In this document: positions 1-64,000 of the stretch, one piece after another
How positions within the stretch are numbered: the first letter of the stretch is position 1
Layout: each line of letters starts with the position of its first letter
NCBI RefSeq assembly: GCF_900107255.1
Contig: NZ_FNPH01000004.1
Coordinates: forward strand, 124,001 to 188,000
DNA: 64,000 bases
Reading direction: 5' to 3'
Source of the DNA: Micromonospora pattaloongensis
GTDB taxonomy: Bacteria > Actinomycetota > Actinomycetes > Mycobacteriales > Micromonosporaceae
Notes under the pieces: generated by a model
What the model was told of the DNA's origin: nothing
What the model saw: only the letters and a program-made list of their open reading frames with translations
Databases searched by the model: none
Translations under genes and position numbers: made by a program

Positions 1-37
1 GATGGGCAAGATGCGCCGCATCGTCGACGGGCGGTGA
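1..37 (+). CDS. C-terminal end of a truncated gene, possibly phenylacetate-CoA ligase
   Basis: Only the last 11 codons and a TGA (35-37) are inside the window, read in the frame that begins at base 2. They give the residues MGKMRRIVDGR. A basic Gly-Lys-Met-Arg-Arg end resembles the C-terminal catalytic-lysine region of adenylate-forming CoA ligases, including PaaK. The gene converges on a PaaI-type thioesterase that ends 7 bases away, which would fit a phenylacetate pair. Too little is visible to be sure that this is a real gene end; the function is inference. Confidence 0.35.
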   Translation, partial: MGKMRRIVDGR

Positions 38-43
38 CCGCCG

Positions 44-457
44 CTACCGCTGCTCGATCACCCGGCTGCGGCCGCGGAACTCCGCGACCACCTCGTCGCC
101 GCGCAGCACCGTGACGTCGTAGATGCCGCTGCGGCCGTACCGGGTCCGCTCCTCGGCGCGCGCCTCCAGCACGTCACCCTCGCGCACCGGCCGGACGAAC
201 GTGATGTCGGCCCCGGCCGCCACCGTCACCGGGCCGTAGCTGTTGCAGGCGAAGGCGAAGGCGCTGTCGGCGAGCAGGAACAGGTAGCCGCCGTGCGCTA
301 TCGCGTGGCCGTTGACCATATGGGACGTGACCCGCATCCGCGCCACCGCGCGTCCGTCGCCCGCCGAGACCAGGTCGATGCCGAGTCCCCGCGACGCGGC
401 GTCGGCGTCGTACATCCGCTGCGTGGCGTCCGCGCTCTCCGGTGCCGACTGCGGCAT
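44..457 (-). CDS. paaI: PaaI-type hotdog-fold acyl-CoA thioesterase
   Basis: Protein of 137 aa, a normal length for a single hotdog domain. The motif VNGHAIAHGGYLFLLADSAF at about residues 48-67 carries the Asn, His-Gly-Gly and Asp of the PaaI family active site, followed by the strands ADITFVRPVREGD and the C-terminal sheet. PaaI hydrolyses ring-hydroxylated phenylacetyl-CoA esters and is thought to rescue CoA when the phenylacetate pathway stalls; it acts as a cytoplasmic oligomer. The neighbouring gene end at 1-37 may be its ligase. A more general aryl/acyl-CoA thioesterase is the main alternative. Confidence 0.85.
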   Translation of the reverse strand: MPQSAPESADATQRMYDADAASRGLGIDLVSAGDGRAVARMRVTSHMVNGHAIAHGGYLFLLADSAFAFACNSYGPVTVAAGADITFVRPVREGDVLEARAEERTRYGRSGIYDVTVLRGDEVVAEFRGRSRVIEQR

Positions 458-607
458 GGCGTCCCCACTTTCGTTCCAGGCGTGCCTGGCTGGGACGGTA
501 GCCGACGGCGCTTCCCCGGCGTCCGGCGCGGTCGGGCGCCGACGGCGCCGAGGTTCCCGTGCTGGTGCCGATCAGCTTCGCCGGCCGGTCGCCCCCCCCC
601 GGCCGGC

Positions 608-661
608 CACGAGAGGTTGAGCGTCCACGAAAGGCTGAGCGTCCACGAAAGACGGATGACG
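608..661. repeat. Tandem 18-bp direct repeats upstream of the X-Pro peptidase gene
   Basis: Two near-identical 18-bp units (608-625 and 626-643, differing at two positions; consensus CACGARAGGYTGAGCGTC) are followed by a degraded third (644-661). They end about 60 bp before the start codon at 723. The spacing is close to two helical turns, so binding sites for one regulator are plausible. The remaining bases between 458 and 722 show no gene. Confidence 0.6.
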
Positions 662-722
662 ATCGACGCGCGTATCGCGGTAGCGTGTCCGAACCCCTGA
701 ACCATCGTCGAAGGAGGTGTCC

Positions 723-2597
723 ATGCGCCAACCGCGCCGCATGGCCCTGTTCACCGCCGCGTTCACCGGCGCGGCGCTGCTGGCCCCGCCGGGCTCGCCC
801 GCGTCGGCCCGGCCCGACACCCCACCGGGCATCGTGGTGCAGGACGGGATGACGCAGCCGATCTACTCGTTCGCCGACGCGATCGAGGAACGGGTGTACG
901 TGGAGACGCCGCTGGACACGGACAACGACGGCCGGCGGGACCGCGTCGCCATCGACGTCTCCCGACCGCGCGAGACGGCGACCGCCGGGCTGAAGGTGCC
1001 GGTCATCTTCGAGCACAGCCCCTACCGGAAGGGCGTCTGGGGCGACGTGCCGTACCCGAGCGTGCTCGTCGACGAGCTGCCGCAGGCGGGGCGGGGCCAC
1101 GGGCTCGGCGCCCGCTCGCTCGACGTCGCCATCCAGCGCGCCAAGGCCAACCTGCCCGGCTCGCTGGACGACTACTACGTGCCGCGCGGCTACGCGGTGG
1201 TGCTCGGCCAGAGCATCGGCACCGGCGACTCCGATGGCTGCCCGACCAGCGGCGACCGCGCCGAGACGCTCGGCACCAAGGCGGTCATCGACTGGCTCAA
1301 CGGGCGCGCGAAGGGCTTCACCGCGACGGGGGAGCCGGTCACCGCGGGCTGGACCACCGGCGCGGTGGGCATGACCGGGGTGTCGTACAACGGCACGCTG
1401 CCGAACATGGTGGCGACCACCGGGGTGGCGGGGCTGAAGACGATCATCCCGGTCTCGGCGATCAGCAGCTGGTACGACTACTACCGCGCCAACGGGCTGG
1501 TCGTCGCGCCCGGCACGTACCAGGGCGAGGACGCGGACGTGCTGGCGAAGTTCACCGCGGGTCAGGCACGGGCGGAGGGCCCGTGCGCAGACGAGATCGC
1601 GCGGATCACCGAGGAGCAGGACCGGGTCACCGGCGACTACACGCGGTTCTGGCGGGAGCGGGACTACCGGCCGGACGCGCGCAACGTGCGGGCCAGCGTC
1701 TTCGTGGTGCACGGGCTCAACGACTGGAACGTCAAGCCGGAGAACTTCGCCGGCTGGTGGGACCAGCTCGCCCGCTTCGACGTTCCGCGCAAGATCTGGC
1801 TGCACCAGGGCGGGCACGGCGGCCCGGGCGCCGCGGCGACCGTGACGTTGCCGGACGGGCGGAGCTGGACGTACCGGCAGACCGAGAACCGCTGGTTCGA
1901 CTACTGGCTGTGGAACGTCCGCAACGGAATCATGGACGAGCCGACGGCGGTGGTGCAGCGCGAGGATCGTGCCTACACGACGTACGCGAACTGGCCCGAC
2001 CCGGCGGCGCGGGTGGTGCCGCTGCGGCTGACCGCCGCCGACGCCACCGCGCCCGGCGGCCTCACCGCGGACCGCGCCCGGCCCAGCCGCGTCACCCAGG
2101 GCTTCGTCGACGCGGGGCGGACGATCGGCCCCGACGCGCTGGTCGCCGGGCCGGATGAGGCCAGCGCGAACCGGCTCGTCTACCGTACGGCGGCGCTGCC
2201 GGCCGACGTCCGGATGTCCGGGCGCCCGGAGATGCGGCTGCGGATGTCGATCGACAACCGCGCCGACGCGAACCTGACGGTGTACCTCGTCGACTACGGG
2301 CCGGCCGGCTCGACGGGCTCGCCGGTCGTGGTGACGCGCGGCTGGATGGATCCGCAGAACCGGATCAGCGCCGCGCAGGGCCTGCCGCTGAAGCAGGGAA
2401 AGATGTACGACTACCGCTGGACGCTGGAGCCGAAGGACTACGTCTTTTCGGCCGGACACCGCATCGGGGTGGTCGTCTTCTCCAGTGACCAGGAGTACAC
2501 GCTGCTGCCGCTGGACGGCACCCGGCTGACCGTCGCGCCGACCGGGAGCGAGCTGCGGATCCCGATCGTGGGCGGGCGCGTCGCGCTCGGCCTCTGA
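723..2597 (+). CDS. Secreted Xaa-Pro dipeptidyl-peptidase / CocE-NonD family hydrolase
   Basis: Protein of 624 aa of the S15 alpha/beta-hydrolase family. The ATG at 723 is chosen because AAGGAGG (711-717) lies 5 bp upstream; a GTG at 717 overlaps that ribosome site. A signal peptide (basic MRQPRRM, hydrophobic stretch, cleavage around ASA-RP) predicts export. The nucleophile is Ser in TGVSYNG (about residue 221), with Asp in HGLNDWN and His in QGGHGGPG completing the triad; the C-terminal 200 residues form the jelly-roll typical of PepX and cocaine esterase. It should release X-Pro dipeptides from peptides outside the cell; the exact specificity is inferred. It stands alone between tandem repeats and a shared hairpin. 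Confidence 0.85.
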   Translation: MRQPRRMALFTAAFTGAALLAPPGSPASARPDTPPGIVVQDGMTQPIYSFADAIEERVYVETPLDTDNDGRRDRVAIDVSRPRETATAGLKVPVIFEHSPYRKGVWGDVPYPSVLVDELPQAGRGHGLGARSLDVAIQRAKANLPGSLDDYYVPRGYAVVLGQSIGTGDSDGCPTSGDRAETLGTKAVIDWLNGRAKGFTATGEPVTAGWTTGAVGMTGVSYNGTLPNMVATTGVAGLKTIIPVSAISSWYDYYRANGLVVAPGTYQGEDADVLAKFTAGQARAEGPCADEIARITEEQDRVTGDYTRFWRERDYRPDARNVRASVFVVHGLNDWNVKPENFAGWWDQLARFDVPRKIWLHQGGHGGPGAAATVTLPDGRSWTYRQTENRWFDYWLWNVRNGIMDEPTAVVQREDRAYTTYANWPDPAARVVPLRLTAADATAPGGLTADRARPSRVTQGFVDAGRTIGPDALVAGPDEASANRLVYRTAALPADVRMSGRPEMRLRMSIDNRADANLTVYLVDYGPAGSTGSPVVVTRGWMDPQNRISAAQGLPLKQGKMYDYRWTLEPKDYVFSAGHRIGVVVFSSDQEYTLLPLDGTRLTVAPTGSELRIPIVGGRVALGL

Positions 2598-2604
2598 CGT
2601 GGGG

Positions 2605-2650
2605 GGAAGGGCCCCTTCCTATCGCGGAAGCGACAACAAGGGGTCCTTCC
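2605..2650. terminator. Bidirectional hairpin, a copy of a dispersed Micromonospora-type repeat
   Basis: The arm GGAAGGGCCCCTT (2605-2617) pairs with AAGGGGTCCTTCC (2638-2650) across 13 positions with a single G-U, and CTTTCT follows. It lies in the 57 bp between two convergent genes, so it can stop transcription from both sides. The loop and right arm (GCGGAAGCGACAACAAGGGG) recur inside the ABC exporter gene at 39392-39440. Confidence 0.7.
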
Positions 2651-2654
2651 TTTC

Positions 2655-4349
2655 TCATCTCCCGTCGGAGCGCTCGCGGCGGATGGTCACCTTCCGGCCC
2701 TTGATGGTCGCGTCCCGCAGCGCCCCGATCACGTCCTGGGCCGCCGACTCGGGGACCTCCACCAGCGAGAACCGGTCGGCGATCTCGATCGCCCCCACGT
2801 CGCGCCCGTCGAGCGGCGACTCGCCGGCGATCGCCCCCACCAGGTCCTGCGGCCGGATCCCGGCGCTGCGTCCGGCGCCGACGAACAGCCGCGTCATCCC
2901 GCCCGCGGGCGCGCGCCCCCGGCGCCCCTCCCGGCCCTCCCGGCCGTCCCGGCCGGCCGGCCGCCGCGGCCCGCCGTCGCGCCCGGGCCGGAACGTCGCC
3001 TCGGGGATCTCCTCCTCGTCGCCCGGTGGTCCGGACGCCTCGTGCGCCAGCTTGACCGCGGCCAGCGCCACCTCCATCACGTCGAACTCGTCGGTGAGCG
3101 TCTCGACCACCACGCGGTAGCGCTCCAGGTCGTCCTCGAGCAGGCTCTCGTGCAGCGCCCCGCGGGTCAGCTCCAGCCGGCGGGCCCGCAGGTCGGCGAC
3201 GCTCGGCACCTTCTCCACGGGAATGCGTTGCCGCGTCACCCGCTCCACGGTCTTGAGCAGCCGGTGCTCGCGCGGCTCGGCGAGCGTGATCGCGACACCC
3301 TCGCGGCCGGCGCGGCCGACCCGGCCGATGCGGTGCACGTACGTCTCGGGGGAGGAGGGCACCTCGTAGTTGATCACGTGGGTGAGTTGCTCGATGTCGA
3401 GGCCGCGCGCGGCGACGTCGGTGGCGACCAGCAGCTCGTTGGTGCCGCTGCGCAGCCGTGACATCACCCGGTCGCGCTGCTCCTGACTCATCCCGCCGTG
3501 CAGCGCCCCCGCCCGGTAGCCGCGCCCGTTGAGCGCGTCGCTGAGGTAGTCGACCTCCTCGCGGGTGCGGCAGAACACGATGGCCGCCGTGGGGGACTCG
3601 ACGTCCAGCAGCCGGCCGAGCGCCGCCGGCTTGTGCGCCCGTGGCACCACGTACGCGACCTGGCGCACCCGCGGCGCCTCACCGGGGGGCGGCACCTCGC
3701 GGGCGATCTTCACCTCGACCTGGTCGCGCAGGTGGCGGCGGGCCATGCCGTCGATCCGGGGCGGCAGCGTCGCGGAGAAGAGCACCGTCTGCCGCTGCTC
3801 CGGCGTCTGCTCGAGGATCGACTCGATGTCCTCGGCGAAGCCCATGTCGAGCATCTCGTCCGCCTCGTCGAGGATCACCATCTTGAGCTCGTCCAGCCGC
3901 AGCGTGTGCCGGCCGATGTGGTCCAGTGCCCGCCCCGGCGTCGCCACCACCACGTCGACACCGTGTTCGAGCGCCCGCAGCTGCCGGCCGATCGGCTGAC
4001 CGCCGTAGATCGGCACCACCCGGGCGCCGAGTTCCCGCCCGTACCGGTGCATCGCCTCCGAAACCTGCACGGCGAGCTCCCGCGTGGGCACCAGCACCAA
4101 CGCCTGGGGGGAACTCGCGGCGCCGTCGGTCACCATCCGCTGCAGCACCGGCAGCGCGAACGCCGCCGTCTTGCCCGTGCCGGTCGCGGCCTGCCCGAGC
4201 AGATCCCGCCCCTGCAGCAGCGGCGGGATCGCCTCACGCTGGATCGGCGTCGGCTCCTCGTAGCCGAGGGCGGCCAGCGCGTGCAGCAGCTCGGGACGCA
4301 GCGCCAGATCGGCGAAGCTGGTGCCGTCCTCGACGACGGGCGCCGCCAT
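2655..4349 (-). CDS. deaD: DEAD-box ATP-dependent RNA helicase with DbpA-type RNA-binding tail
   Basis: Protein of 564 aa. Conserved motifs appear in order: the Q-motif near PTPIQREA, Walker A AATGTGKT (about 54-61), DEAD (about 161-164), SAT in LFSATLPP, and HRIGRVGRAGREG of motif VI. The last 80 residues (LFVGAGRSAGIRP onward) form the DbpA/CsdA RNA-binding fold, preceded by an Arg/Gly-rich linker. This is the domain order of DeaD/CsdA helicases, which remodel structured RNA during ribosome assembly and mRNA decay and often respond to cold. The ATG at 4349 follows GAGGAGGA; an in-frame start 12 codons upstream would cover that ribosome site and is less likely. Confidence 0.93.
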   Translation of the reverse strand: MAAPVVEDGTSFADLALRPELLHALAALGYEEPTPIQREAIPPLLQGRDLLGQAATGTGKTAAFALPVLQRMVTDGAASSPQALVLVPTRELAVQVSEAMHRYGRELGARVVPIYGGQPIGRQLRALEHGVDVVVATPGRALDHIGRHTLRLDELKMVILDEADEMLDMGFAEDIESILEQTPEQRQTVLFSATLPPRIDGMARRHLRDQVEVKIAREVPPPGEAPRVRQVAYVVPRAHKPAALGRLLDVESPTAAIVFCRTREEVDYLSDALNGRGYRAGALHGGMSQEQRDRVMSRLRSGTNELLVATDVAARGLDIEQLTHVINYEVPSSPETYVHRIGRVGRAGREGVAITLAEPREHRLLKTVERVTRQRIPVEKVPSVADLRARRLELTRGALHESLLEDDLERYRVVVETLTDEFDVMEVALAAVKLAHEASGPPGDEEEIPEATFRPGRDGGPRRPAGRDGREGREGRRGRAPAGGMTRLFVGAGRSAGIRPQDLVGAIAGESPLDGRDVGAIEIADRFSLVEVPESAAQDVIGALRDATIKGRKVTIRRERSDGR

Positions 4350-4437
4350 GATGGTCCTCCTCGCGCTGCGACGGGCTGCTCGCACCGGGACGCGCCGGCC
4401 CGGGCAGCGACCCGGGCACGACGCCGAACGACTGCGG

Positions 4438-5613
4438 CTACGGCTTCAGTACCACCTTCACGCATTCCTCCCGCTTGTTCGTGAAGATGTCGTACCCATG
4501 CGGAGTCTGATCGAGTCCCAGCGTATGGGTGATGATGTAGCTCGGGTCGATCTCGCCCTTGCGGATGCGGTCCAGCAGCGGACGCATGTAGCGCTGCACG
4601 TGACACTGCCCCGAGCGCAGCGTCAGCGAGCGGTTCATGAACGACCCCATCGGGAACTTGTCGATGAAGCCGGCGTAGGCGCCGATCGCCGAGACCACGC
4701 CGCCGTTGGCGCAGCTCAGGATGGCCTCGCGGAGCGCGTGCGGCCGGTCCGTCTCGCTCTTGAGCGCCTGCTTGCCCCGGTCGTACGCCTGCAGCGCCGC
4801 GGACGGGTGGTGCGCCTCCATGCCGACCGCGTCGATGCAGGCGTCCGGGCCCCGTCCGGCGGTCATGTCCCGCAGCGCGTCCATGACGTCGGTCTCCTCG
4901 TAGTTGATCGTCTCCGCGCCGGCCTTCTCGCGCGCCATCCGCAACCGGTACGGGTACCGGTCGATCACGATGACCCGCTCCGCGCCGAGCAGGAACGCGC
5001 TGCACGTGGCGAACTGCCCGACCGGGCCGGCGCCCCAGATCGCGACGATGTCGCCGCGCTGGATGTCGCACATCTCCGCCGCCATGTATCCGGTCGGCAG
5101 TATGTCCGACAGGAACAGCACCTTCTCGTCCGGGATGTCGTCCTCGATCTTCAGGGCGCCGACGTCGGCGAACGGAACCCGGGCGTACTGCGCCTGCCCG
5201 CCGGCATACCCGCCCAGCAGGTGCGAGTACCCGAAGATGCCGGCCGGCGCGTGCCCCATCACGGCCTCGGCGACCGCGGCGTTGGGGTTGGAGTTCTCGC
5301 AGAGCGAGTAGAGGCCGCGTTCGCAGGAGATGCAGTTGCCGCAGGCGATCGGGAACGGGATGACCACCCGGTCGCCGACCCGCAGCCCGTCCCGCGCGCC
5401 GGGGCCGAGCTCCACGACCTCGCCCATGAACTCGTGGCCGAGGATGTCGCCCTTCTTCATCGCGGGGATGAAGCCGTGCAGCAGGTGCAGGTCGGAGCCG
5501 CAGATCGCGGCGGAGGTGATCCGCACGATGGCGTCGCGGGGGTTGAGGATCTGCGGGTCGGGGACGTTCTCCACGGCGACCTGATTCGGCGCCACCCAAC
5601 AGTTGGCCTTCAT
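4438..5613 (-). CDS. Zinc-dependent medium-chain alcohol/formaldehyde-type dehydrogenase
   Basis: Protein of 391 aa. The catalytic zinc ligands are seen in [13 protein letters not shown] and GHEFMGEV, the structural zinc site in [15 protein letters not shown], and the nucleotide-binding glycine motif in [10 protein letters not shown]. The long 'HDPSA-like' insertion region places it near glutathione-independent formaldehyde dehydrogenase and threonine-dehydrogenase-like proteins rather than simple ethanol dehydrogenases. It would oxidise an alcohol or aldehyde with NAD(P) in the cytoplasm; the substrate cannot be read from sequence. The ATG at 5613 follows GAGGAAG. It is 16 bp downstream of the SRPBCC gene on the same strand, so the two are probably co-transcribed. 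Confidence 0.85.
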
Positions 5614-5629
5614 CCGACTTCCTCTCTGC

Positions 5630-6622
5630 TCACCGGTGCATCGCCAGCGGCTGCGCCGGACGCTGCTTCGCCTGTTGCCGAATGGCCGTGCCGTGCGGGC
5701 TGCCGTCGGAGCGGACGACCTCGCCGGTCTCGATGACCTGCTTGAACCGCCGCAGGTCATCGCAGACCTGCTGGCCGGGGTTCTCGCCGAAGATCTTCGC
5801 CATGTTGGCGGTCATCGCGCCGCCCGGCACCGAGTAGCCCAGCTCGATCCGCACCTCGGTGCCGCGTCCGCCGGCCGCGGGCACGAACCGCACGCACCCG
5901 GAGTTCGGCACCTTCGCCCCGTCCACCGAGCGCCACATGATCATTTCGTTCGGGCGGTCGTCCACGATCTCCGCCTCCCAGTCCACCGTCCGGCCGGCGG
6001 GCGCCTTCGCGGTCCAGCGCGACCGACGATCACCGATGACCTGCACCGATTCGAGGTGGTGCATGAAGCGCGGCAGGTTCTGGAAGTCGTGCCAGAACCG
6101 GTAGACCTCGTCGACCCGCCGGTTCACCGTCACCGACGCCTGCACCCGGGTGCCGTCCTTCATCCGCCGGCCCCGCGTCGCGCGCATCGCGGTGTAGAGG
6201 TCGATCATGGTGATGCCGGCGAGCGCGGCCATGGTGTACGTGAGGCGCATCCGCCGCGTGCCGCGCCGGGTCTGCATCGCGCGCCCGCACGCGGTCAGGT
6301 CCATCACGTCACCCGCCACCCGGGTCCACGCCCCCCAGCCGACCCGCCGGCGCGGAATCAGCAGCGCCGCCGCGTGCCCCAGCTCCCGGATCCCCGCCGC
6401 CTGCAGCACCGTCTGCGCCGTGGGCGAGTCGTCGACGCCGCACATCCGGGCGACTCTCGGCCGGGCGGCGAGGGTCGTCACCCCCAATCCGAGACTGCAC
6501 CAGCCCAGGAAGCGGGCCATCGCCTGCGACCGGTCCTGCGCTTCCCGTTCGATGCCGAACGGGTCCTTCATCGAGCGGATGTGGAGCGCTGTGTTCTTGT
6601 GACCCCTGCTTTTTCGACCCAT
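5630..6622 (-). CDS. SRPBCC (START/Bet v1-like) membrane-associated protein
   Basis: Protein of 330 aa. The first half has two or three hydrophobic segments ([46 protein letters not shown]). The second half, from about residue 158, is a polyketide-cyclase/SRPBCC domain ([20 protein letters not shown], then FMHHLESV). Such domains bind hydrophobic ligands. The gene is followed closely by the zinc dehydrogenase, an arrangement that suggests one unit, but no substrate is known. The ATG at 6622 is preferred for its position after GTGAGG; a GTG four codons earlier is possible. Confidence 0.75.
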
Positions 6623-6729
6623 CCTGATCCTCACCTGTGTTCCGACGGTCGCGGTCGCGCGTCCACGGCGACCGGGTGGTCAAGCCAGCGGGGGGTTGTC
6701 TCACATGCCGGGCGCGGGGCGCCGTGCGC

Positions 6730-7305
6730 TCACTCGCTGCCCTGCTTCTGACGCCAGTCGCGCACCGCGTCGCGGGCCCGGTCGAACACCGCCAGCGGCG
6801 GGCCGGCCACCAGGTTCGCGGTCGCGGACTCGCCGCTGTGCGGGTGCGGCCGGGTGGGGGCCGTCGCCTCGGCGGCGCGCACCGCGCCGGCCATCCGGGT
6901 CAGCTGGTCCTGCGACGCTGTCTGGCGGAGACGGGCGAACTCCTCGGACTCCTCACGGTTGGCGTGCTGCAGCACCTCCTCGCTGAAGGTCTGCAGCTTG
7001 GCGTTGAAGTCCGGGTGGTCGACACCCATGTCGTAGAGGGCGGCCAACTCCCGTTTGGCCTTGTCCTCCTCGTGCTGACGACGCTCGACAACCTGCTCGC
7101 CGGCCTCGATCTTGCGTCGCGCGTACGGATGCACGACCTCTTCCTCGGCCGTCTCGTGCACGGCGAGCAGGTGGACCAGCTGCTCGAACAGTTCGCGCTT
7201 CTGCGCGCCCTGCGGCTCAGTGGCCACCCGGCTGAACAGGGACTTGATCTGGTTGTGCTGGTCGAGCAGGAGCTCCACCACGTCCTGCTTCCCGGCCGTC
7301 GTCAT
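6730..7305 (-). CDS. Hemerythrin HHE cation-binding domain protein
   Basis: Protein of 191 aa. Residues 1-140 form a four-helix bundle with metal-ligand candidates in LDQHNQIK, LLAVHETAEEEVVHPYAR and EEVLQHANREESEEF; the remainder is a low-complexity tail. Hemerythrin-like proteins bind a di-iron centre that senses or carries O2, NO or peroxide. The gene lies between a SRPBCC/dehydrogenase pair and a Ser/Thr kinase, all on the minus strand, which suggests a stress-related role. The start at 7305 follows GGTGGAG. Confidence 0.85.
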   Translation of the reverse strand: MTTAGKQDVVELLLDQHNQIKSLFSRVATEPQGAQKRELFEQLVHLLAVHETAEEEVVHPYARRKIEAGEQVVERRQHEEDKAKRELAALYDMGVDHPDFNAKLQTFSEEVLQHANREESEEFARLRQTASQDQLTRMAGAVRAAEATAPTRPHPHSGESATANLVAGPPLAVFDRARDAVRDWRQKQGSE

Positions 7306-7396
7306 CGGGCTCCACCCTTCGCGTCTGTGTTCTCGACACGGCGGGCTTCCCGGAATCGCGGCGTTTACGCACGCCGAACGCGGGCCGTTGCGGCCG

Positions 7397-8815
7397 TCAG
7401 CCCTCCGCGGCGGCGGTGCCGGGTCGCGCGGTCGGGTTCGTCGTCGCGACCGGCTGGGCCTGGCCGTCCGCCGGGGACGGCGGCGGGCTGTCGGGGCTGC
7501 CGGTGGGCTGGGGTTCGGAGCCGGGTGGGGTGGTCGGGTCGGGGGTCGGAGCCGGGTCGGTCGTCGGCGCGGTGGTCGGGGCGGCGCCGCCGCCGGCCGG
7601 GCGGCGCGTCGGCGCGGAGGTCGGGGACGCGGTCGCGCCGGCGCTGGAGCCGGAGCCGGCGCGCTCACCGGAGGTCTGGGGGGTGTCCCCGCCGGGCATC
7701 CGCACCTGCTTGGCGGTGGGGGCGCTGGGCGCCGGCGTCGCCGGGCCCTGCCGGGTGGGGGCGTTCGCGTCCGGGGTGAACGCGAGCACGGCGGTCAGGC
7801 CGGCGAGGGCGAGCAGCGCCCCGCCCGCGACGCTGACGGCGGTGCGGCGGCGACCGCGGCCGCGGGCGGCCGTGGGGCGCGCCGCGACGGGTGCGCCGAC
7901 GGCGTCCGCCGCGAGCGTCCGGGTCTGGTCGGCGGCGGGCACGGCCGCGCCCGCCGCGGCGGCGGCGAGCGTCACGGTGTCGCCGCGGCCGGCGAGGATC
8001 GCGCGCGCGTCGCGGGCGAGCGCGGCGGCGCTGGGGTAGCGGTCCGCGGGTTCCTTGGCGAGCGCCCGCTCGACCAGGGCCCGCGCGGGTGCCGGGACGT
8101 CCGCCGGGAGCGGCGGCGGCGTGTCGTGCAGGTGCCGGACGGCGACCTCGAGGGGGTTGTCTCCGGGGAACGGCGGATGGCCGGAGAGGCAGTGATAGGC
8201 GACCGCGCCGAGCGCGTAGATGTCGGTCGCGGCCGAGACGGGACGGCCGCGTGCCTGCTCCGGTGCCATGTACAGCGCGGTGCCGACGATCGCGTTCGTC
8301 CCGGTCACGCTGGTCACCGCCGCCGAGCGCGCCACCCCGAAGTCGACCAGCTTCACGGTGCCGTTCGGCTGCACCAGCAGGTTGCTGGGCTTGACGTCGC
8401 GGTGCACGATCCCGCTGCCGTGCGCGGCGTGCAGCGCCCGGGCCGCCTGCGCGACAACCGACATCGCCTCGGGTAGGTCGAGCCGCCCCGCGGTCGCGAT
8501 CCGTCGGGACAGCGGCTCGCCCTCGACGTACTCCATCACCAGGTAGAGCACGTGCTCGCCGTCGGACAGGTCGTCCTCGCCGCAGTCGTACACGTCGACG
8601 ACGCCGGGGTGGCGCAGCGCGGCCATCATCCGGGCCTCGGCGCGGAACCGCGCGGCGAAGTCCGGGTCACGGACGAGGGAGCGGAGCAGCACCTTGACCG
8701 CCACGGTCCGGCCGAGCGCCAGGTCCCTGGCGCGCCACACCTCGCCCATGCCGCCCGTGGCGAGATGCTCCTCCAACCGGTAGCGGTTGCTGACGACTGC
8801 TCCTGAACCCAACAC
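7397..8815 (-). CDS. PknB-like membrane Ser/Thr protein kinase
   Basis: Protein of 472 aa. The kinase domain spans about residues 12-270, with a glycine loop ATGGMGEV, the ATP lysine K41, the catalytic loop HRDVKPSNLL (Asp140), DFG at 158-160 and the APE-like APEQARG. A single membrane helix follows at roughly 335-358. The outer segment of about 110 residues is only Pro/Thr/Ser-rich, with no PASTA repeats, so any external signal is unknown. The GTG start at 8815 is preceded by AAGGA at 7 bp. No phosphatase or FHA partner is adjacent. Confidence 0.9.
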   Translation of the reverse strand: MLGSGAVVSNRYRLEEHLATGGMGEVWRARDLALGRTVAVKVLLRSLVRDPDFAARFRAEARMMAALRHPGVVDVYDCGEDDLSDGEHVLYLVMEYVEGEPLSRRIATAGRLDLPEAMSVVAQAARALHAAHGSGIVHRDVKPSNLLVQPNGTVKLVDFGVARSAAVTSVTGTNAIVGTALYMAPEQARGRPVSAATDIYALGAVAYHCLSGHPPFPGDNPLEVAVRHLHDTPPPLPADVPAPARALVERALAKEPADRYPSAAALARDARAILAGRGDTVTLAAAAAGAAVPAADQTRTLAADAVGAPVAARPTAARGRGRRRTAVSVAGGALLALAGLTAVLAFTPDANAPTRQGPATPAPSAPTAKQVRMPGGDTPQTSGERAGSGSSAGATASPTSAPTRRPAGGGAAPTTAPTTDPAPTPDPTTPPGSEPQPTGSPDSPPPSPADGQAQPVATTNPTARPGTAAAEG

Positions 8816-8894
8816 AGCGCAATCCTTACCCAGGGGCGAATGCGGCTACGCCGGTGGGGCCCGTCACCGCTTCTTCAGAAGGTGAAGCTGACTA

Positions 8895-8925
8895 CCGGCC
8901 CGGCCGCTCGCGGCGGCCGGGCCGG
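8895..8925 (-). terminator. Hairpin terminator of the betaine operon
   Basis: A perfect 13-bp stem (8895-8907 with 8913-8925, CCGGCCCGGCCGC and its complement) with a 5-base loop begins 10 bp beyond the stop codon of the binding-protein gene. There is no T tract, as is usual in this GC range. Confidence 0.65.
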
Positions 8926-8935
8926 GTGTCGTCGT

Positions 8936-9916
8936 TCAGCTCTTCGGCAGCCAGGCCTTGACCTTGTCCCGGTTGGCCTCCACCCACTTCTTCGCGGCGT
9001 CCTGCGGCGACATCTTGTCCTCGGCGATGTACTTGGCCACCACGTTCTGGTCCGCGTTCGTCCAGGTGAAGTTCTTGATCAGCTGGTACGCCGGCCCGTT
9101 GGCGTCGGCGAACTTCTTGCTCACCACCTTGTCCAGGTCGTACTTCGGGTAGTCGCAGGCGACCTTCTCCGCGTCGGCGTCGCAGCCCTGCGTGTACGGC
9201 GGCAGGTTCACCTTCACCAGCTGCAGCTCCGACAGGAACCACTGCGGGTCGTAGAAGTAGCCCATCAGCGGCGTCTTCTTCGCCTCGGCCTGCCGGAACG
9301 CCTGGATCAGCGCGGGCTCGCTGCCGGCGTAGACCACCTTGTAGTTGAGCTTGAGGTTCTTGACCAGCGCCTCGTCGTTGGTGACGAAGGAGGGGTCGCC
9401 GTCGAGCAGTTGCCCCTTGCCCCCGGACTCGGAGGTCTTGAACAGCGACGCGTACTTGTTGAGGTTCTTCCAGTCCGTGATGTCCGGGTACTTCTGCGCC
9501 ATCCACGGCGGCACGTACCAGCCGATCACGCCCTGCACGCCGGTCGAGCCCGCGGCCACCGCGGTCTTCTGCTCGTCGATGTACTTCTTCTTCAGGTCCT
9601 CGTGACCCCAGTTCTCGACGATCGCGTCGACCTCGCCGGTGCCGAAGCCCTGCCAGGAGATCTCCTCCTTGAGGTCCTTCTTCGTCACCTTGCAGCCCAG
9701 CTCGGTCTCGGCGACGTACGCGATGACGGCCGCGTTCGCCTCGTACCCCACCCACGGGTTGACGGCGAGGTTGACCGTGCCGCAGTCGACCGACCGGGCG
9801 GCCGCGTCGTCGTCGGCGCCGACCTTGGCGCCGCCACAACCGGCGAGCGCGAGGGCCGCCGCGGTCGTGATCGAGACACCGGTCAGCCGTACGGTCCTGG
9901 TGATGGTGCGTCTCAT
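8936..9916 (-). CDS. Glycine betaine/choline ABC importer, substrate-binding lipoprotein
   Basis: Protein of 326 aa. It starts with a lipoprotein signal (basic MRRTITRTVR, hydrophobic core, lipobox LALAGC). The OpuAC fold follows, rich in conserved aromatics that build the quaternary-amine cage: LAVNPWVGY, IVENWGHED, GWYVPPWM and DPQWFLSE. It would capture betaine-like solutes outside the membrane and deliver them to the permease encoded just upstream. It is the last gene of the betA-betB-importer operon. A close paralogue of the same length ends the conservon operon at 20950-21930. The ATG at 9916 sits behind GAGGAAACC. Confidence 0.9.
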   Translation of the reverse strand: MRRTITRTVRLTGVSITTAAALALAGCGGAKVGADDDAAARSVDCGTVNLAVNPWVGYEANAAVIAYVAETELGCKVTKKDLKEEISWQGFGTGEVDAIVENWGHEDLKKKYIDEQKTAVAAGSTGVQGVIGWYVPPWMAQKYPDITDWKNLNKYASLFKTSESGGKGQLLDGDPSFVTNDEALVKNLKLNYKVVYAGSEPALIQAFRQAEAKKTPLMGYFYDPQWFLSELQLVKVNLPPYTQGCDADAEKVACDYPKYDLDKVVSKKFADANGPAYQLIKNFTWTNADQNVVAKYIAEDKMSPQDAAKKWVEANRDKVKAWLPKS

Positions 9917-10007
9917 CCTTCGGTTTCCTCCGCGTGTGGGGGATGGTGGTGGGGAGGTGCGGGAGGTGCCGGCCACGGCGCCGCCGGTGGCGGCGGCGTG
10001 GCACGTT

Positions 10008-12002
10008 TCATCGGGGCGTGCCGACCGGGACGCCGCCGGAGCGCTGGGCGGCGCCGCGCGCGATCCGGTCGAGCATGATGCCGAGCAGGACGATGGCGAC
10101 GCCGGCGGCGAGCCCCTTGCCGTACAGCTCTCCCTGCGAGAACCCGGCGACCACGTCGTAGCCGAGCGCGCCGGCGCCGACGAGACCGCCGACGACGACC
10201 ATGGAGAGCACGTAGATCAGCCCCTGGTTCGCCGCCAGGGTCAGCGATTGGCGCGCCATCGGCAGCTGCACCTTTGTGATCATTTGCCAGCTGCTCGACC
10301 CCGCCGCGGTCGCGGCCTCGACGGTGGCGGCCGGGACGGCCCGTATGCCGTCCGCAATGATCTTGATTGCGACCGGCGCGGCGAACACGACGCCCGCGGC
10401 GATCGCGGTGAACCGGCTCGCCGCGAACAGGGCGAGGAACGGGATCAGATACACGAACGCCGGCATCGTCTGGGCGGCGTCCAGCACCGGGCGGATCACC
10501 CGGTCGGCGCGGGGACTGCGTCCCATCCAGACGCCGACGACCAGCCCGAGCGCCATCACGAGCACGGTGGCGACGATCGTCATGGCCAACGTGGTCATGC
10601 TGTCCCGCCAGAGGCCGGTGCCGACGAGGGCCGCCACGCAGACCGTCGCGACGAGCGCGACCCGTACGCCGCCCAGCAGCGCCGCGATCCCGACGACGAC
10701 CGCCGCCACCAGCCACCACGGCGAGCCGGTCAGCAGCGTCTGGAACGGGTTCAGCAGCGCGACGGTGATCACGTCCTTGAACGGTCGGGTGACCCCGGAC
10801 AGATCGTCCTGCGCCCAGGTGGTGACGGAGGCCGCCGCCCGGGACAGCTCGGGGCCGAGCGCGACCCCGGTCGGGAACTCGGCCGCCCACACGTAGGTGT
10901 ACGACAGGTAGCAGCAGACCAACGTCGCGACGCCGAACCCGCCCAGCAGCAGCCGGCGAACGCCGGGCCGCCGCCGCGGGGGGTGCTGGACCCGGACGCC
11001 GGCGGCGGTGGTGACCCGATCCAGCACGACCGCCATCACCACGATCGCGAGCCCGGCGTTGAACGCGGTGCCGACGTCGAGGGTCTGCAGGGCCTTGATG
11101 ACCGTCTTGCCCAGCCCGGGAGCGTCGATCAGCGCGGCGATCGTCGCCATCGACAGCGCCGCCATGATGGTCTGATTGACGCCGAGCACGATCGTGCGTT
11201 TGGCCAGCGGCAGCAGGACCGTCGTCAGCGCCTGCCGCCGGGTGGCCCCGAGCGACTCGGTCGCCTCCAGTGCGGCCGGCGGCACCGTCCGGATGCCGTG
11301 CGCCGTGAGACGGATCGCCGGCGGCATCGCGTACACCAGGGTCGCGATCGTGGCCGACGCCGGTCCGATCATGAACAGCAGGGTGAGCGGCGCGAGGTAG
11401 ACGAAGGTGGGCATCGTCTGCATGAAGTCCAGCACCGGTGTGATCAGCCGGTGGAACCGGTCCGACAGGCCGGCCCAGATCCCCAGCGGGATGCCGACCA
11501 GCAGCGACACTCCGACCGCCGACAGGGTGAGCGCGAGGGTGTGCATGCTCTCCTGCCAGAGCCCCTGCAGCCCGAAGAGCGTGAACCCGCCGACGGCGAG
11601 CACCGTCACCCGCCAGTTGCCGAGCGCCCAGGCGGCGTACGCGACGACCGCGATCACGCCCAGCCAGCCCAGCACCGGGACCGGGCGGCCGTACGACGGT
11701 TCGGCGATGAGCCCCTGGAGAAAGACGACCAGGGTGTCGATGGCCGCGCGGAGCTCGTTGACGACGTAGCGGAAGACCGGACTGCTGGTGCGGCTCGCCC
11801 CCACGGCGTCGTTGACGTCGTTGAGCCAGCGGTGCAGCGGGGTCAGCGAGGCGGGGGAGAGGTCCAACGTGTCGCGCCCGCGCAGCAGCGCCCAGCCGAC
11901 GAGCCAGACCGCGAGCACGACGCCCACCGCGAACGGCCGGTTGAGCCGCCGGCGCAGCGCGACCGGGGGTGGCCCAGCGACGGCCGTGGTGGTGGCCGAC
12001 AT
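10008..12002 (-). CDS. Betaine/choline ABC importer permease with two fused MetI domains
   Basis: Protein of 664 aa, about twice the usual ProW/OpuAB length. Two full BPD_transp_1 domains are visible. The first spans about 170-400 (HTLALTLSAVGVSLLVGIPL, EAA-loop region ALEATESLGATRRQA). The second spans about 430-650 (TTLAMTIVATVLVMALGLVV, EAATAAGSSSWQM). One polypeptide could therefore supply both halves of the channel. Its ATG (12000-12002) overlaps the TGA of the ATPase gene by one base (TGATG), which implies translational coupling. The substrate is inferred from the adjacent choline oxidation genes and the binding protein. Confidence 0.9.
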   Translation of the reverse strand: MSATTTAVAGPPPVALRRRLNRPFAVGVVLAVWLVGWALLRGRDTLDLSPASLTPLHRWLNDVNDAVGASRTSSPVFRYVVNELRAAIDTLVVFLQGLIAEPSYGRPVPVLGWLGVIAVVAYAAWALGNWRVTVLAVGGFTLFGLQGLWQESMHTLALTLSAVGVSLLVGIPLGIWAGLSDRFHRLITPVLDFMQTMPTFVYLAPLTLLFMIGPASATIATLVYAMPPAIRLTAHGIRTVPPAALEATESLGATRRQALTTVLLPLAKRTIVLGVNQTIMAALSMATIAALIDAPGLGKTVIKALQTLDVGTAFNAGLAIVVMAVVLDRVTTAAGVRVQHPPRRRPGVRRLLLGGFGVATLVCCYLSYTYVWAAEFPTGVALGPELSRAAASVTTWAQDDLSGVTRPFKDVITVALLNPFQTLLTGSPWWLVAAVVVGIAALLGGVRVALVATVCVAALVGTGLWRDSMTTLAMTIVATVLVMALGLVVGVWMGRSPRADRVIRPVLDAAQTMPAFVYLIPFLALFAASRFTAIAAGVVFAAPVAIKIIADGIRAVPAATVEAATAAGSSSWQMITKVQLPMARQSLTLAANQGLIYVLSMVVVGGLVGAGALGYDVVAGFSQGELYGKGLAAGVAIVLLGIMLDRIARGAAQRSGGVPVGTPR

Positions 12003-13078
12003 CAGCGGGGCTCCGGGCCGGCGAGCACCGCGAGCAGCTGCTCGGCGGCGACGACGCCGAGCAGCTCGCCGTCGGCGACGACCTTCACCGGGCGGTCCGC
12101 GGCGAGCACGTCCCGCACGGCGTCGCGCACGACCACGTCGGGGCTCAGCTCGGGGCCGTCCAGCACGTCTCCGGGACGCGGCGGACGCATGATCCATCGC
12201 AGCGTCAGGACGTCGGCGCGGGGCACGTCGCGGACGAAATCGCGGACGTAGTCGTCGGCCGGCGCGCCGACCAGCTCGTCACCGGTGCCGGTCTGCACCA
12301 TCCGGCCGTCCCGCATGATCAGGATCCGGTCGCCCAGCTTGAGCGCCTCCGACAGGTCATGGGTGATGAAGACCATCGTCTTGCCGACCTCGCGGTGCAG
12401 CCGGATCACCTCGTTCTGCATGTCTCGCCGGATCAGCGGGTCCAGCGCGGAGAACGGCTCGTCGAAGAAGAGCACGTCCGGGTCGCCCGCCAGCGCGCGC
12501 GCCAGCCCTACCCGCTGCTGCATCCCGCCGGAGAGCTCGTCCGGGTACGCGTGCGCGTAGCCGTCCAGGCCGACGAGTTCGATGACCTCCATCGCCCGCC
12601 GGACGCGTTCGGCGCGACCGGTGCCCCGGATCTCCAGCCCGTAGCCGACGTTCTCCAGCACCCGCCGGTACGGCAGCAGCCCGAAGTGCTGGAAGACCAT
12701 CGAGAACTTCCGCCGACGCAGCTCGCGCAGCCGCCGGGCGTCGGCGCGCAGGATGTCCTCGCCCTCGAACACCACCTCGCCGGCGGTCGGCTCGACCAGC
12801 CGCGTCAGGCAGCGCACCAGCGTGGACTTGCCCGAGCCGGAGAGCCCCATCACCACGAACACCTCGCCCGGGGCGACGTCGAACGCCACCTCGCGCACCG
12901 CGGCGGTGCACCCCGTGCGTGCCATCAGCTCGCGTCGCGACAGCGCCGCCAGCTCCGGCGAGCGCGGCACCCGCGACGGATCCGGTCCGAACACCTTCCA
13001 CAGCCCGCGCACCGTGATGACCGGTGCGGCGTCGCGGGCCGGCGCGCGGCGCGACGATGCGGCCGTCTGGGTAGTCAT
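12002..13078 (-). CDS. Betaine/choline ABC importer ATPase with C-terminal CBS region
   Basis: Protein of 358 aa of the ProV/OpuAA family. Walker A is GLSGSGKST, the signature is LSGGMQQR, Walker B with D-loop is [12 protein letters not shown], and the switch His is in FITHDLSEA. The long N-terminal insert around [12 protein letters not shown] is typical of ProV. After the ATPase domain, about 80 residues resemble a CBS domain ([11 protein letters not shown]...[13 protein letters not shown]); in OpuA such domains sense ionic strength, so osmotic gating is a fair inference. It lies 45 bp after betB and overlaps the permease start. Confidence 0.92.
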
Positions 13079-13123
13079 GCAGCCCCTTCTCTCCGACCGC
13101 CGTTCGCGCCGGCGGGCTCGCGG

Positions 13124-14593
13124 TCAGCCGCGGAACCAGCGCTGCGGGCGGGGATCGACGTTGTGCCAGATGTGTTTCGTCTCGCGGTACTCGTCGAGCC
13201 CGGCCGGGCCCAGCTCGCGGCCGATCCCGGACCGCTTGAAACCGCCCCACTCGGCCTGCGGCACGTACGGGTGGTAGTCGTTGATCCAGACGGTGCCGTG
13301 CCGCAGCCGCCGCGCGACCCGCTGCGCCCGGCCGGCGTCACCGGTCCAGACCGCGCCGGCCAGGCCGTAGTCGGTGTCGTTCGCGATCCGGACCGCGTCG
13401 TCCTCGTCCGTGAACGTCTCCACGGTCAGCACCGGGCCGAACGACTCCTCCCGCACCACGGTCATGCCCTGCCGGCAGCCGTCGAGCACCGTCGGCAGGT
13501 AGAAGTACCCGTCGGCCAGCGCGGGGTCGTCCGGGCGGCGGCCGCCGCAGCGCAGCACCGCGCCCTCGGCGAGCCCGGCGGCGACGTACGCCTCGATCTT
13601 CCCGCGGTGCGCGGCCGAGATCAGCGGCCCGGTCTCCGCCTCGGGATCGAAGGGTCCGCCGAGGCGGATCCGGCCGGCGCGGTCGACGAGCGCGTCGACG
13701 AACGCGTCGTGCAGGGTCTCCTGCACGACCAGCCGGGCGCCGGCCGAGCAGACCTGCCCGGAGTGCAAGAAGACCGCGGTGAGCGCGAAGTCGACGGCCG
13801 CGTCGAAATCGGCGTCGGCGAAGACGACGTTCGGGTTCTTGCCGCCCAGCTCCAGGGCCACCCGCTTCACGGTGCCGGCCGCGGCCGCCATCACGCCGCG
13901 CCCGGTGGCCAGCCCGCCGGTGAACGAGACCAGGTCCACGTCCGGGTGCTCCGCCAGCGGCGCGCCCACCTCCGGCCCCGCCCCGAGCACCAGGTTCGCG
14001 ACGCCGTCGGGCAGCCCCGCCTCCTGCAGCAGCCGCATCAGCAGGATCGCCGTGGACGGGGTCAGCTCGCTGGGCTTGAGCACGAACGTGTTGCCGGCGG
14101 CGAGCGCCGGCGCGACCTTCCACGCCGTCTGCAGCAGCGGGTAGTTCCACGGGGTGATGAGCCCGCACACCCCGACCGGCTCGTGCACCACCCGACTGAT
14201 CGCGTCGGCGCGCCCCGTGTCGACCACGCGTCCGCCGTCGGTGCCGGCGATCCCGCCGTAGTACCGGAAGGTCGCGACCACGTCGTCGATGTCGTACCGG
14301 CTCTCCACCAGGCGCTTGCCGGTGTCGAGCGACTCCGCGCGGGCCAGCTCGTCGGCATCGCGGGAGACAAGGTCGGCGACCCGGTGCAGCAGCGCGCCCC
14401 GATCGCGGGCCGGCGTGCCGGGCCACGGCCCCGCGTCGAACGCCGTCCGCGCCGCGGCGATCGCCGCCAGGGTGTCCGCGTGGGAGGCCTCGGCGACGGT
14501 GGCGACCGGACGGCCGTCGGCGGGGCACCGGATCGCCCGGTGCCCGCCCGCGACCGGCTCGCGCCACTCACCTGCGATGAACAGCTGTTTCAC
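13124..14593 (-). CDS. betB: Betaine-aldehyde dehydrogenase
   Basis: Protein of 489 aa, standard for the ALDH superfamily. The general base Glu248 lies in VALELGGKNP and the catalytic Cys282 in SGQVCSAGA; FTGG at about 224-227 marks the NAD site. It converts betaine aldehyde to glycine betaine. The assignment to BetB rests on its position directly after a choline dehydrogenase and before a betaine-type importer. The GTG start at 14593 follows GGGGAG. It is 34 bp from betA. Confidence 0.92.
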   Translation of the reverse strand: MKQLFIAGEWREPVAGGHRAIRCPADGRPVATVAEASHADTLAAIAAARTAFDAGPWPGTPARDRGALLHRVADLVSRDADELARAESLDTGKRLVESRYDIDDVVATFRYYGGIAGTDGGRVVDTGRADAISRVVHEPVGVCGLITPWNYPLLQTAWKVAPALAAGNTFVLKPSELTPSTAILLMRLLQEAGLPDGVANLVLGAGPEVGAPLAEHPDVDLVSFTGGLATGRGVMAAAAGTVKRVALELGGKNPNVVFADADFDAAVDFALTAVFLHSGQVCSAGARLVVQETLHDAFVDALVDRAGRIRLGGPFDPEAETGPLISAAHRGKIEAYVAAGLAEGAVLRCGGRRPDDPALADGYFYLPTVLDGCRQGMTVVREESFGPVLTVETFTDEDDAVRIANDTDYGLAGAVWTGDAGRAQRVARRLRHGTVWINDYHPYVPQAEWGGFKRSGIGRELGPAGLDEYRETKHIWHNVDPRPQRWFRG

Positions 14594-14627
14594 CGACGAC
14601 TCCCCGTTGCGCTTCCCGCGGCCCCGC

Positions 14628-16334
14628 TCAACGAGCCCGACCACCTTCTCCTGTGGACGGAGCGACGTCAAGGCGTGGGCCCGAGTGATGGCGGTGAAAG
14701 GGCAGCGGCGACGGGGGCAGGGGGGTGTTGCCGAGGATCAGATCGGCGGCCTTCTCCGCCACCATCATCACGGGGGCGTAGATGTTGCCGTTGGTGACGT
14801 ACGGCATCACGGAGGCGTCGACGACCCGCAGGCCGGTCAGGCCGTGCACGCGCAGATCGGTCGGGTCGACCACCGACATGTCGTCGGTGCCCATCTTCGC
14901 CGTGCAGGACGGGTGGAGCGCGGTCTCGCCCTCGCGGGCGACCCAGTCGAGGATCTCCTCGTCGGTCCGCACCGACGGTCCGGGATTAATCTCCCCGCCG
15001 TTGAACTCGTCCAGCGCCGGCTGGTTGAGGATGTGCCGGGCGACGCGGACCGCCTGCACCCACTCGCGCCGGTCCTGCGCCGTGGAGAGGTAGTTGAAAC
15101 GCAGCGCCGGATGAACGCGCGGATCGCGGCTGACGATCTTCACGGACCCGCGCGCGTCGGAGTACATCGGTCCGATGTGGACCTGGTAGCCGTGGCCGCC
15201 GGCCGGGGCCGAGCCGTCGTAGCGGACCGCGATCGGCAGGAAGTGGAACATCAGGTTCGGGTACGCCACCGCGTCGTCGCCGCGGACGAAGCCACCGGCC
15301 TCGAAGTGGTTCGTCGCCCCCGGACCGCCGCGCAGGAACAGCCACCGCGCGCCGATCCACGGCCAATGCCACCACTTCAGGTACGGCTGCGCCGACACCG
15401 GCCGGCGGCACGCGTACTGGACGTAGACCTCCAGGTGGTCCTGCAGGTTCTCCCCGACGCCGGGGAGGTGGCGCACCACGTCGATGTCGAGGGCGCGCAG
15501 CTCGTCGGCGTTGCCCACGCCGGAGAGCTGCAGCAGCTGTGGTGAGTTGATGGCACCCCCGCAGAGGATCACCTCGCCGCCGTACGCCCGGCGGGGGGCG
15601 CCGCGGCCGTGGGTGTACTCCACCCCGACCGCCCGGTCGCCGTCGAACAGCACCCGGGTGACGAACGCGCGGGTGCGCACGGTGAGGTTGGGTCGCTTCA
15701 TGACCGGATGCAGGTAGGCGCGGGCCGCCGACAGCCGCCGTCCCCGCCGGATCGTCCGGTCGAAGAGACCGAAGCCCTCCTGCCGTTCCCCGTTCACGTC
15801 GTCGGTCGCCGGGTAGCCGGCCTGCCGCGCCGCCTCCAGCATCGCGCCGAAGAGCGGGTTGGTCCCCGGCCCGCGCTCCAGCGTCAGCGGACCGTCGTGC
15901 CCCCGGTAGGGGTCGTCCGGGGCGGCCGCCAGGCAGGACTCCAGCCGCCGGAAGTACGGCAGGCAGTGGGCGTAGTCCCAGCTCTCCATTCCGGGGTCGG
16001 CGGCCCACCGCTGGTAGTCCATCGGGTTACCCCGCTGGAAGATCATCCCGTTGATGCTGCTCGACCCGCCGAGCACCTTGCCGCGGGCGTGATGGATGCG
16101 CCGACCGTGCATGTGCGGCTCGGGCTCGGAGGCGTACCGCCAGTCGTAGAACCGGCTGCCGATCGGGAACGTCAGCGCCGCCGGCATGTGGATGAACACG
16201 TCCCACCGGTAATCGGGGCGCCCGGCCTCCAGCACCAGCACGTGGTTCGACGGATCGGCGGAGAGCCGGTTGGCGAGCGCGCAGCCGGCCGATCCGCCGC
16301 CGACAATGACGAAGTCGTAGCGCCGGGCGCTCAT
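14628..16334 (-). CDS. betA: Choline dehydrogenase, GMC flavoprotein
   Basis: Protein of 568 aa. The FAD dinucleotide motif [11 protein letters not shown] is at residues 11-21, the GMC signature [14 protein letters not shown] near 85-98, and the C-terminal catalytic His in [13 protein letters not shown] with the Asn in VTNGNIYAP. BetA oxidises choline to betaine aldehyde at the membrane. It is the first gene of a five-gene operon with betB and an importer, so the locus can both make and import betaine. The ATG at 16334 begins directly at the FAD domain; no strong ribosome site is visible, so the start is moderately certain. Confidence 0.92.
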
Positions 16335-16594
16335 GCCGGGCGGCCCGCCGCGGTCGCGGCCGTCGGGCCGGCTGCCGTCGCCGGGGCGGCGCCGGCCGGG
16401 CCCGTGGTGCCTGAGACCGCGACTGTGAGCGGCACGCCACTCCCTCCATGATGGATCGACGTCCGGGTCCGTGAGGTACGCAACAGGGTGCCGTCGCCGG
16501 TGCCGCTGAGTCAAGCCGGTCGATCATCGGCGCGGTGGTGCGGTGAACCGACCATCGGCACGTCAGGCCCGGGTCGCGCCGCGTCGGGGACCGG

Positions 16595-16616
16595 GGATTC
16601 TACAGTAGACGAATCC
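16595..16616. promoter_or_regulatory. Inverted repeat upstream of betA, candidate operator
   Basis: GGATTC (16595-16600) and GAATCC (16611-16616) flank a 10-base spacer that itself contains CTAC-A-GTAG, giving a nested dyad. It lies 261 bp upstream of betA on the minus strand. A TetR-type choline regulator such as BetI would be the natural candidate binder, but no regulator gene is in the window. Confidence 0.4.
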
Positions 16617-16730
16617 TGATGGCGGTTTCTAAATTGGAGCCTCCGGGGGGTGACGGCGGCGGTACGGGCCGCTAATCTCAGCGCTTGTGCCGACACGCGG
16701 CGGCGTGTGTCGCGGCGCGCATCGACATTT

Positions 16731-16795
16731 CGCTGACACATGAACAATGGTCGCTGAAACACGAACAATGGTCGCTGACACACGAACGCAATGGC
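16731..16795. repeat. Three tandem 21-23-bp direct repeats before the conservon
   Basis: The units are 16731-16751, 16752-16772 and 16773-16795. The first two differ at two bases (consensus CGCTGAMACAYGAACAATGGT); the third has a 2-base insertion. The period is two helical turns, so the units would present the same face to a DNA-binding protein. They end 46 bp before the chosen start of the sensor gene. Confidence 0.7.
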
Positions 16796-16841
16796 CGATG
16801 TCAATGATGGGTCGGGTTCGTGTCGGCTCATGGGAGGCGCC

Positions 16842-19430
16842 TTGCCCCGACACAGGTCCGCATCGACGGTCCCGACGGCGCGCGATACCCCGACGGTCCC
16901 GGATAGTGCGGCGGCCCGCGAGGGTGGCACGATCCGACGGCGGCTGCTCGGCATCCTGGCGCTGCCGGCGCTCGCGGTTCTGCTGCTCCTCGGCTACGTC
17001 ACCGCGGTCGAGGTGAGCGACTACCGCACCTCCACCGAGACCTCGCGCGCGGTCGAGCTCGCCCTGTCCGTGCAGGATCTCGTCCAGGAGCTGCAGACCG
17101 AGCGCGGTCTGACCGCCGGCCTGCTCGGCGGCAACGTCGGGTTCCGGGACGAGATTCCGCCCGCGCGGCGGCAGGTCGACGCCGAACGCGCCGAGGTGGA
17201 ACGGCGCATCGCCGACGGCGGCGAGCTCGAGGAGCGCGTCGGCCGGGCGTTGCGGGAGTTGGACGGCCTGCCCGCGATCCGATCGGCCGCCGACAGCGGC
17301 GGCGCCGGGCGAGCGGCCGCGTTCCAGTTCTTCACCGAGCGGATCGCCACGCTCAACGGCGTCGACTTCGGCCTGGGCGAGGCCGGCGACGCCGCCCTGC
17401 GCCGGCACGTCGCCGTGCTCGGCGCGCTCGGGCGGCTCAAGGAGAGCACCGCACAGGAACGGGCCTTCCTCAACGGCGTCTTCTCCGCCGGTGGCTTCGC
17501 CAAGGGGGAGTTCCTGCAGTTCGCCGCGATGCGCGCCGCCAAGGAGTCGGCGCTGGCCGACTTCGCGCAGCACGCGACGCAGCGGCAGAAGGCCGCCAAC
17601 GCGTACGTCCTCGACACCGGGGCGGCGCGCGAGGCCGCCTACTTCGAGCAGGTGGCGCTGTCGGCCGCGAACGGCCGTCATCTCCAGGTCAACCCGCAGT
17701 CGTGGTGGTCGGCCCTGACGACGGTGCTGGACGACATGCGCCAGATGCAGCAGTACGTCGGGTCGGAGATCCAGGTCCGCGCCGACGTCCGTCAGGTCGA
17801 TGCGGCGCGGCGGCTCGGCGTGCTCGCCGGCGTCGTCGCGCTCTGCCTGGCCGGCGCCGTGGTGCTGCTGGTCGTCGCGTCCCGGTCGATCACCGGCCCG
17901 CTGGCGGCGCTCGCCGCCGAGGCGGACGGCCTGGCGAGCCACCGGTTGCCCGAGGCGGTGGGCCGGGTGCAGAGCGGCGACGGCGACGAGGTCCCACCAC
18001 CCCCACCGCCGGTGCGGGTACCGGTCCGGGCCACCACGGAGGTCCGCTCCGTCGCCGATGCCCTGGATCGGGTGCAGGCCGTGGCCTACCGCCTCGCGAC
18101 CGAACAGGCGCTGCTGCGACGCAGCACCACCGAGTCGCTGGCCAACCTCGGCCGGCGCAATCAGAACCTGCTCCGCCGCCAACTGGGGTTCATCACCACG
18201 CTGGAACGCGAGGAGGCCGACCCCACGGGGCTCGCCAACCTTTTCGAGCTGGATCACCTCGCGACGCGGATGCGGCGCAACGCGGAGAGTCTGCTGGTGC
18301 TCGTGGGGGCGGCGAGCCCGCGGCAGTGGAGCGCCCCGCTGCCGATCGCGGACGTGGTACGCGCGGCGGTGTCGGAGGTGGAGGAGTACCGCCGGGTGTC
18401 GCTGCGCCGCATCGACGACGCGTACGTCGCCGGCACCGTGGTCAGCGGCCTGGCCCACATGCTGGCCGAGCTCATCGAGAACGGGCTCAACTTCTCGCCG
18501 CCCGACTCCGACGTCGAGATCCAGGGGCGGCGCACCGGCGACGGCTACCTGATCGCGATCACCGACCAGGGCGTCGGCATGGACGCCGACGACCTGGCGC
18601 GGGCCAATGAGCGGCTGCGCGGCGAGGCCGACTTCGTCTCGTCACCCACCCGCTACCTCGGCCACTACGTGGTCGGACAGCTGTCCCGACAGCTCGGCGT
18701 CGACGTTCAGCTCGCCCCGTCCCCGGTCACCGGGATCACCGCCCGGGTCACCCTGCCGGCGGCCGTGATGGCCGCGCCGGCGCCGCTCGCGCGCGCCGAG
18801 GTGGTCACCGCGACCCCGGCCGAGCCCGCGATGGTCGTGGCGTCCGTCCCACACGCCGCCGTGGCGCAGCCGGCGCCCGCCGCGCCGCCCACCCCGTCCA
18901 AGGCGATCGGCGCCCGTCCCGCGCCGGTGGTCGAGTACCTCACCGAGTCCGGGGCGCCGATGCCGACCACCGCGGCAACGGCGCCGACCGCGGCCATGCC
19001 CGTGGTCGAGTCGCGGGGGCCGGCCGGCCCGGCGAGCAACGGCGGGCACCCGCTCCGCACCGCCGCGGGCGGGCACCCGCTCCGCACCGCCGCGGGTGGG
19101 CACCCGCTCCCCACCGCCGCGGGCGGCCCCCCGCTCCCCGGGGCCGCGGGGGCCGGCGCCGCCCCGGAGGGTGAGCGGACCGCCAACGGGCTGCGCAAGC
19201 GCATCCCGCGCAGTCGGCGCCCCCAACCGGCCGCGCCGGACGCGCCGACGCACCAGCCCGCCCCCCGGACCGGCCGGAGCGGGACCCTCGACGATTCGCC
19301 GGCCGAGGTGCGCGCGCGGCTCACCGCGCTGCGCGCCGGCATGCTGCGCGGCCAGACTCAGCGGCCGCCGGACGGTGGGCAACCCGGCGCCGACGGGCGC
19401 CGGCACCGAGGCTTGGAGGAGAGCCAATGA
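16842..19430 (+). CDS. NIT-domain sensor kinase-like protein of a conservon (CvnA type)
   Basis: Protein of 862 aa. A membrane helix at about 35-53 and another near 330-350 enclose a nitrate/nitrite-sensing (NIT) type domain (SVQDLVQELQTERGLTAGLL). HAMP-like and HisKA-like helices follow (LFELDHLATRMRRNAESLLV), then an ATPase domain with N-box ELIENGLNFSPP and GVGMD. The last 250 residues are disordered and include four 9-residue repeats. In conservons this protein recruits the roadblock/DUF742/GTPase module at the membrane. The TTG at 16842 is preferred because GGGAGG lies just upstream; ATGs at 16830 and 16791 are in frame, the latter inside the direct repeats. Confidence 0.85.
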   Translation: MPRHRSASTVPTARDTPTVPDSAAAREGGTIRRRLLGILALPALAVLLLLGYVTAVEVSDYRTSTETSRAVELALSVQDLVQELQTERGLTAGLLGGNVGFRDEIPPARRQVDAERAEVERRIADGGELEERVGRALRELDGLPAIRSAADSGGAGRAAAFQFFTERIATLNGVDFGLGEAGDAALRRHVAVLGALGRLKESTAQERAFLNGVFSAGGFAKGEFLQFAAMRAAKESALADFAQHATQRQKAANAYVLDTGAAREAAYFEQVALSAANGRHLQVNPQSWWSALTTVLDDMRQMQQYVGSEIQVRADVRQVDAARRLGVLAGVVALCLAGAVVLLVVASRSITGPLAALAAEADGLASHRLPEAVGRVQSGDGDEVPPPPPPVRVPVRATTEVRSVADALDRVQAVAYRLATEQALLRRSTTESLANLGRRNQNLLRRQLGFITTLEREEADPTGLANLFELDHLATRMRRNAESLLVLVGAASPRQWSAPLPIADVVRAAVSEVEEYRRVSLRRIDDAYVAGTVVSGLAHMLAELIENGLNFSPPDSDVEIQGRRTGDGYLIAITDQGVGMDADDLARANERLRGEADFVSSPTRYLGHYVVGQLSRQLGVDVQLAPSPVTGITARVTLPAAVMAAPAPLARAEVVTATPAEPAMVVASVPHAAVAQPAPAAPPTPSKAIGARPAPVVEYLTESGAPMPTTAATAPTAAMPVVESRGPAGPASNGGHPLRTAAGGHPLRTAAGGHPLPTAAGGPPLPGAAGAGAAPEGERTANGLRKRIPRSRRPQPAAPDAPTHQPAPRTGRSGTLDDSPAEVRARLTALRAGMLRGQTQRPPDGGQPGADGRRHRGLEESQ
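19041..19148 (+). repeat. Four 27-bp in-frame tandem repeats in the sensor kinase tail
   Basis: Four 27-bp units encode GGHPLRTAA, GGHPLRTAA, GGHPLPTAA and GGPPLPGAA. The first two are almost identical at DNA level, so copy number may vary between strains. Confidence 0.8.
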
Positions 19431-19852
19431 CCGTGGACACCCACACCGACCGGCACCAGTTCAACTGGCTGCTGGCCAACTTCGTCCGGCAGACCGACCG
19501 GGTCCGCGACGCGGTGGCGGTCTCCTCCGACGGGCTGCTCATCGCCGCCTCCGACGGGCTGACCCGCACCGAGGGCGACCACCTCGCGGCGATCGTCTCC
19601 AGCATGGCCAGCCTCGCCCGCAGCGCCTCCCGCCGGTACGACTTCGAGGGGCTGAAGCTCATCATGATCGAGATGAGGCGGGGCTTCCTGCTGGTGTCGG
19701 CGATCAGCGGCGGCAGCTGCCTCGGGGTGCTCGCCGAGGGCGACTGCGACCTCGGACTGGTCGGATACGAGATCTCGCTGCTCGCGGAACGGTTCGGCGC
19801 GCTGCTCACCCCGGCACTGATCTCCGAGTCCCGACAGCAGCTGCCGCGATGA
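19427..19852 (+). CDS. Roadblock/LC7 domain protein of the conservon (CvnB type)
   Basis: Protein of 141 aa, a single roadblock/LC7 fold (FNWLLANFVRQTDRVRDAV, VSSDGLLIAASDGL, LLVSAISGGSCLGVLA). In bacteria these proteins pair with Ras-like GTPases of the MglA type and regulate their nucleotide state. The ATG overlaps the TGA of the sensor gene (ATGA at 19427-19430), and the next gene starts inside its own stop, so stoichiometric translation is likely. Confidence 0.9.
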   Translation: MTVDTHTDRHQFNWLLANFVRQTDRVRDAVAVSSDGLLIAASDGLTRTEGDHLAAIVSSMASLARSASRRYDFEGLKLIMIEMRRGFLLVSAISGGSCLGVLAEGDCDLGLVGYEISLLAERFGALLTPALISESRQQLPR

Positions 19853-20322
19853 GCGACCCCCGGCTCCCCGACCCCCGGCTCCCTGGCCCCCGGCTCCCTG
19901 GCCCCCGGCTCCCCGACCCGCGGATGATCCCGCACTGGCAGCGGCAGCCGCCCACGCCGGCCGCGCCCCGCGAGCCCGAGCCGCCGCCCGAGGAACCCGT
20001 CGATGACGTCGTGGTCCGGCCGTTCCTGCTCACCGGGGGCCGCACCCGGCCCGTGAAGGACGGGCTGCGGGTGGAGACGATCCTTTCCGCCCTGCCGGCC
20101 GCGCTGTCGGCGCCGCTGCGCTTCGAGGCCCGCCGGATCGTCGAGCTGTGTCAGCGCGCCATGTCGGTCGCCGACGTCGCGGTGGCGTTGCGCGTCCCGC
20201 TCGGGGTCGCCCGCGTGCTCGTCGCGGACCTGGTGGTCGAGGGCTACCTGCACTCGGCGGAGCAGGGCGAGCTAACCATTGAAATGATCGAGAGGATCCG
20301 GGACCGTGTTCGGGCGCTCTAA
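19849..20322 (+). CDS. DUF742 protein of the conservon (CvnC type)
   Basis: Protein of 157 aa. The first 35 residues are a repetitive D/GPRLP stretch. The DUF742 domain begins around VVRPFLLTGGRTRP and ends in a winged-helix-like part (MSVADVAVALRVPLGVARVLV). This family always accompanies roadblock and GTPase genes in actinomycete conservons, and a DNA- or partner-binding role has been proposed. The ATG overlaps the upstream stop by four bases. Its end overlaps the GTPase start by 17 bases. Confidence 0.9.
   Translation: MSDPRLPDPRLPGPRLPGPRLPDPRMIPHWQRQPPTPAAPREPEPPPEEPVDDVVVRPFLLTGGRTRPVKDGLRVETILSALPAALSAPLRFEARRIVELCQRAMSVADVAVALRVPLGVARVLVADLVVEGYLHSAEQGELTIEMIERIRDRVRAL
19855..19914 (+). 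repeat. Four 15-bp tandem repeats at the start of the DUF742 gene
   Basis: Four copies of GRCCCCCGGCTCCCY (15 bp) encode a repeated D/G-P-R-L-P. Being in frame they only lengthen a flexible N-terminal tail. They are a likely site of slippage. Confidence 0.8.
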
Positions 20323-20908
20323 CCAGCCGCCGCCCGCCGCTCCGACCGCGGTGAAGATCGTGGTGAGCGGGGGATTCGGGGTCGGCAAGACCACCTTTGT
20401 CGGCGCGATCTCCGAGATCGAGCCGCTGGTCACCGAGGCGGAGATGACCGAGGTCTCGCTCGGCGTCGACGACACCAGCGAGGTATCGGGGAAAACCACC
20501 ACGACGGTCGCGCTCGACTTCGGCCGGATCACCCTCGACGAGACGCTGCTGCTGTATCTGTTCGGCACGCCCGGGCAGGACCGGTTCGCGTTCCTCTGGG
20601 ACGACCTCGTCGACGGAGCGCTGGGTGCGGTGATCCTGGTCGACACCCGCCGCATCGAGGACTGCTTCCCCGCGGTCGACTACTTCGAGGAGCAGCAGAT
20701 CCCGTTCCTGCTCGCCGTCAACAACTTCGAGCAGACGCCGCGCTTCGATCTCGCCGAGGTCCGGGAGGCGCTCGGCGTCGACGGGGACGTCTGCCTCGTC
20801 AACTGCGACGCCCGTAGCCGCGAGTCCGTGAAACAGGTGCTGGTGGCGCTGACCGAGGAGGTGCTCGCCCAACGTCTGGGGCCGGGCCGGAGGGTCGGCG
20901 CCCGGTGA
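20306..20908 (+). CDS. Ras-like small GTPase of the conservon (CvnD type)
   Basis: Protein of 200 aa. The P-loop is GGFGVGKTT (22-30), the switch II region LFGTPGQDRF, and the specificity region AVNNFE takes the place of the NKxD motif, which is normal for the MglA/CvnD group. It would cycle between GTP and GDP under control of the roadblock protein. It begins with GTG inside the DUF742 gene and is followed without a gap by a substrate-binding lipoprotein, an unusual fifth member for such an operon. Confidence 0.9.
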   Translation: MFGRSNQPPPAAPTAVKIVVSGGFGVGKTTFVGAISEIEPLVTEAEMTEVSLGVDDTSEVSGKTTTTVALDFGRITLDETLLLYLFGTPGQDRFAFLWDDLVDGALGAVILVDTRRIEDCFPAVDYFEEQQIPFLLAVNNFEQTPRFDLAEVREALGVDGDVCLVNCDARSRESVKQVLVALTEEVLAQRLGPGRRVGAR

Positions 20909-20949
20909 CCGTCGCGACCAGCCCATCCGGATCGGATCAGGAGGAGACA

Positions 20950-21930
20950 GTGCCGGTGCACAGTCGAGCGCGGTGGTCGCGCGTCGTGGCCGCCGCCGCC
21001 GCGGCGCTGCTGGGCATCGCCGGATGCGCGTCCAGCATCCGCCCCGTGGCCCCACCCCCCGGCGTGTCGACCGGCACCGCCTGTGGCACGGTCACGCTCG
21101 CCGTGAACCCGTGGGTGGGCTTCCACGCCAACGTCGCCGTGGTCAGCTACCTCGCCAAGCACGAGCTGGGGTGCACGGTGGTGGAGAAGGAGCTGACCGA
21201 GGAGGAGTCCTGGGCGGCGCTGGCGCGCGGCGAGGTCGACGCGATCCTGGAGAACTGGGGCCACGACGATCTGAAGAAGCGCTACATCGACCAGGAGAAG
21301 GCCGCGGTCGAGCACGGGGTCACCGGCAACAAGGGCGTGATCGGGTGGTACGTGCCGCCGTGGATGGTCGAGGAGTACCCGGACATCACCGACTGGCGCA
21401 ACCTCAACAAGTACGCGGAGCTGTTCCGGACGCCGAAGTCCGGCGGCAAGGGGCAGTTCCTCGACGGCGACCCGTCGTACGTGACGAACGACGAGGCGCT
21501 GGTGCGCAACCTCAAACTCGACTTCAAGGTGGTGTACGCCGGCAGCGAGGAGGCGCTGATCCAGGCGTTCCGCCGCGCCGAGCAGCGCAGGCAGCCCCTG
21601 ATCGGTTACTTCTACGCCCCGCAGTGGTTCCTGTCGGAGGTCGAGCTGGTGCACGTCAAGCTCCCGACGTACGTGCCGGGCTGCGACGCCGACCCGAAGA
21701 CGGTGGCGTGCGACTACCAGCCGTACGACCTCGACAAGATCGCCAATCGGAGGTTCGCGCTCTCCGGCAGCCCGGCCGCGGAGCTGATCAAGAACTTCCA
21801 GTGGACCGACGCCGACCAGAACACGGTGGCGCGCTACATCACCGTCGACAAGATGACGCGGGAGCAGGCGGCGGCGAAGTGGCTGGACGCGAATCCGAAG
21901 GTCTGGCAGGGCTGGCTGCCGCGGCGCTGA
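20950..21930 (+). CDS. Orphan betaine-type binding lipoprotein attached to the conservon
   Basis: Protein of 326 aa, the same length as the importer's own binding protein at 8936-9916 and clearly its paralogue. It shares LAVNPWVG, ENWGHDDLKK, GWYVPPWM and PQWFLSE, so the aromatic ligand cage is kept. The lipobox is LLGIAGCAS. The GTG at 20950 follows AGGAGGAG; an upstream in-frame GTG at 20905 overlaps the GTPase stop (GTGA). No permease or ATPase accompanies it, so it may either feed the divergent importer or act as an external ligand-binding partner of the NIT sensor. The second role is inference. Confidence 0.88.
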   Translation: MPVHSRARWSRVVAAAAAALLGIAGCASSIRPVAPPPGVSTGTACGTVTLAVNPWVGFHANVAVVSYLAKHELGCTVVEKELTEEESWAALARGEVDAILENWGHDDLKKRYIDQEKAAVEHGVTGNKGVIGWYVPPWMVEEYPDITDWRNLNKYAELFRTPKSGGKGQFLDGDPSYVTNDEALVRNLKLDFKVVYAGSEEALIQAFRRAEQRRQPLIGYFYAPQWFLSEVELVHVKLPTYVPGCDADPKTVACDYQPYDLDKIANRRFALSGSPAAELIKNFQWTDADQNTVARYITVDKMTREQAAAKWLDANPKVWQGWLPRR

Positions 21931-21955
21931 CCCGCGCGGGTGGTGGTCACGGCGG

Positions 21956-23686
21956 TCATCGCCATGGGTGCACGGTGACGTCTGGGCGGTAGATGCGGTA
22001 GTCGCCGACCTCTGTCACCCGCGCGGTGATCCCGCGCCCGCGCAGCCGCGCGGCGAACGCGCGGTCCGCGGCGCCGTCACGGGCGAAGACGAACCCCGGG
22101 CGGTCGGCGGCGCGCACCCGCCGCGGGTACGGGTCGTACCGGTCCTGCCCCGGTCTCAGCGTCTGTCCGAGCACGGCGCAGACCACCTGCTCGCGCGTGG
22201 TGAAGGTGAGCCGATTGCAGGTCCAGTACTCGCCGTACACGTGCCGCACGCCGGCCTCGCGCAGCGCGGCGGCCATCGCCGACGCCCGCTGCTCCTCCGC
22301 CCGGATCGACCCCACGCGCGCGACCAGCGTGGTGGTGCCGACCAGCATGGCGGCGATCACCGCGGCCAGGACGCCGAGCGCGGCCGCGCCGACCACCCGG
22401 GCGGGCGCCCGGACTGCCGCCGCGGGCCGCGCCCAACGGGTGGCCCGCCACAGCGGCCAGAGCGCCACCGGCAGCGAGATCTGCAGGTCGGTCAGGTAGC
22501 GGGCGCTGGCCAGGGGCGTCACGGCGGAGGCGGGGCTGCGCGCGTAGCTCACCACGCTGGCCACCGCGGCGGCGGCGAGGGCGAGTGTGGCGACGTGCCG
22601 GATCCACGGCCGCGCCGGCCGCCCCGTGGGCGCGGCACCGGCCGCGTCCCCGACGCCGGCCGTCCGCCGGGCCCGGACCAGCCCGGCGAGCGCCATCGCC
22701 GCCGCGACCAGCAGCAGCGGCACGTAGAGCGCCCCCCACGCCATCTGCCACCGTGCGCATCCGGTCGGGGGGCACAGCCCGGTGGCCAGCGGTACCCCTT
22801 GCAGCACGCCGCCGTCGAGGTGCTCGGCGGCGGTCGTCGGCCGATCCCCGCCGATCGTTTCGAGCTGCCGGAACACCGAGATCGCGTCCTTGCCGGGCGG
22901 CGCGGTCAGGCTGTCCCAGAGCAGCGGGGCCGCGCCGACGACGAACGCGCCGAGCACCAGCAGCCCGGGCGCGCCGAGCAGCCGCCGGCCGACGCCGGCG
23001 AGCAGCACCGCGGCCGCCGCCGCGAGGTACGGCACGGCGAGCCAGTCGGACCACAGCGTCGCGCCGGCGAGCAGGCCGAACGCCGTGTACGCCAGCCAGC
23101 GCCGCCGCACGCGCCGCTGGGCCAGCGCGATGGCGATCAGCACCAGCAGCACCAGCGCCGGTTTCGTCTCCGGCCGGCCGCCGGCCGCGGTCATCTGGTC
23201 GCGCACCACGCGCTCCGACCCGAGCGCGAGCAGCCCGACGGTGACGGTCGCCAGCCAGGGGGAGTAGAGCTCGCGGGTCAGCCGGTACATCAGGTAGAGG
23301 AACGCCGCGAAGAGCAGCAACAGGGGCAGGCGTAGCAGCACCCAGCTCGGACCGAAGAGCGCGAACAGCGGCGCCGCGAGGTACGACTCCAGCACCCCCA
23401 TGTAGTGCTGGCCGTACATGTAGACGGGAAACTCGCGCCCCTGCGCGATGTGCAGCGCCGCGAGCCCGAACGTCGCCTCGTCGCTGTTGGTCCCCGGCAC
23501 CGTGAGCAGCATCAGCACCAGCCGGTAGCCGACCCCGGCGAGCCCGAACAGCAGGGCCACCCGGGCCGGCCGGTCCAGCGACCGGCGTGGCCGCCCATCA
23601 CCCGCAACCGCCGTTGTCACGACCAAGGCCCCCGCCGCCGTCACCCCGGCAAGTCTTCCACGCCCGGCGCCCGTACGGGCGCTCAC
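21956..23686 (-). CDS. GT-C fold membrane glycosyltransferase-like protein
   Basis: Protein of about 576 aa with some 10-12 hydrophobic segments. Near the first external loop it has the acidic motif NSDEATFGLAALHIAQG followed by VYMYGQHYMG, the pattern of ArnT/PMT-like polyprenyl-phosphate sugar transferases (GT39/GT83-like). The C-terminal 120 residues form a soluble extracytoplasmic domain. It would transfer a lipid-linked sugar outside the membrane; donor and acceptor are unknown. The GTG at 23686 follows GGGGAAG and is the best of several candidates. It converges on the conservon operon. Confidence 0.7.
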   Translation of the reverse strand: MSARTGAGRGRLAGVTAAGALVVTTAVAGDGRPRRSLDRPARVALLFGLAGVGYRLVLMLLTVPGTNSDEATFGLAALHIAQGREFPVYMYGQHYMGVLESYLAAPLFALFGPSWVLLRLPLLLLFAAFLYLMYRLTRELYSPWLATVTVGLLALGSERVVRDQMTAAGGRPETKPALVLLVLIAIALAQRRVRRRWLAYTAFGLLAGATLWSDWLAVPYLAAAAAVLLAGVGRRLLGAPGLLVLGAFVVGAAPLLWDSLTAPPGKDAISVFRQLETIGGDRPTTAAEHLDGGVLQGVPLATGLCPPTGCARWQMAWGALYVPLLLVAAAMALAGLVRARRTAGVGDAAGAAPTGRPARPWIRHVATLALAAAAVASVVSYARSPASAVTPLASARYLTDLQISLPVALWPLWRATRWARPAAAVRAPARVVGAAALGVLAAVIAAMLVGTTTLVARVGSIRAEEQRASAMAAALREAGVRHVYGEYWTCNRLTFTTREQVVCAVLGQTLRPGQDRYDPYPRRVRAADRPGFVFARDGAADRAFAARLRGRGITARVTEVGDYRIYRPDVTVHPWR

Positions 23687-23830
23687 GCGTCTTCCCCGAG
23701 CCGGCCGCGCGCCCCCCGTGATGTGGTTGACTATTTCCCGGACGACGCCCTGCCCCCGGCGCCGCGGCCGGTTTCGGTTCTCCGACACCGGGCCGTTCGG
23801 CGACCACCCGGTACACGCAAGGGAGGACGC

Positions 23831-25087
23831 GTGACGGTCTCGCGACAGCGCCCCGTGGCGCAGCAGCATCCGACCGCCGACCGACATCCGACGGTGCGCA
23901 GCGTCGACGAGGCCGAGGCCTACGTCGCGTCGATCTGCTTCAAGACCGGCCCGCCACGGCTGATCGGCGTCGAAATGGAATGGGTCGCGCACGCCCGCGA
24001 CGATCCCGGCCGCCCGATCGATCCGACCGTGCTGCGTGCGGCTCTCGGCCCGCACGCCCCCCGCACCCTCGACCCCGACAGCCCACACGCGCCGCTGCCC
24101 GGCGGCGCAACGGTCACTGTGGAGCCCGGTGGTCAGGTGGAGCTCTCCACTCCACCGCACGCCTCCCTGGACGCCCTGCGCGTCACGACCGCCGCGGACC
24201 TGGACCGGCTGACGCGCCGGCTCGCCGACGCCGGGCTGGCGCTCCACCCCGGCGGCATCGACCCGCACCGCCGCTGTTCCCGCCTGCTCTCCACCCCCCG
24301 CTACGACGCGATGGCAACGGCGTTCGCGCGGGACGGCCGTGACGGGCTCGTGATGATGTGCAGCACCGCCGCCCTGCAGGTCTGCCTCGACGCCGGAACC
24401 CCCGCCCAGCTGGCCCCGCGGTGGGCCGTGGCGCACGCGCTGGGGCCGGTGCTGCTGGCCACCTTCGCCACCTCGCCCCGGCACGCCGGACGCGACACCG
24501 GCTGGGCGTCGGCCCGGATGCGCGCCTGGCTCCGCATGCGCCCCGAACGCACCTCTCCGGTCGAGGTCACCGACGACCCCGCGGACGCCTGGGCCCGGTA
24601 CGCGCTGCGGGCCCCGCTGCTCTGCGTCCGCCGCCCGAACGGCGGCTGGCACGCCCCACCCGACGTCAGCTTCGCCGACTGGATCCGCGGCGCGTTGCCC
24701 CGGCCCCCGACCACCGACGACCTCGACTACCACCTCAGCACCCTGTTCCCGCCGGTGCGCCCGCGCGGCTACCTGGAGCTGCGCTACCTCGACAGCCAGC
24801 CCCCGGCGGCGTGGTTGGCGCCGGTCGCCGTGCTCGCCGCCGCGACCGCCACCGACGCCACCGTCGACACCGTCCGGGACCTGGCCGCCCCGGCCGCCGA
24901 CCGGTGGGTCGACGCCGCCCGGCACGGGCTGGCGGCGCCGCTGCTCGCCGCGACCGCGCGGCAGGTGCTGGACGTCGCCTGCCGGGGGCTGGCCCACACC
25001 GACCTGCCCCCCGCCGTGCGCGACGAGGTCGCCGTGACCGTGGAGCGCCGGCTGGCCGGCGCCCCCGGAAGGGAGTTCCACCCGTGA
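23831..25087 (+). CDS. egtA: Glutamate-cysteine ligase of ergothioneine synthesis
   Basis: Protein of 418 aa of the GCS2-like family. Active-site elements are IGVEMEWVAH, TVEPGGQVELSTPP and the metal/ATP region RGYLELRYLDSQPP. EgtA makes gamma-glutamylcysteine, the thiol donor of the actinobacterial ergothioneine pathway. The GTG at 23831 is preceded by GGGAGG. Its TGA is shared with the GTG of egtB (GTGA at 25084-25087), and the operon continues egtB-egtC-egtD. Confidence 0.93.
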   Translation: MTVSRQRPVAQQHPTADRHPTVRSVDEAEAYVASICFKTGPPRLIGVEMEWVAHARDDPGRPIDPTVLRAALGPHAPRTLDPDSPHAPLPGGATVTVEPGGQVELSTPPHASLDALRVTTAADLDRLTRRLADAGLALHPGGIDPHRRCSRLLSTPRYDAMATAFARDGRDGLVMMCSTAALQVCLDAGTPAQLAPRWAVAHALGPVLLATFATSPRHAGRDTGWASARMRAWLRMRPERTSPVEVTDDPADAWARYALRAPLLCVRRPNGGWHAPPDVSFADWIRGALPRPPTTDDLDYHLSTLFPPVRPRGYLELRYLDSQPPAAWLAPVAVLAAATATDATVDTVRDLAAPAADRWVDAARHGLAAPLLAATARQVLDVACRGLAHTDLPPAVRDEVAVTVERRLAGAPGREFHP

Positions 25088-26400
25088 CGGTGCAGACCGA
25101 ACGACTGCGCGCCCGCATCGCCGACCAGCTCGGCCGGGCCCGCGACCGGACCGCCCGCCTGGCCGACGCGGTCGACGACGAGGACCTGACGCGGCAGCAC
25201 TCGACGCTGATGTCACCGCTGGTCTGGGACCTGGCGCACGTCGGCAACCAGGAGGAGTTGTGGCTGGTGCGCGACGTCGGCGGGCTGACACCGATCCGCG
25301 AGGACATCGACCAGCTCTACGACGCGTTCCGGCATCCCCGCCGCGACCGTCCCCGGCTGCCGCTGCTCGACCCCACGCAGGCGCGGGCCTACGTGGGGAC
25401 GGTCCGGGAGAAGGTGCTCGACCTGCTGGACCGGGTCCCGTTGGAGGGGCGTGCGCTGGTCGCCGACGGCTTCGCCTTCGGCATGATCGTGCAGCACGAG
25501 CAGCAGCACGACGAGACGATGCTCGCGACGCACCAGCTCCGCGACGGCGAGCCCGTGCTGCAGGCCCCGCCGCCGCCGCCGGCCCGGGTGCCGGTCGGCG
25601 GTGAGGTGCTGGTCCCGGCCGGGCCCTTCACGATGGGCACCTCGACCGAGGCCTGGGCCCTGGACAACGAGCGCCCTGCGCACCGCGTCGACGTGCCGGC
25701 CTTCTTCATCGACGCGGCGCCGGTCACCAACGCCGCGTACGCGCGGTTCATCGCGGCGGGCGGCTACGACGACCCGCGCTGGTGGAGCGAGCCGGGCTGG
25801 CGGCACCGGATGACGGCGGGGCTGAGCGCACCGCTGCACTGGCTGCGCGACGGCGACGGCTGGGCGTACCGGCGCTTCGGCCGGATCGCGCCGGTGCGCG
25901 ACGACGAGCCGGTGCTGCACGTCTGCTTCTACGAGGCGCAGGCGTACGCGGCGTGGGTCGGCAAGCGGCTGCCGACCGAGGCGGAGTGGGAGAAGGCGGC
26001 CCGCTTCGACCCGGCCACCGGCCGTTCCCGCCGCTACCCGTGGGGGGACCGGGAGCCCACGGCGCAGCACGCGAACCTCGGCCAACGCCACCTGGAGCCC
26101 GCGCCGGTCGGCGCCTACCCGGCCGGGCGGTCGCCGCTGGGGGTGCACCAGCTGATCGGCGACGTGTGGGAGTGGACGAGCTCCGACTTCCGGCCGTACC
26201 CGGGCTTCGCCGCCTTTCCGTACCGCGAGTACTCGGAGGTCTTCTTCGGCCCGGCGTACAAGGTGCTGCGCGGCGGATCGTTCGGCACCGACGCCGCCGC
26301 CTGCCGCGGCACCTTCCGCAACTGGGACCTCCCGATCCGCCGGCAGATCTTCAGCGGCTTCCGCTGCGCCCGTGATCCCCGCGCCGGCGAGGCGGACTGA
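25084..26400 (+). CDS. egtB: Hercynine oxygenase (sulfoxide synthase)
   Basis: Protein of 438 aa with the two-domain EgtB layout. An N-terminal DinB-like helical bundle supplies the iron triad His52 (DLAHVGNQEE) and His138/His142 (QHEQQHDE). A C-terminal FGE-sulfatase domain follows from about residue 175 (VPAGPFTMGTS, NAAYARFIAAGGY, WEWTSSDF, VLRGGSFGTD). EgtB joins gamma-glutamylcysteine to hercynine using O2 and non-haem iron. Its position between egtA and egtC is canonical. Confidence 0.95.
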   Translation: MTVQTERLRARIADQLGRARDRTARLADAVDDEDLTRQHSTLMSPLVWDLAHVGNQEELWLVRDVGGLTPIREDIDQLYDAFRHPRRDRPRLPLLDPTQARAYVGTVREKVLDLLDRVPLEGRALVADGFAFGMIVQHEQQHDETMLATHQLRDGEPVLQAPPPPPARVPVGGEVLVPAGPFTMGTSTEAWALDNERPAHRVDVPAFFIDAAPVTNAAYARFIAAGGYDDPRWWSEPGWRHRMTAGLSAPLHWLRDGDGWAYRRFGRIAPVRDDEPVLHVCFYEAQAYAAWVGKRLPTEAEWEKAARFDPATGRSRRYPWGDREPTAQHANLGQRHLEPAPVGAYPAGRSPLGVHQLIGDVWEWTSSDFRPYPGFAAFPYREYSEVFFGPAYKVLRGGSFGTDAAACRGTFRNWDLPIRRQIFSGFRCARDPRAGEAD

Positions 26401-26405
26401 GACGG

Positions 26406-27167
26406 ATGTGTCGACATCTGGCGTACCTCGGTGCGCCCGTGCGCCTCGCGGAGCTGTTGTTCGACCCGCCGCACGCGCTGGTGCGGCAGTCCTGGGCGCC
26501 GCGCGAGATGCGCGGCGGCGGCACGGTGAACGCCGACGGCTTCGGTGTCGGCTGGTATCCGGGCGCCGGTCAGGACCCGGTTCGGTACCGGCGCGACCGT
26601 CCGATGTGGTCGGATGCCGGGCTCGCGCAGTTGGCCGCGGTCACCACCGCCACCGGGATGCTCGCGGCGGTCCGCTCCGCGACCGTCGGGATGCCGCTGG
26701 TGGAGACCGCCGTCGCGCCGTTCGCCGCCGGGCGCTGGCTGTTCAGCCACAACGGCGTGATCGCCGGCTGGCCGGACTCGGTGCTCAAGCTCGCCGAACG
26801 GCTGCCCGTGCGGGACCTGCTGACGGTCGACGCGCCGACGGACTCGGCGCTGATCTGGGCGATGATCCGCGACCGGCTGCGTGCCGGCGCCACCGCGCCG
26901 GCCGCGCTGGCGGAGACCGCCGTGCGGGTCGCCGCGGCGGCGCCCGGATCCCGACTGAACCTCCTGCTCACCGACGGAGAAATCGCGGCGGCGACCACCG
27001 TGGGCCACTCGCTGTGGGCCCGTCGCGACGACGCCGCGGTGCTGCTGAGCTCCGAGCCGCTCGACGGGGAGCCGGCCTGGACGCCGCTGCCCGACGGGCA
27101 CCTGATCGTGGCCACCGGGGCCGCGCTGGATGTGATCGCGCTACCGGACGGGGGACAACCGCAGTGA
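26406..27167 (+). CDS. egtC: Gamma-glutamyl hercynylcysteine S-oxide hydrolase
   Basis: Protein of 253 aa, class II glutamine-amidotransferase fold. The N-terminal nucleophile is Cys2 (MCRHLAYLG), exposed after Met removal; NADGFGVGWY and the LFSHNGVI block are conserved. It removes the glutamyl group from the EgtB product. It starts 5 bp after egtB and shares GTGA with egtD. Confidence 0.94.
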   Translation: MCRHLAYLGAPVRLAELLFDPPHALVRQSWAPREMRGGGTVNADGFGVGWYPGAGQDPVRYRRDRPMWSDAGLAQLAAVTTATGMLAAVRSATVGMPLVETAVAPFAAGRWLFSHNGVIAGWPDSVLKLAERLPVRDLLTVDAPTDSALIWAMIRDRLRAGATAPAALAETAVRVAAAAPGSRLNLLLTDGEIAAATTVGHSLWARRDDAAVLLSSEPLDGEPAWTPLPDGHLIVATGAALDVIALPDGGQPQ

Positions 27168-28141
27168 ACGATACCGACGTCGACGTGTACATCGGCGCCG
27201 ACGAGCTGGCCCGCACGCTGGCCGCCGACGCCGCCGCCGGACTGACCGGCAGCCCGAAGTGGCTGCCGCCCACCTGGTTCTACGACGCCCGCGGCAGCCG
27301 GCTCTTCGACGAGATCACCCGGTTGCCGGAGTACTACCCGACCCGCGCCGAGCGGACGGCGCTGCGCGCGCACGCCGACGAGATCGCGGCGCACACCGGG
27401 ACGAAGACGCTGGTCGAGCTCGGCTCCGGCTCGTCGGACAAGACGCGGCTGCTGCTCGACGCGCTGCGGGCGCACGGCAGCCTCGGCGCCTTCGTGCCCC
27501 TGGACGTCTCCGAGACGGCGCTGCGCGAATCGGTGGCGGCGATCGCGGCGGAGTATCCGGCGCTGCAGGTGCACGGCGTGGTCGGGGATTTCACCCGGCA
27601 CCTGCGTCACCTGCCGCGCGGCGGGACCCGCACCGTGGCGTTCCTCGGCGGGACCATCGGCAACCTGCTGCCCGGCCCGCGGGCCCGGCTGCTGGCGGAG
27701 CTGCGGGACCTGCTGGAGCCGGGGGAGTGGCTGCTGCTCGGCGCGGACCTGGTGAAGGATCCGGCGGTGCTGGTGCCGGCGTACGACGACGCGCTCGGGG
27801 TCACCGCCGAGTTCAACCGCAACGTGCTGCACGTGCTGAACCGGGAGCTGGGCGCCGACTTCGACCCGGGCGCGTTCGACCACGTCGCGCGCTGGGATCC
27901 CGGGCACGAGTGGATCGAGATGCGGTTGCGCGCCCGGACCCCGATGCGGGTGCGCCTGCCGGAGCTGGGCGTGACCATCGCGTTCGACGCGGGGGAGGAG
28001 CTGCTCACCGAGGTGTCGGCGAAGTTCCGCCGCGACCGGCTCACCGCCGAGCTGGCCACCGCCGGATTCGCCGTGCGGTACTGGTGGACCGACCCCGAGG
28101 GGTTGTTCAGCCTCTCGCTGTCCCGCGCCGAACCGCGCTGA
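27164..28141 (+). CDS. egtD: Histidine N-alpha-methyltransferase
   Basis: Protein of 325 aa. The SAM-binding region is LVELGSGSSDKTRLLL with LDVSETAL; FLGGTIGNL and the substrate pocket around YDDALGVTAEFNRNVLHVLN are EgtD signatures. It trimethylates histidine to hercynine, the first step of the pathway. The GTG at 27164 overlaps the egtC stop. No egtE-type PLP lyase follows; the final C-S cleavage must be encoded elsewhere or done by an unrelated lyase. Confidence 0.95.
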   Translation: MNDTDVDVYIGADELARTLAADAAAGLTGSPKWLPPTWFYDARGSRLFDEITRLPEYYPTRAERTALRAHADEIAAHTGTKTLVELGSGSSDKTRLLLDALRAHGSLGAFVPLDVSETALRESVAAIAAEYPALQVHGVVGDFTRHLRHLPRGGTRTVAFLGGTIGNLLPGPRARLLAELRDLLEPGEWLLLGADLVKDPAVLVPAYDDALGVTAEFNRNVLHVLNRELGADFDPGAFDHVARWDPGHEWIEMRLRARTPMRVRLPELGVTIAFDAGEELLTEVSAKFRRDRLTAELATAGFAVRYWWTDPEGLFSLSLSRAEPR

Positions 28142-28149
28142 CCCGTCCC

Positions 28150-28190
28150 GCCCGCCGGTCGACCGGAAGGTCCCCGATCGACCGGCGGGC
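28150..28190. terminator. Bidirectional hairpin between egtD and the FKBP gene
   Basis: A perfect 13-bp stem pairs GCCCGCCGGTCGA (28150-28162) with its complement (28178-28190). It lies between convergent genes that stop at 28141 and 28206. Confidence 0.75.
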
Positions 28191-28205
28191 GTGGTCGGAA
28201 CGCGG

Positions 28206-28574
28206 TCAGTCGACCGCGAGCAGGTCCACGACGAAGATGAGCGTCTCGCCGGGCTTGATCGCGCCACCGGCGCCGCGGTCGCCGTAGCCGAGCTGCGGCG
28301 GGATGATCAACCGGCGCCGCCCCCCGACCTTCATCCCCACGACCCCGCGGTCCCACCCGGCGATGACCCGGCCGGCGCCGAGCGGGAAGCTGAACGGCTC
28401 TCCCCGGTTCCACGAGGCGTCGAACTCCTGCCCCGTGGAGAACGCCACCCCCACGTAGTGCACCGTGGCCACCTGCCCCGGCTGCGCCTCGGGCCCCTCG
28501 CCGACCGTCACGTCCTCGATGACCAGGTCGGTCGGCGGAGCGCCCGCGATCGGGCCGACTGTGGGCTTCTCCAT
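28206..28574 (-). CDS. FKBP-type peptidyl-prolyl cis-trans isomerase
   Basis: Protein of 122 aa, a single FKBP domain. Conserved positions include VHYVGVAFSTGQEFDASW, VIAGWDRGVVGMKVGGRR, LIIPPQLGYG and the closing LIFVVDLL. The lack of a signal peptide indicates a cytoplasmic folding helper. The ATG at 28574 is preceded by AGGAGG at 9 bp. It is a single-gene unit facing the GGDEF gene across a 210-bp gap. Confidence 0.93.
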   Translation of the reverse strand: MEKPTVGPIAGAPPTDLVIEDVTVGEGPEAQPGQVATVHYVGVAFSTGQEFDASWNRGEPFSFPLGAGRVIAGWDRGVVGMKVGGRRRLIIPPQLGYGDRGAGGAIKPGETLIFVVDLLAVD

Positions 28575-28784
28575 GCGGCAGATCCTCCTGTGCTGCGGTG
28601 AAAGCGCTGAACACACGTCATCTTTCCGTATCGCGCCGCTGCGACCGCGGCAAGGCGCCGCTTTGCCCGTCGGCGGCGAACGGGTGGCGCCGGTCACCGC
28701 GCCGCTTCCCCCGGTCGCGAACGCCAGTTTCCTCATCCGGGCCCGTACCCTGCCGACAGGCAGGCGACGAGGGTCGAGGATCGG

Positions 28785-30380
28785 ATGGAGGGGCAGATGG
28801 CGGACGAACCGCAACTGCTTGCTCCGGTGCAACCGTTCGGCCCCTTCAACGGCTTCGCCTGGCGGCTGCACGAGCTGACCGTGAAGGGCCGCAACACCGA
28901 GGCGCTGCACCTCGCCGACGAGTACGAGTGGGTCGCGTCGCTGCTCGGCGACGAGCGGACCGTCACGATGCTGACCCAGACGCGGATGTACGCGTACGTC
29001 GGGCTCGGGCGCCTGCCGGAGGCGCTGGTCGCCAACGAGACGCTGCTGCGCCGCCACCGGGCGAGCGGCGCGCGTGCCAGTGAGGCGAAGGCGTTGGCGG
29101 ACCGCGGCGACATTCTGATCCGTCTCGGCCGGATCGACGAGGGACTGCACCGGCTGGCCGACGCGATGGCGATCCTGGAGCAGACGCCGCGCACCAACCC
29201 CCGCTACATCTCCGCGCTCTCCTCGGTCGGCGAGGCCGCCCGCTCCGTGGAGCTGTTCGAGCTCGCGGACCAGTGCGCGCACGCGGCGGTCGAGGCGTTC
29301 CCGCCGGGCACCGACGACCGCGCCGCGGCCGAGCTGGTGAGGACGGAGCTGCTGTTGGAGTGGGGGCTGCGGCTGGAGCAGGTCGACCTGGTCGACGAGG
29401 CCGGGCTGCGCTTCGCCCGCGCCGCGCAGCTGGCGCGGCACTGGGTGACGGTCTACCGCGGGCACGGCCCGGACGGCGAGTCGCCGCTCGCCGCCGCGCT
29501 GCTCGCGCTCGGGCTGGCCAAGATCGGCGACATCGACGAGGCGCTCGAACTCTGCACCGCCATGCTCGTCCCGCTGCGCCGCGCCGGCCAGTTCCGGGAG
29601 GCCCGCCTGGTCCACCTCGCGCACGGCGTCTGCCTGCGCGGCCGCGGCGAGCTGCGCGCCGCGCGGCGGGAGTTCGTCGCGGCCGAGGAGCTGTCCGCGC
29701 GGGCCGGCCACGCCAGTCAGCGGCTGCTGTCCCAGTACGAGCTGGCGGTGCTGGCGGCCGCGGAGTTCCCCGGCGACGCCGCGGACGCCATGCTGGCGGC
29801 GCTGCGCGGACACGCCCGGCACCTGTGGCGGCTGCGGATGGAGCGCCGGTCGATGCTGCAACAGGCGAAGCGCCGGGTGTGGTTGGAGGCCGAGCGGGCG
29901 CGCGCCGACAGCGACGCGGCGCAGGACGCGCTGACCGGGCTGGGCAACCGGCGGCTCTTCGACCGTCACCTGGCGTCCGTGGAGGACGCCTCCGCCGTCG
30001 TGCTGCTCCTCGTCGACGTCGACCGGTTCAAGGTGATCAACGACCGCTACTCGCACGGCGTCGGCGACCGGGTGCTGCGCGAGGTCGCCAGCGTCCTGCA
30101 GGCCCACTGCCGCCCCGACGACGTCCCGATCCGCTTCGGCGGCGACGAGTTCGCGCTCTTCCTCCGCACCGACCTGGAGACCGCCGCCCGCGTCGGCGAG
30201 CGGATCCGGCAGGTGGTCGAGGCGCGGGACTGGGACGATTTCGCGCCCGGGCTGCGGGTGACGCTCAGCATGGGCGTCGCGGCGCTGAACCAGGGGATGG
30301 ACGGGCGGGACCTGTTCGACTCCGCGGACCGCCAGCTGTACGTCGCGAAGGGGCGCGGCCGCAACCAGCTCGCCGCCTGA
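28785..30380 (+). CDS. TPR-GGDEF diguanylate cyclase
   Basis: Protein of 531 aa. The first 350 residues are helical TPR-like repeats (EALHLADEYEWVASLL, IGDIDEALELCTAML). A GGDEF domain follows with the active motif GGDEF at 452-456 and an RxxD inhibitory site (RPDD) five residues upstream. The signature ALTGLGNRRLF opens the domain. There is no membrane segment, so it is probably a cytosolic cyclase producing c-di-GMP, gated by protein contacts. An alternative ATG at 28797 sits behind GGAGGGG and may be the real start. Confidence 0.9.
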   Translation: MEGQMADEPQLLAPVQPFGPFNGFAWRLHELTVKGRNTEALHLADEYEWVASLLGDERTVTMLTQTRMYAYVGLGRLPEALVANETLLRRHRASGARASEAKALADRGDILIRLGRIDEGLHRLADAMAILEQTPRTNPRYISALSSVGEAARSVELFELADQCAHAAVEAFPPGTDDRAAAELVRTELLLEWGLRLEQVDLVDEAGLRFARAAQLARHWVTVYRGHGPDGESPLAAALLALGLAKIGDIDEALELCTAMLVPLRRAGQFREARLVHLAHGVCLRGRGELRAARREFVAAEELSARAGHASQRLLSQYELAVLAAAEFPGDAADAMLAALRGHARHLWRLRMERRSMLQQAKRRVWLEAERARADSDAAQDALTGLGNRRLFDRHLASVEDASAVVLLLVDVDRFKVINDRYSHGVGDRVLREVASVLQAHCRPDDVPIRFGGDEFALFLRTDLETAARVGERIRQVVEARDWDDFAPGLRVTLSMGVAALNQGMDGRDLFDSADRQLYVAKGRGRNQLAA

Positions 30381-30427
30381 CCAGCGGCGGGACGGCTCCG
30401 GACACCACCGTCTGTACCATCGCCGCT

Positions 30428-30679
30428 ATGGCAGAGAAGGTGACGCTCAGCCTGAGCGCGGACACGCTCGCCCGGGCGCGCGCCGCCGCGCGGCACGAGG
30501 GGATCACCCTCTCGGCGTGGATGGAGCGGGCGGCGCGCCGCGAGGCGCTGCGCGACGCCGGGCGCCGCCAGGACGAGTGGCTCGCCGCCAACCCCGAGGT
30601 CCGCGACGAACTCGACGGCTTCGACCGGCTCGCCGACACCCTGGAGTCGGGCTGGTCGGATCTGACTGGCGCGGCGTGA
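30428..30679 (+). CDS. Ribbon-helix-helix antitoxin
   Basis: Protein of 83 aa. The N-terminus KVTLSLSADTLARARAAARHEG has the beta-strand/helix pattern of RHH or CopG-like DNA-binding antitoxins, and the acidic C-terminus (ELDGFDRLADTLESGWSDL) would wrap the toxin. Its TGA overlaps the GTG of the toxin gene (30676-30679). It would repress its own promoter. Confidence 0.8.
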   Translation: MAEKVTLSLSADTLARARAAARHEGITLSAWMERAARREALRDAGRRQDEWLAANPEVRDELDGFDRLADTLESGWSDLTGAA

Positions 30680-30990
30680 ACCGGGGCGAGATCTGGACCA
30701 TCGGGGAGCGCGGCAGTATGCGCTACCGCGTCGTCGTGCTCTCCGGCAGCGCCCACAACGACCGTCCCAGCGCCTCGCCGTTCTGCGCCCCGGTGGTGCG
30801 GCAACGCGGCAGCGTCGAGCTTCCGCCCTTCGTCGTGCCGCTCGCCGAGACCGACCCGCTCTCCGGCGTGGTCGTCGTCAACCGGATGCGCCGGCTGCGC
30901 GCGTCGGCGGGCGCCGAGCGGCTGGGCATGGTGACCGGGGCGAGCATGGCCCGGCTCGGCGCCGCGATGCGGGACCTGTTCGAGCTCTGA
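30676..30990 (+). CDS. PemK/MazF-type toxin
   Basis: Protein of 104 aa. It opens with NRGEIWTIGERGSMRYRVVVLSG-like strands typical of the CcdB/PemK fold, followed by FVVPLAETDPLSGVVVVNRMRRL. The short length and coupling to an RHH antitoxin support an mRNA-interferase toxin. The usual strand-2 RPxxI pattern is poorly kept, so activity is uncertain. It starts with GTG overlapping the antitoxin stop. Confidence 0.75.
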   Translation: MNRGEIWTIGERGSMRYRVVVLSGSAHNDRPSASPFCAPVVRQRGSVELPPFVVPLAETDPLSGVVVVNRMRRLRASAGAERLGMVTGASMARLGAAMRDLFEL

Positions 30991-31043
30991 CGCCGGCCGC
31001 GGAATCCCGGCGGCGGCCCGGCGGACGGTGGTACGACTGTCGG

Positions 31044-31640
31044 GTGGGCATCGTGTCACCCGGCTTCCGTGGACGGCCCCGGCCGGCGGCCGCGCTGCCG
31101 CCCGGGCAGTACCTGACCGAGGACTTCCCGGTGCTCTCCGCCGGGCCGACCCCGCGCATCCCGCTCGACGAGTGGGAATTCGTGCTCACCACGGAGGAGG
31201 GGCTGGACCGGCGGTGGACCTGGCCGGAGCTGCTCGCCCTGCCCAGCGAGCGCCCCACCGTCGACCTGCACTGCGTGACCCGCTGGTCGAAGCTCGCCAC
31301 CAGTTGGCAGGGAGTGTCGCTGGACACCCTCCTCGCCGACCTGCCGACCGGCGCCGGCTACGCGCTGGTGCACTGCTACGGCGGCTACACCACGAATCTT
31401 CCGTTGGCGGACCTGCGCGACGGGCGGGCCTGGATCGTGTACGGCCACGACGGCGCCGACCTGGTGCCCGAGCACGGCGGGCCGGCGCGGCTGCTCGTGC
31501 CGCACCTGTACCTGTGGAAGTCGGCCAAGTGGGTGCGGGGGATCCGGTTGCTCACGGAGGACCAGCCGGGCTTCTGGGAGAGCGCCGGCTACCACGACTA
31601 CGGCGACCCGTGGCGCGAGCAGCGGTACCAGGGCGACTGA
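31044..31640 (+). CDS. Sulfite-oxidase-fold molybdopterin protein
   Basis: Protein of 198 aa, one oxidoreductase molybdopterin domain without a dimerisation domain. The molybdenum-ligand Cys is in VDLHCVTRWSKL (near residue 78). The block LVHCYGGYTTNLPLADL and the end KSAKWVRGIRLL match the YedY/SUOX fold. No twin-arginine signal is seen, so it should be cytoplasmic. It is followed by an FAD/NAD reductase and a DUF6510 gene, a trio that suggests a small Mo-dependent redox system; the substrate is unknown. Confidence 0.85.
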   Translation: MGIVSPGFRGRPRPAAALPPGQYLTEDFPVLSAGPTPRIPLDEWEFVLTTEEGLDRRWTWPELLALPSERPTVDLHCVTRWSKLATSWQGVSLDTLLADLPTGAGYALVHCYGGYTTNLPLADLRDGRAWIVYGHDGADLVPEHGGPARLLVPHLYLWKSAKWVRGIRLLTEDQPGFWESAGYHDYGDPWREQRYQGD

Positions 31641-32371
31641 CCGGTCGCCTGAGCTGGCGGGTGGCCGAGCTGGTGGCGACCCGCGGCGAGACGCCGACCG
31701 CCCGGACCCTGGTGCTGGACGTGCCCGGCTGGCCGGGGCACCTCGCCGGGCAGCACGTGGACGTGCGACTGACGGCCGCCGACGGCTACCAGGCGTCCCG
31801 CAGCTACTCGATCGCCTCCCCGGTCGACGGCGACCGCGTCGAACTCACCGTCCAGGCCGTCCCGGCCGGGGAGGTGTCGCCGTACCTGACCGGGACGTTC
31901 GCCCCCGGCGACCCGGTGGAGCTCCGCGGGCCGGCCGGTGGGTGGTTCGTGTGGCGGGACACCGACGCGGCGCCGGCGCTGCTCGTCGCCGGCGGCTCCG
32001 GGATCGTGCCGCTGATGGCGATGATCCGCGCGCGGGCCGCGGCCGGCAGCGCGGCGCCGTTCCGGCTGATCTACTCGGTGCGCACGCCCGGCCACGTCTT
32101 CTACGCCGAGGAACTGCGCCGCCGCGACCGCGACGACGCCGGGCTGAGCGTGACGTTCGCCTACACCCGTCAGGCCCCGCCCGACTGGCCGGGTCCGCCC
32201 CGACGGCTCGGCGCCGCCGAGCTGCGCGCGCACGGATGGGCCCCCGAGCTGGCGCCGCGCTGCTACGTCTGCGGGCCGACCGGCTTCGTCGAGGCGGTCG
32301 CGGAGCTGCTGGTGCGGCTCGGACACGACCCGGAACGCGTCCGGACCGAACGTTTCGGCGCGACAGCGTGA
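31637..32371 (+). CDS. Ferredoxin-NADP reductase-like oxidoreductase
   Basis: Protein of about 244 aa. The FAD-binding barrel carries RSYSIASP, and the NAD domain carries VAGGSGIVPLMAMIR and CYVCGPTGFV. It probably passes electrons to or from the molybdoprotein encoded just before it. No ATG or GTG occurs at the point where the family normally begins. The reading frame there opens with CTG overlapping the upstream stop (CTGA at 31637-31640); the next standard start is GTG at 31661, which would drop eight residues. Either start is possible. Confidence 0.85.
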   Translation: MTGRLSWRVAELVATRGETPTARTLVLDVPGWPGHLAGQHVDVRLTAADGYQASRSYSIASPVDGDRVELTVQAVPAGEVSPYLTGTFAPGDPVELRGPAGGWFVWRDTDAAPALLVAGGSGIVPLMAMIRARAAAGSAAPFRLIYSVRTPGHVFYAEELRRRDRDDAGLSVTFAYTRQAPPDWPGPPRRLGAAELRAHGWAPELAPRCYVCGPTGFVEAVAELLVRLGHDPERVRTERFGATA

Positions 32372-32441
32372 ACACGAGCAGCGAACGAGCCGAGCGGGTG
32401 AGCCGGCGCGGTCGCGGGCGAAGAACAGCCCGGAGGGTGAG

Positions 32442-32723
32442 ATGACGCAGCAGTACGTGGATGGGAACGCACTGGCCGGCCCGCTGCAGGAGATCTTCGC
32501 GGTGGACGTCACCGCGGCCAGCACGCGGTGCGTGTCGTGCGCGCTGACCGCGCCGGTCGCGAGCCTGACCGTCTACGACCACGCGCCCGGGCTGGTGGCC
32601 CGGTGCCCCGGCTGCGCCGAGGTCGTGCTCCGGGTCGTGCGCGGCCCGGAGAGCGCGTGGCTGGACCTGCGGGGCACGACCTGCCTGTGCGTGCCGATGC
32701 CCCCGCAGACCGCCGGCGGTTAG
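32442..32723 (+). CDS. DUF6510 zinc-ribbon-like small protein
   Basis: Protein of 93 aa. Two Cys pairs (RCVSCAL near residue 30 and RCPGCAE near 56) form a putative zinc ribbon; a further Cys pair lies near the end (TTCLCV). The family accompanies the molybdoprotein and reductase genes found just upstream, so it may be an accessory factor. GGAGGGTGAG precedes the ATG. Its TAG overlaps the TAA of the convergent gnd gene. Confidence 0.8.
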   Translation: MTQQYVDGNALAGPLQEIFAVDVTAASTRCVSCALTAPVASLTVYDHAPGLVARCPGCAEVVLRVVRGPESAWLDLRGTTCLCVPMPPQTAGG

Positions 32724-34150
32724 CAGAGCGTCTCGCGCCGGTCGCCGCCCCACGCGACGTGGAAGCTGCCGTCGCGGTCGACGCGCCGGTACGTGTGCGC
32801 GCCGAAGAAGTCCCGCTGCGCCTGGATCAGCGCGGCCGGCAGCCGGGGCGCGCGCAACCCGTCGTAGTAGGCCAGCGCCGAGGCGAAGCCGGGCACCGGG
32901 ATGCCCAGCTCGGCGGCGGTCGCCACCACCCGGCGCCACGACTCCTGCGCCCCGCGCACCGCCTCGAGGAAGTAGTCGTCGACCAGCAGGCTGGGCAGCT
33001 CCGGCGCGCCGGCGTACGCGGCCCGGATGCGGTCGAGGAATCGCGCGCGGATGATGCAGCCGCCCCGCCAGATGCGCGCCATCGCGCCCGGGTCGATCTT
33101 CCAGCCGTATTCGGCGCTCGCCGCCTGCATCTGGTGGAAGCCCTGCGCGTACGCCACGATCTTCGACGCGTACAGCGCCTGCTCGACGTCGGCGACCAGC
33201 GAACCGGACGCGCGGCGCCCCGTGCCGAGCGGACCGGGCAGCCCGGCGGCGGCCGCGCGCAGCTCGGCGTCGCCCGACAGTGACCGCGCGAAGACCGCCT
33301 CGGCGATGCCGGTGACGGGCACGCCGAGGTCGAGCGCGCTCTGCACCGTCCATCGGCCGGTGCCCTTCTGCCCGGCCCGGTCCTGCACGACGTCCACGAA
33401 CGGCTCGCCGGTCGCGGCGTCGACGTGACCCAGCACCTCGGCGGTGATCTCGATCAGGTACGAGCCGAGCCGCCCGTCGTTCCAGCCCCGGAAGACCGCG
33501 CCGATCTCGGCCGGCGCCAGCCCGTCCGCGCGGCGCAACAGGTCGTACGCCTCGGCGATCAGCTGCATGTCGGCGTACTCGATGCCGTTGTGCACCATCT
33601 TGACGAAGTGGCCGGCGCCGTCCGGGCCGACGTGCGTGCAGCACGGCTCGCCGTCGACCTGCGCGGCGATCCCCTCCAGCAGTGGGCCGAGCGACTCGTA
33701 CGCCTCCGGCGCGCCGCCGGGCATGATGGCCGGCCCGTGCAGCGCGCCCTCCTCGCCGCCGGAGATGCCGGCGCCGACGAAGTGCAGCCAGCGCTTGCGC
33801 AGCGCCTCCTCCCGCCGCCGGGTGTCGGCGAAGTGCGCGTTGCCGCCGTCGACGATCAGGTCGCCGGGGTTGAGCAGCGGGGTCAGCTCGTCGATCACGG
33901 CGTCGGTCGCGGGCCCGGCCTGCACCATGATCACGATTCGGCGGGGGCGCTCGAGGCTGGCCACGAACTCCTCGGCCGACTGCGCCGGCAGGAACGTGCC
34001 CTCATGGCCGTACTCCTCAACCAGCTCCCTGGTCCGGTGGGGAGTGCGATTGTGCACCGCCACCACGTGACCGTGCCGCGCCAGGTTCCGGGCCAGGTTG
34101 CGTCCCATGACCGCGAGGCCGGTGACGCCGATCTGTGCTTTCTCCGCCAT
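32720..34150 (-). CDS. gnd: 6-phosphogluconate dehydrogenase, decarboxylating (NADP)
   Basis: Protein of 476 aa, the long GndA type. The Rossmann motif is GLAVMGRNLARNLA, the signature IVDGGNAHFADTRRR, and the substrate region GISGGEEGALHGPAIMPGG plus KMVHNGIEYADMQLI. The C-terminal tail with His (SFHVAWGG) completes the partner active site. It gives ribulose 5-phosphate and NADPH in the pentose phosphate pathway. The ATG follows GGAGGAG. The promoter lies in the 276-bp gap shared with the next gene. Confidence 0.95.
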   Translation of the reverse strand: MAEKAQIGVTGLAVMGRNLARNLARHGHVVAVHNRTPHRTRELVEEYGHEGTFLPAQSAEEFVASLERPRRIVIMVQAGPATDAVIDELTPLLNPGDLIVDGGNAHFADTRRREEALRKRWLHFVGAGISGGEEGALHGPAIMPGGAPEAYESLGPLLEGIAAQVDGEPCCTHVGPDGAGHFVKMVHNGIEYADMQLIAEAYDLLRRADGLAPAEIGAVFRGWNDGRLGSYLIEITAEVLGHVDAATGEPFVDVVQDRAGQKGTGRWTVQSALDLGVPVTGIAEAVFARSLSGDAELRAAAAGLPGPLGTGRRASGSLVADVEQALYASKIVAYAQGFHQMQAASAEYGWKIDPGAMARIWRGGCIIRARFLDRIRAAYAGAPELPSLLVDDYFLEAVRGAQESWRRVVATAAELGIPVPGFASALAYYDGLRAPRLPAALIQAQRDFFGAHTYRRVDRDGSFHVAWGGDRRETLC

Positions 34151-34281
34151 GCTGCTCCTCCGTCGATCCTGCCGCTCCGCGCAGAGGTACGGACGGGAGG
34201 GGGCGGCGGTTCGATGCCGGGTCGGGAACGCGACGACTTCGGGGCGAGACGTGACGCCAAGTCATAATTGTGTCCGAAAAA

Positions 34282-34298
34282 TGGCACTAATTGTGCCA
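34282..34298. promoter_or_regulatory. Palindrome TGGCAC-TAATT-GTGCCA between gnd and the secreted protein gene
   Basis: A perfect 6-bp inverted repeat with a 5-base AT centre lies in an AT-rich pocket (34262-34340). A related half AATTGTGTCCGAAAA precedes it by 23 bp, and TGTCAGAAAT follows. This is the only strong dyad in the gap and could serve either divergent gene. Confidence 0.45.
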
Positions 34299-34426
34299 GA
34301 AAATGATTCTGATATGTGCATTCAGCTGTCAGAAATCCGATCGGCTACTGCTCACCCCCTGCAACCTTCCGAATACGGCGGTATGGTGTCGATCGATTGG
34401 CCAATACGGAGGGTCACATCGAGGTC

Positions 34427-35671
34427 ATGCGTTGTGTGATGCCAGTGCGGCGGGCGCCGGGCGAACCGGGGCAGCCTGAGCGGCGCCTGTCGGCGCTGAC
34501 GGCGCGCCTTGTGGTGATCGCCGGCGCCGCCGTGGGGGCGTTCCTGGCGCTCATCCTGCTCGACGAGGGTCCGGCGTACGCCGGGGAACGCCCGGCGCGG
34601 CCGGGTCTGATCGGTGGAGTGCTCGACGTCGTGGCCACGGTGCCGCGGTCGCTGGCCGGCTCGGGACCGTCGGCCGGCGATCGCATCCCCGCGGCGAGGC
34701 CGCCCGTTCCGGTCGACCCCGTCGCGCGCCGGCCCGCCCTGCCGCCGCGGGAACCCGCGCCGACCGGGCGCGTCCCCCGGGACGCGCCGGCGCGTCCCTC
34801 CATCCCGACCAGCCCCTCCGTCCCGACCCGTCCGACCGTCCCGACCCGTCCGACCGTCCCGGCCGGCCCGTCCACCCCGGACCGTCCGGGGGTCGGCGCC
34901 GAACCCCGGGCGCCCGGCGGTGCGGTGGCGCCCGGCACCTCCGATCCGGGCCGCCGCGCCCCGGCGCGCGGCGCGGCCGCGCGCCCGACCGGTGCGGCGC
35001 CGTCGGCGCCCCCGCGGGCCCCGACGGCGGCGCTGCGGGCCCTCACCGGACCGGTGATCGGGGTGACGGCGCGGCTCGCCGACGCGCTCCCGCTGCCGAG
35101 GGCTGTGACGTCCCTGGTGCTGGTCGATGTTCCCGTCGCCGTCGTCGACCTGGTCGGCACGGTGGTCGGGACCGTCGAGACGCTGGTGCCGTCCCCTCCC
35201 GACGTGCCGCTGCCGCCCGGCGGCACCGACCGGCCGCCCGATGCGCCGTCCCCGGCGCCGCTGCCCTCGGCGCCGCTGCCCCCGCGGCCATCCGGACAAT
35301 CCTCACCGGACCCCGGGGCCGGCCATCGGCAGCCCGCCCCGCCGCGCCCGGCGGGTCGCGACGACGGGTTCGCCGCGGCCCTGCGGGTCTGCTGTGCCGG
35401 CGTGCGCTCCGACGGTGACGCGCCCGGCCCGCGCGCGCAGGCCTCCGTCGTCGCGCTCCGGGCGCCGGGCCCGGCCGCGCCGATTCCGTTCGGCCCCGTC
35501 GGTCGCGGGCTCGCCGGCAGCGACGTCGCCGCCCCGGCCGGCGCCCTCCAGCTCCACGCCCTGCCGGCGGCGGGGCCGTGGCTGGCCGACTCCATGTCCA
35601 TCTCCGTGATCCGGCTCGCCGACACGATTCGCGGTGGCCGCTCGCCCGCGGCCCCGGCTCTTCCCGGCTGA
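34427..35671 (+). CDS. Secreted or membrane-anchored Pro-rich protein of unknown function
   Basis: Protein of about 414 aa. After a basic start, a hydrophobic segment (LVVIAGAAVGAFLALILL) and AYAG resemble a signal peptide or anchor. The rest is dominated by Pro, Arg, Ala and Ser with a short repeat (RPTVPTRPTVP). Two mildly hydrophobic stretches near residues 200-250 (GVTARLADALPLP, VVDLVGTVVGTVETLV) may be helices. No known domain is recognised. It immediately precedes two LuxR regulators next to the lanthipeptide genes, so a cell-surface or developmental role is possible but unproven. The start is uncertain (34427 or 34439). Confidence 0.6.
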   Translation: MRCVMPVRRAPGEPGQPERRLSALTARLVVIAGAAVGAFLALILLDEGPAYAGERPARPGLIGGVLDVVATVPRSLAGSGPSAGDRIPAARPPVPVDPVARRPALPPREPAPTGRVPRDAPARPSIPTSPSVPTRPTVPTRPTVPAGPSTPDRPGVGAEPRAPGGAVAPGTSDPGRRAPARGAAARPTGAAPSAPPRAPTAALRALTGPVIGVTARLADALPLPRAVTSLVLVDVPVAVVDLVGTVVGTVETLVPSPPDVPLPPGGTDRPPDAPSPAPLPSAPLPPRPSGQSSPDPGAGHRQPAPPRPAGRDDGFAAALRVCCAGVRSDGDAPGPRAQASVVALRAPGPAAPIPFGPVGRGLAGSDVAAPAGALQLHALPAAGPWLADSMSISVIRLADTIRGGRSPAAPALPG

Positions 35672-35870
35672 CCGTGCCCCCCGTGGCCCGGTCGGCCGCG
35701 CCGACGACCCCGTCGGTCCGACCGATGCCGATATCGCCGCCCGCGGCGGCGTCCGGCCACGTTCGTGGCCGCCACGCCGCCGACGGCGCCCGTACCCGGT
35801 GCACGTGATCGGCCCGGTGACTCCGGCCGTCCCTGTCGGCAATCCGCGAACCGAGATCGGAGAAGAGCTG

Positions 35871-36476
35871 GTGATCCGCATCATGATCGTCGAAGAGATG
35901 GGCTTGTTGCGGGGCGCGTTGCGCGCCGTGCTGTCGAGCGAGGATGACCTGGAGGTGATCGCGGACCTCTCGGACGGCGCGGACGTGCCGGCCGTGGCCG
36001 CGCGGGAACGGCCGGACGTGCTGCTGGTCGATCTCGAGCTGGCCGGGACGGACATGTTGGCCGTGTTGCGCCGGCTGACCGGGGAGGTGCCCGGCTGCGC
36101 CGTCCTGGCGTTGAGCCGGCAACGCAGCCCGGAGGCGCTGCAGGAGGCGCTGCTCGCCGGCGTCCGCGGCTTCATCGGCAAGGACGTGCCGCCCGCGGAG
36201 CTGGCGCGGCTGGTGCGCGCGGTCGCGCGCGGCGAACGCGTGGTCGACCCGGTCGCCGCGGTGGCCGCGTTGCGCCCGACGAGCGGTCCGCTCACCGGAC
36301 GGGAGCGGGAGGTGCTCCGGGCGGCGGCGATGGGGTTGCCGTCGAAGGAGATCGCGCGGACGCTCTTCCTGGCACACGGTACGGTGCGTAACCATTTATC
36401 GGTCATATTGCGAAAGACCGGGACGCGCAACCGAATGGAAGCCATTCGCCGCGCGCAGCAGGAAGGTTGGCTGTAA
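35871..36476 (+). CDS. RamR-like LuxR-family response regulator, first of a tandem pair
   Basis: Protein of 201 aa. The receiver domain (1-120) has Glu-Glu in IVEEMGLLRG instead of the usual Asp pair, the phospho-acceptor Asp in LLVDLEL and the conserved Lys in FIGKDVPP. A NarL/LuxR helix-turn-helix follows (LTGREREVLRAAAMGLPSKE, GTVRNHLSVIL). The size matches RamR, which activates ramCSAB in Streptomyces. The GTG at 35871 follows GGAGAAGAG. It converges on the lanthipeptide operon. No histidine kinase is nearby, as for RamR. Confidence 0.85.
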   Translation: MIRIMIVEEMGLLRGALRAVLSSEDDLEVIADLSDGADVPAVAARERPDVLLVDLELAGTDMLAVLRRLTGEVPGCAVLALSRQRSPEALQEALLAGVRGFIGKDVPPAELARLVRAVARGERVVDPVAAVAALRPTSGPLTGREREVLRAAAMGLPSKEIARTLFLAHGTVRNHLSVILRKTGTRNRMEAIRRAQQEGWL

Positions 36477-36613
36477 TGACTGTGAGTGGGCCGGTCTCCG
36501 CCCCCTGTCCGGCCCGCTCACGATTTTCGCTCAACAGGCGGACCCGTTAAGCATGTGTTTCAATATCTACAGTTAGTGATCTTCCAGTGACGGTGCCCAG
36601 TTCAGGGGGAGAT

Positions 36614-37219
36614 GTGATCCGTACTCTGCTGGCGCTCGACGGTGCACTCGTGCGCGGTTCGCTCGCATTCGTACTCGGCGGTCAGGACGACATCGACGTG
36701 GTGGCCGAGCTCGACGGGAAAGAGCAGATCGCGCCCGCGCTCTGCTCCATGCACCCCGATGTCGCCGTCGTCGACTTCGACCTGTTCGGCGCGGAGGGCC
36801 CACCGCACTGTCCCGCCGGCACCCACCGGTCGCCGATGCTCATGCTCGTCGACCCCCGCCGCTCGCAGGCGCTCAGCCGCGTCCTGCGCACCCACGTCCG
36901 CGCCCAGACGGTGGGGTTCCTGGGCAACCACGTCCCGCCGCTGCGCGTGGTCGAGGGCGTGCGCCAGCTGTCCCGCGGTGAGCCGGTGGTCGACGCCGAT
37001 CTGGTCGTCGCCGCGCTCAACAAGGAGAGCCCGCTCACGGCGCGGGAGACCGAGGTGCTGCAACTGGCGGCCGAGGGGCTGCCGGTGCGGGAAATGGCGA
37101 TCAAGCTGTCGCTCGCGCCGGGCACCGTGCGCAACCACCTCTCCCGCATCCTGACCAAGGCGGCCGCCCGCACCCGCATCGAGGCCGTACGCATCGCCCG
37201 TGAGGCCGGCTGGATCTGA
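36614..37219 (+). CDS. RamR-like LuxR-family regulator, second of a tandem pair, degenerate receiver
   Basis: Protein of 201 aa when started at the GTG after AGGGGG; a GTG at 36587 would add nine residues. The opening VIRTLLALDGALVRG parallels the first regulator. Asp in VVDFDLFG is retained, but the conserved Lys is replaced by Asn (FLGNHVPP), so classical phosphorylation is doubtful. The DNA-binding domain is intact (LTARETEVLQLAAEGLPVRE, GTVRNHLSRIL). It ends 16 bp from the stop of the convergent exporter gene. The pair probably arose by duplication. Confidence 0.85.
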   Translation: MIRTLLALDGALVRGSLAFVLGGQDDIDVVAELDGKEQIAPALCSMHPDVAVVDFDLFGAEGPPHCPAGTHRSPMLMLVDPRRSQALSRVLRTHVRAQTVGFLGNHVPPLRVVEGVRQLSRGEPVVDADLVVAALNKESPLTARETEVLQLAAEGLPVREMAIKLSLAPGTVRNHLSRILTKAAARTRIEAVRIAREAGWI

Positions 37220-37235
37220 CGCCGCCGGGCGCCGG

Positions 37236-38987
37236 TCAGGCGGACGTCAGCGAGGTGCCGGAGTGTCCGGCGGGTCGCTCCTGCCAGTGACCGAGCAGTT
37301 CCCGATACGCGGCCGAGCGGGCGAGCAACTCGGCGTGGGTGCCCAGCACCGGCCGGGAGCCGTCGACGATCAGCACCCGCCGGGCGCGCAGCGCGGAGCT
37401 GATCCGGTGCGCGATCACGATCAACGTCCCCGGCCGTGCCGCGAAGGCCGCCTCCACCCGCGCCTCGGTGGCCGCGTCCAGGTGACAGGTCGCCTCGTCC
37501 AGGATCGCCAGCCGCGCCGGCGACAGATAGGCGCGCACGGCCGCGATCAGTTGCCGTTCCCCGGCAGAGAGCGCCGCCGGGTCCACCGGCGCCGACAACC
37601 CACCGAACCGCCGCACCAGCGGCCGCAGCCCCAGCGCGTCGACCGCGGCGGCCAGCTCCGCCTCGTCGACGTCGCCGCGCAGGTAACGCAGGTTGTCGCC
37701 GAGCGTGCCGGTGAACACGTACGCCTCCTGCGGCACGAGCACCCGCAACGCCGCCAAGGTCGACTGCTCGAGCCCGGCGACCGGCACCCCGGTGAGGCGC
37801 ACGGTGCCCGCCTGCGGCCGCAGCAGCCCGGCGGTCAGCGCGGCGAGGGTTGACTTGCCGGCGCCGCTCGGGCCCACCACGGCCAGGTGGTCCCCGTCGG
37901 GAAGCACCAGGTCGAAGCCGTCGAGCACGGGCCGCGCCGCCGGACCGTACCGGAACGTCACATCGCGCAGCTCGACGGCGACCGGGGCACGCCGCGGCAC
38001 CGCCGCCGAGCGTGGGGCGTACGGCCGCGGGCGGCGTCGCGCGGTGGCCAGGATGCGGTCGAGCGTCACGGCGAAGCGCAGCCCGCCCCCGGCGACCCCC
38101 TGCACCAGGGTGTGCAGCGCCGGTTGCAGCCCGGTCGAGACGTAGACCAGCGCGCCGAGGATCGCGCCGGCGGACAGGCCGCGCCGCACCAGCCAGGGCG
38201 CCGCCAGCAGCAGCACCCCGATCGGCAGCCACCCGCCGACCGCCAGGATCAGGCTGCGCAGCGCCGCCATCCGCGCCAGCGCCCGCTCCGCCGCCTCCTG
38301 CGCCGTGATCTGCGCGCCGACCTCGCCCGCCACCGCGTCCTGCGCGCCGCACGCCACCACGTCGCGCTGGCCGGCCAACGCCGCGCTCGCCGATTCGCCG
38401 AGCCGCTCGTCGGCGCGCACATACTCGCGCTGCCGCTGCACCATCGCCGGCAGCGCGGCCCCGAACAGCGCCAGCGCGACCAGCAGCGGCCCGGCGACGA
38501 TCGCGGCGACCAGCGGCGCCAGCGAGACGAGTCCGAGCAGCGCCGCCGCGGCGGCGAAGAGGAAGCCCCGGACCGCCATCACCAGGCCGCCCAGGGTGTC
38601 CCGGACGATCTCGATCTGGTGCGTGAGCCGGGCGACGGCCGAGGTGTCCGGGCGGCCGCCGGCACCGGTCGCCCGGTGCAACGCGGCGTCGACGACCCGG
38701 CGGGCGAGGTCGTCGCGGAACGGTTCGACGATCTGGCCGAGGCAGGCGAAGGCGCGGCCGCTGCCGACCGCCCCCACCACGACGGCCACGGCCAGCCACG
38801 CCAGCCACGCCAGCCCGGTCCCGGGTCGCCCGGCCAGGAAGCCGTCGTCCACCGCCCGCGCGGTGGCGTAGCCGGTGAGCAGCGCGGGCAGCGCCTCGGC
38901 CGCGGACCAGGCGGCGAGCCGCAGCACCGCGCGGGGCCGCGCGCGGAGCGCGGCCAGCGCGGCCCCGCGTACGGCGGCGGCGGTCAC
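37236..38987 (-). CDS. ramB: ABC exporter half-transporter, RamB-like
   Basis: Protein of 583 aa with six predicted membrane helices, then an ATPase domain: Walker A GPSGAGKST, signature LSAGERQ, Walker B LAILDEAT and H-loop IAHRIS. It follows the other exporter with a GTGA overlap, so the two likely form a heterodimer. In the SapB locus of Streptomyces, RamA and RamB occupy the same positions after the precursor gene and are assigned to peptide export. The symbol is given by position and should be checked by phylogeny. Confidence 0.85.
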   Translation of the reverse strand: MTAAAVRGAALAALRARPRAVLRLAAWSAAEALPALLTGYATARAVDDGFLAGRPGTGLAWLAWLAVAVVVGAVGSGRAFACLGQIVEPFRDDLARRVVDAALHRATGAGGRPDTSAVARLTHQIEIVRDTLGGLVMAVRGFLFAAAAALLGLVSLAPLVAAIVAGPLLVALALFGAALPAMVQRQREYVRADERLGESASAALAGQRDVVACGAQDAVAGEVGAQITAQEAAERALARMAALRSLILAVGGWLPIGVLLLAAPWLVRRGLSAGAILGALVYVSTGLQPALHTLVQGVAGGGLRFAVTLDRILATARRRPRPYAPRSAAVPRRAPVAVELRDVTFRYGPAARPVLDGFDLVLPDGDHLAVVGPSGAGKSTLAALTAGLLRPQAGTVRLTGVPVAGLEQSTLAALRVLVPQEAYVFTGTLGDNLRYLRGDVDEAELAAAVDALGLRPLVRRFGGLSAPVDPAALSAGERQLIAAVRAYLSPARLAILDEATCHLDAATEARVEAAFAARPGTLIVIAHRISSALRARRVLIVDGSRPVLGTHAELLARSAAYRELLGHWQERPAGHSGTSLTSA

Positions 38988-40723
38988 CGGGGATCACCCG
39001 CCGGTTCCGTCGCGGACGCGAATACGGCCCGGTAGTCCGGGTCCGCCCACAGCTCGCGGTGCGTCGCGAGCGCGCGCAACCGGCCGGCGTCCAGCCAGGC
39101 GACCAGGTCGGCCGCGGCCGCCGTGGCCGCGCGGTGGGTCACGATCAGCCGGGTACGCCCGTCGGCGTGGGCGGCGACCGCGCGGGCGATGCGGTGCTCC
39201 GTTACGGTGTCCACGCTGGAGGTCGCGTCGTCGAGGATGAGCAGCCGTTCCGCCCGCAGCGCCCGCGCCAGCCCGAGCCGCTGCGCCTCGCCGCCCGACA
39301 TCGGCGCGTCCGCCAGCCGTGTCCGGTAGCCGTCCGGCAACCGTTCGACGTACCCGTCGACCGCGGCGGTCCGCGCGGCCCGCCGGATGGTGGGAAGGGT
39401 TCGTTCCGCTGCGGAAAGCGACAACAAGGGGCCGTTCCTGGCGCCCAGGCCGATCGCGTCCGCGATGGTGTCGCCGACCAGCACCGGCCGCTCGAAGCCG
39501 TACCCGACGGCGCGCCGCAGCCCCGCCCGGCTCAGCCGGGGCAGCGGGATGCCGTCGAGCAGCACCTCGCCGTCGTCGGGGTCGCGCAGCCGGCCCGCGA
39601 CCGCGGCCAGGGTGGACTTACCCGCGCCGGACGCGCCGACCACGGCCACCGCCCAGCCGCCCGGCACGTGCAGCCCGATGCCGTCGAGGATCGGGGCGCC
39701 GTCGTCGTCGCGCACGGACACGTTCCGCAGCGACAGCTGCCCCGGGCCGGCCGGCAGCGTCGCCCCGCCGTGTCGCTGCGGGGGCTCGGCGAGGATCTCG
39801 GCCACCCGGGCCGCCCCGGCGCGCGCCCGGACGAGCCGGTTGAGGGTGGCCACCACCGCGCCGAGACCGGCGCCGAGCGCCGCGTACTGGATGGCGGCGA
39901 GCAGTTGCCCCGGCGTGAGCCGCCCGTGCGCGACCGACCAGCCGCCGACGGCGAGGACGGCGAGCTGGGTCAGCGGGGCGAGCGCGGCGCTGCGCGTCGC
40001 CGCGCGCGCCAGCGCGTGCCAGGTGCGTTCGCCGTGCGCGCGCAGCCGGCGCAGCGGTGCCAGCACCCGGGCGATCTCCGCCGACAGCGTGCCGGCGGCC
40101 GCGATCGTCCGCGACCCGGTCAGCGCCTCCAGCAGCCGCCCCGCGATCACCCCCTGCGTGTGCTGGTAGCCGGCGAACGCGGCCGAGGCGTCGGTGACGA
40201 AGGCCCGCATCAGCACGGCCAGCAGCAGCAGGCCGCCGAGGAACGTGAGTCCCAGCAGCGGGTCGAGCAGGCCGAGCGCGACGACGCCGCCGGCCGACGG
40301 CAGCAGGGCGGCGACTCCGAGCACGACGGTGACGCCGGCGTTTCCGGCGTCCGCGGCCTGACCGACCAGGCGCGCGACCAGGTCACCGACGGGGCGGCGG
40401 GCGGCGGCACGCGGGGGGAGCGCCAGCACGTGCCCCAGCAGCCGGGAACGCACGCGGGCGGTCGCGCGCGCGGTCGCCGAGCCGGCCGCCAGATCGCCGA
40501 GCGCGTCGGTGACGACGATCAGCGCCAGCAGGCCGGCGGCGACGACCGGCCACCGTGGCCCCTGTCCGCGCAGCGCGGCGTCCACGGCGAGCCCGACGAC
40601 CGCCGGTAGCAGCAGTTCGGCCGCCGCGCCGAGCAGCGCGGCGGCCGCGAGCACCGGGAGCCATCCGCCGCCGTGCCGCACGGCCTGCCACAGCAGCGGG
40701 CGGCTGCGCGCGGCGACGGTCAT
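38984..40723 (-). CDS. ramA: ABC exporter half-transporter, RamA-like, carrying an in-frame repeat insertion
   Basis: Protein of 579 aa, membrane domain then ATPase: Walker A GASGAGKST, degenerate signature MSGGEAQR, Walker B LLILDDATSS, with Asp instead of the catalytic Glu after Walker B. Between the Q-loop region and the signature lie about 16 extra residues (NGPLLSLSAAERTLPT). They are encoded by a copy of the dispersed repeat also found at 2605-2650. The reading frame survives. The degenerate Walker B suggests an asymmetric heterodimer in which only one ATP site is fully active. Confidence 0.85.
   Translation of the reverse strand: MTVAARSRPLLWQAVRHGGGWLPVLAAAALLGAAAELLLPAVVGLAVDAALRGQGPRWPVVAAGLLALIVVTDALGDLAAGSATARATARVRSRLLGHVLALPPRAAARRPVGDLVARLVGQAADAGNAGVTVVLGVAALLPSAGGVVALGLLDPLLGLTFLGGLLLLAVLMRAFVTDASAAFAGYQHTQGVIAGRLLEALTGSRTIAAAGTLSAEIARVLAPLRRLRAHGERTWHALARAATRSAALAPLTQLAVLAVGGWSVAHGRLTPGQLLAAIQYAALGAGLGAVVATLNRLVRARAGAARVAEILAEPPQRHGGATLPAGPGQLSLRNVSVRDDDGAPILDGIGLHVPGGWAVAVVGASGAGKSTLAAVAGRLRDPDDGEVLLDGIPLPRLSRAGLRRAVGYGFERPVLVGDTIADAIGLGARNGPLLSLSAAERTLPTIRRAARTAAVDGYVERLPDGYRTRLADAPMSGGEAQRLGLARALRAERLLILDDATSSVDTVTEHRIARAVAAHADGRTRLIVTHRAATAAAADLVAWLDAGRLRALATHRELWADPDYRAVFASATEPAGDPR
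39392..39440. repeat. Dispersed repeat copy inside the exporter gene
   Basis: The 49 bp share TTCCGCTGCGGAAAGCGACAACAAGGGG-like sequence with the intergenic hairpin at 2605-2650 (identical core GCGACAACAAGGGG). The terminator-like arms have diverged here. Its length and phase keep the ramA reading frame open. Confidence 0.7.
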
Positions 40724-40742
40724 CGTCCCTCCCGGAAAGCGG

Positions 40743-40780
40743 GTTGCCCCGGGCGGGTACGTCTACCCGCCCGGGGCAAC
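40743..40780 (-). terminator. Perfect 17-bp hairpin between the precursor and exporter genes
   Basis: The arm GTTGCCCCGGGCGGGTA (40743-40759) pairs perfectly with 40764-40780 around the tetraloop CGTC. It begins 16 bp after the precursor stop and ends 19 bp before the exporter start. It would reduce read-through into ramAB and protect the short precursor mRNA, giving more peptide than exporter. Confidence 0.75.
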
Positions 40781-40796
40781 GGCGTCAGCGACCCGG

Positions 40797-40913
40797 TCAG
40801 TTACAGGTCGTCACAGAGAGCGAGCTGTCGCCGCAGAGCAGCAGACTGGCCCGGCTGCCGCCGCCGTTGCCGCCACCCTTGAGCTCCATGCCCTGGAGGT
40901 CCAGAAGCGCCAT
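40797..40913 (-). CDS. ramS: SapB-like class III lanthipeptide precursor
   Basis: Peptide of 38 aa. The leader starts MALLDLQGMELKGG and keeps the LDLQ-type recognition motif of RamS/AmfS. The core ends in SRASLLLCGDSSLSVTTCN, which differs from the SapB core of Streptomyces coelicolor, as I recall it, mainly by Val for Ile. Two Ser/Thr-Cys segments (SLLLC and SSLSVTTC) can form two lanthionine rings with dehydroalanines left over. SapB is a surfactant that lets hyphae rise from wet surfaces. It sits between the LanKC and two ABC exporters. A GAAGGGA lies about 10 bp upstream of the ATG. Confidence 0.93.
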   Translation of the reverse strand: MALLDLQGMELKGGGNGGGSRASLLLCGDSSLSVTTCN

Positions 40914-40945
40914 CTTGGCACCATCCCTTCGAGGTGTTCTTACCT

Positions 40946-43552
40946 TCACCCCCGCGGTCGCGGGGGCAGCTTTGTCGCGCCGGTGAGCGGCGCGAAGAAC
41001 GGGAGCGTCACCGGCTGGTCGTGCAGCGCCGCGCCCGCGGCGAGCAGGACACCGGCGCCGCCGGTGGCGAGGTCCATCGACAGCCGCAGCAGCTGCTCGC
41101 CGGGGAAGGCGAGGAAGCCGCGGTACGGCAGCGCGTGCCAGGCGAGCCGGCGTACCTGGGCGGTCAGCTCCTGGCGATCGGCCCCGGTGTCCCCGGCGGC
41201 GGCCGTGACACGGGCGGCGAGGTAGGCGATGATCCCGGCGCGGCCGGCGAACAGCCCCGACTGGGCGTAGAACGGCGACCGCGCGGCGCGCCGGATCGCG
41301 GCGGAGGCGGCGGCGAACTCGCCGTCGTGCCGGTGTCGCAGGTACTGGTCGAGCACCACGCCGATGCCGACGCTGCCGTGCGCGAGGTACGGCATCGTGC
41401 GCCACTCCTCGTTGACCTCCATCGCGCCGTCGTCGCGAACGACGCAGCGCCGCAGGTCCTGTCGCAGCGCGGTCGCGGCATGATCGAGCAGGCCGGCGTC
41501 GCCGGTCACCTCGTACAGGCGCAGGAACAGCAGCGCCGGGCCGGTGCGGCCGCGGGTCAGCCCGGCGTACGGGTGGCGCCCGCCGCTGACCGTGGCGTCG
41601 GTGTCGCTCGCGATCTGCGCGGTGACCAGCTCCGCGGCGCGCCAGGCGGCGTCGCGGAACACCGCCTCGCCGGTGCGGCCGGCGAACTCGGCGAAGTTGA
41701 GCCCGACGCCGGACAGCCCGCTGACCAGGTCGTGGCCGAGCTCCTCCCACGGCTCGCCGAGGCAGATGTCGAGGACGTCGAGCGCGTCCTGCCGCCGGTC
41801 GAGCTGCTCGAGCGCGTAGGCGACGCCGTGCAGGCCGTCGTAGAAGCCGCACCGGGTGCCGGACGGCGGGTTCAGTGCCCGCTTCACCAGCCACTCCTCG
41901 TGCTCGGGGTAGCGACCGGCCCCGGTGGCGTGCAGGGCGTGCAGAACGCCGGCCGCGCCGTACGCGAGGTTGAGCCCGCCGGTGCGGAACTGGTCGATGT
42001 CGCCGGGGAAGAGCCGGTCGTCGCGGTACGGGGTGGCGCTGGCGATGATGCCGGCGGCCAGCTGGCGACGCAGCAGCGGCCAGTCCCCGCTGTCGGGGGA
42101 GAAGTCCGCCGGTCCCGCGGTCACCGAGCGGCTGACCGCGCGCGGTACGCCGGTGATCTCGGCGACCGCCTCGTCGAGGAAGGCCGGGGGTACCGGGAAT
42201 CGCGCGGCGATGATTTCGGCCAGGTGCCCGGTCTTGGCGGGCGCCAGTCGGAGCACCTGGGTCAGCGGCAGGAACAACGCCAGCCGCAGGCAGGCCAGCG
42301 CGTACCGGTCCACCGCGGCGCCGGTCCGCTCGCGGGGCGCGGCGAACGCCTGGTTGCGCAGCGCCGGCGGGGTGTCCGCGCCGGCCGGGGCGGCCACCTC
42401 GAAGTCGACCAGGGCCACGGTGTCGTCGGGCCGCACCATGATGTTGAACAGGTGCAGGTCGCCGTAGACGATGCCGCGCTCGTGGATGGCGTCGATCGCC
42501 CGCTCGACCTGCTCGTACACCCGCAGCGCCCAGGCCGTGTACGCGGCGAACCGCTCGGGCGACGCGTCCGCGTCGGTCAACGGGTAGCGCGCGACCAGAG
42601 CCCGGTTGAGGGGCTCGCCCTCGATGAACTCCAGCGCGAGGAAGTGGTGATCGCCCAGCGTGAACTCGTCGTGCACCCGCGGCACCTGCGGCACCTCCGC
42701 CAGGTGGCGCAGGTTCTCGGCCTCGCGGGCCAGCCGCGCGACGGCGTCGGCGCCGGTGGCGTCGAGTCCGGCGTGCGGGCGCGCCTCCTTGAGCACGACG
42801 GGGGTGTCCGTGCGGGTGTCGCGGCCGACGTACAGGCCGCCACCGTTGGAGAAGTGGATCACGCGCTCGATCCGGTAGGGCAGGTCGGTGGTGGTGGTGG
42901 CGTTGCGCGCGGCCAGGTGCGGGGCCAGGAACGCGGGGAGCGTGACCCAGTCCGGCACGTGGAAGACGGGGTCGCGGCGGTCCGGTACCAGCACGCCGGT
43001 CGCGTCCTCGATCGCCGGCACGACCTGGCCCTCGTCGGAGACGCAGTACCGGGCGGCGAAGCCGCCGTAGCGGACGAAGACCGGCCCGGCGCCGTAGCGC
43101 AGGTCGCTCAGGATGTACGGGCCGGGCTCGCCGTCGAGCAGCTCGGCCAGCTCCTTGCAGGCGAGCTCCAGTTCGGCCTCGTCCCGCGGATAGATGGTGA
43201 CGAACTTGCCGCTGGAGCCGCGGGCGGCATACTTCGAGTTGCGCATCAGCAACATCCGCGGGCCGCGCAGGAACTTGAACGGCAACTCGCGCGGGACGCA
43301 GTAGGCCCAGACGGCGTCGAGCACCCGTTCCGCGTTGTCCAGGCACGCCGAGACGTGAATCTTCCAGCCCTGCGGCGGCAGCGAACCGCCCTCCGGTCCG
43401 TAGATCAACCAGTCGTCGCTCGGCTCCCGCGCCCACCCCGGCGGGACGGGACGCTCGGCCGCGGTGAACTGGGCGGACTTGGCGCCCGTGGTGCCGAGGG
43501 AGTCATAGAACAGCGGATCGACCGCGCAGTACGCGTCGTAGCGCTCGTCCAT
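40946..43552 (-). CDS. ramC: Class III lanthionine synthetase LanKC (RamC-like)
   Basis: Protein of 868 aa with three parts. An N-terminal lyase-like domain covers about residues 1-220. A Ser/Thr-kinase-like domain follows (GGGLYVGRD loop, VVLKEARP lysine, IVYGDLHLFNIM catalytic loop, DFE in place of DFG). From about 480 a LanC-like cyclase (GLHGVAYALE, YAGLTRGRTGPALLFLRL, LAHGSVGIGVVLD, GLFAGRAGII) lacks the Cys-Cys-His zinc ligands, which is diagnostic of class III. It would phosphorylate and eliminate Ser/Thr in RamS and close the lanthionines. The ATG at 43552 lies 8 bp after AAGGAG; a GTG two codons upstream is too close to it. Confidence 0.93.
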   Translation of the reverse strand: MDERYDAYCAVDPLFYDSLGTTGAKSAQFTAAERPVPPGWAREPSDDWLIYGPEGGSLPPQGWKIHVSACLDNAERVLDAVWAYCVPRELPFKFLRGPRMLLMRNSKYAARGSSGKFVTIYPRDEAELELACKELAELLDGEPGPYILSDLRYGAGPVFVRYGGFAARYCVSDEGQVVPAIEDATGVLVPDRRDPVFHVPDWVTLPAFLAPHLAARNATTTTDLPYRIERVIHFSNGGGLYVGRDTRTDTPVVLKEARPHAGLDATGADAVARLAREAENLRHLAEVPQVPRVHDEFTLGDHHFLALEFIEGEPLNRALVARYPLTDADASPERFAAYTAWALRVYEQVERAIDAIHERGIVYGDLHLFNIMVRPDDTVALVDFEVAAPAGADTPPALRNQAFAAPRERTGAAVDRYALACLRLALFLPLTQVLRLAPAKTGHLAEIIAARFPVPPAFLDEAVAEITGVPRAVSRSVTAGPADFSPDSGDWPLLRRQLAAGIIASATPYRDDRLFPGDIDQFRTGGLNLAYGAAGVLHALHATGAGRYPEHEEWLVKRALNPPSGTRCGFYDGLHGVAYALEQLDRRQDALDVLDICLGEPWEELGHDLVSGLSGVGLNFAEFAGRTGEAVFRDAAWRAAELVTAQIASDTDATVSGGRHPYAGLTRGRTGPALLFLRLYEVTGDAGLLDHAATALRQDLRRCVVRDDGAMEVNEEWRTMPYLAHGSVGIGVVLDQYLRHRHDGEFAAASAAIRRAARSPFYAQSGLFAGRAGIIAYLAARVTAAAGDTGADRQELTAQVRRLAWHALPYRGFLAFPGEQLLRLSMDLATGGAGVLLAAGAALHDQPVTLPFFAPLTGATKLPPRPRG

Positions 43553-43951
43553 CGTCACGGCTCCTTCGGGTGAATCCCGTAGGTGGATTCCCTGATGCTC
43601 GATGTCATCGAGTCTGCGTGGCCCCGGGGAGCTGTTTCTAGTGTGTTAAGTCATTCCCGTGCGGTGAATGGTGCACGGTCGGGCATGACACATGTCATGG
43701 GTGGCGGCGTTGACAATCTAAATTGACGTTCCTAAATGTGCCTACCAATGAATATGTGATGTGCGCTCGAGTCGTCGGGTCATACCGCCCTGGTCATACC
43801 GCGCCTTCATGTCTTGTTAGTGATCTCGTGCATATCGATACTTACTCTCACTTGGCGCGGCCATGCCGCCCTGGATCGACGGCATGCGGCGCCGGGTTCC
43901 CTGCCGGACGCGCACACCGCGCGCGTCCTATTGCCCCCCGGGAGGCCCTGA
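43553..43951. promoter_or_regulatory. 399-bp divergent control region between ramC and the protease gene
   Basis: No gene is seen. The region is markedly AT-richer than its surroundings. It contains the inverted repeat CCGTGC-N10-GCACGG (43657-43678), the near-adjacent palindrome ATGACA-CA-TGTCAT (43685-43698) and a plus-strand promoter candidate TTGACA (43710-43715) with TAAATG (43733-43738) at 17-bp spacing. Further on there is a direct repeat GGTCATACCGC with a 15-bp period near 43780. These could be sites for the RamR-like regulators, which is inference. Confidence 0.5.
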
Positions 43952-44983
43952 ATGAGACTCACGAGGTCATCGGTCCACCGCATCGCGATCATGTGCGCGG
44001 CCGGCGCGCTGCTCGCCACCGCCGTCGGCGTCGCCCCCGCCGGCGCCGCCCCGGCCGCCGCCGACCCGGACAGTGCCGCCACGCTGTCGGAGCGGCTCGG
44101 CGCCCGCTCCGCGGGCTCCTACCTGGACCCGGCCAGCGGCCGAATGATCGTCACCGTCACCGACGAGGCCGCGGCCCGCCAGGTGCGCGCCGGCGGCGCC
44201 GTCGCCAAGCTCGTCGCGCGGGGCGCGGCCGAACTCGACCGCGCCACCGCGGCGCTGGAGCGATCCGCGAAGATCCCGGGCACGGCCTGGTGGGTCGACC
44301 CCGTCACCAACCAGGTCGTCGTGTCGGTCGACGAGACCGTCACCGGCGCCAAACTGGCGACCGTGCAGCGCGTCGCGCGCGGCCTCGGCGGAGCGGTCCG
44401 CGTCGAGTCGACGCCCGGCACGCTGAGCACCACGATCTCCGGCGGCGACGCCATCTACACCGGCGGGTCGCGCTGCTCGCTCGGCTTCAACGTGCGCAAC
44501 AGCGCCGGCACCCAGTACTTCCTGACCGCCGGCCACTGCACCAACGCCGGAACGACCTGGACCAACGGGAGCACCACCCTGGGCACGCGCGCCGGAACCA
44601 GCTTCCCCGGCAACGACTACGGCATCGTCCGCTACACCAACACGTCGATCGCCAAGCCCGGCGCGGTCGGCTCCCAGGACATCACGTCCGCCGGCAACGC
44701 CTACGTCGGCCAGTCGGTGACCCGCCGCGGCAGCACGACCGGTACCCGCAGCGGCTCCGTCACCGCCCTCAACGCCACCGTCAACTACGCGCAAGGCGCG
44801 GTGTACGGCATGATCCGCACCACCGTCTGCGCCGAGCCCGGCGACAGCGGCGGCTCGCTCTACGCCGGCACCACCGCCCTCGGACTCACCTCGGGTGGCA
44901 GCGGCAACTGCAGCAGCGGCGGGACGACGTTCTTCCAGCCCGTGACCGAGGCGCTCAGCGTCTACGGGGTGAGCGTCTACTGA
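43952..44983 (+). CDS. Secreted streptogrisin-like serine protease
   Basis: Preproprotein of 343 aa. A signal peptide ends near GAAPAAA; a propeptide of about 130 residues ([19 protein letters not shown] is typical) precedes the mature chymotrypsin-fold domain that starts near residue 163. The triad is His195 (TAGHC), Asp222 (GNDYG) and Ser299 (PGDSGGS), with paired cysteines around His and Ser. It resembles streptogrisins and alpha-lytic protease. The start follows GGGAGG. It diverges from ramC, so leader cleavage of the exported lanthipeptide is conceivable but only from proximity. Confidence 0.92.
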
Positions 44984-44998
44984 CGCCTCGCCCCCTCG

Positions 44999-45033
44999 CA
45001 CCGGGCCGGCGGGCCGCCCCCGCCGGCCCGGTG
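44999..45033 (+). terminator. Strong hairpin terminator after the protease gene
   Basis: A perfect 15-bp stem (CACCGGGCCGGCGGG at 44999-45013 with 45019-45033) and a 5-base loop lie 16 bp past the stop codon. It isolates the cobalamin riboswitch that follows from upstream transcription. Confidence 0.8.
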
Positions 45034-45071
45034 TCGCGTCATCGGCCCGTCCCGTCCTGGCGTACGATCCG

Positions 45072-45215
45072 CGTGGCGGCAGGGAGGAACCCGGTGCGAA
45101 TCCGGGGCGGTCCCGCCACTGTGACCGGGGAGCGACCCGCAGACAAGGCCACGGCCGGCGACGGCTGGAAGGCCGCGGGGAGCGACGATCCGGGAGTCAG
45201 GAGACTCCGGCCGCC
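45072..45215 (+). ncRNA. Cobalamin riboswitch controlling cobN
   Basis: The conserved core is complete: GGTGCGAATCCGG near 45093, CGGTCCCGCCACTGTGA at 45108-45124, GGAAGGCC in the middle arm and the B12 box GGAGTCAGGAGACTCC near 45193-45208. A closing helix is formed by GCGGC-type bases at both ends. Binding of adenosylcobalamin would switch off cobN, which starts 69 bp downstream. The 129 bases from 45081 to 45209 match the second riboswitch (50683-50811) at all but three positions. Confidence 0.95.
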
Positions 45216-45216
45216 G

Positions 45217-45239
45217 CCGCGGGCGCACCGTGCCCGCGG
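45217..45239 (+). promoter_or_regulatory. Hairpin between the first riboswitch and cobN, candidate expression platform
   Basis: CCGCGGGC (45217-45224) pairs perfectly with GCCCGCGG (45232-45239) around a 7-base loop. It follows the B12 box closely and precedes the AGGAGGA ribosome site by about 30 bases. No T run follows, so control of translation is more likely than simple termination. Confidence 0.5.
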
Positions 45240-45283
45240 TGACCCTGCGAACGGGGCGCGGACCCCGACAGGAGGACCGGGCC

Positions 45284-48200
45284 GTGACGGCTGCCTTCGT
45301 ACTCATCTCCACCGCCGACACCGACCTGCTCGCCGCCCGGGCCAGCGGCGCGCCCTGGCGGGTGGCCAACCCCGCCCGGCTCGACCCCGCCCAGCTGCCG
45401 CCGCTGCTCGCGGGTGCCGGCGCGGTGGTCGTCCGGCTGCTCGGCGGCCGCCGGACCTGGCCCGACGGGCTCGACGCGGTGCGCGCCGCCGGGCTGCCGG
45501 TGATCGCGCTCGGTGGTGAGTCCACCCCCGACGCCGAGCTGACCGCGTGCGGCACCGTACCCGCCGGGGTGGCCCACGACGCGCTGCGCTACCTCGTCGA
45601 GGGGGGTGCGGACAACCTTCGCGAGCTGCACCGCTTCCTCTCCGACACCGTGCTGCTCACCGGCGAGGGCTTCGCGCCGCCCGCCGCCACGCCCGCGTTC
45701 GGCATCCACGGCGACCTGCTGCTGAGCCCGGAGCGTCCCACCGTCGGCGTCGTCTTCTACCGCGCACACAAGCTCAGCGGAAACACCGGCTTCGTCGACA
45801 CGCTGGCCACGGCGCTGCGGGAGGCCGGCGCCAACGCGCTGCCGGTCTACGTGCCGTCGCTGCGGCAGCTGGACGACGAGCTGATCGCCCTGCTGCGCCG
45901 CTGCGACGCGCTGGTCGTCACCGTGCTCGCCGCCGGCGGGACCCGACCCGCCGACGCGAGCGCCGGCGGGGACGACGAGGCCTGGTCGGCGGCGGCGCTC
46001 GCCGCCCTGGACGTGCCGGTGCTGCAGGCGCTCTGCCTCACCAGCTCCCGGGCGGCCTGGGCGGCCTCCGACGCGGCGCTCACCCCGATGGATGCGGCGA
46101 TGCAGGTCGCCATCCCCGAGTTCGACGGCCGGCTGATCACCGTCCCGTTCTCCTTCAAGGAGGCCGGACCCGACGGGATCGGCGTCTACGTCGCGGACCC
46201 GGAGCGCGCGGCCCGGGTCGCCGGCGTCGCCGTGGCCCACGCCCGGCTGCGCCGGCTGCCCAACGCCGACAAGCGCCTGGCGGTCGTGCTGTCCTCGTAC
46301 CCGACGAAACACGCCCGGGTCGGCAACGCCGTCGGGCTGGACACCCCCGCCTCGGCGGTCGCGCTGCTGGCCGCGCTCCGGGAGGCCGGGTACGACGTCG
46401 GTGACGCGCCGGGCGACGGTGACGCGCTGATCCACACGCTGATCGCGGCCGGCGGCCACGACGTCGAGTGGCTGACCGAGGAGCAGCTGGCGGCCGCGCC
46501 GATCCGCGTCCCGCTGCGGGACTACCGGGCCTGGTTCGACGCGCTCGACCCCGCGCTGCGCGACGACATGCTGCGGGCCTGGGGCGAGCCGCCGGGAGAG
46601 CTCTACGTGGACGGCGACGACATCGTTCTCGCGGGGCTGCGCTTCGGCAACCTCACGCTGATGATCCAGCCGCCGCGCGGCTTCGGCGAGAATCCGATCG
46701 CGATCTACCACGACCCGGAGCTGCCGCCGTCGCACCACTACCTGGCGGCGTACCGCTACCTGGCGGAGAACGTGGACGCCGTCGTGCACCTCGGCAAGCA
46801 CGGCACGCTGGAGTGGCTGCCCGGCAAGGGGCTGGGGCTGTCCCGCGGTTGCGCCCCGGACGCCGTCCTCGGTGATCTGCCGATGGTCTACCCGTTCATC
46901 GTCAACGACCCGGGGGAGGGGACCCAGGCCAAGCGGCGGGCGCACGCGACGGTCGTCGACCACCTCGTGCCGCCGATGGCCCGCGCCGACACCTACGGCG
47001 ACCTGGCCCGGCTGGAGCAGCTGCTCGACGAGTACGCCACCGTGCAGGCGCTCGACCCGGCCAAGGTGCCCACCGTGCGCGCGCAGATCTGGACGCTGAT
47101 CCAGGCCGCGCAGCTCCACCACGACCTGCACGTCGAGCAGCAGCCCGGCGACGACGAGTTCGACGACTTCATCCTGCACGTGGACGGGTACCTCTGCGAG
47201 ATCAAGGACTCGCAGATCCGCGACGGGCTGCACGTGCTCGGCGCCGCCCCGGCCGGTGAGGCCCGGATCAACCTCGTGCTCGCCGTGCTCCGCGCCCGCC
47301 AGATATGGGGCGGGCGCAGCGGGGCGCTGCCGGGGCTGCGCGAGGCGCTCGCCGCGCACGTCGGGCTCGCCGAGCACACGCTGATCGGCGACGCGTCCCG
47401 GGTCGAGGCGCCGGCCGCGCTCACCGAGCTGGTCGACGGCCCGGCCGCCACCTCCGCCGACCTCGTCGACCTGCTCGAGGCGCTGGCCCGCAAGCTCGTC
47501 GTCGGCGCCGAGACGCTGGACTGGGACGCCGACAAGATGCCGGCGGTCGTCGCCGAGGTCCTCGGCGCGTCGCCGCCGGCCGTCGAGGCGGTGCTGCGGT
47601 TCGCCGCCACCGAGGTGGTGCCCCGACTGGCGGCCACCACCGACGAGATCGGCGCGGTGCTGCACGCCCTCGACGGCGGTTACGTGCCCGCCGGCCCCTC
47701 CGGGTCGCCCACCCGCGGCCTGGTCAACGTGCTGCCGACCGGCCGCAACTTCTACTCCGTCGACCCCAAGGCGATCCCGTCGCGCAACGCCTGGGACGTC
47801 GGGCAGGCGCTCGCCGACTCGCTGCTGGCCCGGCACCGCGCCGACACGGGCGAGTGGCCGCGCCTGGTCGGCCTGACCGTCTGGGGTACCTCCGCGATGC
47901 GCACCCAGGGCGACGACATCGCCGAGGTGCTCGCGCTGATCGGCGCGCGGCCGGTCTGGGACGACGCGTCGCGCCGGGTCACCGGGTTCGAGATCGTCCC
48001 CCTGGCCGAGCTGGGCCGGCCCCGCATCGACGTGACCGTACGGATCTCCGGGTTCTTCCGGGACGCGTTCCCGCACGTCATCGCCCTGCTGGACGACGCC
48101 ATCACGGCGGTGGCGGAGCTCGACGAGCCGCACGAACAGAACTTCGTCGCCGCGCACGCTGCGGCCGACGAGGCGCGGCACGGCGACCGGCGGCGCGCCA

Positions 48201-48922
48201 CCACCCGGATCTTCGGCTCCAAGCCCGGCGCGTACGGCGCCGGGCTGCTGCCCCTGATCGACGCGCGGAACTGGCGCGACGACCGCGACCTCGCCGAGGT
48301 GTACGCGGTCTGGGGCGGCTACGCCTACGGCCGGGGCCTGTCCGGGCGGCCGGCCCGCGACGACCTGGAGACCGTCTACCGGCGGATGGCGGTCGCGGCG
48401 AAGAACGTCGACACCCGCGAGCACGACATCGCCGACTCGGACGACTACTTCCAGTACCACGGCGGCATGGTGGCGATGGTCCGTGCGCTGCGCGGCTCCG
48501 ACCCGGCGGCCTACATCGGGGACTCGCACCGGCCGGAGCAGGTGAAGACCCGCACGCTGGCCGAGGAGACCAAGCGGGTCTTCCGGGCCCGGGTGGTCAA
48601 CCCGCGGTGGATCGACGCGATGCGCCGGCACGGCTACAAGGGCGCGTTCGAGCTGGCCGCCACCGTGGACTACCTGTTCGGCTACGACGCCACCGCGGGC
48701 GTGGTGGACGACTGGATGTACGAGCAGCTCGCCGCGGCGTACGTCTTCGACGCCGGCGTGCGCGAGTTCCTGGAGCGGTCGAACCCGTGGGCGCTGCGCG
48801 GCATCGCCGAGCGGCTGCTGGAGGCGGCCGAGCGCGGGCTCTGGGCGGCGCCCGACCCGGCGACCCTGGACGGGCTGCGCGCGGCGTACCTGGCCGTGGA
48901 GGGTGACCTGGAGGGCGAGTGA
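45284..48922 (+). CDS. cobN: Cobaltochelatase large subunit CobN
   Basis: Protein of 1212 aa, full length for CobN/BchH. Family motifs include HLGKHGTLEWLPGKG, VYPFIVNDPGEGTQAKRR, VNVLPTGRNFYSVDPKAIPS and SGFFRDAFPHVIALLDDA. CobN binds the corrin and inserts Co(II) in an ATP-dependent complex; the partner AAA+/VWA protein is encoded at 50891. The GTG at 45284 has AGGAGGA 7 bp upstream. It is transcribed alone behind its riboswitch and converges on a GGDEF gene. Confidence 0.96.
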   Translation: MTAAFVLISTADTDLLAARASGAPWRVANPARLDPAQLPPLLAGAGAVVVRLLGGRRTWPDGLDAVRAAGLPVIALGGESTPDAELTACGTVPAGVAHDALRYLVEGGADNLRELHRFLSDTVLLTGEGFAPPAATPAFGIHGDLLLSPERPTVGVVFYRAHKLSGNTGFVDTLATALREAGANALPVYVPSLRQLDDELIALLRRCDALVVTVLAAGGTRPADASAGGDDEAWSAAALAALDVPVLQALCLTSSRAAWAASDAALTPMDAAMQVAIPEFDGRLITVPFSFKEAGPDGIGVYVADPERAARVAGVAVAHARLRRLPNADKRLAVVLSSYPTKHARVGNAVGLDTPASAVALLAALREAGYDVGDAPGDGDALIHTLIAAGGHDVEWLTEEQLAAAPIRVPLRDYRAWFDALDPALRDDMLRAWGEPPGELYVDGDDIVLAGLRFGNLTLMIQPPRGFGENPIAIYHDPELPPSHHYLAAYRYLAENVDAVVHLGKHGTLEWLPGKGLGLSRGCAPDAVLGDLPMVYPFIVNDPGEGTQAKRRAHATVVDHLVPPMARADTYGDLARLEQLLDEYATVQALDPAKVPTVRAQIWTLIQAAQLHHDLHVEQQPGDDEFDDFILHVDGYLCEIKDSQIRDGLHVLGAAPAGEARINLVLAVLRARQIWGGRSGALPGLREALAAHVGLAEHTLIGDASRVEAPAALTELVDGPAATSADLVDLLEALARKLVVGAETLDWDADKMPAVVAEVLGASPPAVEAVLRFAATEVVPRLAATTDEIGAVLHALDGGYVPAGPSGSPTRGLVNVLPTGRNFYSVDPKAIPSRNAWDVGQALADSLLARHRADTGEWPRLVGLTVWGTSAMRTQGDDIAEVLALIGARPVWDDASRRVTGFEIVPLAELGRPRIDVTVRISGFFRDAFPHVIALLDDAITAVAELDEPHEQNFVAAHAAADEARHGDRRRATTRIFGSKPGAYGAGLLPLIDARNWRDDRDLAEVYAVWGGYAYGRGLSGRPARDDLETVYRRMAVAAKNVDTREHDIADSDDYFQYHGGMVAMVRALRGSDPAAYIGDSHRPEQVKTRTLAEETKRVFRARVVNPRWIDAMRRHGYKGAFELAATVDYLFGYDATAGVVDDWMYEQLAAAYVFDAGVREFLERSNPWALRGIAERLLEAAERGLWAAPDPATLDGLRAAYLAVEGDLEGE

Positions 48923-48928
48923 GGGACG

Positions 48929-48963
48929 CGTCCGCCGCCGTCGATCCGGGGCCGGCGCGGACG
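48929..48963. terminator. Weak hairpin between cobN and the convergent GGDEF gene
   Basis: CGTCCGC (48929-48935) pairs with GCGGACG (48957-48963), with further imperfect GC pairing inside. It occupies most of the 49 bp between the two stop codons. Confidence 0.4.
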
Positions 48964-48971
48964 ATCGGAGA

Positions 48972-50450
48972 TCAGATCGTCTGTACAGCCGCGTGATCGG
49001 CGGCCGCGTCCTTGCCGGCGCGCTTGTCGACGTACATCGCCTGGTCGGCGGCGGCGACCAGGGCCCCGGCGGTGATGTCCGTGCCGGCCGGCGCGGTCGC
49101 CGCGCCGACCGCGGTCCCCACCCGGACCGTCTCGCCCCGCCAGCGCAGCGGCGCGGCGAGCGCCCGTTCGATCCGGTCGCGGGTGGCGGCGGCGGCGTCG
49201 AGCCCGGCACCGGGACAGATCACGAGGAACTCGTCACCACCGATCCGCCCCACCACGTCGTCGGAGCGGACGCAGCCGCGCAGCCGGCCCGCCACCGTCC
49301 GCAGCACGTCGTCGCCGGCCTCGTGCCCGAGCCGGTCGTTGATCGGCTTGAAGTCGTTCAGGTCGCAGAAGAGGACCGCCACGTCCCGGTCGCCGGCGCG
49401 CAGCACCGCGTCGAGCAGGGCGAACACGTGTCGTCGGTTCGGCAGCCCGGTCAGCTCGTCGTGGCTCGCCTGGTGCGTCAGCCGGCGCTGGTCCTCGACG
49501 TGCTGGCCCATCAGCTGCTTGATCCGGGCCAGCACCAGCGGCACGCTCAGCAGCGGCCCGACGCAGAGCAGCAACCCGTCGGGCGCGCGACCGAACAGCT
49601 GGGGGATGCCGCCGATGACCGGGGGCAGCAGCAGGCAGACGCCGAGCAGGCCGAAACGGACCGGCGAGAGTTGGTCGCGCCGCCAACTGCCGGGCACGGT
49701 GAAGCCGGCGGCGCTCGGATGCAGGACGGCGGCGGCGAGGCAGAGGTACCCGCTCATCCACAAGATCCCGACGTACGGCGCCGACCGTCCGGTCGCCGGG
49801 TCGGTGGTGAGAATGGAGAGCAGCAGGCCGGCCACCGTGTTGGCCAACGCCGCGAACAGGAAGCGCAGCGAGCCGCGGCCGCGCGCCGTGGTGCGTGAGA
49901 TCCGCAGCAACGCCCCGAGCGTGGCGAGCAGGGCCAGCACCTGGGCCAGCACGACGGTCTGTGCGACGGTGGGCGTGCCGGTGGCCTGCAGCCGGGGCCG
50001 CAGCAGCAACTCCCAGATCGGCGCCGCGGCACCGACGCCGATCAGCGCCGCGTCGATCACCCCGCCGCTGTCCTGCGGCGCGTGCCGGAACACCACCACC
50101 ACGCTGCCGGCGAGCAGCGCCAGGTAGCCGCCGGCCTGCAGGAACGGCGCCACCGGCGAGGTGACCCGCTCGGCGCCGCCGAGGCCGACCTGGACGAACG
50201 AGATGGCGTTGAGGGCCGTGAGCAGGGCCAGGCCCAGCAGGCTCATCTTCCAGTGCCGGTCGTCCGTGATCCGATTGACCCGCAGACCGGTGATCACGCC
50301 GACGGTCGCCACCAGGCTGGCGACCGTCATCACGGCGGTCCGCCCGGTGACGTCACTGGCGGCGTGGACCGCGGCGAACGCCGCACCGGTCGCCAGCAGG
50401 CCGGGCACGAGCCAGCGAGCCTGCGCCGGGCGCTCGTCGCCAGTGTCCAT
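48972..50450 (-). CDS. Membrane GGDEF diguanylate cyclase
   Basis: Protein of 492 aa. Eight to ten hydrophobic segments fill the first 310 residues with no recognisable sensor domain. The GGDEF domain starts at HDELTGLPNRRHVFALLD, keeps GGDEF at 404-408 and has an RxxD inhibitory site (RSDD) five residues before. It is probably an active, product-inhibited cyclase making c-di-GMP in response to a membrane signal. It lies on the minus strand between two cobalamin riboswitch units, facing away from the second. The ATG at 50450 follows AAGGA. Confidence 0.9.
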   Translation of the reverse strand: MDTGDERPAQARWLVPGLLATGAAFAAVHAASDVTGRTAVMTVASLVATVGVITGLRVNRITDDRHWKMSLLGLALLTALNAISFVQVGLGGAERVTSPVAPFLQAGGYLALLAGSVVVVFRHAPQDSGGVIDAALIGVGAAAPIWELLLRPRLQATGTPTVAQTVVLAQVLALLATLGALLRISRTTARGRGSLRFLFAALANTVAGLLLSILTTDPATGRSAPYVGILWMSGYLCLAAAVLHPSAAGFTVPGSWRRDQLSPVRFGLLGVCLLLPPVIGGIPQLFGRAPDGLLLCVGPLLSVPLVLARIKQLMGQHVEDQRRLTHQASHDELTGLPNRRHVFALLDAVLRAGDRDVAVLFCDLNDFKPINDRLGHEAGDDVLRTVAGRLRGCVRSDDVVGRIGGDEFLVICPGAGLDAAAATRDRIERALAAPLRWRGETVRVGTAVGAATAPAGTDITAGALVAAADQAMYVDKRAGKDAAADHAAVQTI

Positions 50451-50670
50451 GCCGGTCCTTCCGAGGTCTCCTGATCGTTTAATCGGCGAACGATAGCCCC
50501 GCATGACGACTTCGGGGTCGCGCTCCGCATCCGTGTCGCGCCGGACGGCGACTCCGACGCGCCCGGCGGGCCGAACCGCCCCGACGGTCGACCAAGGACT
50601 TTTCGCCGAGGGGGGATGATCACATTGGGCGGGGTGGCATTGACGCGGGCGCGGTGATGCGACAGCATGG

Positions 50671-50820
50671 CCGGCGAGCGGTAGGGAGGAACCCGGTGCG
50701 AATCCGGGGCGGTCCCGCCACTGTGACCGGGGAGCGACCCGCAGGCAAGGCCACGGCCGGCGACGGCTGGAAGGCCGCGGGGAGCGGTGATCCGGGAGTC
50801 AGGAGACTCCGCCGCTCGGA
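50671..50820 (+). ncRNA. Second cobalamin riboswitch, controlling the chlID-cbiX operon
   Basis: It carries the same core as the first: GGTGCGAATCCGG at about 50695, CGGTCCCGCCACTGTGA at 50710-50726 and the B12 box at about 50795-50810. The closing helix pairs GAGCGG (near 50676) with CCGCTC (near 50812), which differs from the first copy and shows that the helix is preserved by compensatory change. It should repress the 12-gene operon when adenosylcobalamin is plentiful. Confidence 0.95.
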
Positions 50821-50833
50821 TGACCCATTGACA

Positions 50834-50853
50834 CGCGGGCGTGGACACCCGCG
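50834..50853 (+). promoter_or_regulatory. Hairpin next to the ribosome site after the second riboswitch
   Basis: CGCGGG (50834-50839) pairs with CCCGCG (50848-50853) and touches the purine-rich GGAAGGGA (50853-50860). It could hide or expose that ribosome site according to riboswitch state. Confidence 0.45.
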
Positions 50854-50867
50854 GAAGGGACTCGCGC

Positions 50868-50894
50868 GTGGCTTCGTGCCTGAGCGGGGGATGA
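50868..50894 (+). CDS. Possible 8-codon leader mini-ORF coupled to chlID
   Basis: A GTG 7 bp after GGAAGGGA opens a frame of eight codons (VASCLSGG) whose TGA (50892-50894) overlaps the ATG of chlID (ATGA at 50891-50894). The best ribosome site after the riboswitch is therefore placed for this mini-ORF and not for chlID, whose own upstream sequence is only GCGGGGG. Translation of the leader may deliver ribosomes to chlID. It could also be chance. Confidence 0.35.
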   Translation: MASCLSGG

Positions 50895-52879
50895 CCCCGC
50901 CCTACCCGTTCTCCGCGATCGTCGGCCTCGCCGACCTGCGGCTGGCCCTGCTGCTCACCGCCGTCTCGCCGGCCATCGGCGGGGTGCTGGTCCGCGGCGA
51001 GAAGGGCACCGCGAAGTCGACCGCCGTCCGGGCGCTCGCGGCACTGCTCCCGCAGATCGCCGTCGTCCCCGGCTGTCGCTTCGCCTGCGACCCCGACGCG
51101 CCGGACCGCGACTGCCCCGACGGTCCGCACGGCCGGCGTTCCGACGTGGTCGGTTACCGCCGCGCCGCCCTGGTCGAACTGCCCGTCGGCGCCACCGAGG
51201 ACCGCGTGGTCGGCACCCTCGACGTGCAGCGCGCACTGACCGAGGGCGTGAAGGCGTACGAGCCGGGGCTGCTCGCCGCCGCGCACCGCGGGATGCTCTA
51301 CGTCGACGAGGTGAACCTGCTTCCCGACCACCTCGTGGACCTGCTGCTCGACGCGGCGGCGATGGGCCGCGCGCACGTGGAACGCGACGGCGTGTCGGTC
51401 AAGCACGCCGCCCGCTTCCTGCTGGTCGGCACGATGAACCCGGAGGAGGGGGAGCCGCGCCCGCAGCTGGTCGACCGGTTCGGGCTGGTGGTGACCGTCG
51501 GCGCGCCCGACGAGCCGGGCCCGCGGGCGGAGGTGGTGCGTCGGCGACTGGCGTACGAGGCCGACCCGGCGGGCTTCGCGGCCGGCTGGGTCGGGGCCGA
51601 CGCCGCGCTCGCCGATCGGATCGCCGCGGCCCGCCGCCGGCTGCCCGGGGTGCGGCTGCCCGACGGCGAGCTGGACCGGATCGCGCGGATCTGCCTCGGC
51701 TACGGGGTCGACGGACTGCGCGGCGACCTCGTGGTGGCCCGCGCCGCCGTGGCGCTCGCCGCCTGGCACGACCGGGACACCGTCACCGCCGAGGACGTCC
51801 GCGAGGCCGCCCGGCTCGCGCTGCCGCACCGGCGCCGCCGGGATCCGCTCGATCCTCCCGGCGCGGACGAGGAGCAGCTGGAGCGGGCGCTGCGCGAGGC
51901 CGACGACGGCGATGATCCGGACGACCCCGGTCCGGATAACCGCGGTCCGGATAACCCCGACCCCGACGACGGCGGGCCGAACGGCGACCGCGGCCCGAAG
52001 AGCGACGGCGGGCCCGACGACGGCGACGGCGGCCCGAAGAGCGACGGTGGACCGGACGACGGCGACGGCGGGCCGAAGGGCGACGCCGACCCGGAACGGC
52101 GCGACCGGCCCGCCCGACCGGCGCCGACCGGCGCCGCGTACCGCCCCCGCACCCTCGCGCTGCGCGGGCGCGGCGACGGGGCGCACACCGGCCGCCGCTC
52201 GCCGGCGTACGCCCGGCGCGGCCGCGTCGTCGGCGCGCGCCGGCCCGTCGGGGGGCGTCCGGGGGCGCTGCACCTGCCCGCCACGCTGCGCGCCACCGCC
52301 GCCCGGGGCGCCCGCGCCGTCGCGGCGGCCGACCTGCGCGAGGCGATTCACGTGGGTCGGGAGGCGAACCTCGTGCTCTTCGTGGTGGACGCCTCGGGGT
52401 CGATGGCCGCCCGCGAACGGATGCGCACCGTCAAGACCGCGGTGCTGTCGCTGCTGCGCGACGCCTACCAGCGACGGGACCGGATCGGCATGATCACTTT
52501 CCGGGGCGCCGCCGCCGACGTCGTGCTGCCGCCCACCTCCAGCCACTCCGTCGGGGTCGCCCGGCTGGCGGCGCTGCGCACCGGGGGGCGTACCCCGCTC
52601 GCCGCCGGCCTGGCCACCGCGGCGCGCACGCTGCTCGCGGAGCGTCGCCGCGACCCGCGGCGCCGGCCGCTGCTGGTCGTCGTCACCGACGGCCGGGCCA
52701 CCGCCGGACCCGACCCGCGCACCGTCGCCCCGGCGCTGGCCGGCACCGCGACCGTGGTCATCGACTGCGAGTCCGGCCCGGTGCGCCTCGGACTGGCCCG
52801 CGCCCTGGCCACCGCCCTGAACGCCGACTGCCTGCCGCTGGCGCACCTGTCGGCCGCGACCGTGAGGAGCGCCGCCTGA
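50891..52879 (+). CDS. chlID: Fused ChlI-ChlD chelatase ATPase, cobaltochelatase partner
   Basis: Protein of 662 aa. Residues 1-330 are an AAA+ ChlI-like domain (GEKGTAKST Walker A, LYVDEVNLL Walker B, GTMNPEEGEPRPQLVDRFGL). An acidic Gly/Pro/Asp linker with 13-residue repeats follows. The C-terminal third is a von Willebrand A domain with the metal site DASGS at 500-504. In actinomycetes this fusion is thought to replace CobS and CobT beside CobN. It is the first gene of the riboswitch operon and overlaps cobO by one base (TGATG). Confidence 0.92.
   Translation: MTPPYPFSAIVGLADLRLALLLTAVSPAIGGVLVRGEKGTAKSTAVRALAALLPQIAVVPGCRFACDPDAPDRDCPDGPHGRRSDVVGYRRAALVELPVGATEDRVVGTLDVQRALTEGVKAYEPGLLAAAHRGMLYVDEVNLLPDHLVDLLLDAAAMGRAHVERDGVSVKHAARFLLVGTMNPEEGEPRPQLVDRFGLVVTVGAPDEPGPRAEVVRRRLAYEADPAGFAAGWVGADAALADRIAAARRRLPGVRLPDGELDRIARICLGYGVDGLRGDLVVARAAVALAAWHDRDTVTAEDVREAARLALPHRRRRDPLDPPGADEEQLERALREADDGDDPDDPGPDNRGPDNPDPDDGGPNGDRGPKSDGGPDDGDGGPKSDGGPDDGDGGPKGDADPERRDRPARPAPTGAAYRPRTLALRGRGDGAHTGRRSPAYARRGRVVGARRPVGGRPGALHLPATLRATAARGARAVAAADLREAIHVGREANLVLFVVDASGSMAARERMRTVKTAVLSLLRDAYQRRDRIGMITFRGAAADVVLPPTSSHSVGVARLAALRTGGRTPLAAGLATAARTLLAERRRDPRRRPLLVVVTDGRATAGPDPRTVAPALAGTATVVIDCESGPVRLGLARALATALNADCLPLAHLSAATVRSAA
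51992..52069 (+). repeat. Two 39-bp in-frame repeats in the chlID linker
   Basis: Two adjacent 39-bp units (51992-52030 and 52031-52069, a few mismatches) encode GPKSDGGPDDGDG twice; a partial third follows. They lie in the flexible acidic linker between the ATPase and VWA domains. Confidence 0.75.
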
Positions 52880-53481
52880 TGCCCCAGGGCCGACCCGAGA
52901 CCGTGCCCGACGACGGGCTGACCACCCGGCAGCGCCGCCGCCAGCCCATCCTCGCCGTCCACACCGGACAGGGCAAGGGCAAGTCGACGGCCGCGTTCGG
53001 CATGGCGCTGCGCGCCTGGAGCGCCGGCTGGCCGATCGCGGTGTTCCAGTTCGTGAAGAGCCCGAAGTGGCGGGTCGGCGAGGAGGGTGCGCTGCGCACG
53101 CTCGGCGAATCCGGCAAGGGCGCGCCGGTGACCTGGCACAAGATGGGGGAGGGGTGGTCGTGGATCCAGCGCCCCGGCGCGGAACGCGACCACGCGGCGG
53201 AGGCGGCCGAGGGCTGGGCGCAGATCAAGCGCGACCTGGCCGCCGAGCGCTACCGGTTCTACGTGCTCGACGAGTTCACGTACCCGATGAAGTGGGGCTG
53301 GGTCGACGTCGCCGACGTGGTCGCGACGCTGCGGGACCGGCCCGGCTCCCAGCACGTGGTGATCACCGGCCGGGACGCCCACCCGGACCTGGTCGCCCTC
53401 GCCGACCTGGTCACGGAGATGACGAAGGTCAAGCACCCGATGGACGCGGGCCGCAAGGGTCAGCAGGGCATCGAATGGTGA
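52879..53481 (+). CDS. cobO: Cob(I)yrinic acid a,c-diamide adenosyltransferase
   Basis: Protein of 200 aa, CobA/CobO/BtuR family. The P-loop-like GQGKGKST is at 30-37; FVKSPKWRVGEEGAL, YVLDEFTYPMKWGWVD and VITGRDAHPDLVALADL are family blocks. It adds the adenosyl group to the reduced cobalt. Its ATG overlaps the chlID stop, and its own end overlaps cobB by 7 bases. Confidence 0.95.
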   Translation: MPQGRPETVPDDGLTTRQRRRQPILAVHTGQGKGKSTAAFGMALRAWSAGWPIAVFQFVKSPKWRVGEEGALRTLGESGKGAPVTWHKMGEGWSWIQRPGAERDHAAEAAEGWAQIKRDLAAERYRFYVLDEFTYPMKWGWVDVADVVATLRDRPGSQHVVITGRDAHPDLVALADLVTEMTKVKHPMDAGRKGQQGIEW

Positions 53482-54809
53482 GCGTCCCGCGGCTGGTGAT
53501 CGCGGCGCCCGCCTCCGGGCACGGCAAGACCACCGTCGCCACCGGGCTGCTCGCCGCGTTCGCCGCCCGCGGCACCGCCGTGGCCGGCTTCAAGGTGGGC
53601 CCCGACTACATCGACCCCGGCTATCACACGCTGGCCGCCGGCCGCCCGGGACGCAACCTCGACCCGGTCCTCGTCGGCGAAGATCGGATCGCGCCGCTCT
53701 TCGCGTACGGCGCCGCCGGGGCCGAGCTCGCCGTGATCGAGGGCGTGATGGGGCTCTACGACGGGCGGGTGGGCGAGGGCGACGCCGGCTCGACCGCGCA
53801 CGTCGCCGCGCTGCTCGCCGCCCCCGTGGTGCTGGTGGTGGACGCCGCCGCGCAGGGTCGCTCGGTCGCCGCGCTGGTGCACGGGTTCCGCTCGTTCGGA
53901 TCCGTGCGGCTGGCCGGGGTCATCCTGAACCGGGTCGGCTCCGACCGGCACGAGGCGCTGCTGCGCGCGGCGTGCGAGGAGGTCGGCACGCCCGTGCTCG
54001 GGGTGCTGCGCCGGCACGACGCGGTCGCCGCGCCGGCGCGCCACCTCGGCCTGGTGCCGGTCGTGGAGCGCGCGGCCGAGGCCGCCGCGTCGGTCGGGGC
54101 GCTCGCCGCGCTGATCGCCGCGTCGGTCGACCTCGACGCAGTGCGGGCGCTCGCGCGGAGGGCGCCTGCCCTGACCGCGCAGCCGTGGTCGCCGGAGGCG
54201 CCCGACCCCGTGCGGGGGCGCCCGGTGGTCGCCGTCGCCGGTGGCCCGGCCTTCAGCTTCGGGTACGCCGAGACCGTCGAGCTGCTGCGCGGCGCCGGCG
54301 CCGAGGTCGCCACCGTCGACCCGCTGCGCGACGAGGCGCTGCCCGCCGGGTCCCGCGCCCTGGTCGTCGGCGGCGGCTTCCCGGAGGTGTACGCCGCCGA
54401 GCTGTCCGCGAACGCGCCGCTGCGGGCGGCGGTGGCCGCGCTGGCCGGCGCGGGCGGGCCGATCGTGGCCGAGTGCGCCGGGCTGCTCTGGCTGTGTCGC
54501 ACCCTCGACGGCGCGCCGATGTGCGGGGTGCTGGACGCCGACGCCACAATGACCGAGCGGCTCACCCTCGGCTACCGCGACGCGGTCGCGCTCGCCGACA
54601 GCCCGCTGCACCCGGCCGGGAGCCGCGTCACCGGCCACGAGTTCCACCGCACCATCGTCACCCCGCGCGCCGGCGCGACCCCCGCCTGGGGTTGGCGCGA
54701 CGCGCCCCCGGAGGGCTTCGCCGTCGGCCGGGTGCACGCCTCCTACCTGCATCTGCACTGGGCCGGACAGCCCGGTGCCGCACACCGGCTGGTGACGGCA
54801 TGCGGCTGA
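53475..54809 (+). CDS. cobB: Cobyrinic/hydrogenobyrinic acid a,c-diamide synthase
   Basis: Protein of 444 aa. The N-terminal ATPase half has APASGHGKTTVATGLL and KVGPDYIDPGYH; the C-terminal glutaminase half has GGGFPEVYAAELSAN and the nucleophile Cys in VAECAGLLWL, with His in GHEFHRT. It amidates the a and c side chains using glutamine. The ATG at 53475 overlaps the cobO end; a GTG one codon later is an alternative. It overlaps cobI by 10 bases. Confidence 0.95.
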   Translation: MVSVPRLVIAAPASGHGKTTVATGLLAAFAARGTAVAGFKVGPDYIDPGYHTLAAGRPGRNLDPVLVGEDRIAPLFAYGAAGAELAVIEGVMGLYDGRVGEGDAGSTAHVAALLAAPVVLVVDAAAQGRSVAALVHGFRSFGSVRLAGVILNRVGSDRHEALLRAACEEVGTPVLGVLRRHDAVAAPARHLGLVPVVERAAEAAASVGALAALIAASVDLDAVRALARRAPALTAQPWSPEAPDPVRGRPVVAVAGGPAFSFGYAETVELLRGAGAEVATVDPLRDEALPAGSRALVVGGGFPEVYAAELSANAPLRAAVAALAGAGGPIVAECAGLLWLCRTLDGAPMCGVLDADATMTERLTLGYRDAVALADSPLHPAGSRVTGHEFHRTIVTPRAGATPAWGWRDAPPEGFAVGRVHASYLHLHWAGQPGAAHRLVTACG

Positions 54810-55516
54810 TCGGGGTGGGGGTCGGGCCCGGCGACCCGGAACTGGCCACGGTCAAGGCCGTCCGGGTGCTCGCCACCGCCGGCCGGGTCTTCGTGCCGGT
54901 GCTCGACGAACGCGACACCGGGCGGGCCGAGGCGACCGTGCGGGCGCACGCGGCGCACGACCGCATCGAACGGCTGGTCTTCGCGCTCAACGAGCGCCGG
55001 GACCGGGCGCGGCGGGAACGCTACTGGGACGCGGCCGGCGCGCGGGTGACGCAGTGGCTGCGCGAGACCGGCGGCACCGCCGCCTTCGCGACCATCGGCG
55101 ACCCCAATGTCTACTCCACCTTCGGCTACCTCGCCGAGACCGTCCGCGACCTGCTGCCCGAGGTGGTCGTCGAGACCGTGCCGGGGATCACCGCGATGCA
55201 GGCGCTCGCCGCCGCCAGCGGCACCCCGCTGGTCGAGGGGGGCGAGCCGCTGACGCTGCTGCCGCTGGCCCGCGGCGTGGACGGCCTGGCCGACGCGCTG
55301 CGCGGCGACGGCACGGTCGTGGTCTACAAGGGTGGGCGGCGCCTGCCGGAGGTCACCGACGTCGTCAGGGCGGCCGGTCGCGAGGCGGTCTACGGCGAGC
55401 ACCTGGGCCTGGCCGCCGAACGGATCGGGCCGTTGTCCGAGGTGGAGGGGGCGGCTCCGTACCTCGCCACCGTGATCGTCCCGGCCCGCCGGGACCGCCG
55501 GGGAGGCAAGCTGTGA
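54800..55516 (+). CDS. cobI: Precorrin-2 C20-methyltransferase
   Basis: Protein of 238 aa, tetrapyrrole methylase fold. It opens LIGVGVGPGDPELATVKAV and keeps FATIGDPNVYSTF and ETVPGITAMQALAAASG, which are characteristic of the C20 enzymes CobI/CbiL. It uses SAM to methylate C20 of precorrin-2 or its cobalt form. It shares GTGA with cobM. Confidence 0.94.
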   Translation: MRLIGVGVGPGDPELATVKAVRVLATAGRVFVPVLDERDTGRAEATVRAHAAHDRIERLVFALNERRDRARRERYWDAAGARVTQWLRETGGTAAFATIGDPNVYSTFGYLAETVRDLLPEVVVETVPGITAMQALAAASGTPLVEGGEPLTLLPLARGVDGLADALRGDGTVVVYKGGRRLPEVTDVVRAAGREAVYGEHLGLAAERIGPLSEVEGAAPYLATVIVPARRDRRGGKL

Positions 55517-56319
55517 CCGGACGGGTGACCTTCGTCGGGGCGGGACCGGGCGCGGCCGACCTGATCACGGTGCGCGGCGTCCGCGCGCTGGAGTCCGCGG
55601 ACGTCGTGGTCTGGGCAGCGAGCCTGGTCGCCCCCGAGGTGCTCGACTACGCCCGTCAGGGCACCGAGATCGTCGACTCCGCCGCCCTGACCCTGGAGGG
55701 GACGGTCGAGATCTACCGCCGGGCGGCCGACGACGGGCTGCACGTGGTCCGGCTGCACTCCGGCGACCCGGCGCTCTGGGGCGCGATGCAGGAGCAGCTG
55801 GAGCACTGCACGGGCCTCGGGCTCGCGGTCGAGGTCGTGCCGGGGGTGTCGGCGTACGCGGCGCTGGCCGCCACCGTGGGGCGGGAGCTGACCGTGCCGG
55901 AGGTCGCGCAGTCGGTGATCCTCACCCGGCTGGAGGGCGGGAAGACCCCGATGCCGGCGGGGGAGACGATCGCGGGCTTCGCGGCGCACGGCGCCACCAT
56001 GGCGATCTTCCTCTCCGCGGCGCGGGCCCGGCAGCTCGCCGAGCAGCTGCTGGCCGGCGGGTACGGCGCCGACACCCCGGTCGTGGTCGGCTACCGGGTC
56101 ACCTGGCCCGACGAGCTGGTGCTGCGCTGCACCGTCGCGACGCTGCCCGAGACCGTCCGCGAGCACAAGCTCTGGAAGCACACGCTCTTCCTGGTGGGTC
56201 CGGCGCTGGCCGCCGCCGGCACCCGCAGCCACCTGTATCACCCCGGACACTTCCACGGGTTCCGCCGCGCCGATCCCGCGGCGCGGGTGGCGCTACGCGG
56301 CGGCGGTCATGCCGGCTGA
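55513..56319 (+). CDS. cobM: Precorrin-4 C11-methyltransferase
   Basis: Protein of 268 aa. VTFVGAGPGAADLITVRG, LHSGDPALWGAMQEQ and VPGVSAYAALAATVGRELT identify CobM/CbiF. It methylates C11. The GTG at 55513 overlaps the cobI stop, and the reading frame ends inside cbiD. Confidence 0.94.
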   Translation: MTGRVTFVGAGPGAADLITVRGVRALESADVVVWAASLVAPEVLDYARQGTEIVDSAALTLEGTVEIYRRAADDGLHVVRLHSGDPALWGAMQEQLEHCTGLGLAVEVVPGVSAYAALAATVGRELTVPEVAQSVILTRLEGGKTPMPAGETIAGFAAHGATMAIFLSAARARQLAEQLLAGGYGADTPVVVGYRVTWPDELVLRCTVATLPETVREHKLWKHTLFLVGPALAAAGTRSHLYHPGHFHGFRRADPAARVALRGGGHAG

Positions 56320-57493
56320 GCCCGGGCCGCTGGCGGGGGCCGGAGGTGAGCCCGCCGGGGCGCTGCCGCCGCTGCGGGAGCCCGATCTGCCGCGCACCGC
56401 GAAGGTGCGGCCGAAGGCGCTGCGCACCGGGTGGACCACCGGCACCTGCGCCTCGGCGGCGGCCAAGGCGGCCGCCCTGCTGCTCACCACCGGGGTGCCG
56501 CCGCGCTGGGTCGAGATCGGGTTGCCCTCCGGGCGCCGGGTCACCTTCGCGGTGGAGCGGGCCGAGCGCCGCGGGGCGGCGGCCGAGGCGGTCGTGGTGA
56601 AGGACGCCGGCGACGACCCGGACGTCACGCACGGCGCGCACCTCACCGCGTGCGTGGCGTGGCGCGACGGCGCCGGGGTGGAGCTCGCCGGCGGCGACGG
56701 GGTCGGCACGGTGACCCGACCCGGGCTCGGACTCGACGTCGGCGGTCCCGCCATCAACCCGGTGCCGCGGGAGATGATCACCCAGGCGGTGACCGAGGTC
56801 GTCGGCGGGCGCGGCACCCACGTCGTGATCAGCGTGCCGGACGGTGAGCGGATGGCCCGCAAGACGACCAACCGGCGGCTCGGCATCCTCGGCGGCATCT
56901 CGATCCTCGGCACCACCGGGATCGTGCGGCCGTTCTCCACCGCGTCGTGGCGGGCCAGCGTCGTCCAGGCGGTCCGGGTCGCCGCCGCGCAGGGCGAGCC
57001 GACGATCGTGCTCTGCACCGGCGGGCGCACCGAGAAGGGCGCGATGGCGTTGCTGCCCGAACTGCCGGAGGTCTGCTTCGTCGAGGTCGGCGACTTCACC
57101 GGCGCGGCGCTGCGCACCGCGGCCGAGGAGGGCATGCGCCGCGTCGTCTTCGTCGGCATGGTCGGCAAGCTGACCAAGCTGGCCGCCGGCATCCTGATGA
57201 CCCACTACACCCGCTCCCGGGTGGACACCGGGCTGCTCGGCCGGTTGACCCGGGAACTCGGCGGCGACCCGGCGCTGGCCGCCGAGGTGGACGCGGCCAA
57301 CACCGCGCGGCACGCGTACGAGCTGTGGGAGTCCGCCGGGCTGCTGCCGGCGGCGGGGCACGCGCTCTGCGCCCGGGTGCGGGACGTGCTGACGGCCTTC
57401 ACCGCCGGGGTGCTCACCGCCGAGGTGGCGATGGTCGACTTCACCGGCCGGACGGTCGTGGCCGCCACGACGCCGGAGTGGCTGCCGTGCTGA
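56309..57493 (+). CDS. cbiD: Cobalt-precorrin-5B C1-methyltransferase
   Basis: Protein of 394 aa. LRTGWTTGTCASAAAKAA is the CbiD signature; TVTRPGLGLDVGGPAINPVPR and TTGIVRPFSTASW follow. CbiD is the C1 methylase of the cobalt-early (anaerobic-type) route, where aerobic organisms use CobF. Its presence beside cobN is discussed under findings. It overlaps cobM by 11 and cobL by 7 bases. Confidence 0.95.
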   Translation: MPAEPGPLAGAGGEPAGALPPLREPDLPRTAKVRPKALRTGWTTGTCASAAAKAAALLLTTGVPPRWVEIGLPSGRRVTFAVERAERRGAAAEAVVVKDAGDDPDVTHGAHLTACVAWRDGAGVELAGGDGVGTVTRPGLGLDVGGPAINPVPREMITQAVTEVVGGRGTHVVISVPDGERMARKTTNRRLGILGGISILGTTGIVRPFSTASWRASVVQAVRVAAAQGEPTIVLCTGGRTEKGAMALLPELPEVCFVEVGDFTGAALRTAAEEGMRRVVFVGMVGKLTKLAAGILMTHYTRSRVDTGLLGRLTRELGGDPALAAEVDAANTARHAYELWESAGLLPAAGHALCARVRDVLTAFTAGVLTAEVAMVDFTGRTVVAATTPEWLPC

Positions 57494-58647
57494 CGGTCGT
57501 CGGATGCGACGGCGGGCCGCTGCCGCCCGGCGCCGACGCGGCGCTGCGCGCGGCGACCCTGCTGGTCGGCGGCGCCCGCCACCTCGCCGGGATCGACGGC
57601 CCGGCCGAGCGGATCGTGCTCGGCGACGTGGCCGCCGCGGTCTCGCGGCTCGCCCGGCACGACGGTCCGGCCGTGGTGCTGGCCAGCGGCGATCCGGGGT
57701 TCTTCGGCATCGTCCGGGCGCTGCGCCGCGCCGGACTCGCCCCGGCGGTGCTGCCCGCCGCGTCGTCGGTGGCGCACGCCTTCGCCCGCATCGGCGAGCC
57801 GTGGGACGACGCCGTGGTGGTCTCCGCGCACGGGCGCGACCTGCGCCGGGCCGTCAACGCCTGCCGCGCGCACCGCAAGGTCGCGGTGCTGACCGCGCCC
57901 GGCGCCGGCCCCCGCGAGCTGGCCGAGGCGCTGCGCGGGCTGCCGCGCCGGATCGTGGTCGCCTCCCGGCTCGGCGCCGCCGACGAGCGGGTCACCGGGC
58001 CGGAGGGGGCGCTGGAGCCGAACGTCGCGCTGGTGCTCGGCACCGAACCGGCGGCGCCCGGCCCGGCCCGCTGGGTCGCCGGCGCCGACCCCGGGCCGAC
58101 CGGCTGGGCGCTGCCGGAGACCGCGTTCGACCACCGCGACTCGATGATCACGAAGGCCGAGGTGCGCGCCCTGGCGCTCGCCCGGCTCGGCCCGCGCCTC
58201 GGCGATCTGGTCTGGGACGTCGGCGCGGGCAGCGGCTCGGTGGCGGTCGAGTGCGCGCGGCTCGGCGCCGCGGCGATCGCCGTGGAGCGCGACCCGGCGG
58301 CCTGCGACACCATCGCCGCCAACGCCGCCCGGCACGACGTCGACGTGCAGGTCGTCCGGGGCGCCGCCCCGGCGGCGCTGTCGGACCTGCCCCAGGCCGA
58401 CGCCGTCTTCGTCGGCGGCGGCGGCATCGACGTCCTCGACGCCTGCCTGCGCCGGCGACCGCCGCGGCTGGTCGCGGCGCTCGCCGCCATCGAGCGGGTC
58501 GGGCCGGCGCTGGCCGCGTTCGACGCCGCCGGCTACCGGTCGGCCGGCACCCAACTGCAGGCCAACCGGCTGCTGCCGCTGCCCGGCGGCGCGCACCGGC
58601 TGGCGGCCACCAATCCCGTCCACGTGCTGTGGGGAGAACTCCCGTGA
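57487..58647 (+). CDS. cobL: Precorrin-6Y C5,15-methyltransferase (decarboxylating)
   Basis: Protein of 386 aa fusing a CbiE-like tetrapyrrole methylase (1-200; LASGDPGFFGIVRAL) and a CbiT-like Rossmann methylase (210-386; WDVGAGSGSVAVECARLG). It methylates C5 and C15 and decarboxylates the C12 acetate chain. The GTG at 57487 is inside the cbiD end. It shares GTGA with the next gene. Confidence 0.94.
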   Translation: MLTVVGCDGGPLPPGADAALRAATLLVGGARHLAGIDGPAERIVLGDVAAAVSRLARHDGPAVVLASGDPGFFGIVRALRRAGLAPAVLPAASSVAHAFARIGEPWDDAVVVSAHGRDLRRAVNACRAHRKVAVLTAPGAGPRELAEALRGLPRRIVVASRLGAADERVTGPEGALEPNVALVLGTEPAAPGPARWVAGADPGPTGWALPETAFDHRDSMITKAEVRALALARLGPRLGDLVWDVGAGSGSVAVECARLGAAAIAVERDPAACDTIAANAARHDVDVQVVRGAAPAALSDLPQADAVFVGGGGIDVLDACLRRRPPRLVAALAAIERVGPALAAFDAAGYRSAGTQLQANRLLPLPGGAHRLAATNPVHVLWGELP

Positions 58648-60350
58648 CAAAGGTGATCGGACTCGTCGCGGCGACCGCCGCCGGCCGGGCGGCGGCCGAT
58701 CGGCTCGCCGACGCGTGGCCGGGACGGACGCGGCGGTACGCCGGCACGGTGGCCGAGCAGCTCCGCGCGGCCTGGTCCGACTGCGGCGCGATCGTCTGCT
58801 TCCTCGCGGTGCCCGCCACCGTACGACTGGCCGCCCCCTTGCTGCGCGACAAGGACACCGACCCGGGCGTGGTCTGCGTCGACGAGGCCGGCCGTTACGC
58901 GGTGCCGGTGCTGGGCGGGCACGGCGGGGGCGCCAACGGGCTCGCCGCGGCGGTCGGCGAGGTGCTCGGCGCGGAGCCGGTCGTCACGACCGGCACCGAC
59001 GCGGTGGGCCGGACACCGCTGGACAGCTACGGCAGTGAGCTGGGATTCCGGCTGCCCGACCCGACCGCTGTCGCCGCGGTGACCCGCGCGGTGCTCGACG
59101 GCGCCGCGCTGCGCGTCGAGGCCGACGCGGTGTGGCCGCTGCCGCCGCTGGTCACCGCTGCACCGGCGCCGTACACGCTGGCCGTGACCGACCGCGCCGA
59201 CGTCGCCGCCGACCTCGTCTACCGGCCGCCGTCGCTGGTCGTCGGGGTCGGCGCCAGCCGGGGCGCCCCCGCCGACGAGCTCGACGCGTTGATCGACGCC
59301 GCCCTCGCCGACGCCGCCCTGGTGCCCGAGTCGGTGCGCGCCCTGGCCACCGCGGACGTCAAGGCCGACGAGCCCGGCATCGTGGAGGTGGCCCGCCGGC
59401 GCGGCTGGCCGCTGCTCACCTACCCCGCGGCGGAGCTCGCCGCCGAGGCGGTGCCGAACCCGTCGGAGGTGGTCCGGGCCGCGGTCGGCACCCCGAGCGT
59501 CGCCGAGGCGGCCGCGCTGCGGGCCGCCCGGGCCGCCGGCCGCGCCGCCGCGCTCGTGGTCGAGAAGCGTGCCGCCGCCATGAGCACCGTCGCGGTCGCC
59601 CGGCTGACCCCGCGCGGCCGGCTCACCGTCGTCGGGCTCGGTCCCGGCGCGGCCGATCTGCGGACGCCGCGGGCGACCGCGGCGCTGCGCCGGGCGGCGG
59701 TGGTGGTCGGCCTCGACCAGTACGTCGATCAGATCCGGCCGCTGCTCACGGCCGGCACCCGGGTGCTGGCCAGCGGCCTCGGCGCGGAGGAGGAGCGGGC
59801 CCGCACCGCGGTGACGCTCGCCACCGAGGGGCACGCCGTGGCCCTGATCGGCTCCGGCGACGCCGGCGTCTACGCGATGGCCTCCCCGGCGCTGCAGGTG
59901 GCCGGCGCCGACGTCGACGTCGAGGTGGTGCCCGGGGTGACCGCCGCGCTGGCCGCCGCCGCGCTGCTCGGCGCGCCGCTCGGACACGACCACGCCTATC
60001 TGTCCCTGTCGGATCTGCACACGCCGTGGGCGGTGATCGCCGACCGGCTGCGCGCCTGCGCCGAGGCCGACCTGGTGGTCTCGCTCTACAACCCGCGCAG
60101 CCGCCGCCGTACCGCGCAGTTCGACGAGGCGCTGGCGATCCTCGGCAAGCATCGGCCGGCGTCGACCCCGGTCGGGGTGGTACGCGACGCCACCCGGCCG
60201 GGGGAGCGCGTCGTCCGAACCACGCTGCGGGCCCTGGCCGACGATCCGTCCATCGTGGACATGCTCTCGGTGGTGGTGGTCGGCTCCAGCCGGACCGCCA
60301 CGGTGGCCGGCCGCATCGTCACGCCGCGGGAATACCGATGGCTGCCCTGA
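58644..60350 (+). CDS. cobJ: CbiG-CobJ fusion: cobalt-precorrin-5A hydrolase and precorrin-3B C17-methyltransferase
   Basis: Protein of 568 aa. The first 310 residues are CbiG (LGGHGGGANGLAAAVGEVLGA, VVGVGASRGAPADELDALI, the Lys/Glu-rich ADVKADEPGI). From about 325 a CobJ/CbiH methylase follows (VVGLGPGAADLRTPRA, GSGDAGVYAMASPALQV, VSLYNPRSRRR). One chain thus methylates C17 with ring contraction and opens the resulting lactone. The GTG at 58644 overlaps cobL. Confidence 0.94.
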   Translation: MTKVIGLVAATAAGRAAADRLADAWPGRTRRYAGTVAEQLRAAWSDCGAIVCFLAVPATVRLAAPLLRDKDTDPGVVCVDEAGRYAVPVLGGHGGGANGLAAAVGEVLGAEPVVTTGTDAVGRTPLDSYGSELGFRLPDPTAVAAVTRAVLDGAALRVEADAVWPLPPLVTAAPAPYTLAVTDRADVAADLVYRPPSLVVGVGASRGAPADELDALIDAALADAALVPESVRALATADVKADEPGIVEVARRRGWPLLTYPAAELAAEAVPNPSEVVRAAVGTPSVAEAAALRAARAAGRAAALVVEKRAAAMSTVAVARLTPRGRLTVVGLGPGAADLRTPRATAALRRAAVVVGLDQYVDQIRPLLTAGTRVLASGLGAEEERARTAVTLATEGHAVALIGSGDAGVYAMASPALQVAGADVDVEVVPGVTAALAAAALLGAPLGHDHAYLSLSDLHTPWAVIADRLRACAEADLVVSLYNPRSRRRTAQFDEALAILGKHRPASTPVGVVRDATRPGERVVRTTLRALADDPSIVDMLSVVVVGSSRTATVAGRIVTPREYRWLP

Positions 60351-60559
60351 CCGTCACCGCCGCCTGCACCGCCTGCGGCGCCTGCCTGCTGACCTGCCCG
60401 ACCCATGCCCTGATCCCGGACGCCGGGCGGCTGCGCGTCCGCGACGACCGCTGCACGCGCTGCGGCGAGTGCGTCGAGATCTGCCCGGCCGACGCCATCC
60501 GGCTGGCCGACGACACCGCAGGGCACGACGGCGACACCGACCCGGAGGAGACGCGATGA
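60338..60559 (+). CDS. Small 2[4Fe-4S] ferredoxin
   Basis: Protein of 73 aa with two CxxCxxCxxxCP motifs, ACTACGACLLTCP and RCTRCGECVEICP, as in bacterial 8-Fe ferredoxins. It begins 13 bases inside the cobJ end, so it is co-translated with the ring-contraction enzyme. Some CbiH enzymes carry a fused iron-sulphur domain; this could be the separate equivalent or an electron donor for cobalt reduction. That role is inference. Confidence 0.88.
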   Translation: MAALTVTAACTACGACLLTCPTHALIPDAGRLRVRDDRCTRCGECVEICPADAIRLADDTAGHDGDTDPEETR

Positions 60560-61659
60560 CCGAGACCGCCATACCCAGCGGCGCCTGGACCCGCGCCGAA
60601 CGGATCCGACTCTCCGGCATCGTCGCCGTCGTCGTCGCGTTGCACATCGTCGGCTGGTCGCTGTATCTCTACTACACCTCCAGCCCGACGGTGGCCAGCT
60701 CGTTCGCCGGCGCCGGGGCGCTGGCGTACCTGTTGGGCATCCGGCACGCCTTCGACGCCGACCACATCGCCGCGATCGACGACACCACCCGGCTCATGCT
60801 GCTGCGCGGGCGCCGTCCGGTCGGTGTCGGCTTCTTCTTCGCCATGGGGCACTCCGCGGTGGTGCTGGTGCTCTCGCTGCTGGTCGCCTTCGCCGCCCGC
60901 GCCGCCACCGAGGCCAACATGGCGGCCGTGCAGGAGGTCGGCGGCGTGCTGGCGCTCGTCGTCGCGGTCGGCTTCCTGCTGCTCGTCGGGGTGCTCAACG
61001 CCATGGTGCTCACCGCGATGGTGCGGCTGTGGCGTCGGCTGCGTCGCGGCGAGGTCGACCAGGCCACGATCGACCGCGAGTTGGCCAACCGCGGGCTGAT
61101 GAACCGGCTGCTGGGCGGCCGCGCCCGCGGCATGATCCGCAACAGCTGGCACATGTTCGCCGTCGGGCTGCTGTTCGGGCTCGGCCTCGAGACCGCCAGC
61201 GAGGTGACGCTGCTGTCGCTGCAGGCCTCGACCGCCAGCGCCGGGGGCCTGCCCGCGCTCGCCGTGATCACCCTGCCGCTGCTGTTCGCCGCCGGGATGT
61301 CGGCGATGGACACCGCGGACTCGCTGCTGATGAGCCGCGCCTACTCGTGGGCGTACCGGCACCCCGCCCGCCGGCTCTACTACAACCTCGCGACCACCTC
61401 GATGACGGTGGCCGTGGCGTTCTTCGTCGCCTCCGTCTACCTGGCCGACCTGCTGGGCCGGGCGAGCGGCGCGGACGGGGCGCTCGGCGGGTACGCCGGC
61501 CTCGCCGACCACTTCGAACTCCTCGGCTACGTCGTCGTCGGCGCCTTCCTCCTCTCCTGGGGCGGCGCGGCGCTCGCCTGGCGGCTCGGCCGCTTCGACC
61601 GCCGCTTCGCTTCGACCGCGGAGCCGAACCCGGCGCGGGACGCGGAGCCCACGACATGA
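60556..61659 (+). CDS. NiCoT-family nickel/cobalt permease
   Basis: Protein of 367 aa with about eight membrane helices. RHAFDADHIAAIDD in the second helix is the metal-selecting signature (HX4DH) of HoxN/NhlF transporters, and LGLETASEVTLL and FAAGMSAMDTADSLLM are the other conserved blocks. Placement in a cobalamin-regulated operon argues for cobalt uptake. It shares ATGA with both neighbours. Confidence 0.93.
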   Translation: MTETAIPSGAWTRAERIRLSGIVAVVVALHIVGWSLYLYYTSSPTVASSFAGAGALAYLLGIRHAFDADHIAAIDDTTRLMLLRGRRPVGVGFFFAMGHSAVVLVLSLLVAFAARAATEANMAAVQEVGGVLALVVAVGFLLLVGVLNAMVLTAMVRLWRRLRRGEVDQATIDRELANRGLMNRLLGGRARGMIRNSWHMFAVGLLFGLGLETASEVTLLSLQASTASAGGLPALAVITLPLLFAAGMSAMDTADSLLMSRAYSWAYRHPARRLYYNLATTSMTVAVAFFVASVYLADLLGRASGADGALGGYAGLADHFELLGYVVVGAFLLSWGGAALAWRLGRFDRRFASTAEPNPARDAEPTT

Positions 61660-62258
61660 CCCGCACGGTGCATCCGATCGAGACGCAGTCGTACCGGATC
61701 ATCCGCTCCGTCGTCGACACCACCGACCTCGCCCCGCGCAGCCGGGACGTGGTGGAGCGGATCATCCACACCACCGCCGACCCGTCGTGGCGCGACGACC
61801 TCGTGCTCGACGAGGCGGCGCTGGACGCCGGGGCGCGGGCGCTCGCCGACGGCGCGCCGCTCGTCGTCGACGTGGCGATGCTGGCGGCCGGCGTCACCAC
61901 GTATCCGTCCGTCTGCCTGGTCGGCACGGCCGAGGCCCGCGACCTCGCGGCGGCCGCCGGCCTCACCCGCTCCGCCGCGGCCGTGCGGCTGGCCGCCGAG
62001 CGGGTCGGCCCCGGCGCGATCTGGGCGGTCGGCAACGCCCCGACCGCGCTGTTCGAGCTGCTGCGCCTGGCCGGGGACGGCGCGCTGCGGCCGGCGCTCG
62101 TGGTCGGCCTCCCGGTCGGCTACGTCGGCGCCGCCGAGTCCAAGGCCGCGCTGCGGGCCACGACCCTGCCCCAGCTGTCCAATGTCACCGCCCGCGGCGG
62201 GTCGGCCGTCGCGGCGGCCGCCGTCAACGCCCTGCTGTATGGAGACCCGCTGTCATGA
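61656..62258 (+). CDS. cobH: Precorrin-8X methylmutase
   Basis: Protein of 200 aa. HPIETQSYRIIRSVVDTTDL and the catalytic His38 (RIIHTTADPS) are followed by AVGNAPTALFEL and GLPVGYVGAAESKAAL. It moves the methyl group from C11 to C12, giving hydrogenobyrinate or cobyrinate. It overlaps the permease and cbiX genes by four bases each. Confidence 0.95.
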   Translation: MTRTVHPIETQSYRIIRSVVDTTDLAPRSRDVVERIIHTTADPSWRDDLVLDEAALDAGARALADGAPLVVDVAMLAAGVTTYPSVCLVGTAEARDLAAAAGLTRSAAAVRLAAERVGPGAIWAVGNAPTALFELLRLAGDGALRPALVVGLPVGYVGAAESKAALRATTLPQLSNVTARGGSAVAAAAVNALLYGDPLS

Positions 62259-63127
62259 CCACACCATTGTTGATCGCGGGACACGGCACCGCGGACGCCG
62301 ACGGCGCCGAGGAGTTCCGGCGATTCGTCGCCCGGGTCGCGGCCCGGCACGACGCGCCGGTCGCCGGCGGGTTCATCGAGCTGTCACCGCCGCCGCTCGG
62401 CGAGGCCGTCGCCGATCTCGTCGCGGCCGGGGCGCGGCGGATCGCGGCGGTGCCGCTGATGCTGGTCGCGGCCGGGCACGCCAAGGGCGACATCCCGGCC
62501 GCGCTGGCCCGCGAGCGGGTCCGGCACGCCGGGCTGAGCATCGCGTACGGGCGTCCGCTCGGGCCGCACCCGACGATCCTCGGCCTGCTCCGCGAGCGTC
62601 TGGCGGCGCTGGCCCCGCACGCCGACACCACGGTGCTGCTGGTGGGGCGGGGCTCGACGGACCCCGACGCGAACGCCGACGTCGCGCGCGCGGCCCGGCT
62701 GCTCGCCGAGACCACGCCGGTGGCCGGCGTCGAGTACGCGTTCGTCTCGCTGGCCGCCCCCGGTGTGCCCGCCGCGCTGGAGCGTTGCCGGCGGCTCGGG
62801 GCGCGCCGGATCGCGGTGCTGCCGTACTTCCTCTTCACCGGGGTGCTGCCGCGCCGGGTGGCGGCGCAGTCGCGGGCCTGGGCGGCGGAGGCGGGCGTGC
62901 CGGTCGAGGTGGCGGAGGTGATCGGCGACTGCGACGGCCTCGCTGAGCTGGTGCTGGAGCGCTGGGCGGAGGCGACGCGGGGGGACGCGCGGGCCAACTG
63001 CGACGCGTGCCTCTATCGCGTCGCGCTGCCCGGTCACGAGCACCGTCTGGGCGCGCCGCAGCTGCCGCACCACCACCCCGATGAGCCGGGCCACCAACAC
63101 CACCATCACCACGCCCACGGGCACTAG
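62255..63127 (+). CDS. cbiX: CbiX/SirB-type sirohydrochlorin cobaltochelatase with His-rich tail
   Basis: Protein of 290 aa, the long two-domain form. The first domain has LIAGHGTADADG with metal-binding His10 and PLMLVAAGHAKGDIP; the second repeats LLVGRGSTDPDAN and LPYFLFTGVLPRR. A C-terminal Cys pair (NCDAC) is followed by a tail with 11 His in its last 19 residues, which could hold cobalt. CbiX inserts cobalt early in the pathway. It is the last gene of the operon; its stop codon merges with the terminator stem. Confidence 0.92.
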   Translation: MTTPLLIAGHGTADADGAEEFRRFVARVAARHDAPVAGGFIELSPPPLGEAVADLVAAGARRIAAVPLMLVAAGHAKGDIPAALARERVRHAGLSIAYGRPLGPHPTILGLLRERLAALAPHADTTVLLVGRGSTDPDANADVARAARLLAETTPVAGVEYAFVSLAAPGVPAALERCRRLGARRIAVLPYFLFTGVLPRRVAAQSRAWAAEAGVPVEVAEVIGDCDGLAELVLERWAEATRGDARANCDACLYRVALPGHEHRLGAPQLPHHHPDEPGHQHHHHHAHGH

Positions 63128-63162
63128 GGCAGGGGCCGTTCCGCTGCGGACGGCCCCTGCCC
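63127..63162 (+). terminator. Terminator of the cobalamin operon
   Basis: A perfect 13-bp stem (GGGCAGGGGCCGT with its complement at 63150-63162) starts at the last base of the cbiX stop codon. Its loop TCCGCTGCGG resembles the centre of the dispersed repeats at 2605 and 39392. Confidence 0.8.
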
Positions 63163-63175
63163 GGTCCGGGCCGGC

Positions 63176-63850
63176 TCAGTCGAGCCAGTCGATCACCTGG
63201 TTGCCCACGCCGCCGTCGGTGAGGAACGCGAGGTGGTTGACGCAGCCGACGTCGGTGTTCACGGCGCCGCTGACCAGAGTGCTCCGGTACGGGATGATCA
63301 CGCCGTCGCAGGCGGAGTACCAGGTGCGGTAGGTCACCGCGCCGGGGGTCTCGTCGCCGGAGTTGAGCTGCTGGAGGAACGCCGAGTTCGGCGCCATCTG
63401 CTGACACGAGGTGAACAGCAGGCACGCGTACGCCGCGGTCGTGCCGTGGTTGGCGCCGGCCAGTGAGCCCCACTGGTCCACTGCGGCCGTGCCGCCGAGA
63501 TTCTTCAGGTAGTAGCGGGTGACCAGCCCGCCCATCGAGTGGTTGACCAGGTCCACCCTGCTGGCGCCGGTGCGGGCCCGGACTCCGTCGACGTAGGACC
63601 TGAGCTGGCCGGCCGAGGTGATCAGCGACTGGTTGACGTCGTACTCGAAGGTGTAGACCCGCGAGGCGGGGTAGCCGGCCGCGAGGGCGCGCGCCGCCAT
63701 CGGGATCCAGACCAGGCCGTTGCTGGCGTAGCCGTGAACGAAGACGACCGGGTCGCGCGGCGCGGCCGCCCGGGCGGGCGTGGAGGGGAGCAGGACCGAG
63801 GCCGCGACGACGAGGAACCCGGTGACGGCGACGAGAACGGAGCGGCGCAT
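63176..63850 (-). CDS. Secreted lipase/esterase (alpha/beta hydrolase)
   Basis: Preprotein of 224 aa. A signal peptide ends near PARAAA. The oxyanion region FVHGYASNG and the nucleophile Ser105 in NHSMGG match class-2 bacterial lipases; Asp in SACDGVI and His in CVNHLAF complete the triad, and two Cys pairs suggest disulfides. It would hydrolyse short- or medium-chain esters outside the cell. The ATG at 63850 follows GGGAGG. It converges on the cobalamin operon. Confidence 0.88.
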   Translation of the reverse strand: MRRSVLVAVTGFLVVAASVLLPSTPARAAAPRDPVVFVHGYASNGLVWIPMAARALAAGYPASRVYTFEYDVNQSLITSAGQLRSYVDGVRARTGASRVDLVNHSMGGLVTRYYLKNLGGTAAVDQWGSLAGANHGTTAAYACLLFTSCQQMAPNSAFLQQLNSGDETPGAVTYRTWYSACDGVIIPYRSTLVSGAVNTDVGCVNHLAFLTDGGVGNQVIDWLD

Positions 63851-63957
63851 GAGACCTCCCTGGGGCGGTGCCAATCGAGGCACCGGCAGTCTCGAGCCGC
63901 GTCCTTCACCGAGGCATCGGCGAACTCGCCAGTTCCTAACAAGCACTTTTTATTCTG

Positions 63958-63973
63958 GTTACCAGCGCGTAAC
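63958..63973. promoter_or_regulatory. Palindromic operator candidate upstream of the lipase gene
   Basis: GTTAC (63958-63962) and GTAAC (63969-63973) form a perfect dyad with a 6-base centre, in an AT-rich stretch after TTTTTATTCTGG. Spacing of this type is common for TetR- or MarR-family regulators. ATG codons at 63982 and 63996 on the plus strand could begin such a regulator beyond the window edge. Confidence 0.5.
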
Positions 63974-64000
63974 TTAAGTACATGAGGGCGGGGTCATGCC

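Follow-up and report, generated by a model that had tools for sequence, protein, structure and literature searches.

A ram-like locus for a SapB-type lanthipeptide with two RamR-like regulator genes in the Micromonosporaceae

Introduction

The ram-type system yields the surfactant SapB (PMC4255298, PMC9011353), a peptide with two lanthionines (PMC13380574). The locus described here resembles ramCSAB-ramR of Streptomyces coelicolor in its core, its LanKC, its two ABC transporters and its convergent LuxR-type regulator (PMC4255298), and it shares its NCBI family name, LanKC type and regulator type with AmfS of Streptomyces griseus and with durhapeptin; the cores of these two differ from the one found here, however, and durhapeptin is reported with labionin cross-links (PMC13380574). 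Lanthionine and labionin rings are not distinguishable from the synthetase (PMC13380574). The SapB/AmfS NCBI family was described in 2026 as holding more than 4,000 sequences (PMC13380574), SapB has been called common in actinomycetes (PMC9967187), and a 2022 paper lists SapB-precursor matches in Nocardiopsis, Verrucosispora, Kitasatospora and Micromonospora (PMC9011353). Our locus is a further member of the SapB-like clusters of Micromonospora and Verrucosispora (PMC9011353, PMC9967187, PMC7918784), and the sections of those reports that deal with the clusters do not mention two regulators. A survey of more than 100 genomes from 2013 placed ramR in streptomycetes only (PMC4255298), and our literature search returned no paper joining RamR, SapB and Micromonosporaceae and none joining SapB and Plantactinospora.

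We analysed a stretch of DNA of 64,000 nucleotides, referred to as the window. The locus that it carries is an ordinary, intact member of a SapB-like gene set that is common to many relatives and known outside Streptomyces. The less expected feature is the presence of two regulator genes, instead of one, beside the locus in close relatives. Compared with ramCSAB-ramR of S. coelicolor, the window has two regulators rather than one and a shorter, glycine-rich leader, and its upstream element is absent from the 36 Streptomycetaceae loci to which it was compared.

Results

The locus consists of six genes.
40797-40913, minus strand: RamS/SapB-type precursor gene, 38 aa plus stop, matching NF033212 and PF19402
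40946-43558, minus strand: LanKC, a class III lanthionine synthetase of 870 aa in an open frame, with NF038151, RamC_N, Pkinase and LANC_like matches
38984-40723, minus strand: ABC transporter permease/ATPase, RamA/RamB-like, with PF00664 and PF00005 over cut-off
37236-38987, minus strand: second ABC transporter permease/ATPase, with PF00005 over cut-off and conserved order
36587-37219, plus strand: RR2, a RamR-like regulator with a LuxR-type DNA-binding domain, from GerE over cut-off and the regulator tree
35865-36476, plus strand: RR1, a second RamR-like regulator with receiver and LuxR-type domains, from Response_reg and GerE over cut-off and the regulator tree

Translation of 40797-40913 on the minus strand gives MALLDLQGMELKGGGNGGGSRASLLLCGDSSLSVTTCN, followed by a stop, and a putative ribosome site, AAGGGA, precedes the ATG; the plus-strand reading of the same positions is unrelated. 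The precursor scores 64.1 bits (E 9.4e-18, cut-off 25) against NCBIfam NF033212 (SapB_AmfS_lanti) and 59.0 bits (E 6.3e-16, cut-off 24.3) against Pfam PF19402 (RamS), far beyond chance, which places it in the SapB/AmfS family and upholds the reading of its core as SapB-like in the first-pass annotation. The core holds two copies, SRASLLLC and SSLSVTTC, of the S-x-x-S-x3-C motif given for SapB/AmfS cores (PMC13380574). The gene is the sole precursor match of the family models in the whole genome. As the first-pass annotation noted, the final 19 residues match SapB-type cores almost exactly, with an Ile to Val change as the sole difference from several Streptomycetaceae precursors (e.g. those of loci L087 and L090); the L087 form is presumably that of S. 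coelicolor SapB. The exchange marks no lineage, as Val is commoner than Ile in the cores of both Micromonosporaceae (V 32, I 4, L 1) and Streptomycetaceae (V 27, I 7, L 2). The leader is indeed short and rich in glycine, but it is not distinctive: its 19 residues before SRASLLLC are one fewer than the commonest length of 20 (34 of 37 Micromonosporaceae cores), and glycine runs ahead of the core are common in Micromonosporaceae relatives.

The LanKC gene expected beside the precursor is open, ends 32 bases before the precursor ATG and encodes a protein that scores 1137.8 bits against NF038151 (cut-off 575), so that the pair is of class III. A transporter of the 38984-40723 type follows the precursor in relatives as well; the second transporter, which overlaps the first by 4 bases, reaches only 21.1 bits against PF00664, below the cut-off of 28. 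As in a ram locus, two ABC exporters lie downstream of the precursor and a RamR-like regulator is convergent with them, here as two such genes: the order LanKC-precursor-ABC-ABC on the minus strand faces RR2 and RR1 on the plus strand. This order with convergent regulators also recurs in the relatives with enough DNA, except in L053, and the Streptomyces loci with enough DNA show the same ram gene set as described for S. coelicolor. All genes of the window's locus are open frames with high family scores.

Divergent from LanKC, on the plus strand, lies a gene with an alpha-lytic protease prodomain (43952-44983). We rejected this secreted S1-type protease as a dedicated leader peptidase, since it occurs near LanKC in only 4 of 80 loci (L055, L071, L079, L111) and is thus not a conserved partner. 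Two cobalamin riboswitches above the Rfam gathering score follow on the plus strand (45085-45206 and 50662-50830), the first of which precedes a long ORF (45230-48922) that we take to be CobN.

The spread of the locus was assessed from a LanKC scan that gave 196 relatives, the best 80 of which were analysed; these comprise 34 Micromonosporaceae loci of the window type, 36 Streptomycetaceae loci (one from Kitasatospora and 35 from Streptomyces, collectively termed Streptomyces loci) and 10 others. The nearest LanKC relatives belong to Plantactinospora and Micromonospora, in agreement with the host group named in the first-pass annotation. Among these best 80 of 196 relatives, a SapB-type core is present in 31 of the 34 Micromonosporaceae and all 36 Streptomycetaceae loci, while the 10 others have different cores or none that we recognised. 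The three Micromonosporaceae exceptions are L043, which runs into a contig end, L053, in which no precursor was found, and L054, which has a different core, and they indicate that the locus can decay or diverge. In L053 (Micromonospora sp. ATCC 39149, about 10532-13740), LanKC and both regulators are kept and the transporters are reduced to a fragment, which looks like a natural loss of the locus; in L054, the precursor at 10608 joins the usual leader to its different core. Tandem precursors, two or three after one LanKC, were seen in L052, L055, L056, L057, L079 and L111 and in genomes such as G276.

The first-pass annotation treated a near-exact SapB core outside Streptomyces as notable, which it is not: the exact 19-residue core of the window is found in Plantactinospora mayteni, in many Micromonospora and in many Streptomyces, and makes up 62 of 128 matches to a SapB-like pattern in two, possibly overlapping, sets of loci. 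In the 30-genome set, a precursor pattern gave no match in some genomes whose precursors had been found by another search. The precursor family model, which also takes in cores that are not SapB-like, matched in 124 of 300 genomes of the window's family (123 above cut-off), a family that we infer to be the Micromonosporaceae from the LanKC relatives and the shared precursors. The window's organism is the sole genome of its genus among the genomes compared.

The RR1 ORF is listed from 35634, with homology starting near 35865. RR2 has no Response_reg match in Pfam; its N-terminus is receiver-like, with the acidic pair altered and the lysine absent. Two RamR-like genes are present in 31 of the 34 Micromonosporaceae loci, the remaining three being cut off (31 of 31 with enough DNA), whereas one regulator is present in 35 of the 36 Streptomycetaceae loci, with the remaining locus cut off (35 of 35); of the 10 other loci, eight carry a single regulator and L069 carries none, L076 being cut off. 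In a second sample, covering the locus regions of 20 of 30 family genomes, nine genomes have two regulators (in pieces in G003), eight a single one (with G181 cut) and two lack any, and G031 shows one (cut); G181 is ended by a contig end and G031 by the limit of the region, and a second regulator is possible in both. The nine genomes with two regulators and G031 lie inside the window's 13-row LanKC clade (support 96) and the other ten outside it. In a regulator tree of the pairs of 11 genomes, from which the partly matched pairs of G234 and G003 were omitted, each pair contributes one member to an RR1 clade (99/96) and the other to an RR2 clade (100/98); among the single regulators of the family, those of G055 and G181 group next to RR1 (92/80) and the rest with RR2 (97/95). 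An old regulator pair with later loss fits this tree better than repeated recent duplication.

The receiver residues differ between the two regulators. Over the 31 Micromonosporaceae loci, RR2 lacks the lysine in all 31 and keeps the aspartate in all 31, while for RR1 the lysine is retained in 27 loci, the acidic pair is intact in 22 (and altered in nine) and the aspartate has been lost in 17, each of which retains both acidic residues and the lysine. The window's RR1 has the complete set of acidic pair, aspartate and lysine. Because the aspartate of RR1 is lost in 17 of 31 loci, a simple phosphorelay does not fit all of them. In the single Streptomyces regulators, the first acidic residue is absent in 35 of 35 (34 His, one Gln) and the aspartate is kept in 35 of 35. 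In L181 of genome G009, both regulators (1145-2449) come shortly after the precursor, and its 8.5 kb region holds no match to the window's transporters.

Upstream of LanKC, two conserved sites were found.
43640-43653, minus strand: conserved element TGACTTAACACACT, its 5' end lying 95 bases upstream of the LanKC GTG
43684-43699, unstranded: weaker conserved block of the TGAC-N4-TGTCA type, a candidate regulator site, from the 21-row upstream alignment

In 32 of the 34 Micromonosporaceae loci, the form TGACYNANNNCACT is located 77-95 bases upstream of the matched LanKC start, and L040 and L057 carry a copy that differs from the T form at one base; upstream of LanKC the element occurs in none of the 36 Streptomycetaceae and none of nine other loci. 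The element was derived from an upstream alignment of the window and 20 loci (21 rows), so its presence in those loci is circular; 12 of the 14 held-out loci, which are close relatives, carry it exactly. It is present in 7 of 30 family-genome loci, the window's own included, all within the window's 9-row LanKC clade, although G019 and G113 lack it as members of that clade. The window contains one exact copy of the 14-base element and three one-mismatch copies against 2.0 expected from shuffles, and a 16-base version occurs at three places in its own genome, the same as the reversed control; the element is thus not specific by sequence alone. We infer that RR1 or RR2 may bind it. The TTGTCA columns of the weaker block are conserved in the 21-row alignment. 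A further candidate, the repeat GTTAGTGATC upstream of both RR2 and LanKC in the window, was discarded, as no exact copy precedes LanKC in the relatives examined.

Discussion

The identity of the product as a SapB-type peptide is well supported, and together with the completeness of the ram-like locus we regard it as very likely; its role in this organism and the mechanism of the regulators are worded below as proposals. In our model, LanKC would phosphorylate and eliminate the Ser residues in SRASLLLC and SSLSVTTC, which would give a modified core with up to four dehydrations and two thioether rings; the SapB product has four dehydrations. The leader would be trimmed by an unclustered protease, for instance an M1, AplP-like enzyme (the window's genome has four M1-peptidase matches), and the ABC pair would export the peptide. 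The amphipathic product would then act at the surface of the colony or hyphae, lowering surface tension there and helping hyphae or spores to meet the air. A promoter that contains the conserved element and is controlled by RR1 and RR2 would drive transcription of the LanKC-precursor-ABC genes. By analogy with SapB, we judge a surfactant role in this organism to be about evenly balanced.

The first-pass annotation also suggested a recent acquisition of the locus, and a Streptomyces source would explain a core that is identical at 18 or 19 of 19 positions to many Streptomyces forms. We nevertheless rejected this as hardly credible on the LanKC identities, the trees, the core codons and the comparison with rpoB. 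Best-segment LanKC identity is 52-56% to Streptomyces and 66-75% to Micromonospora and Plantactinospora, and in a tree built from the window plus 37 of the best 80 LanKC loci the window falls within a 17-row Micromonosporaceae clade (SH-aLRT 100), with the Streptomycetaceae in a separate clade; the regulators of Micromonosporaceae and Streptomyces form separate clades too. The Micromonosporaceae as a whole are not one clade in that tree, since the Actinoplanes loci L059 and L060 and the Phytomonospora locus L066 stand with Glycomyces and others, and these loci carry other cores. In trees of the family genomes (29 rpoB and 30 LanKC sequences, with G034 left out of rpoB for want of a match to a sequence motif), the window is grouped with the same genera (g4, g32, g10, g20, g34) by both genes, and rpoB and LanKC distances have a rank correlation of 0.60 over 406 pairs. 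The LanKC tree does split genus g4 with support and g29 without, which lends the idea of movement some weight, as the family may have seen internal transfer or paralogy. Averaged over the 36 Streptomycetaceae loci, 10.6 of the 19 core codons are identical to those of the window, 7.8 are synonymous and 0.6 non-synonymous, which suggests that the peptide, not the DNA, has been held constant and fits long purifying selection rather than recent transfer; within GDSS, the second Ser codon reads TCG in the window and in the compared relatives (Gly in L052) and AGC in the compared Streptomyces. Vertical inheritance of the ram-like locus thus appears to be the best explanation. That the locus is a remnant out of use, as its decayed relative L053 might suggest, is very improbable given the open genes, the high family scores and the mostly synonymous core change.

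The same peptide could also do a job that does not depend on chaplins, for instance in spore release, surface spreading or attachment, a reading that is compatible with a SapB-type product of an inherited ram-like locus and that we consider quite possible, if somewhat doubtful. The chaplin domain PF03777 matched in 140 of 300 family genomes, and over these genomes there is no positive link between RamS and chaplin in counts that ignore kinship (49 with both, 75 with RamS only, 91 with chaplin only, 85 with neither). Among the 124 RamS-positive genomes, 75 are without a chaplin match, including all 54 from genus g4, which had no match in the PF03777 search and which, from its precursor sequences, we take to be Micromonospora. 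In this family, SapB-type peptides and chaplins are thus found separately, which supports another role indirectly and leaves room for it without showing one, and divergent chaplins can escape the domain search. The window's own genome counts against such a job, as it has a chaplin-like gene with two domains over cut-off; this single gene (L113, 1234-1920) encodes 228 aa, and a third repeat can be made out by eye. A Micromonosporaceae species that bears single spores on the substrate mycelium and has no aerial hyphae (PMC12451618) agrees with a chaplin-independent job, in a comparison by description, not by locus, with a species not known to be the window's organism. Against the premise that Micromonosporaceae usually lack abundant aerial hyphae, Verrucosispora and Micromonospora are called formers of aerial hyphae (PMC9011353). 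A peptide acting mainly as a signal or weak antibiotic instead of a surfactant seems improbable to us: a range of activities is known for class III lanthipeptides, and durhapeptin is active against only some strains (PMC13380574), but the SapB-type core is kept in nearly all the Micromonosporaceae and all the Streptomycetaceae loci, which had been picked by LanKC alone. Antibiotic cores usually vary more.

For the paired regulators, we offer the tentative and rather unlikely proposal that RR1 and RR2 form an obligate heterodimer, each supplying what the other has lost, which would act at the conserved element before LanKC and time the surfactant peptide. The two genes would then be an old RamR paralogue pair kept together across one branch of the Micromonosporaceae, many of whose members have no detected chaplin, and this we hold to be similarly doubtful. 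The single Streptomyces regulators, with an altered acidic residue and the aspartate kept, argue against a heterodimer, as they indicate that such a change needs no pair; so do the nine of 31 RR1 with an altered acidic pair of their own. If confirmed, the regulator pair and the element upstream of LanKC would broaden the 2013 view of ramR as confined to streptomycetes, and would provide a testable example of one operon with two altered response regulators.

The locus adds to the evidence that two actinobacterial groups share the SapB core as an old and strongly conserved trait, which is therefore no speciality of Streptomyces, and that in this family it often occurs where no chaplin is detected. 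In genome G029, locus L137 has a SapB-like core, yet its LanKC falls into the other half of the family tree, which hints that the older form may be the SapB core.
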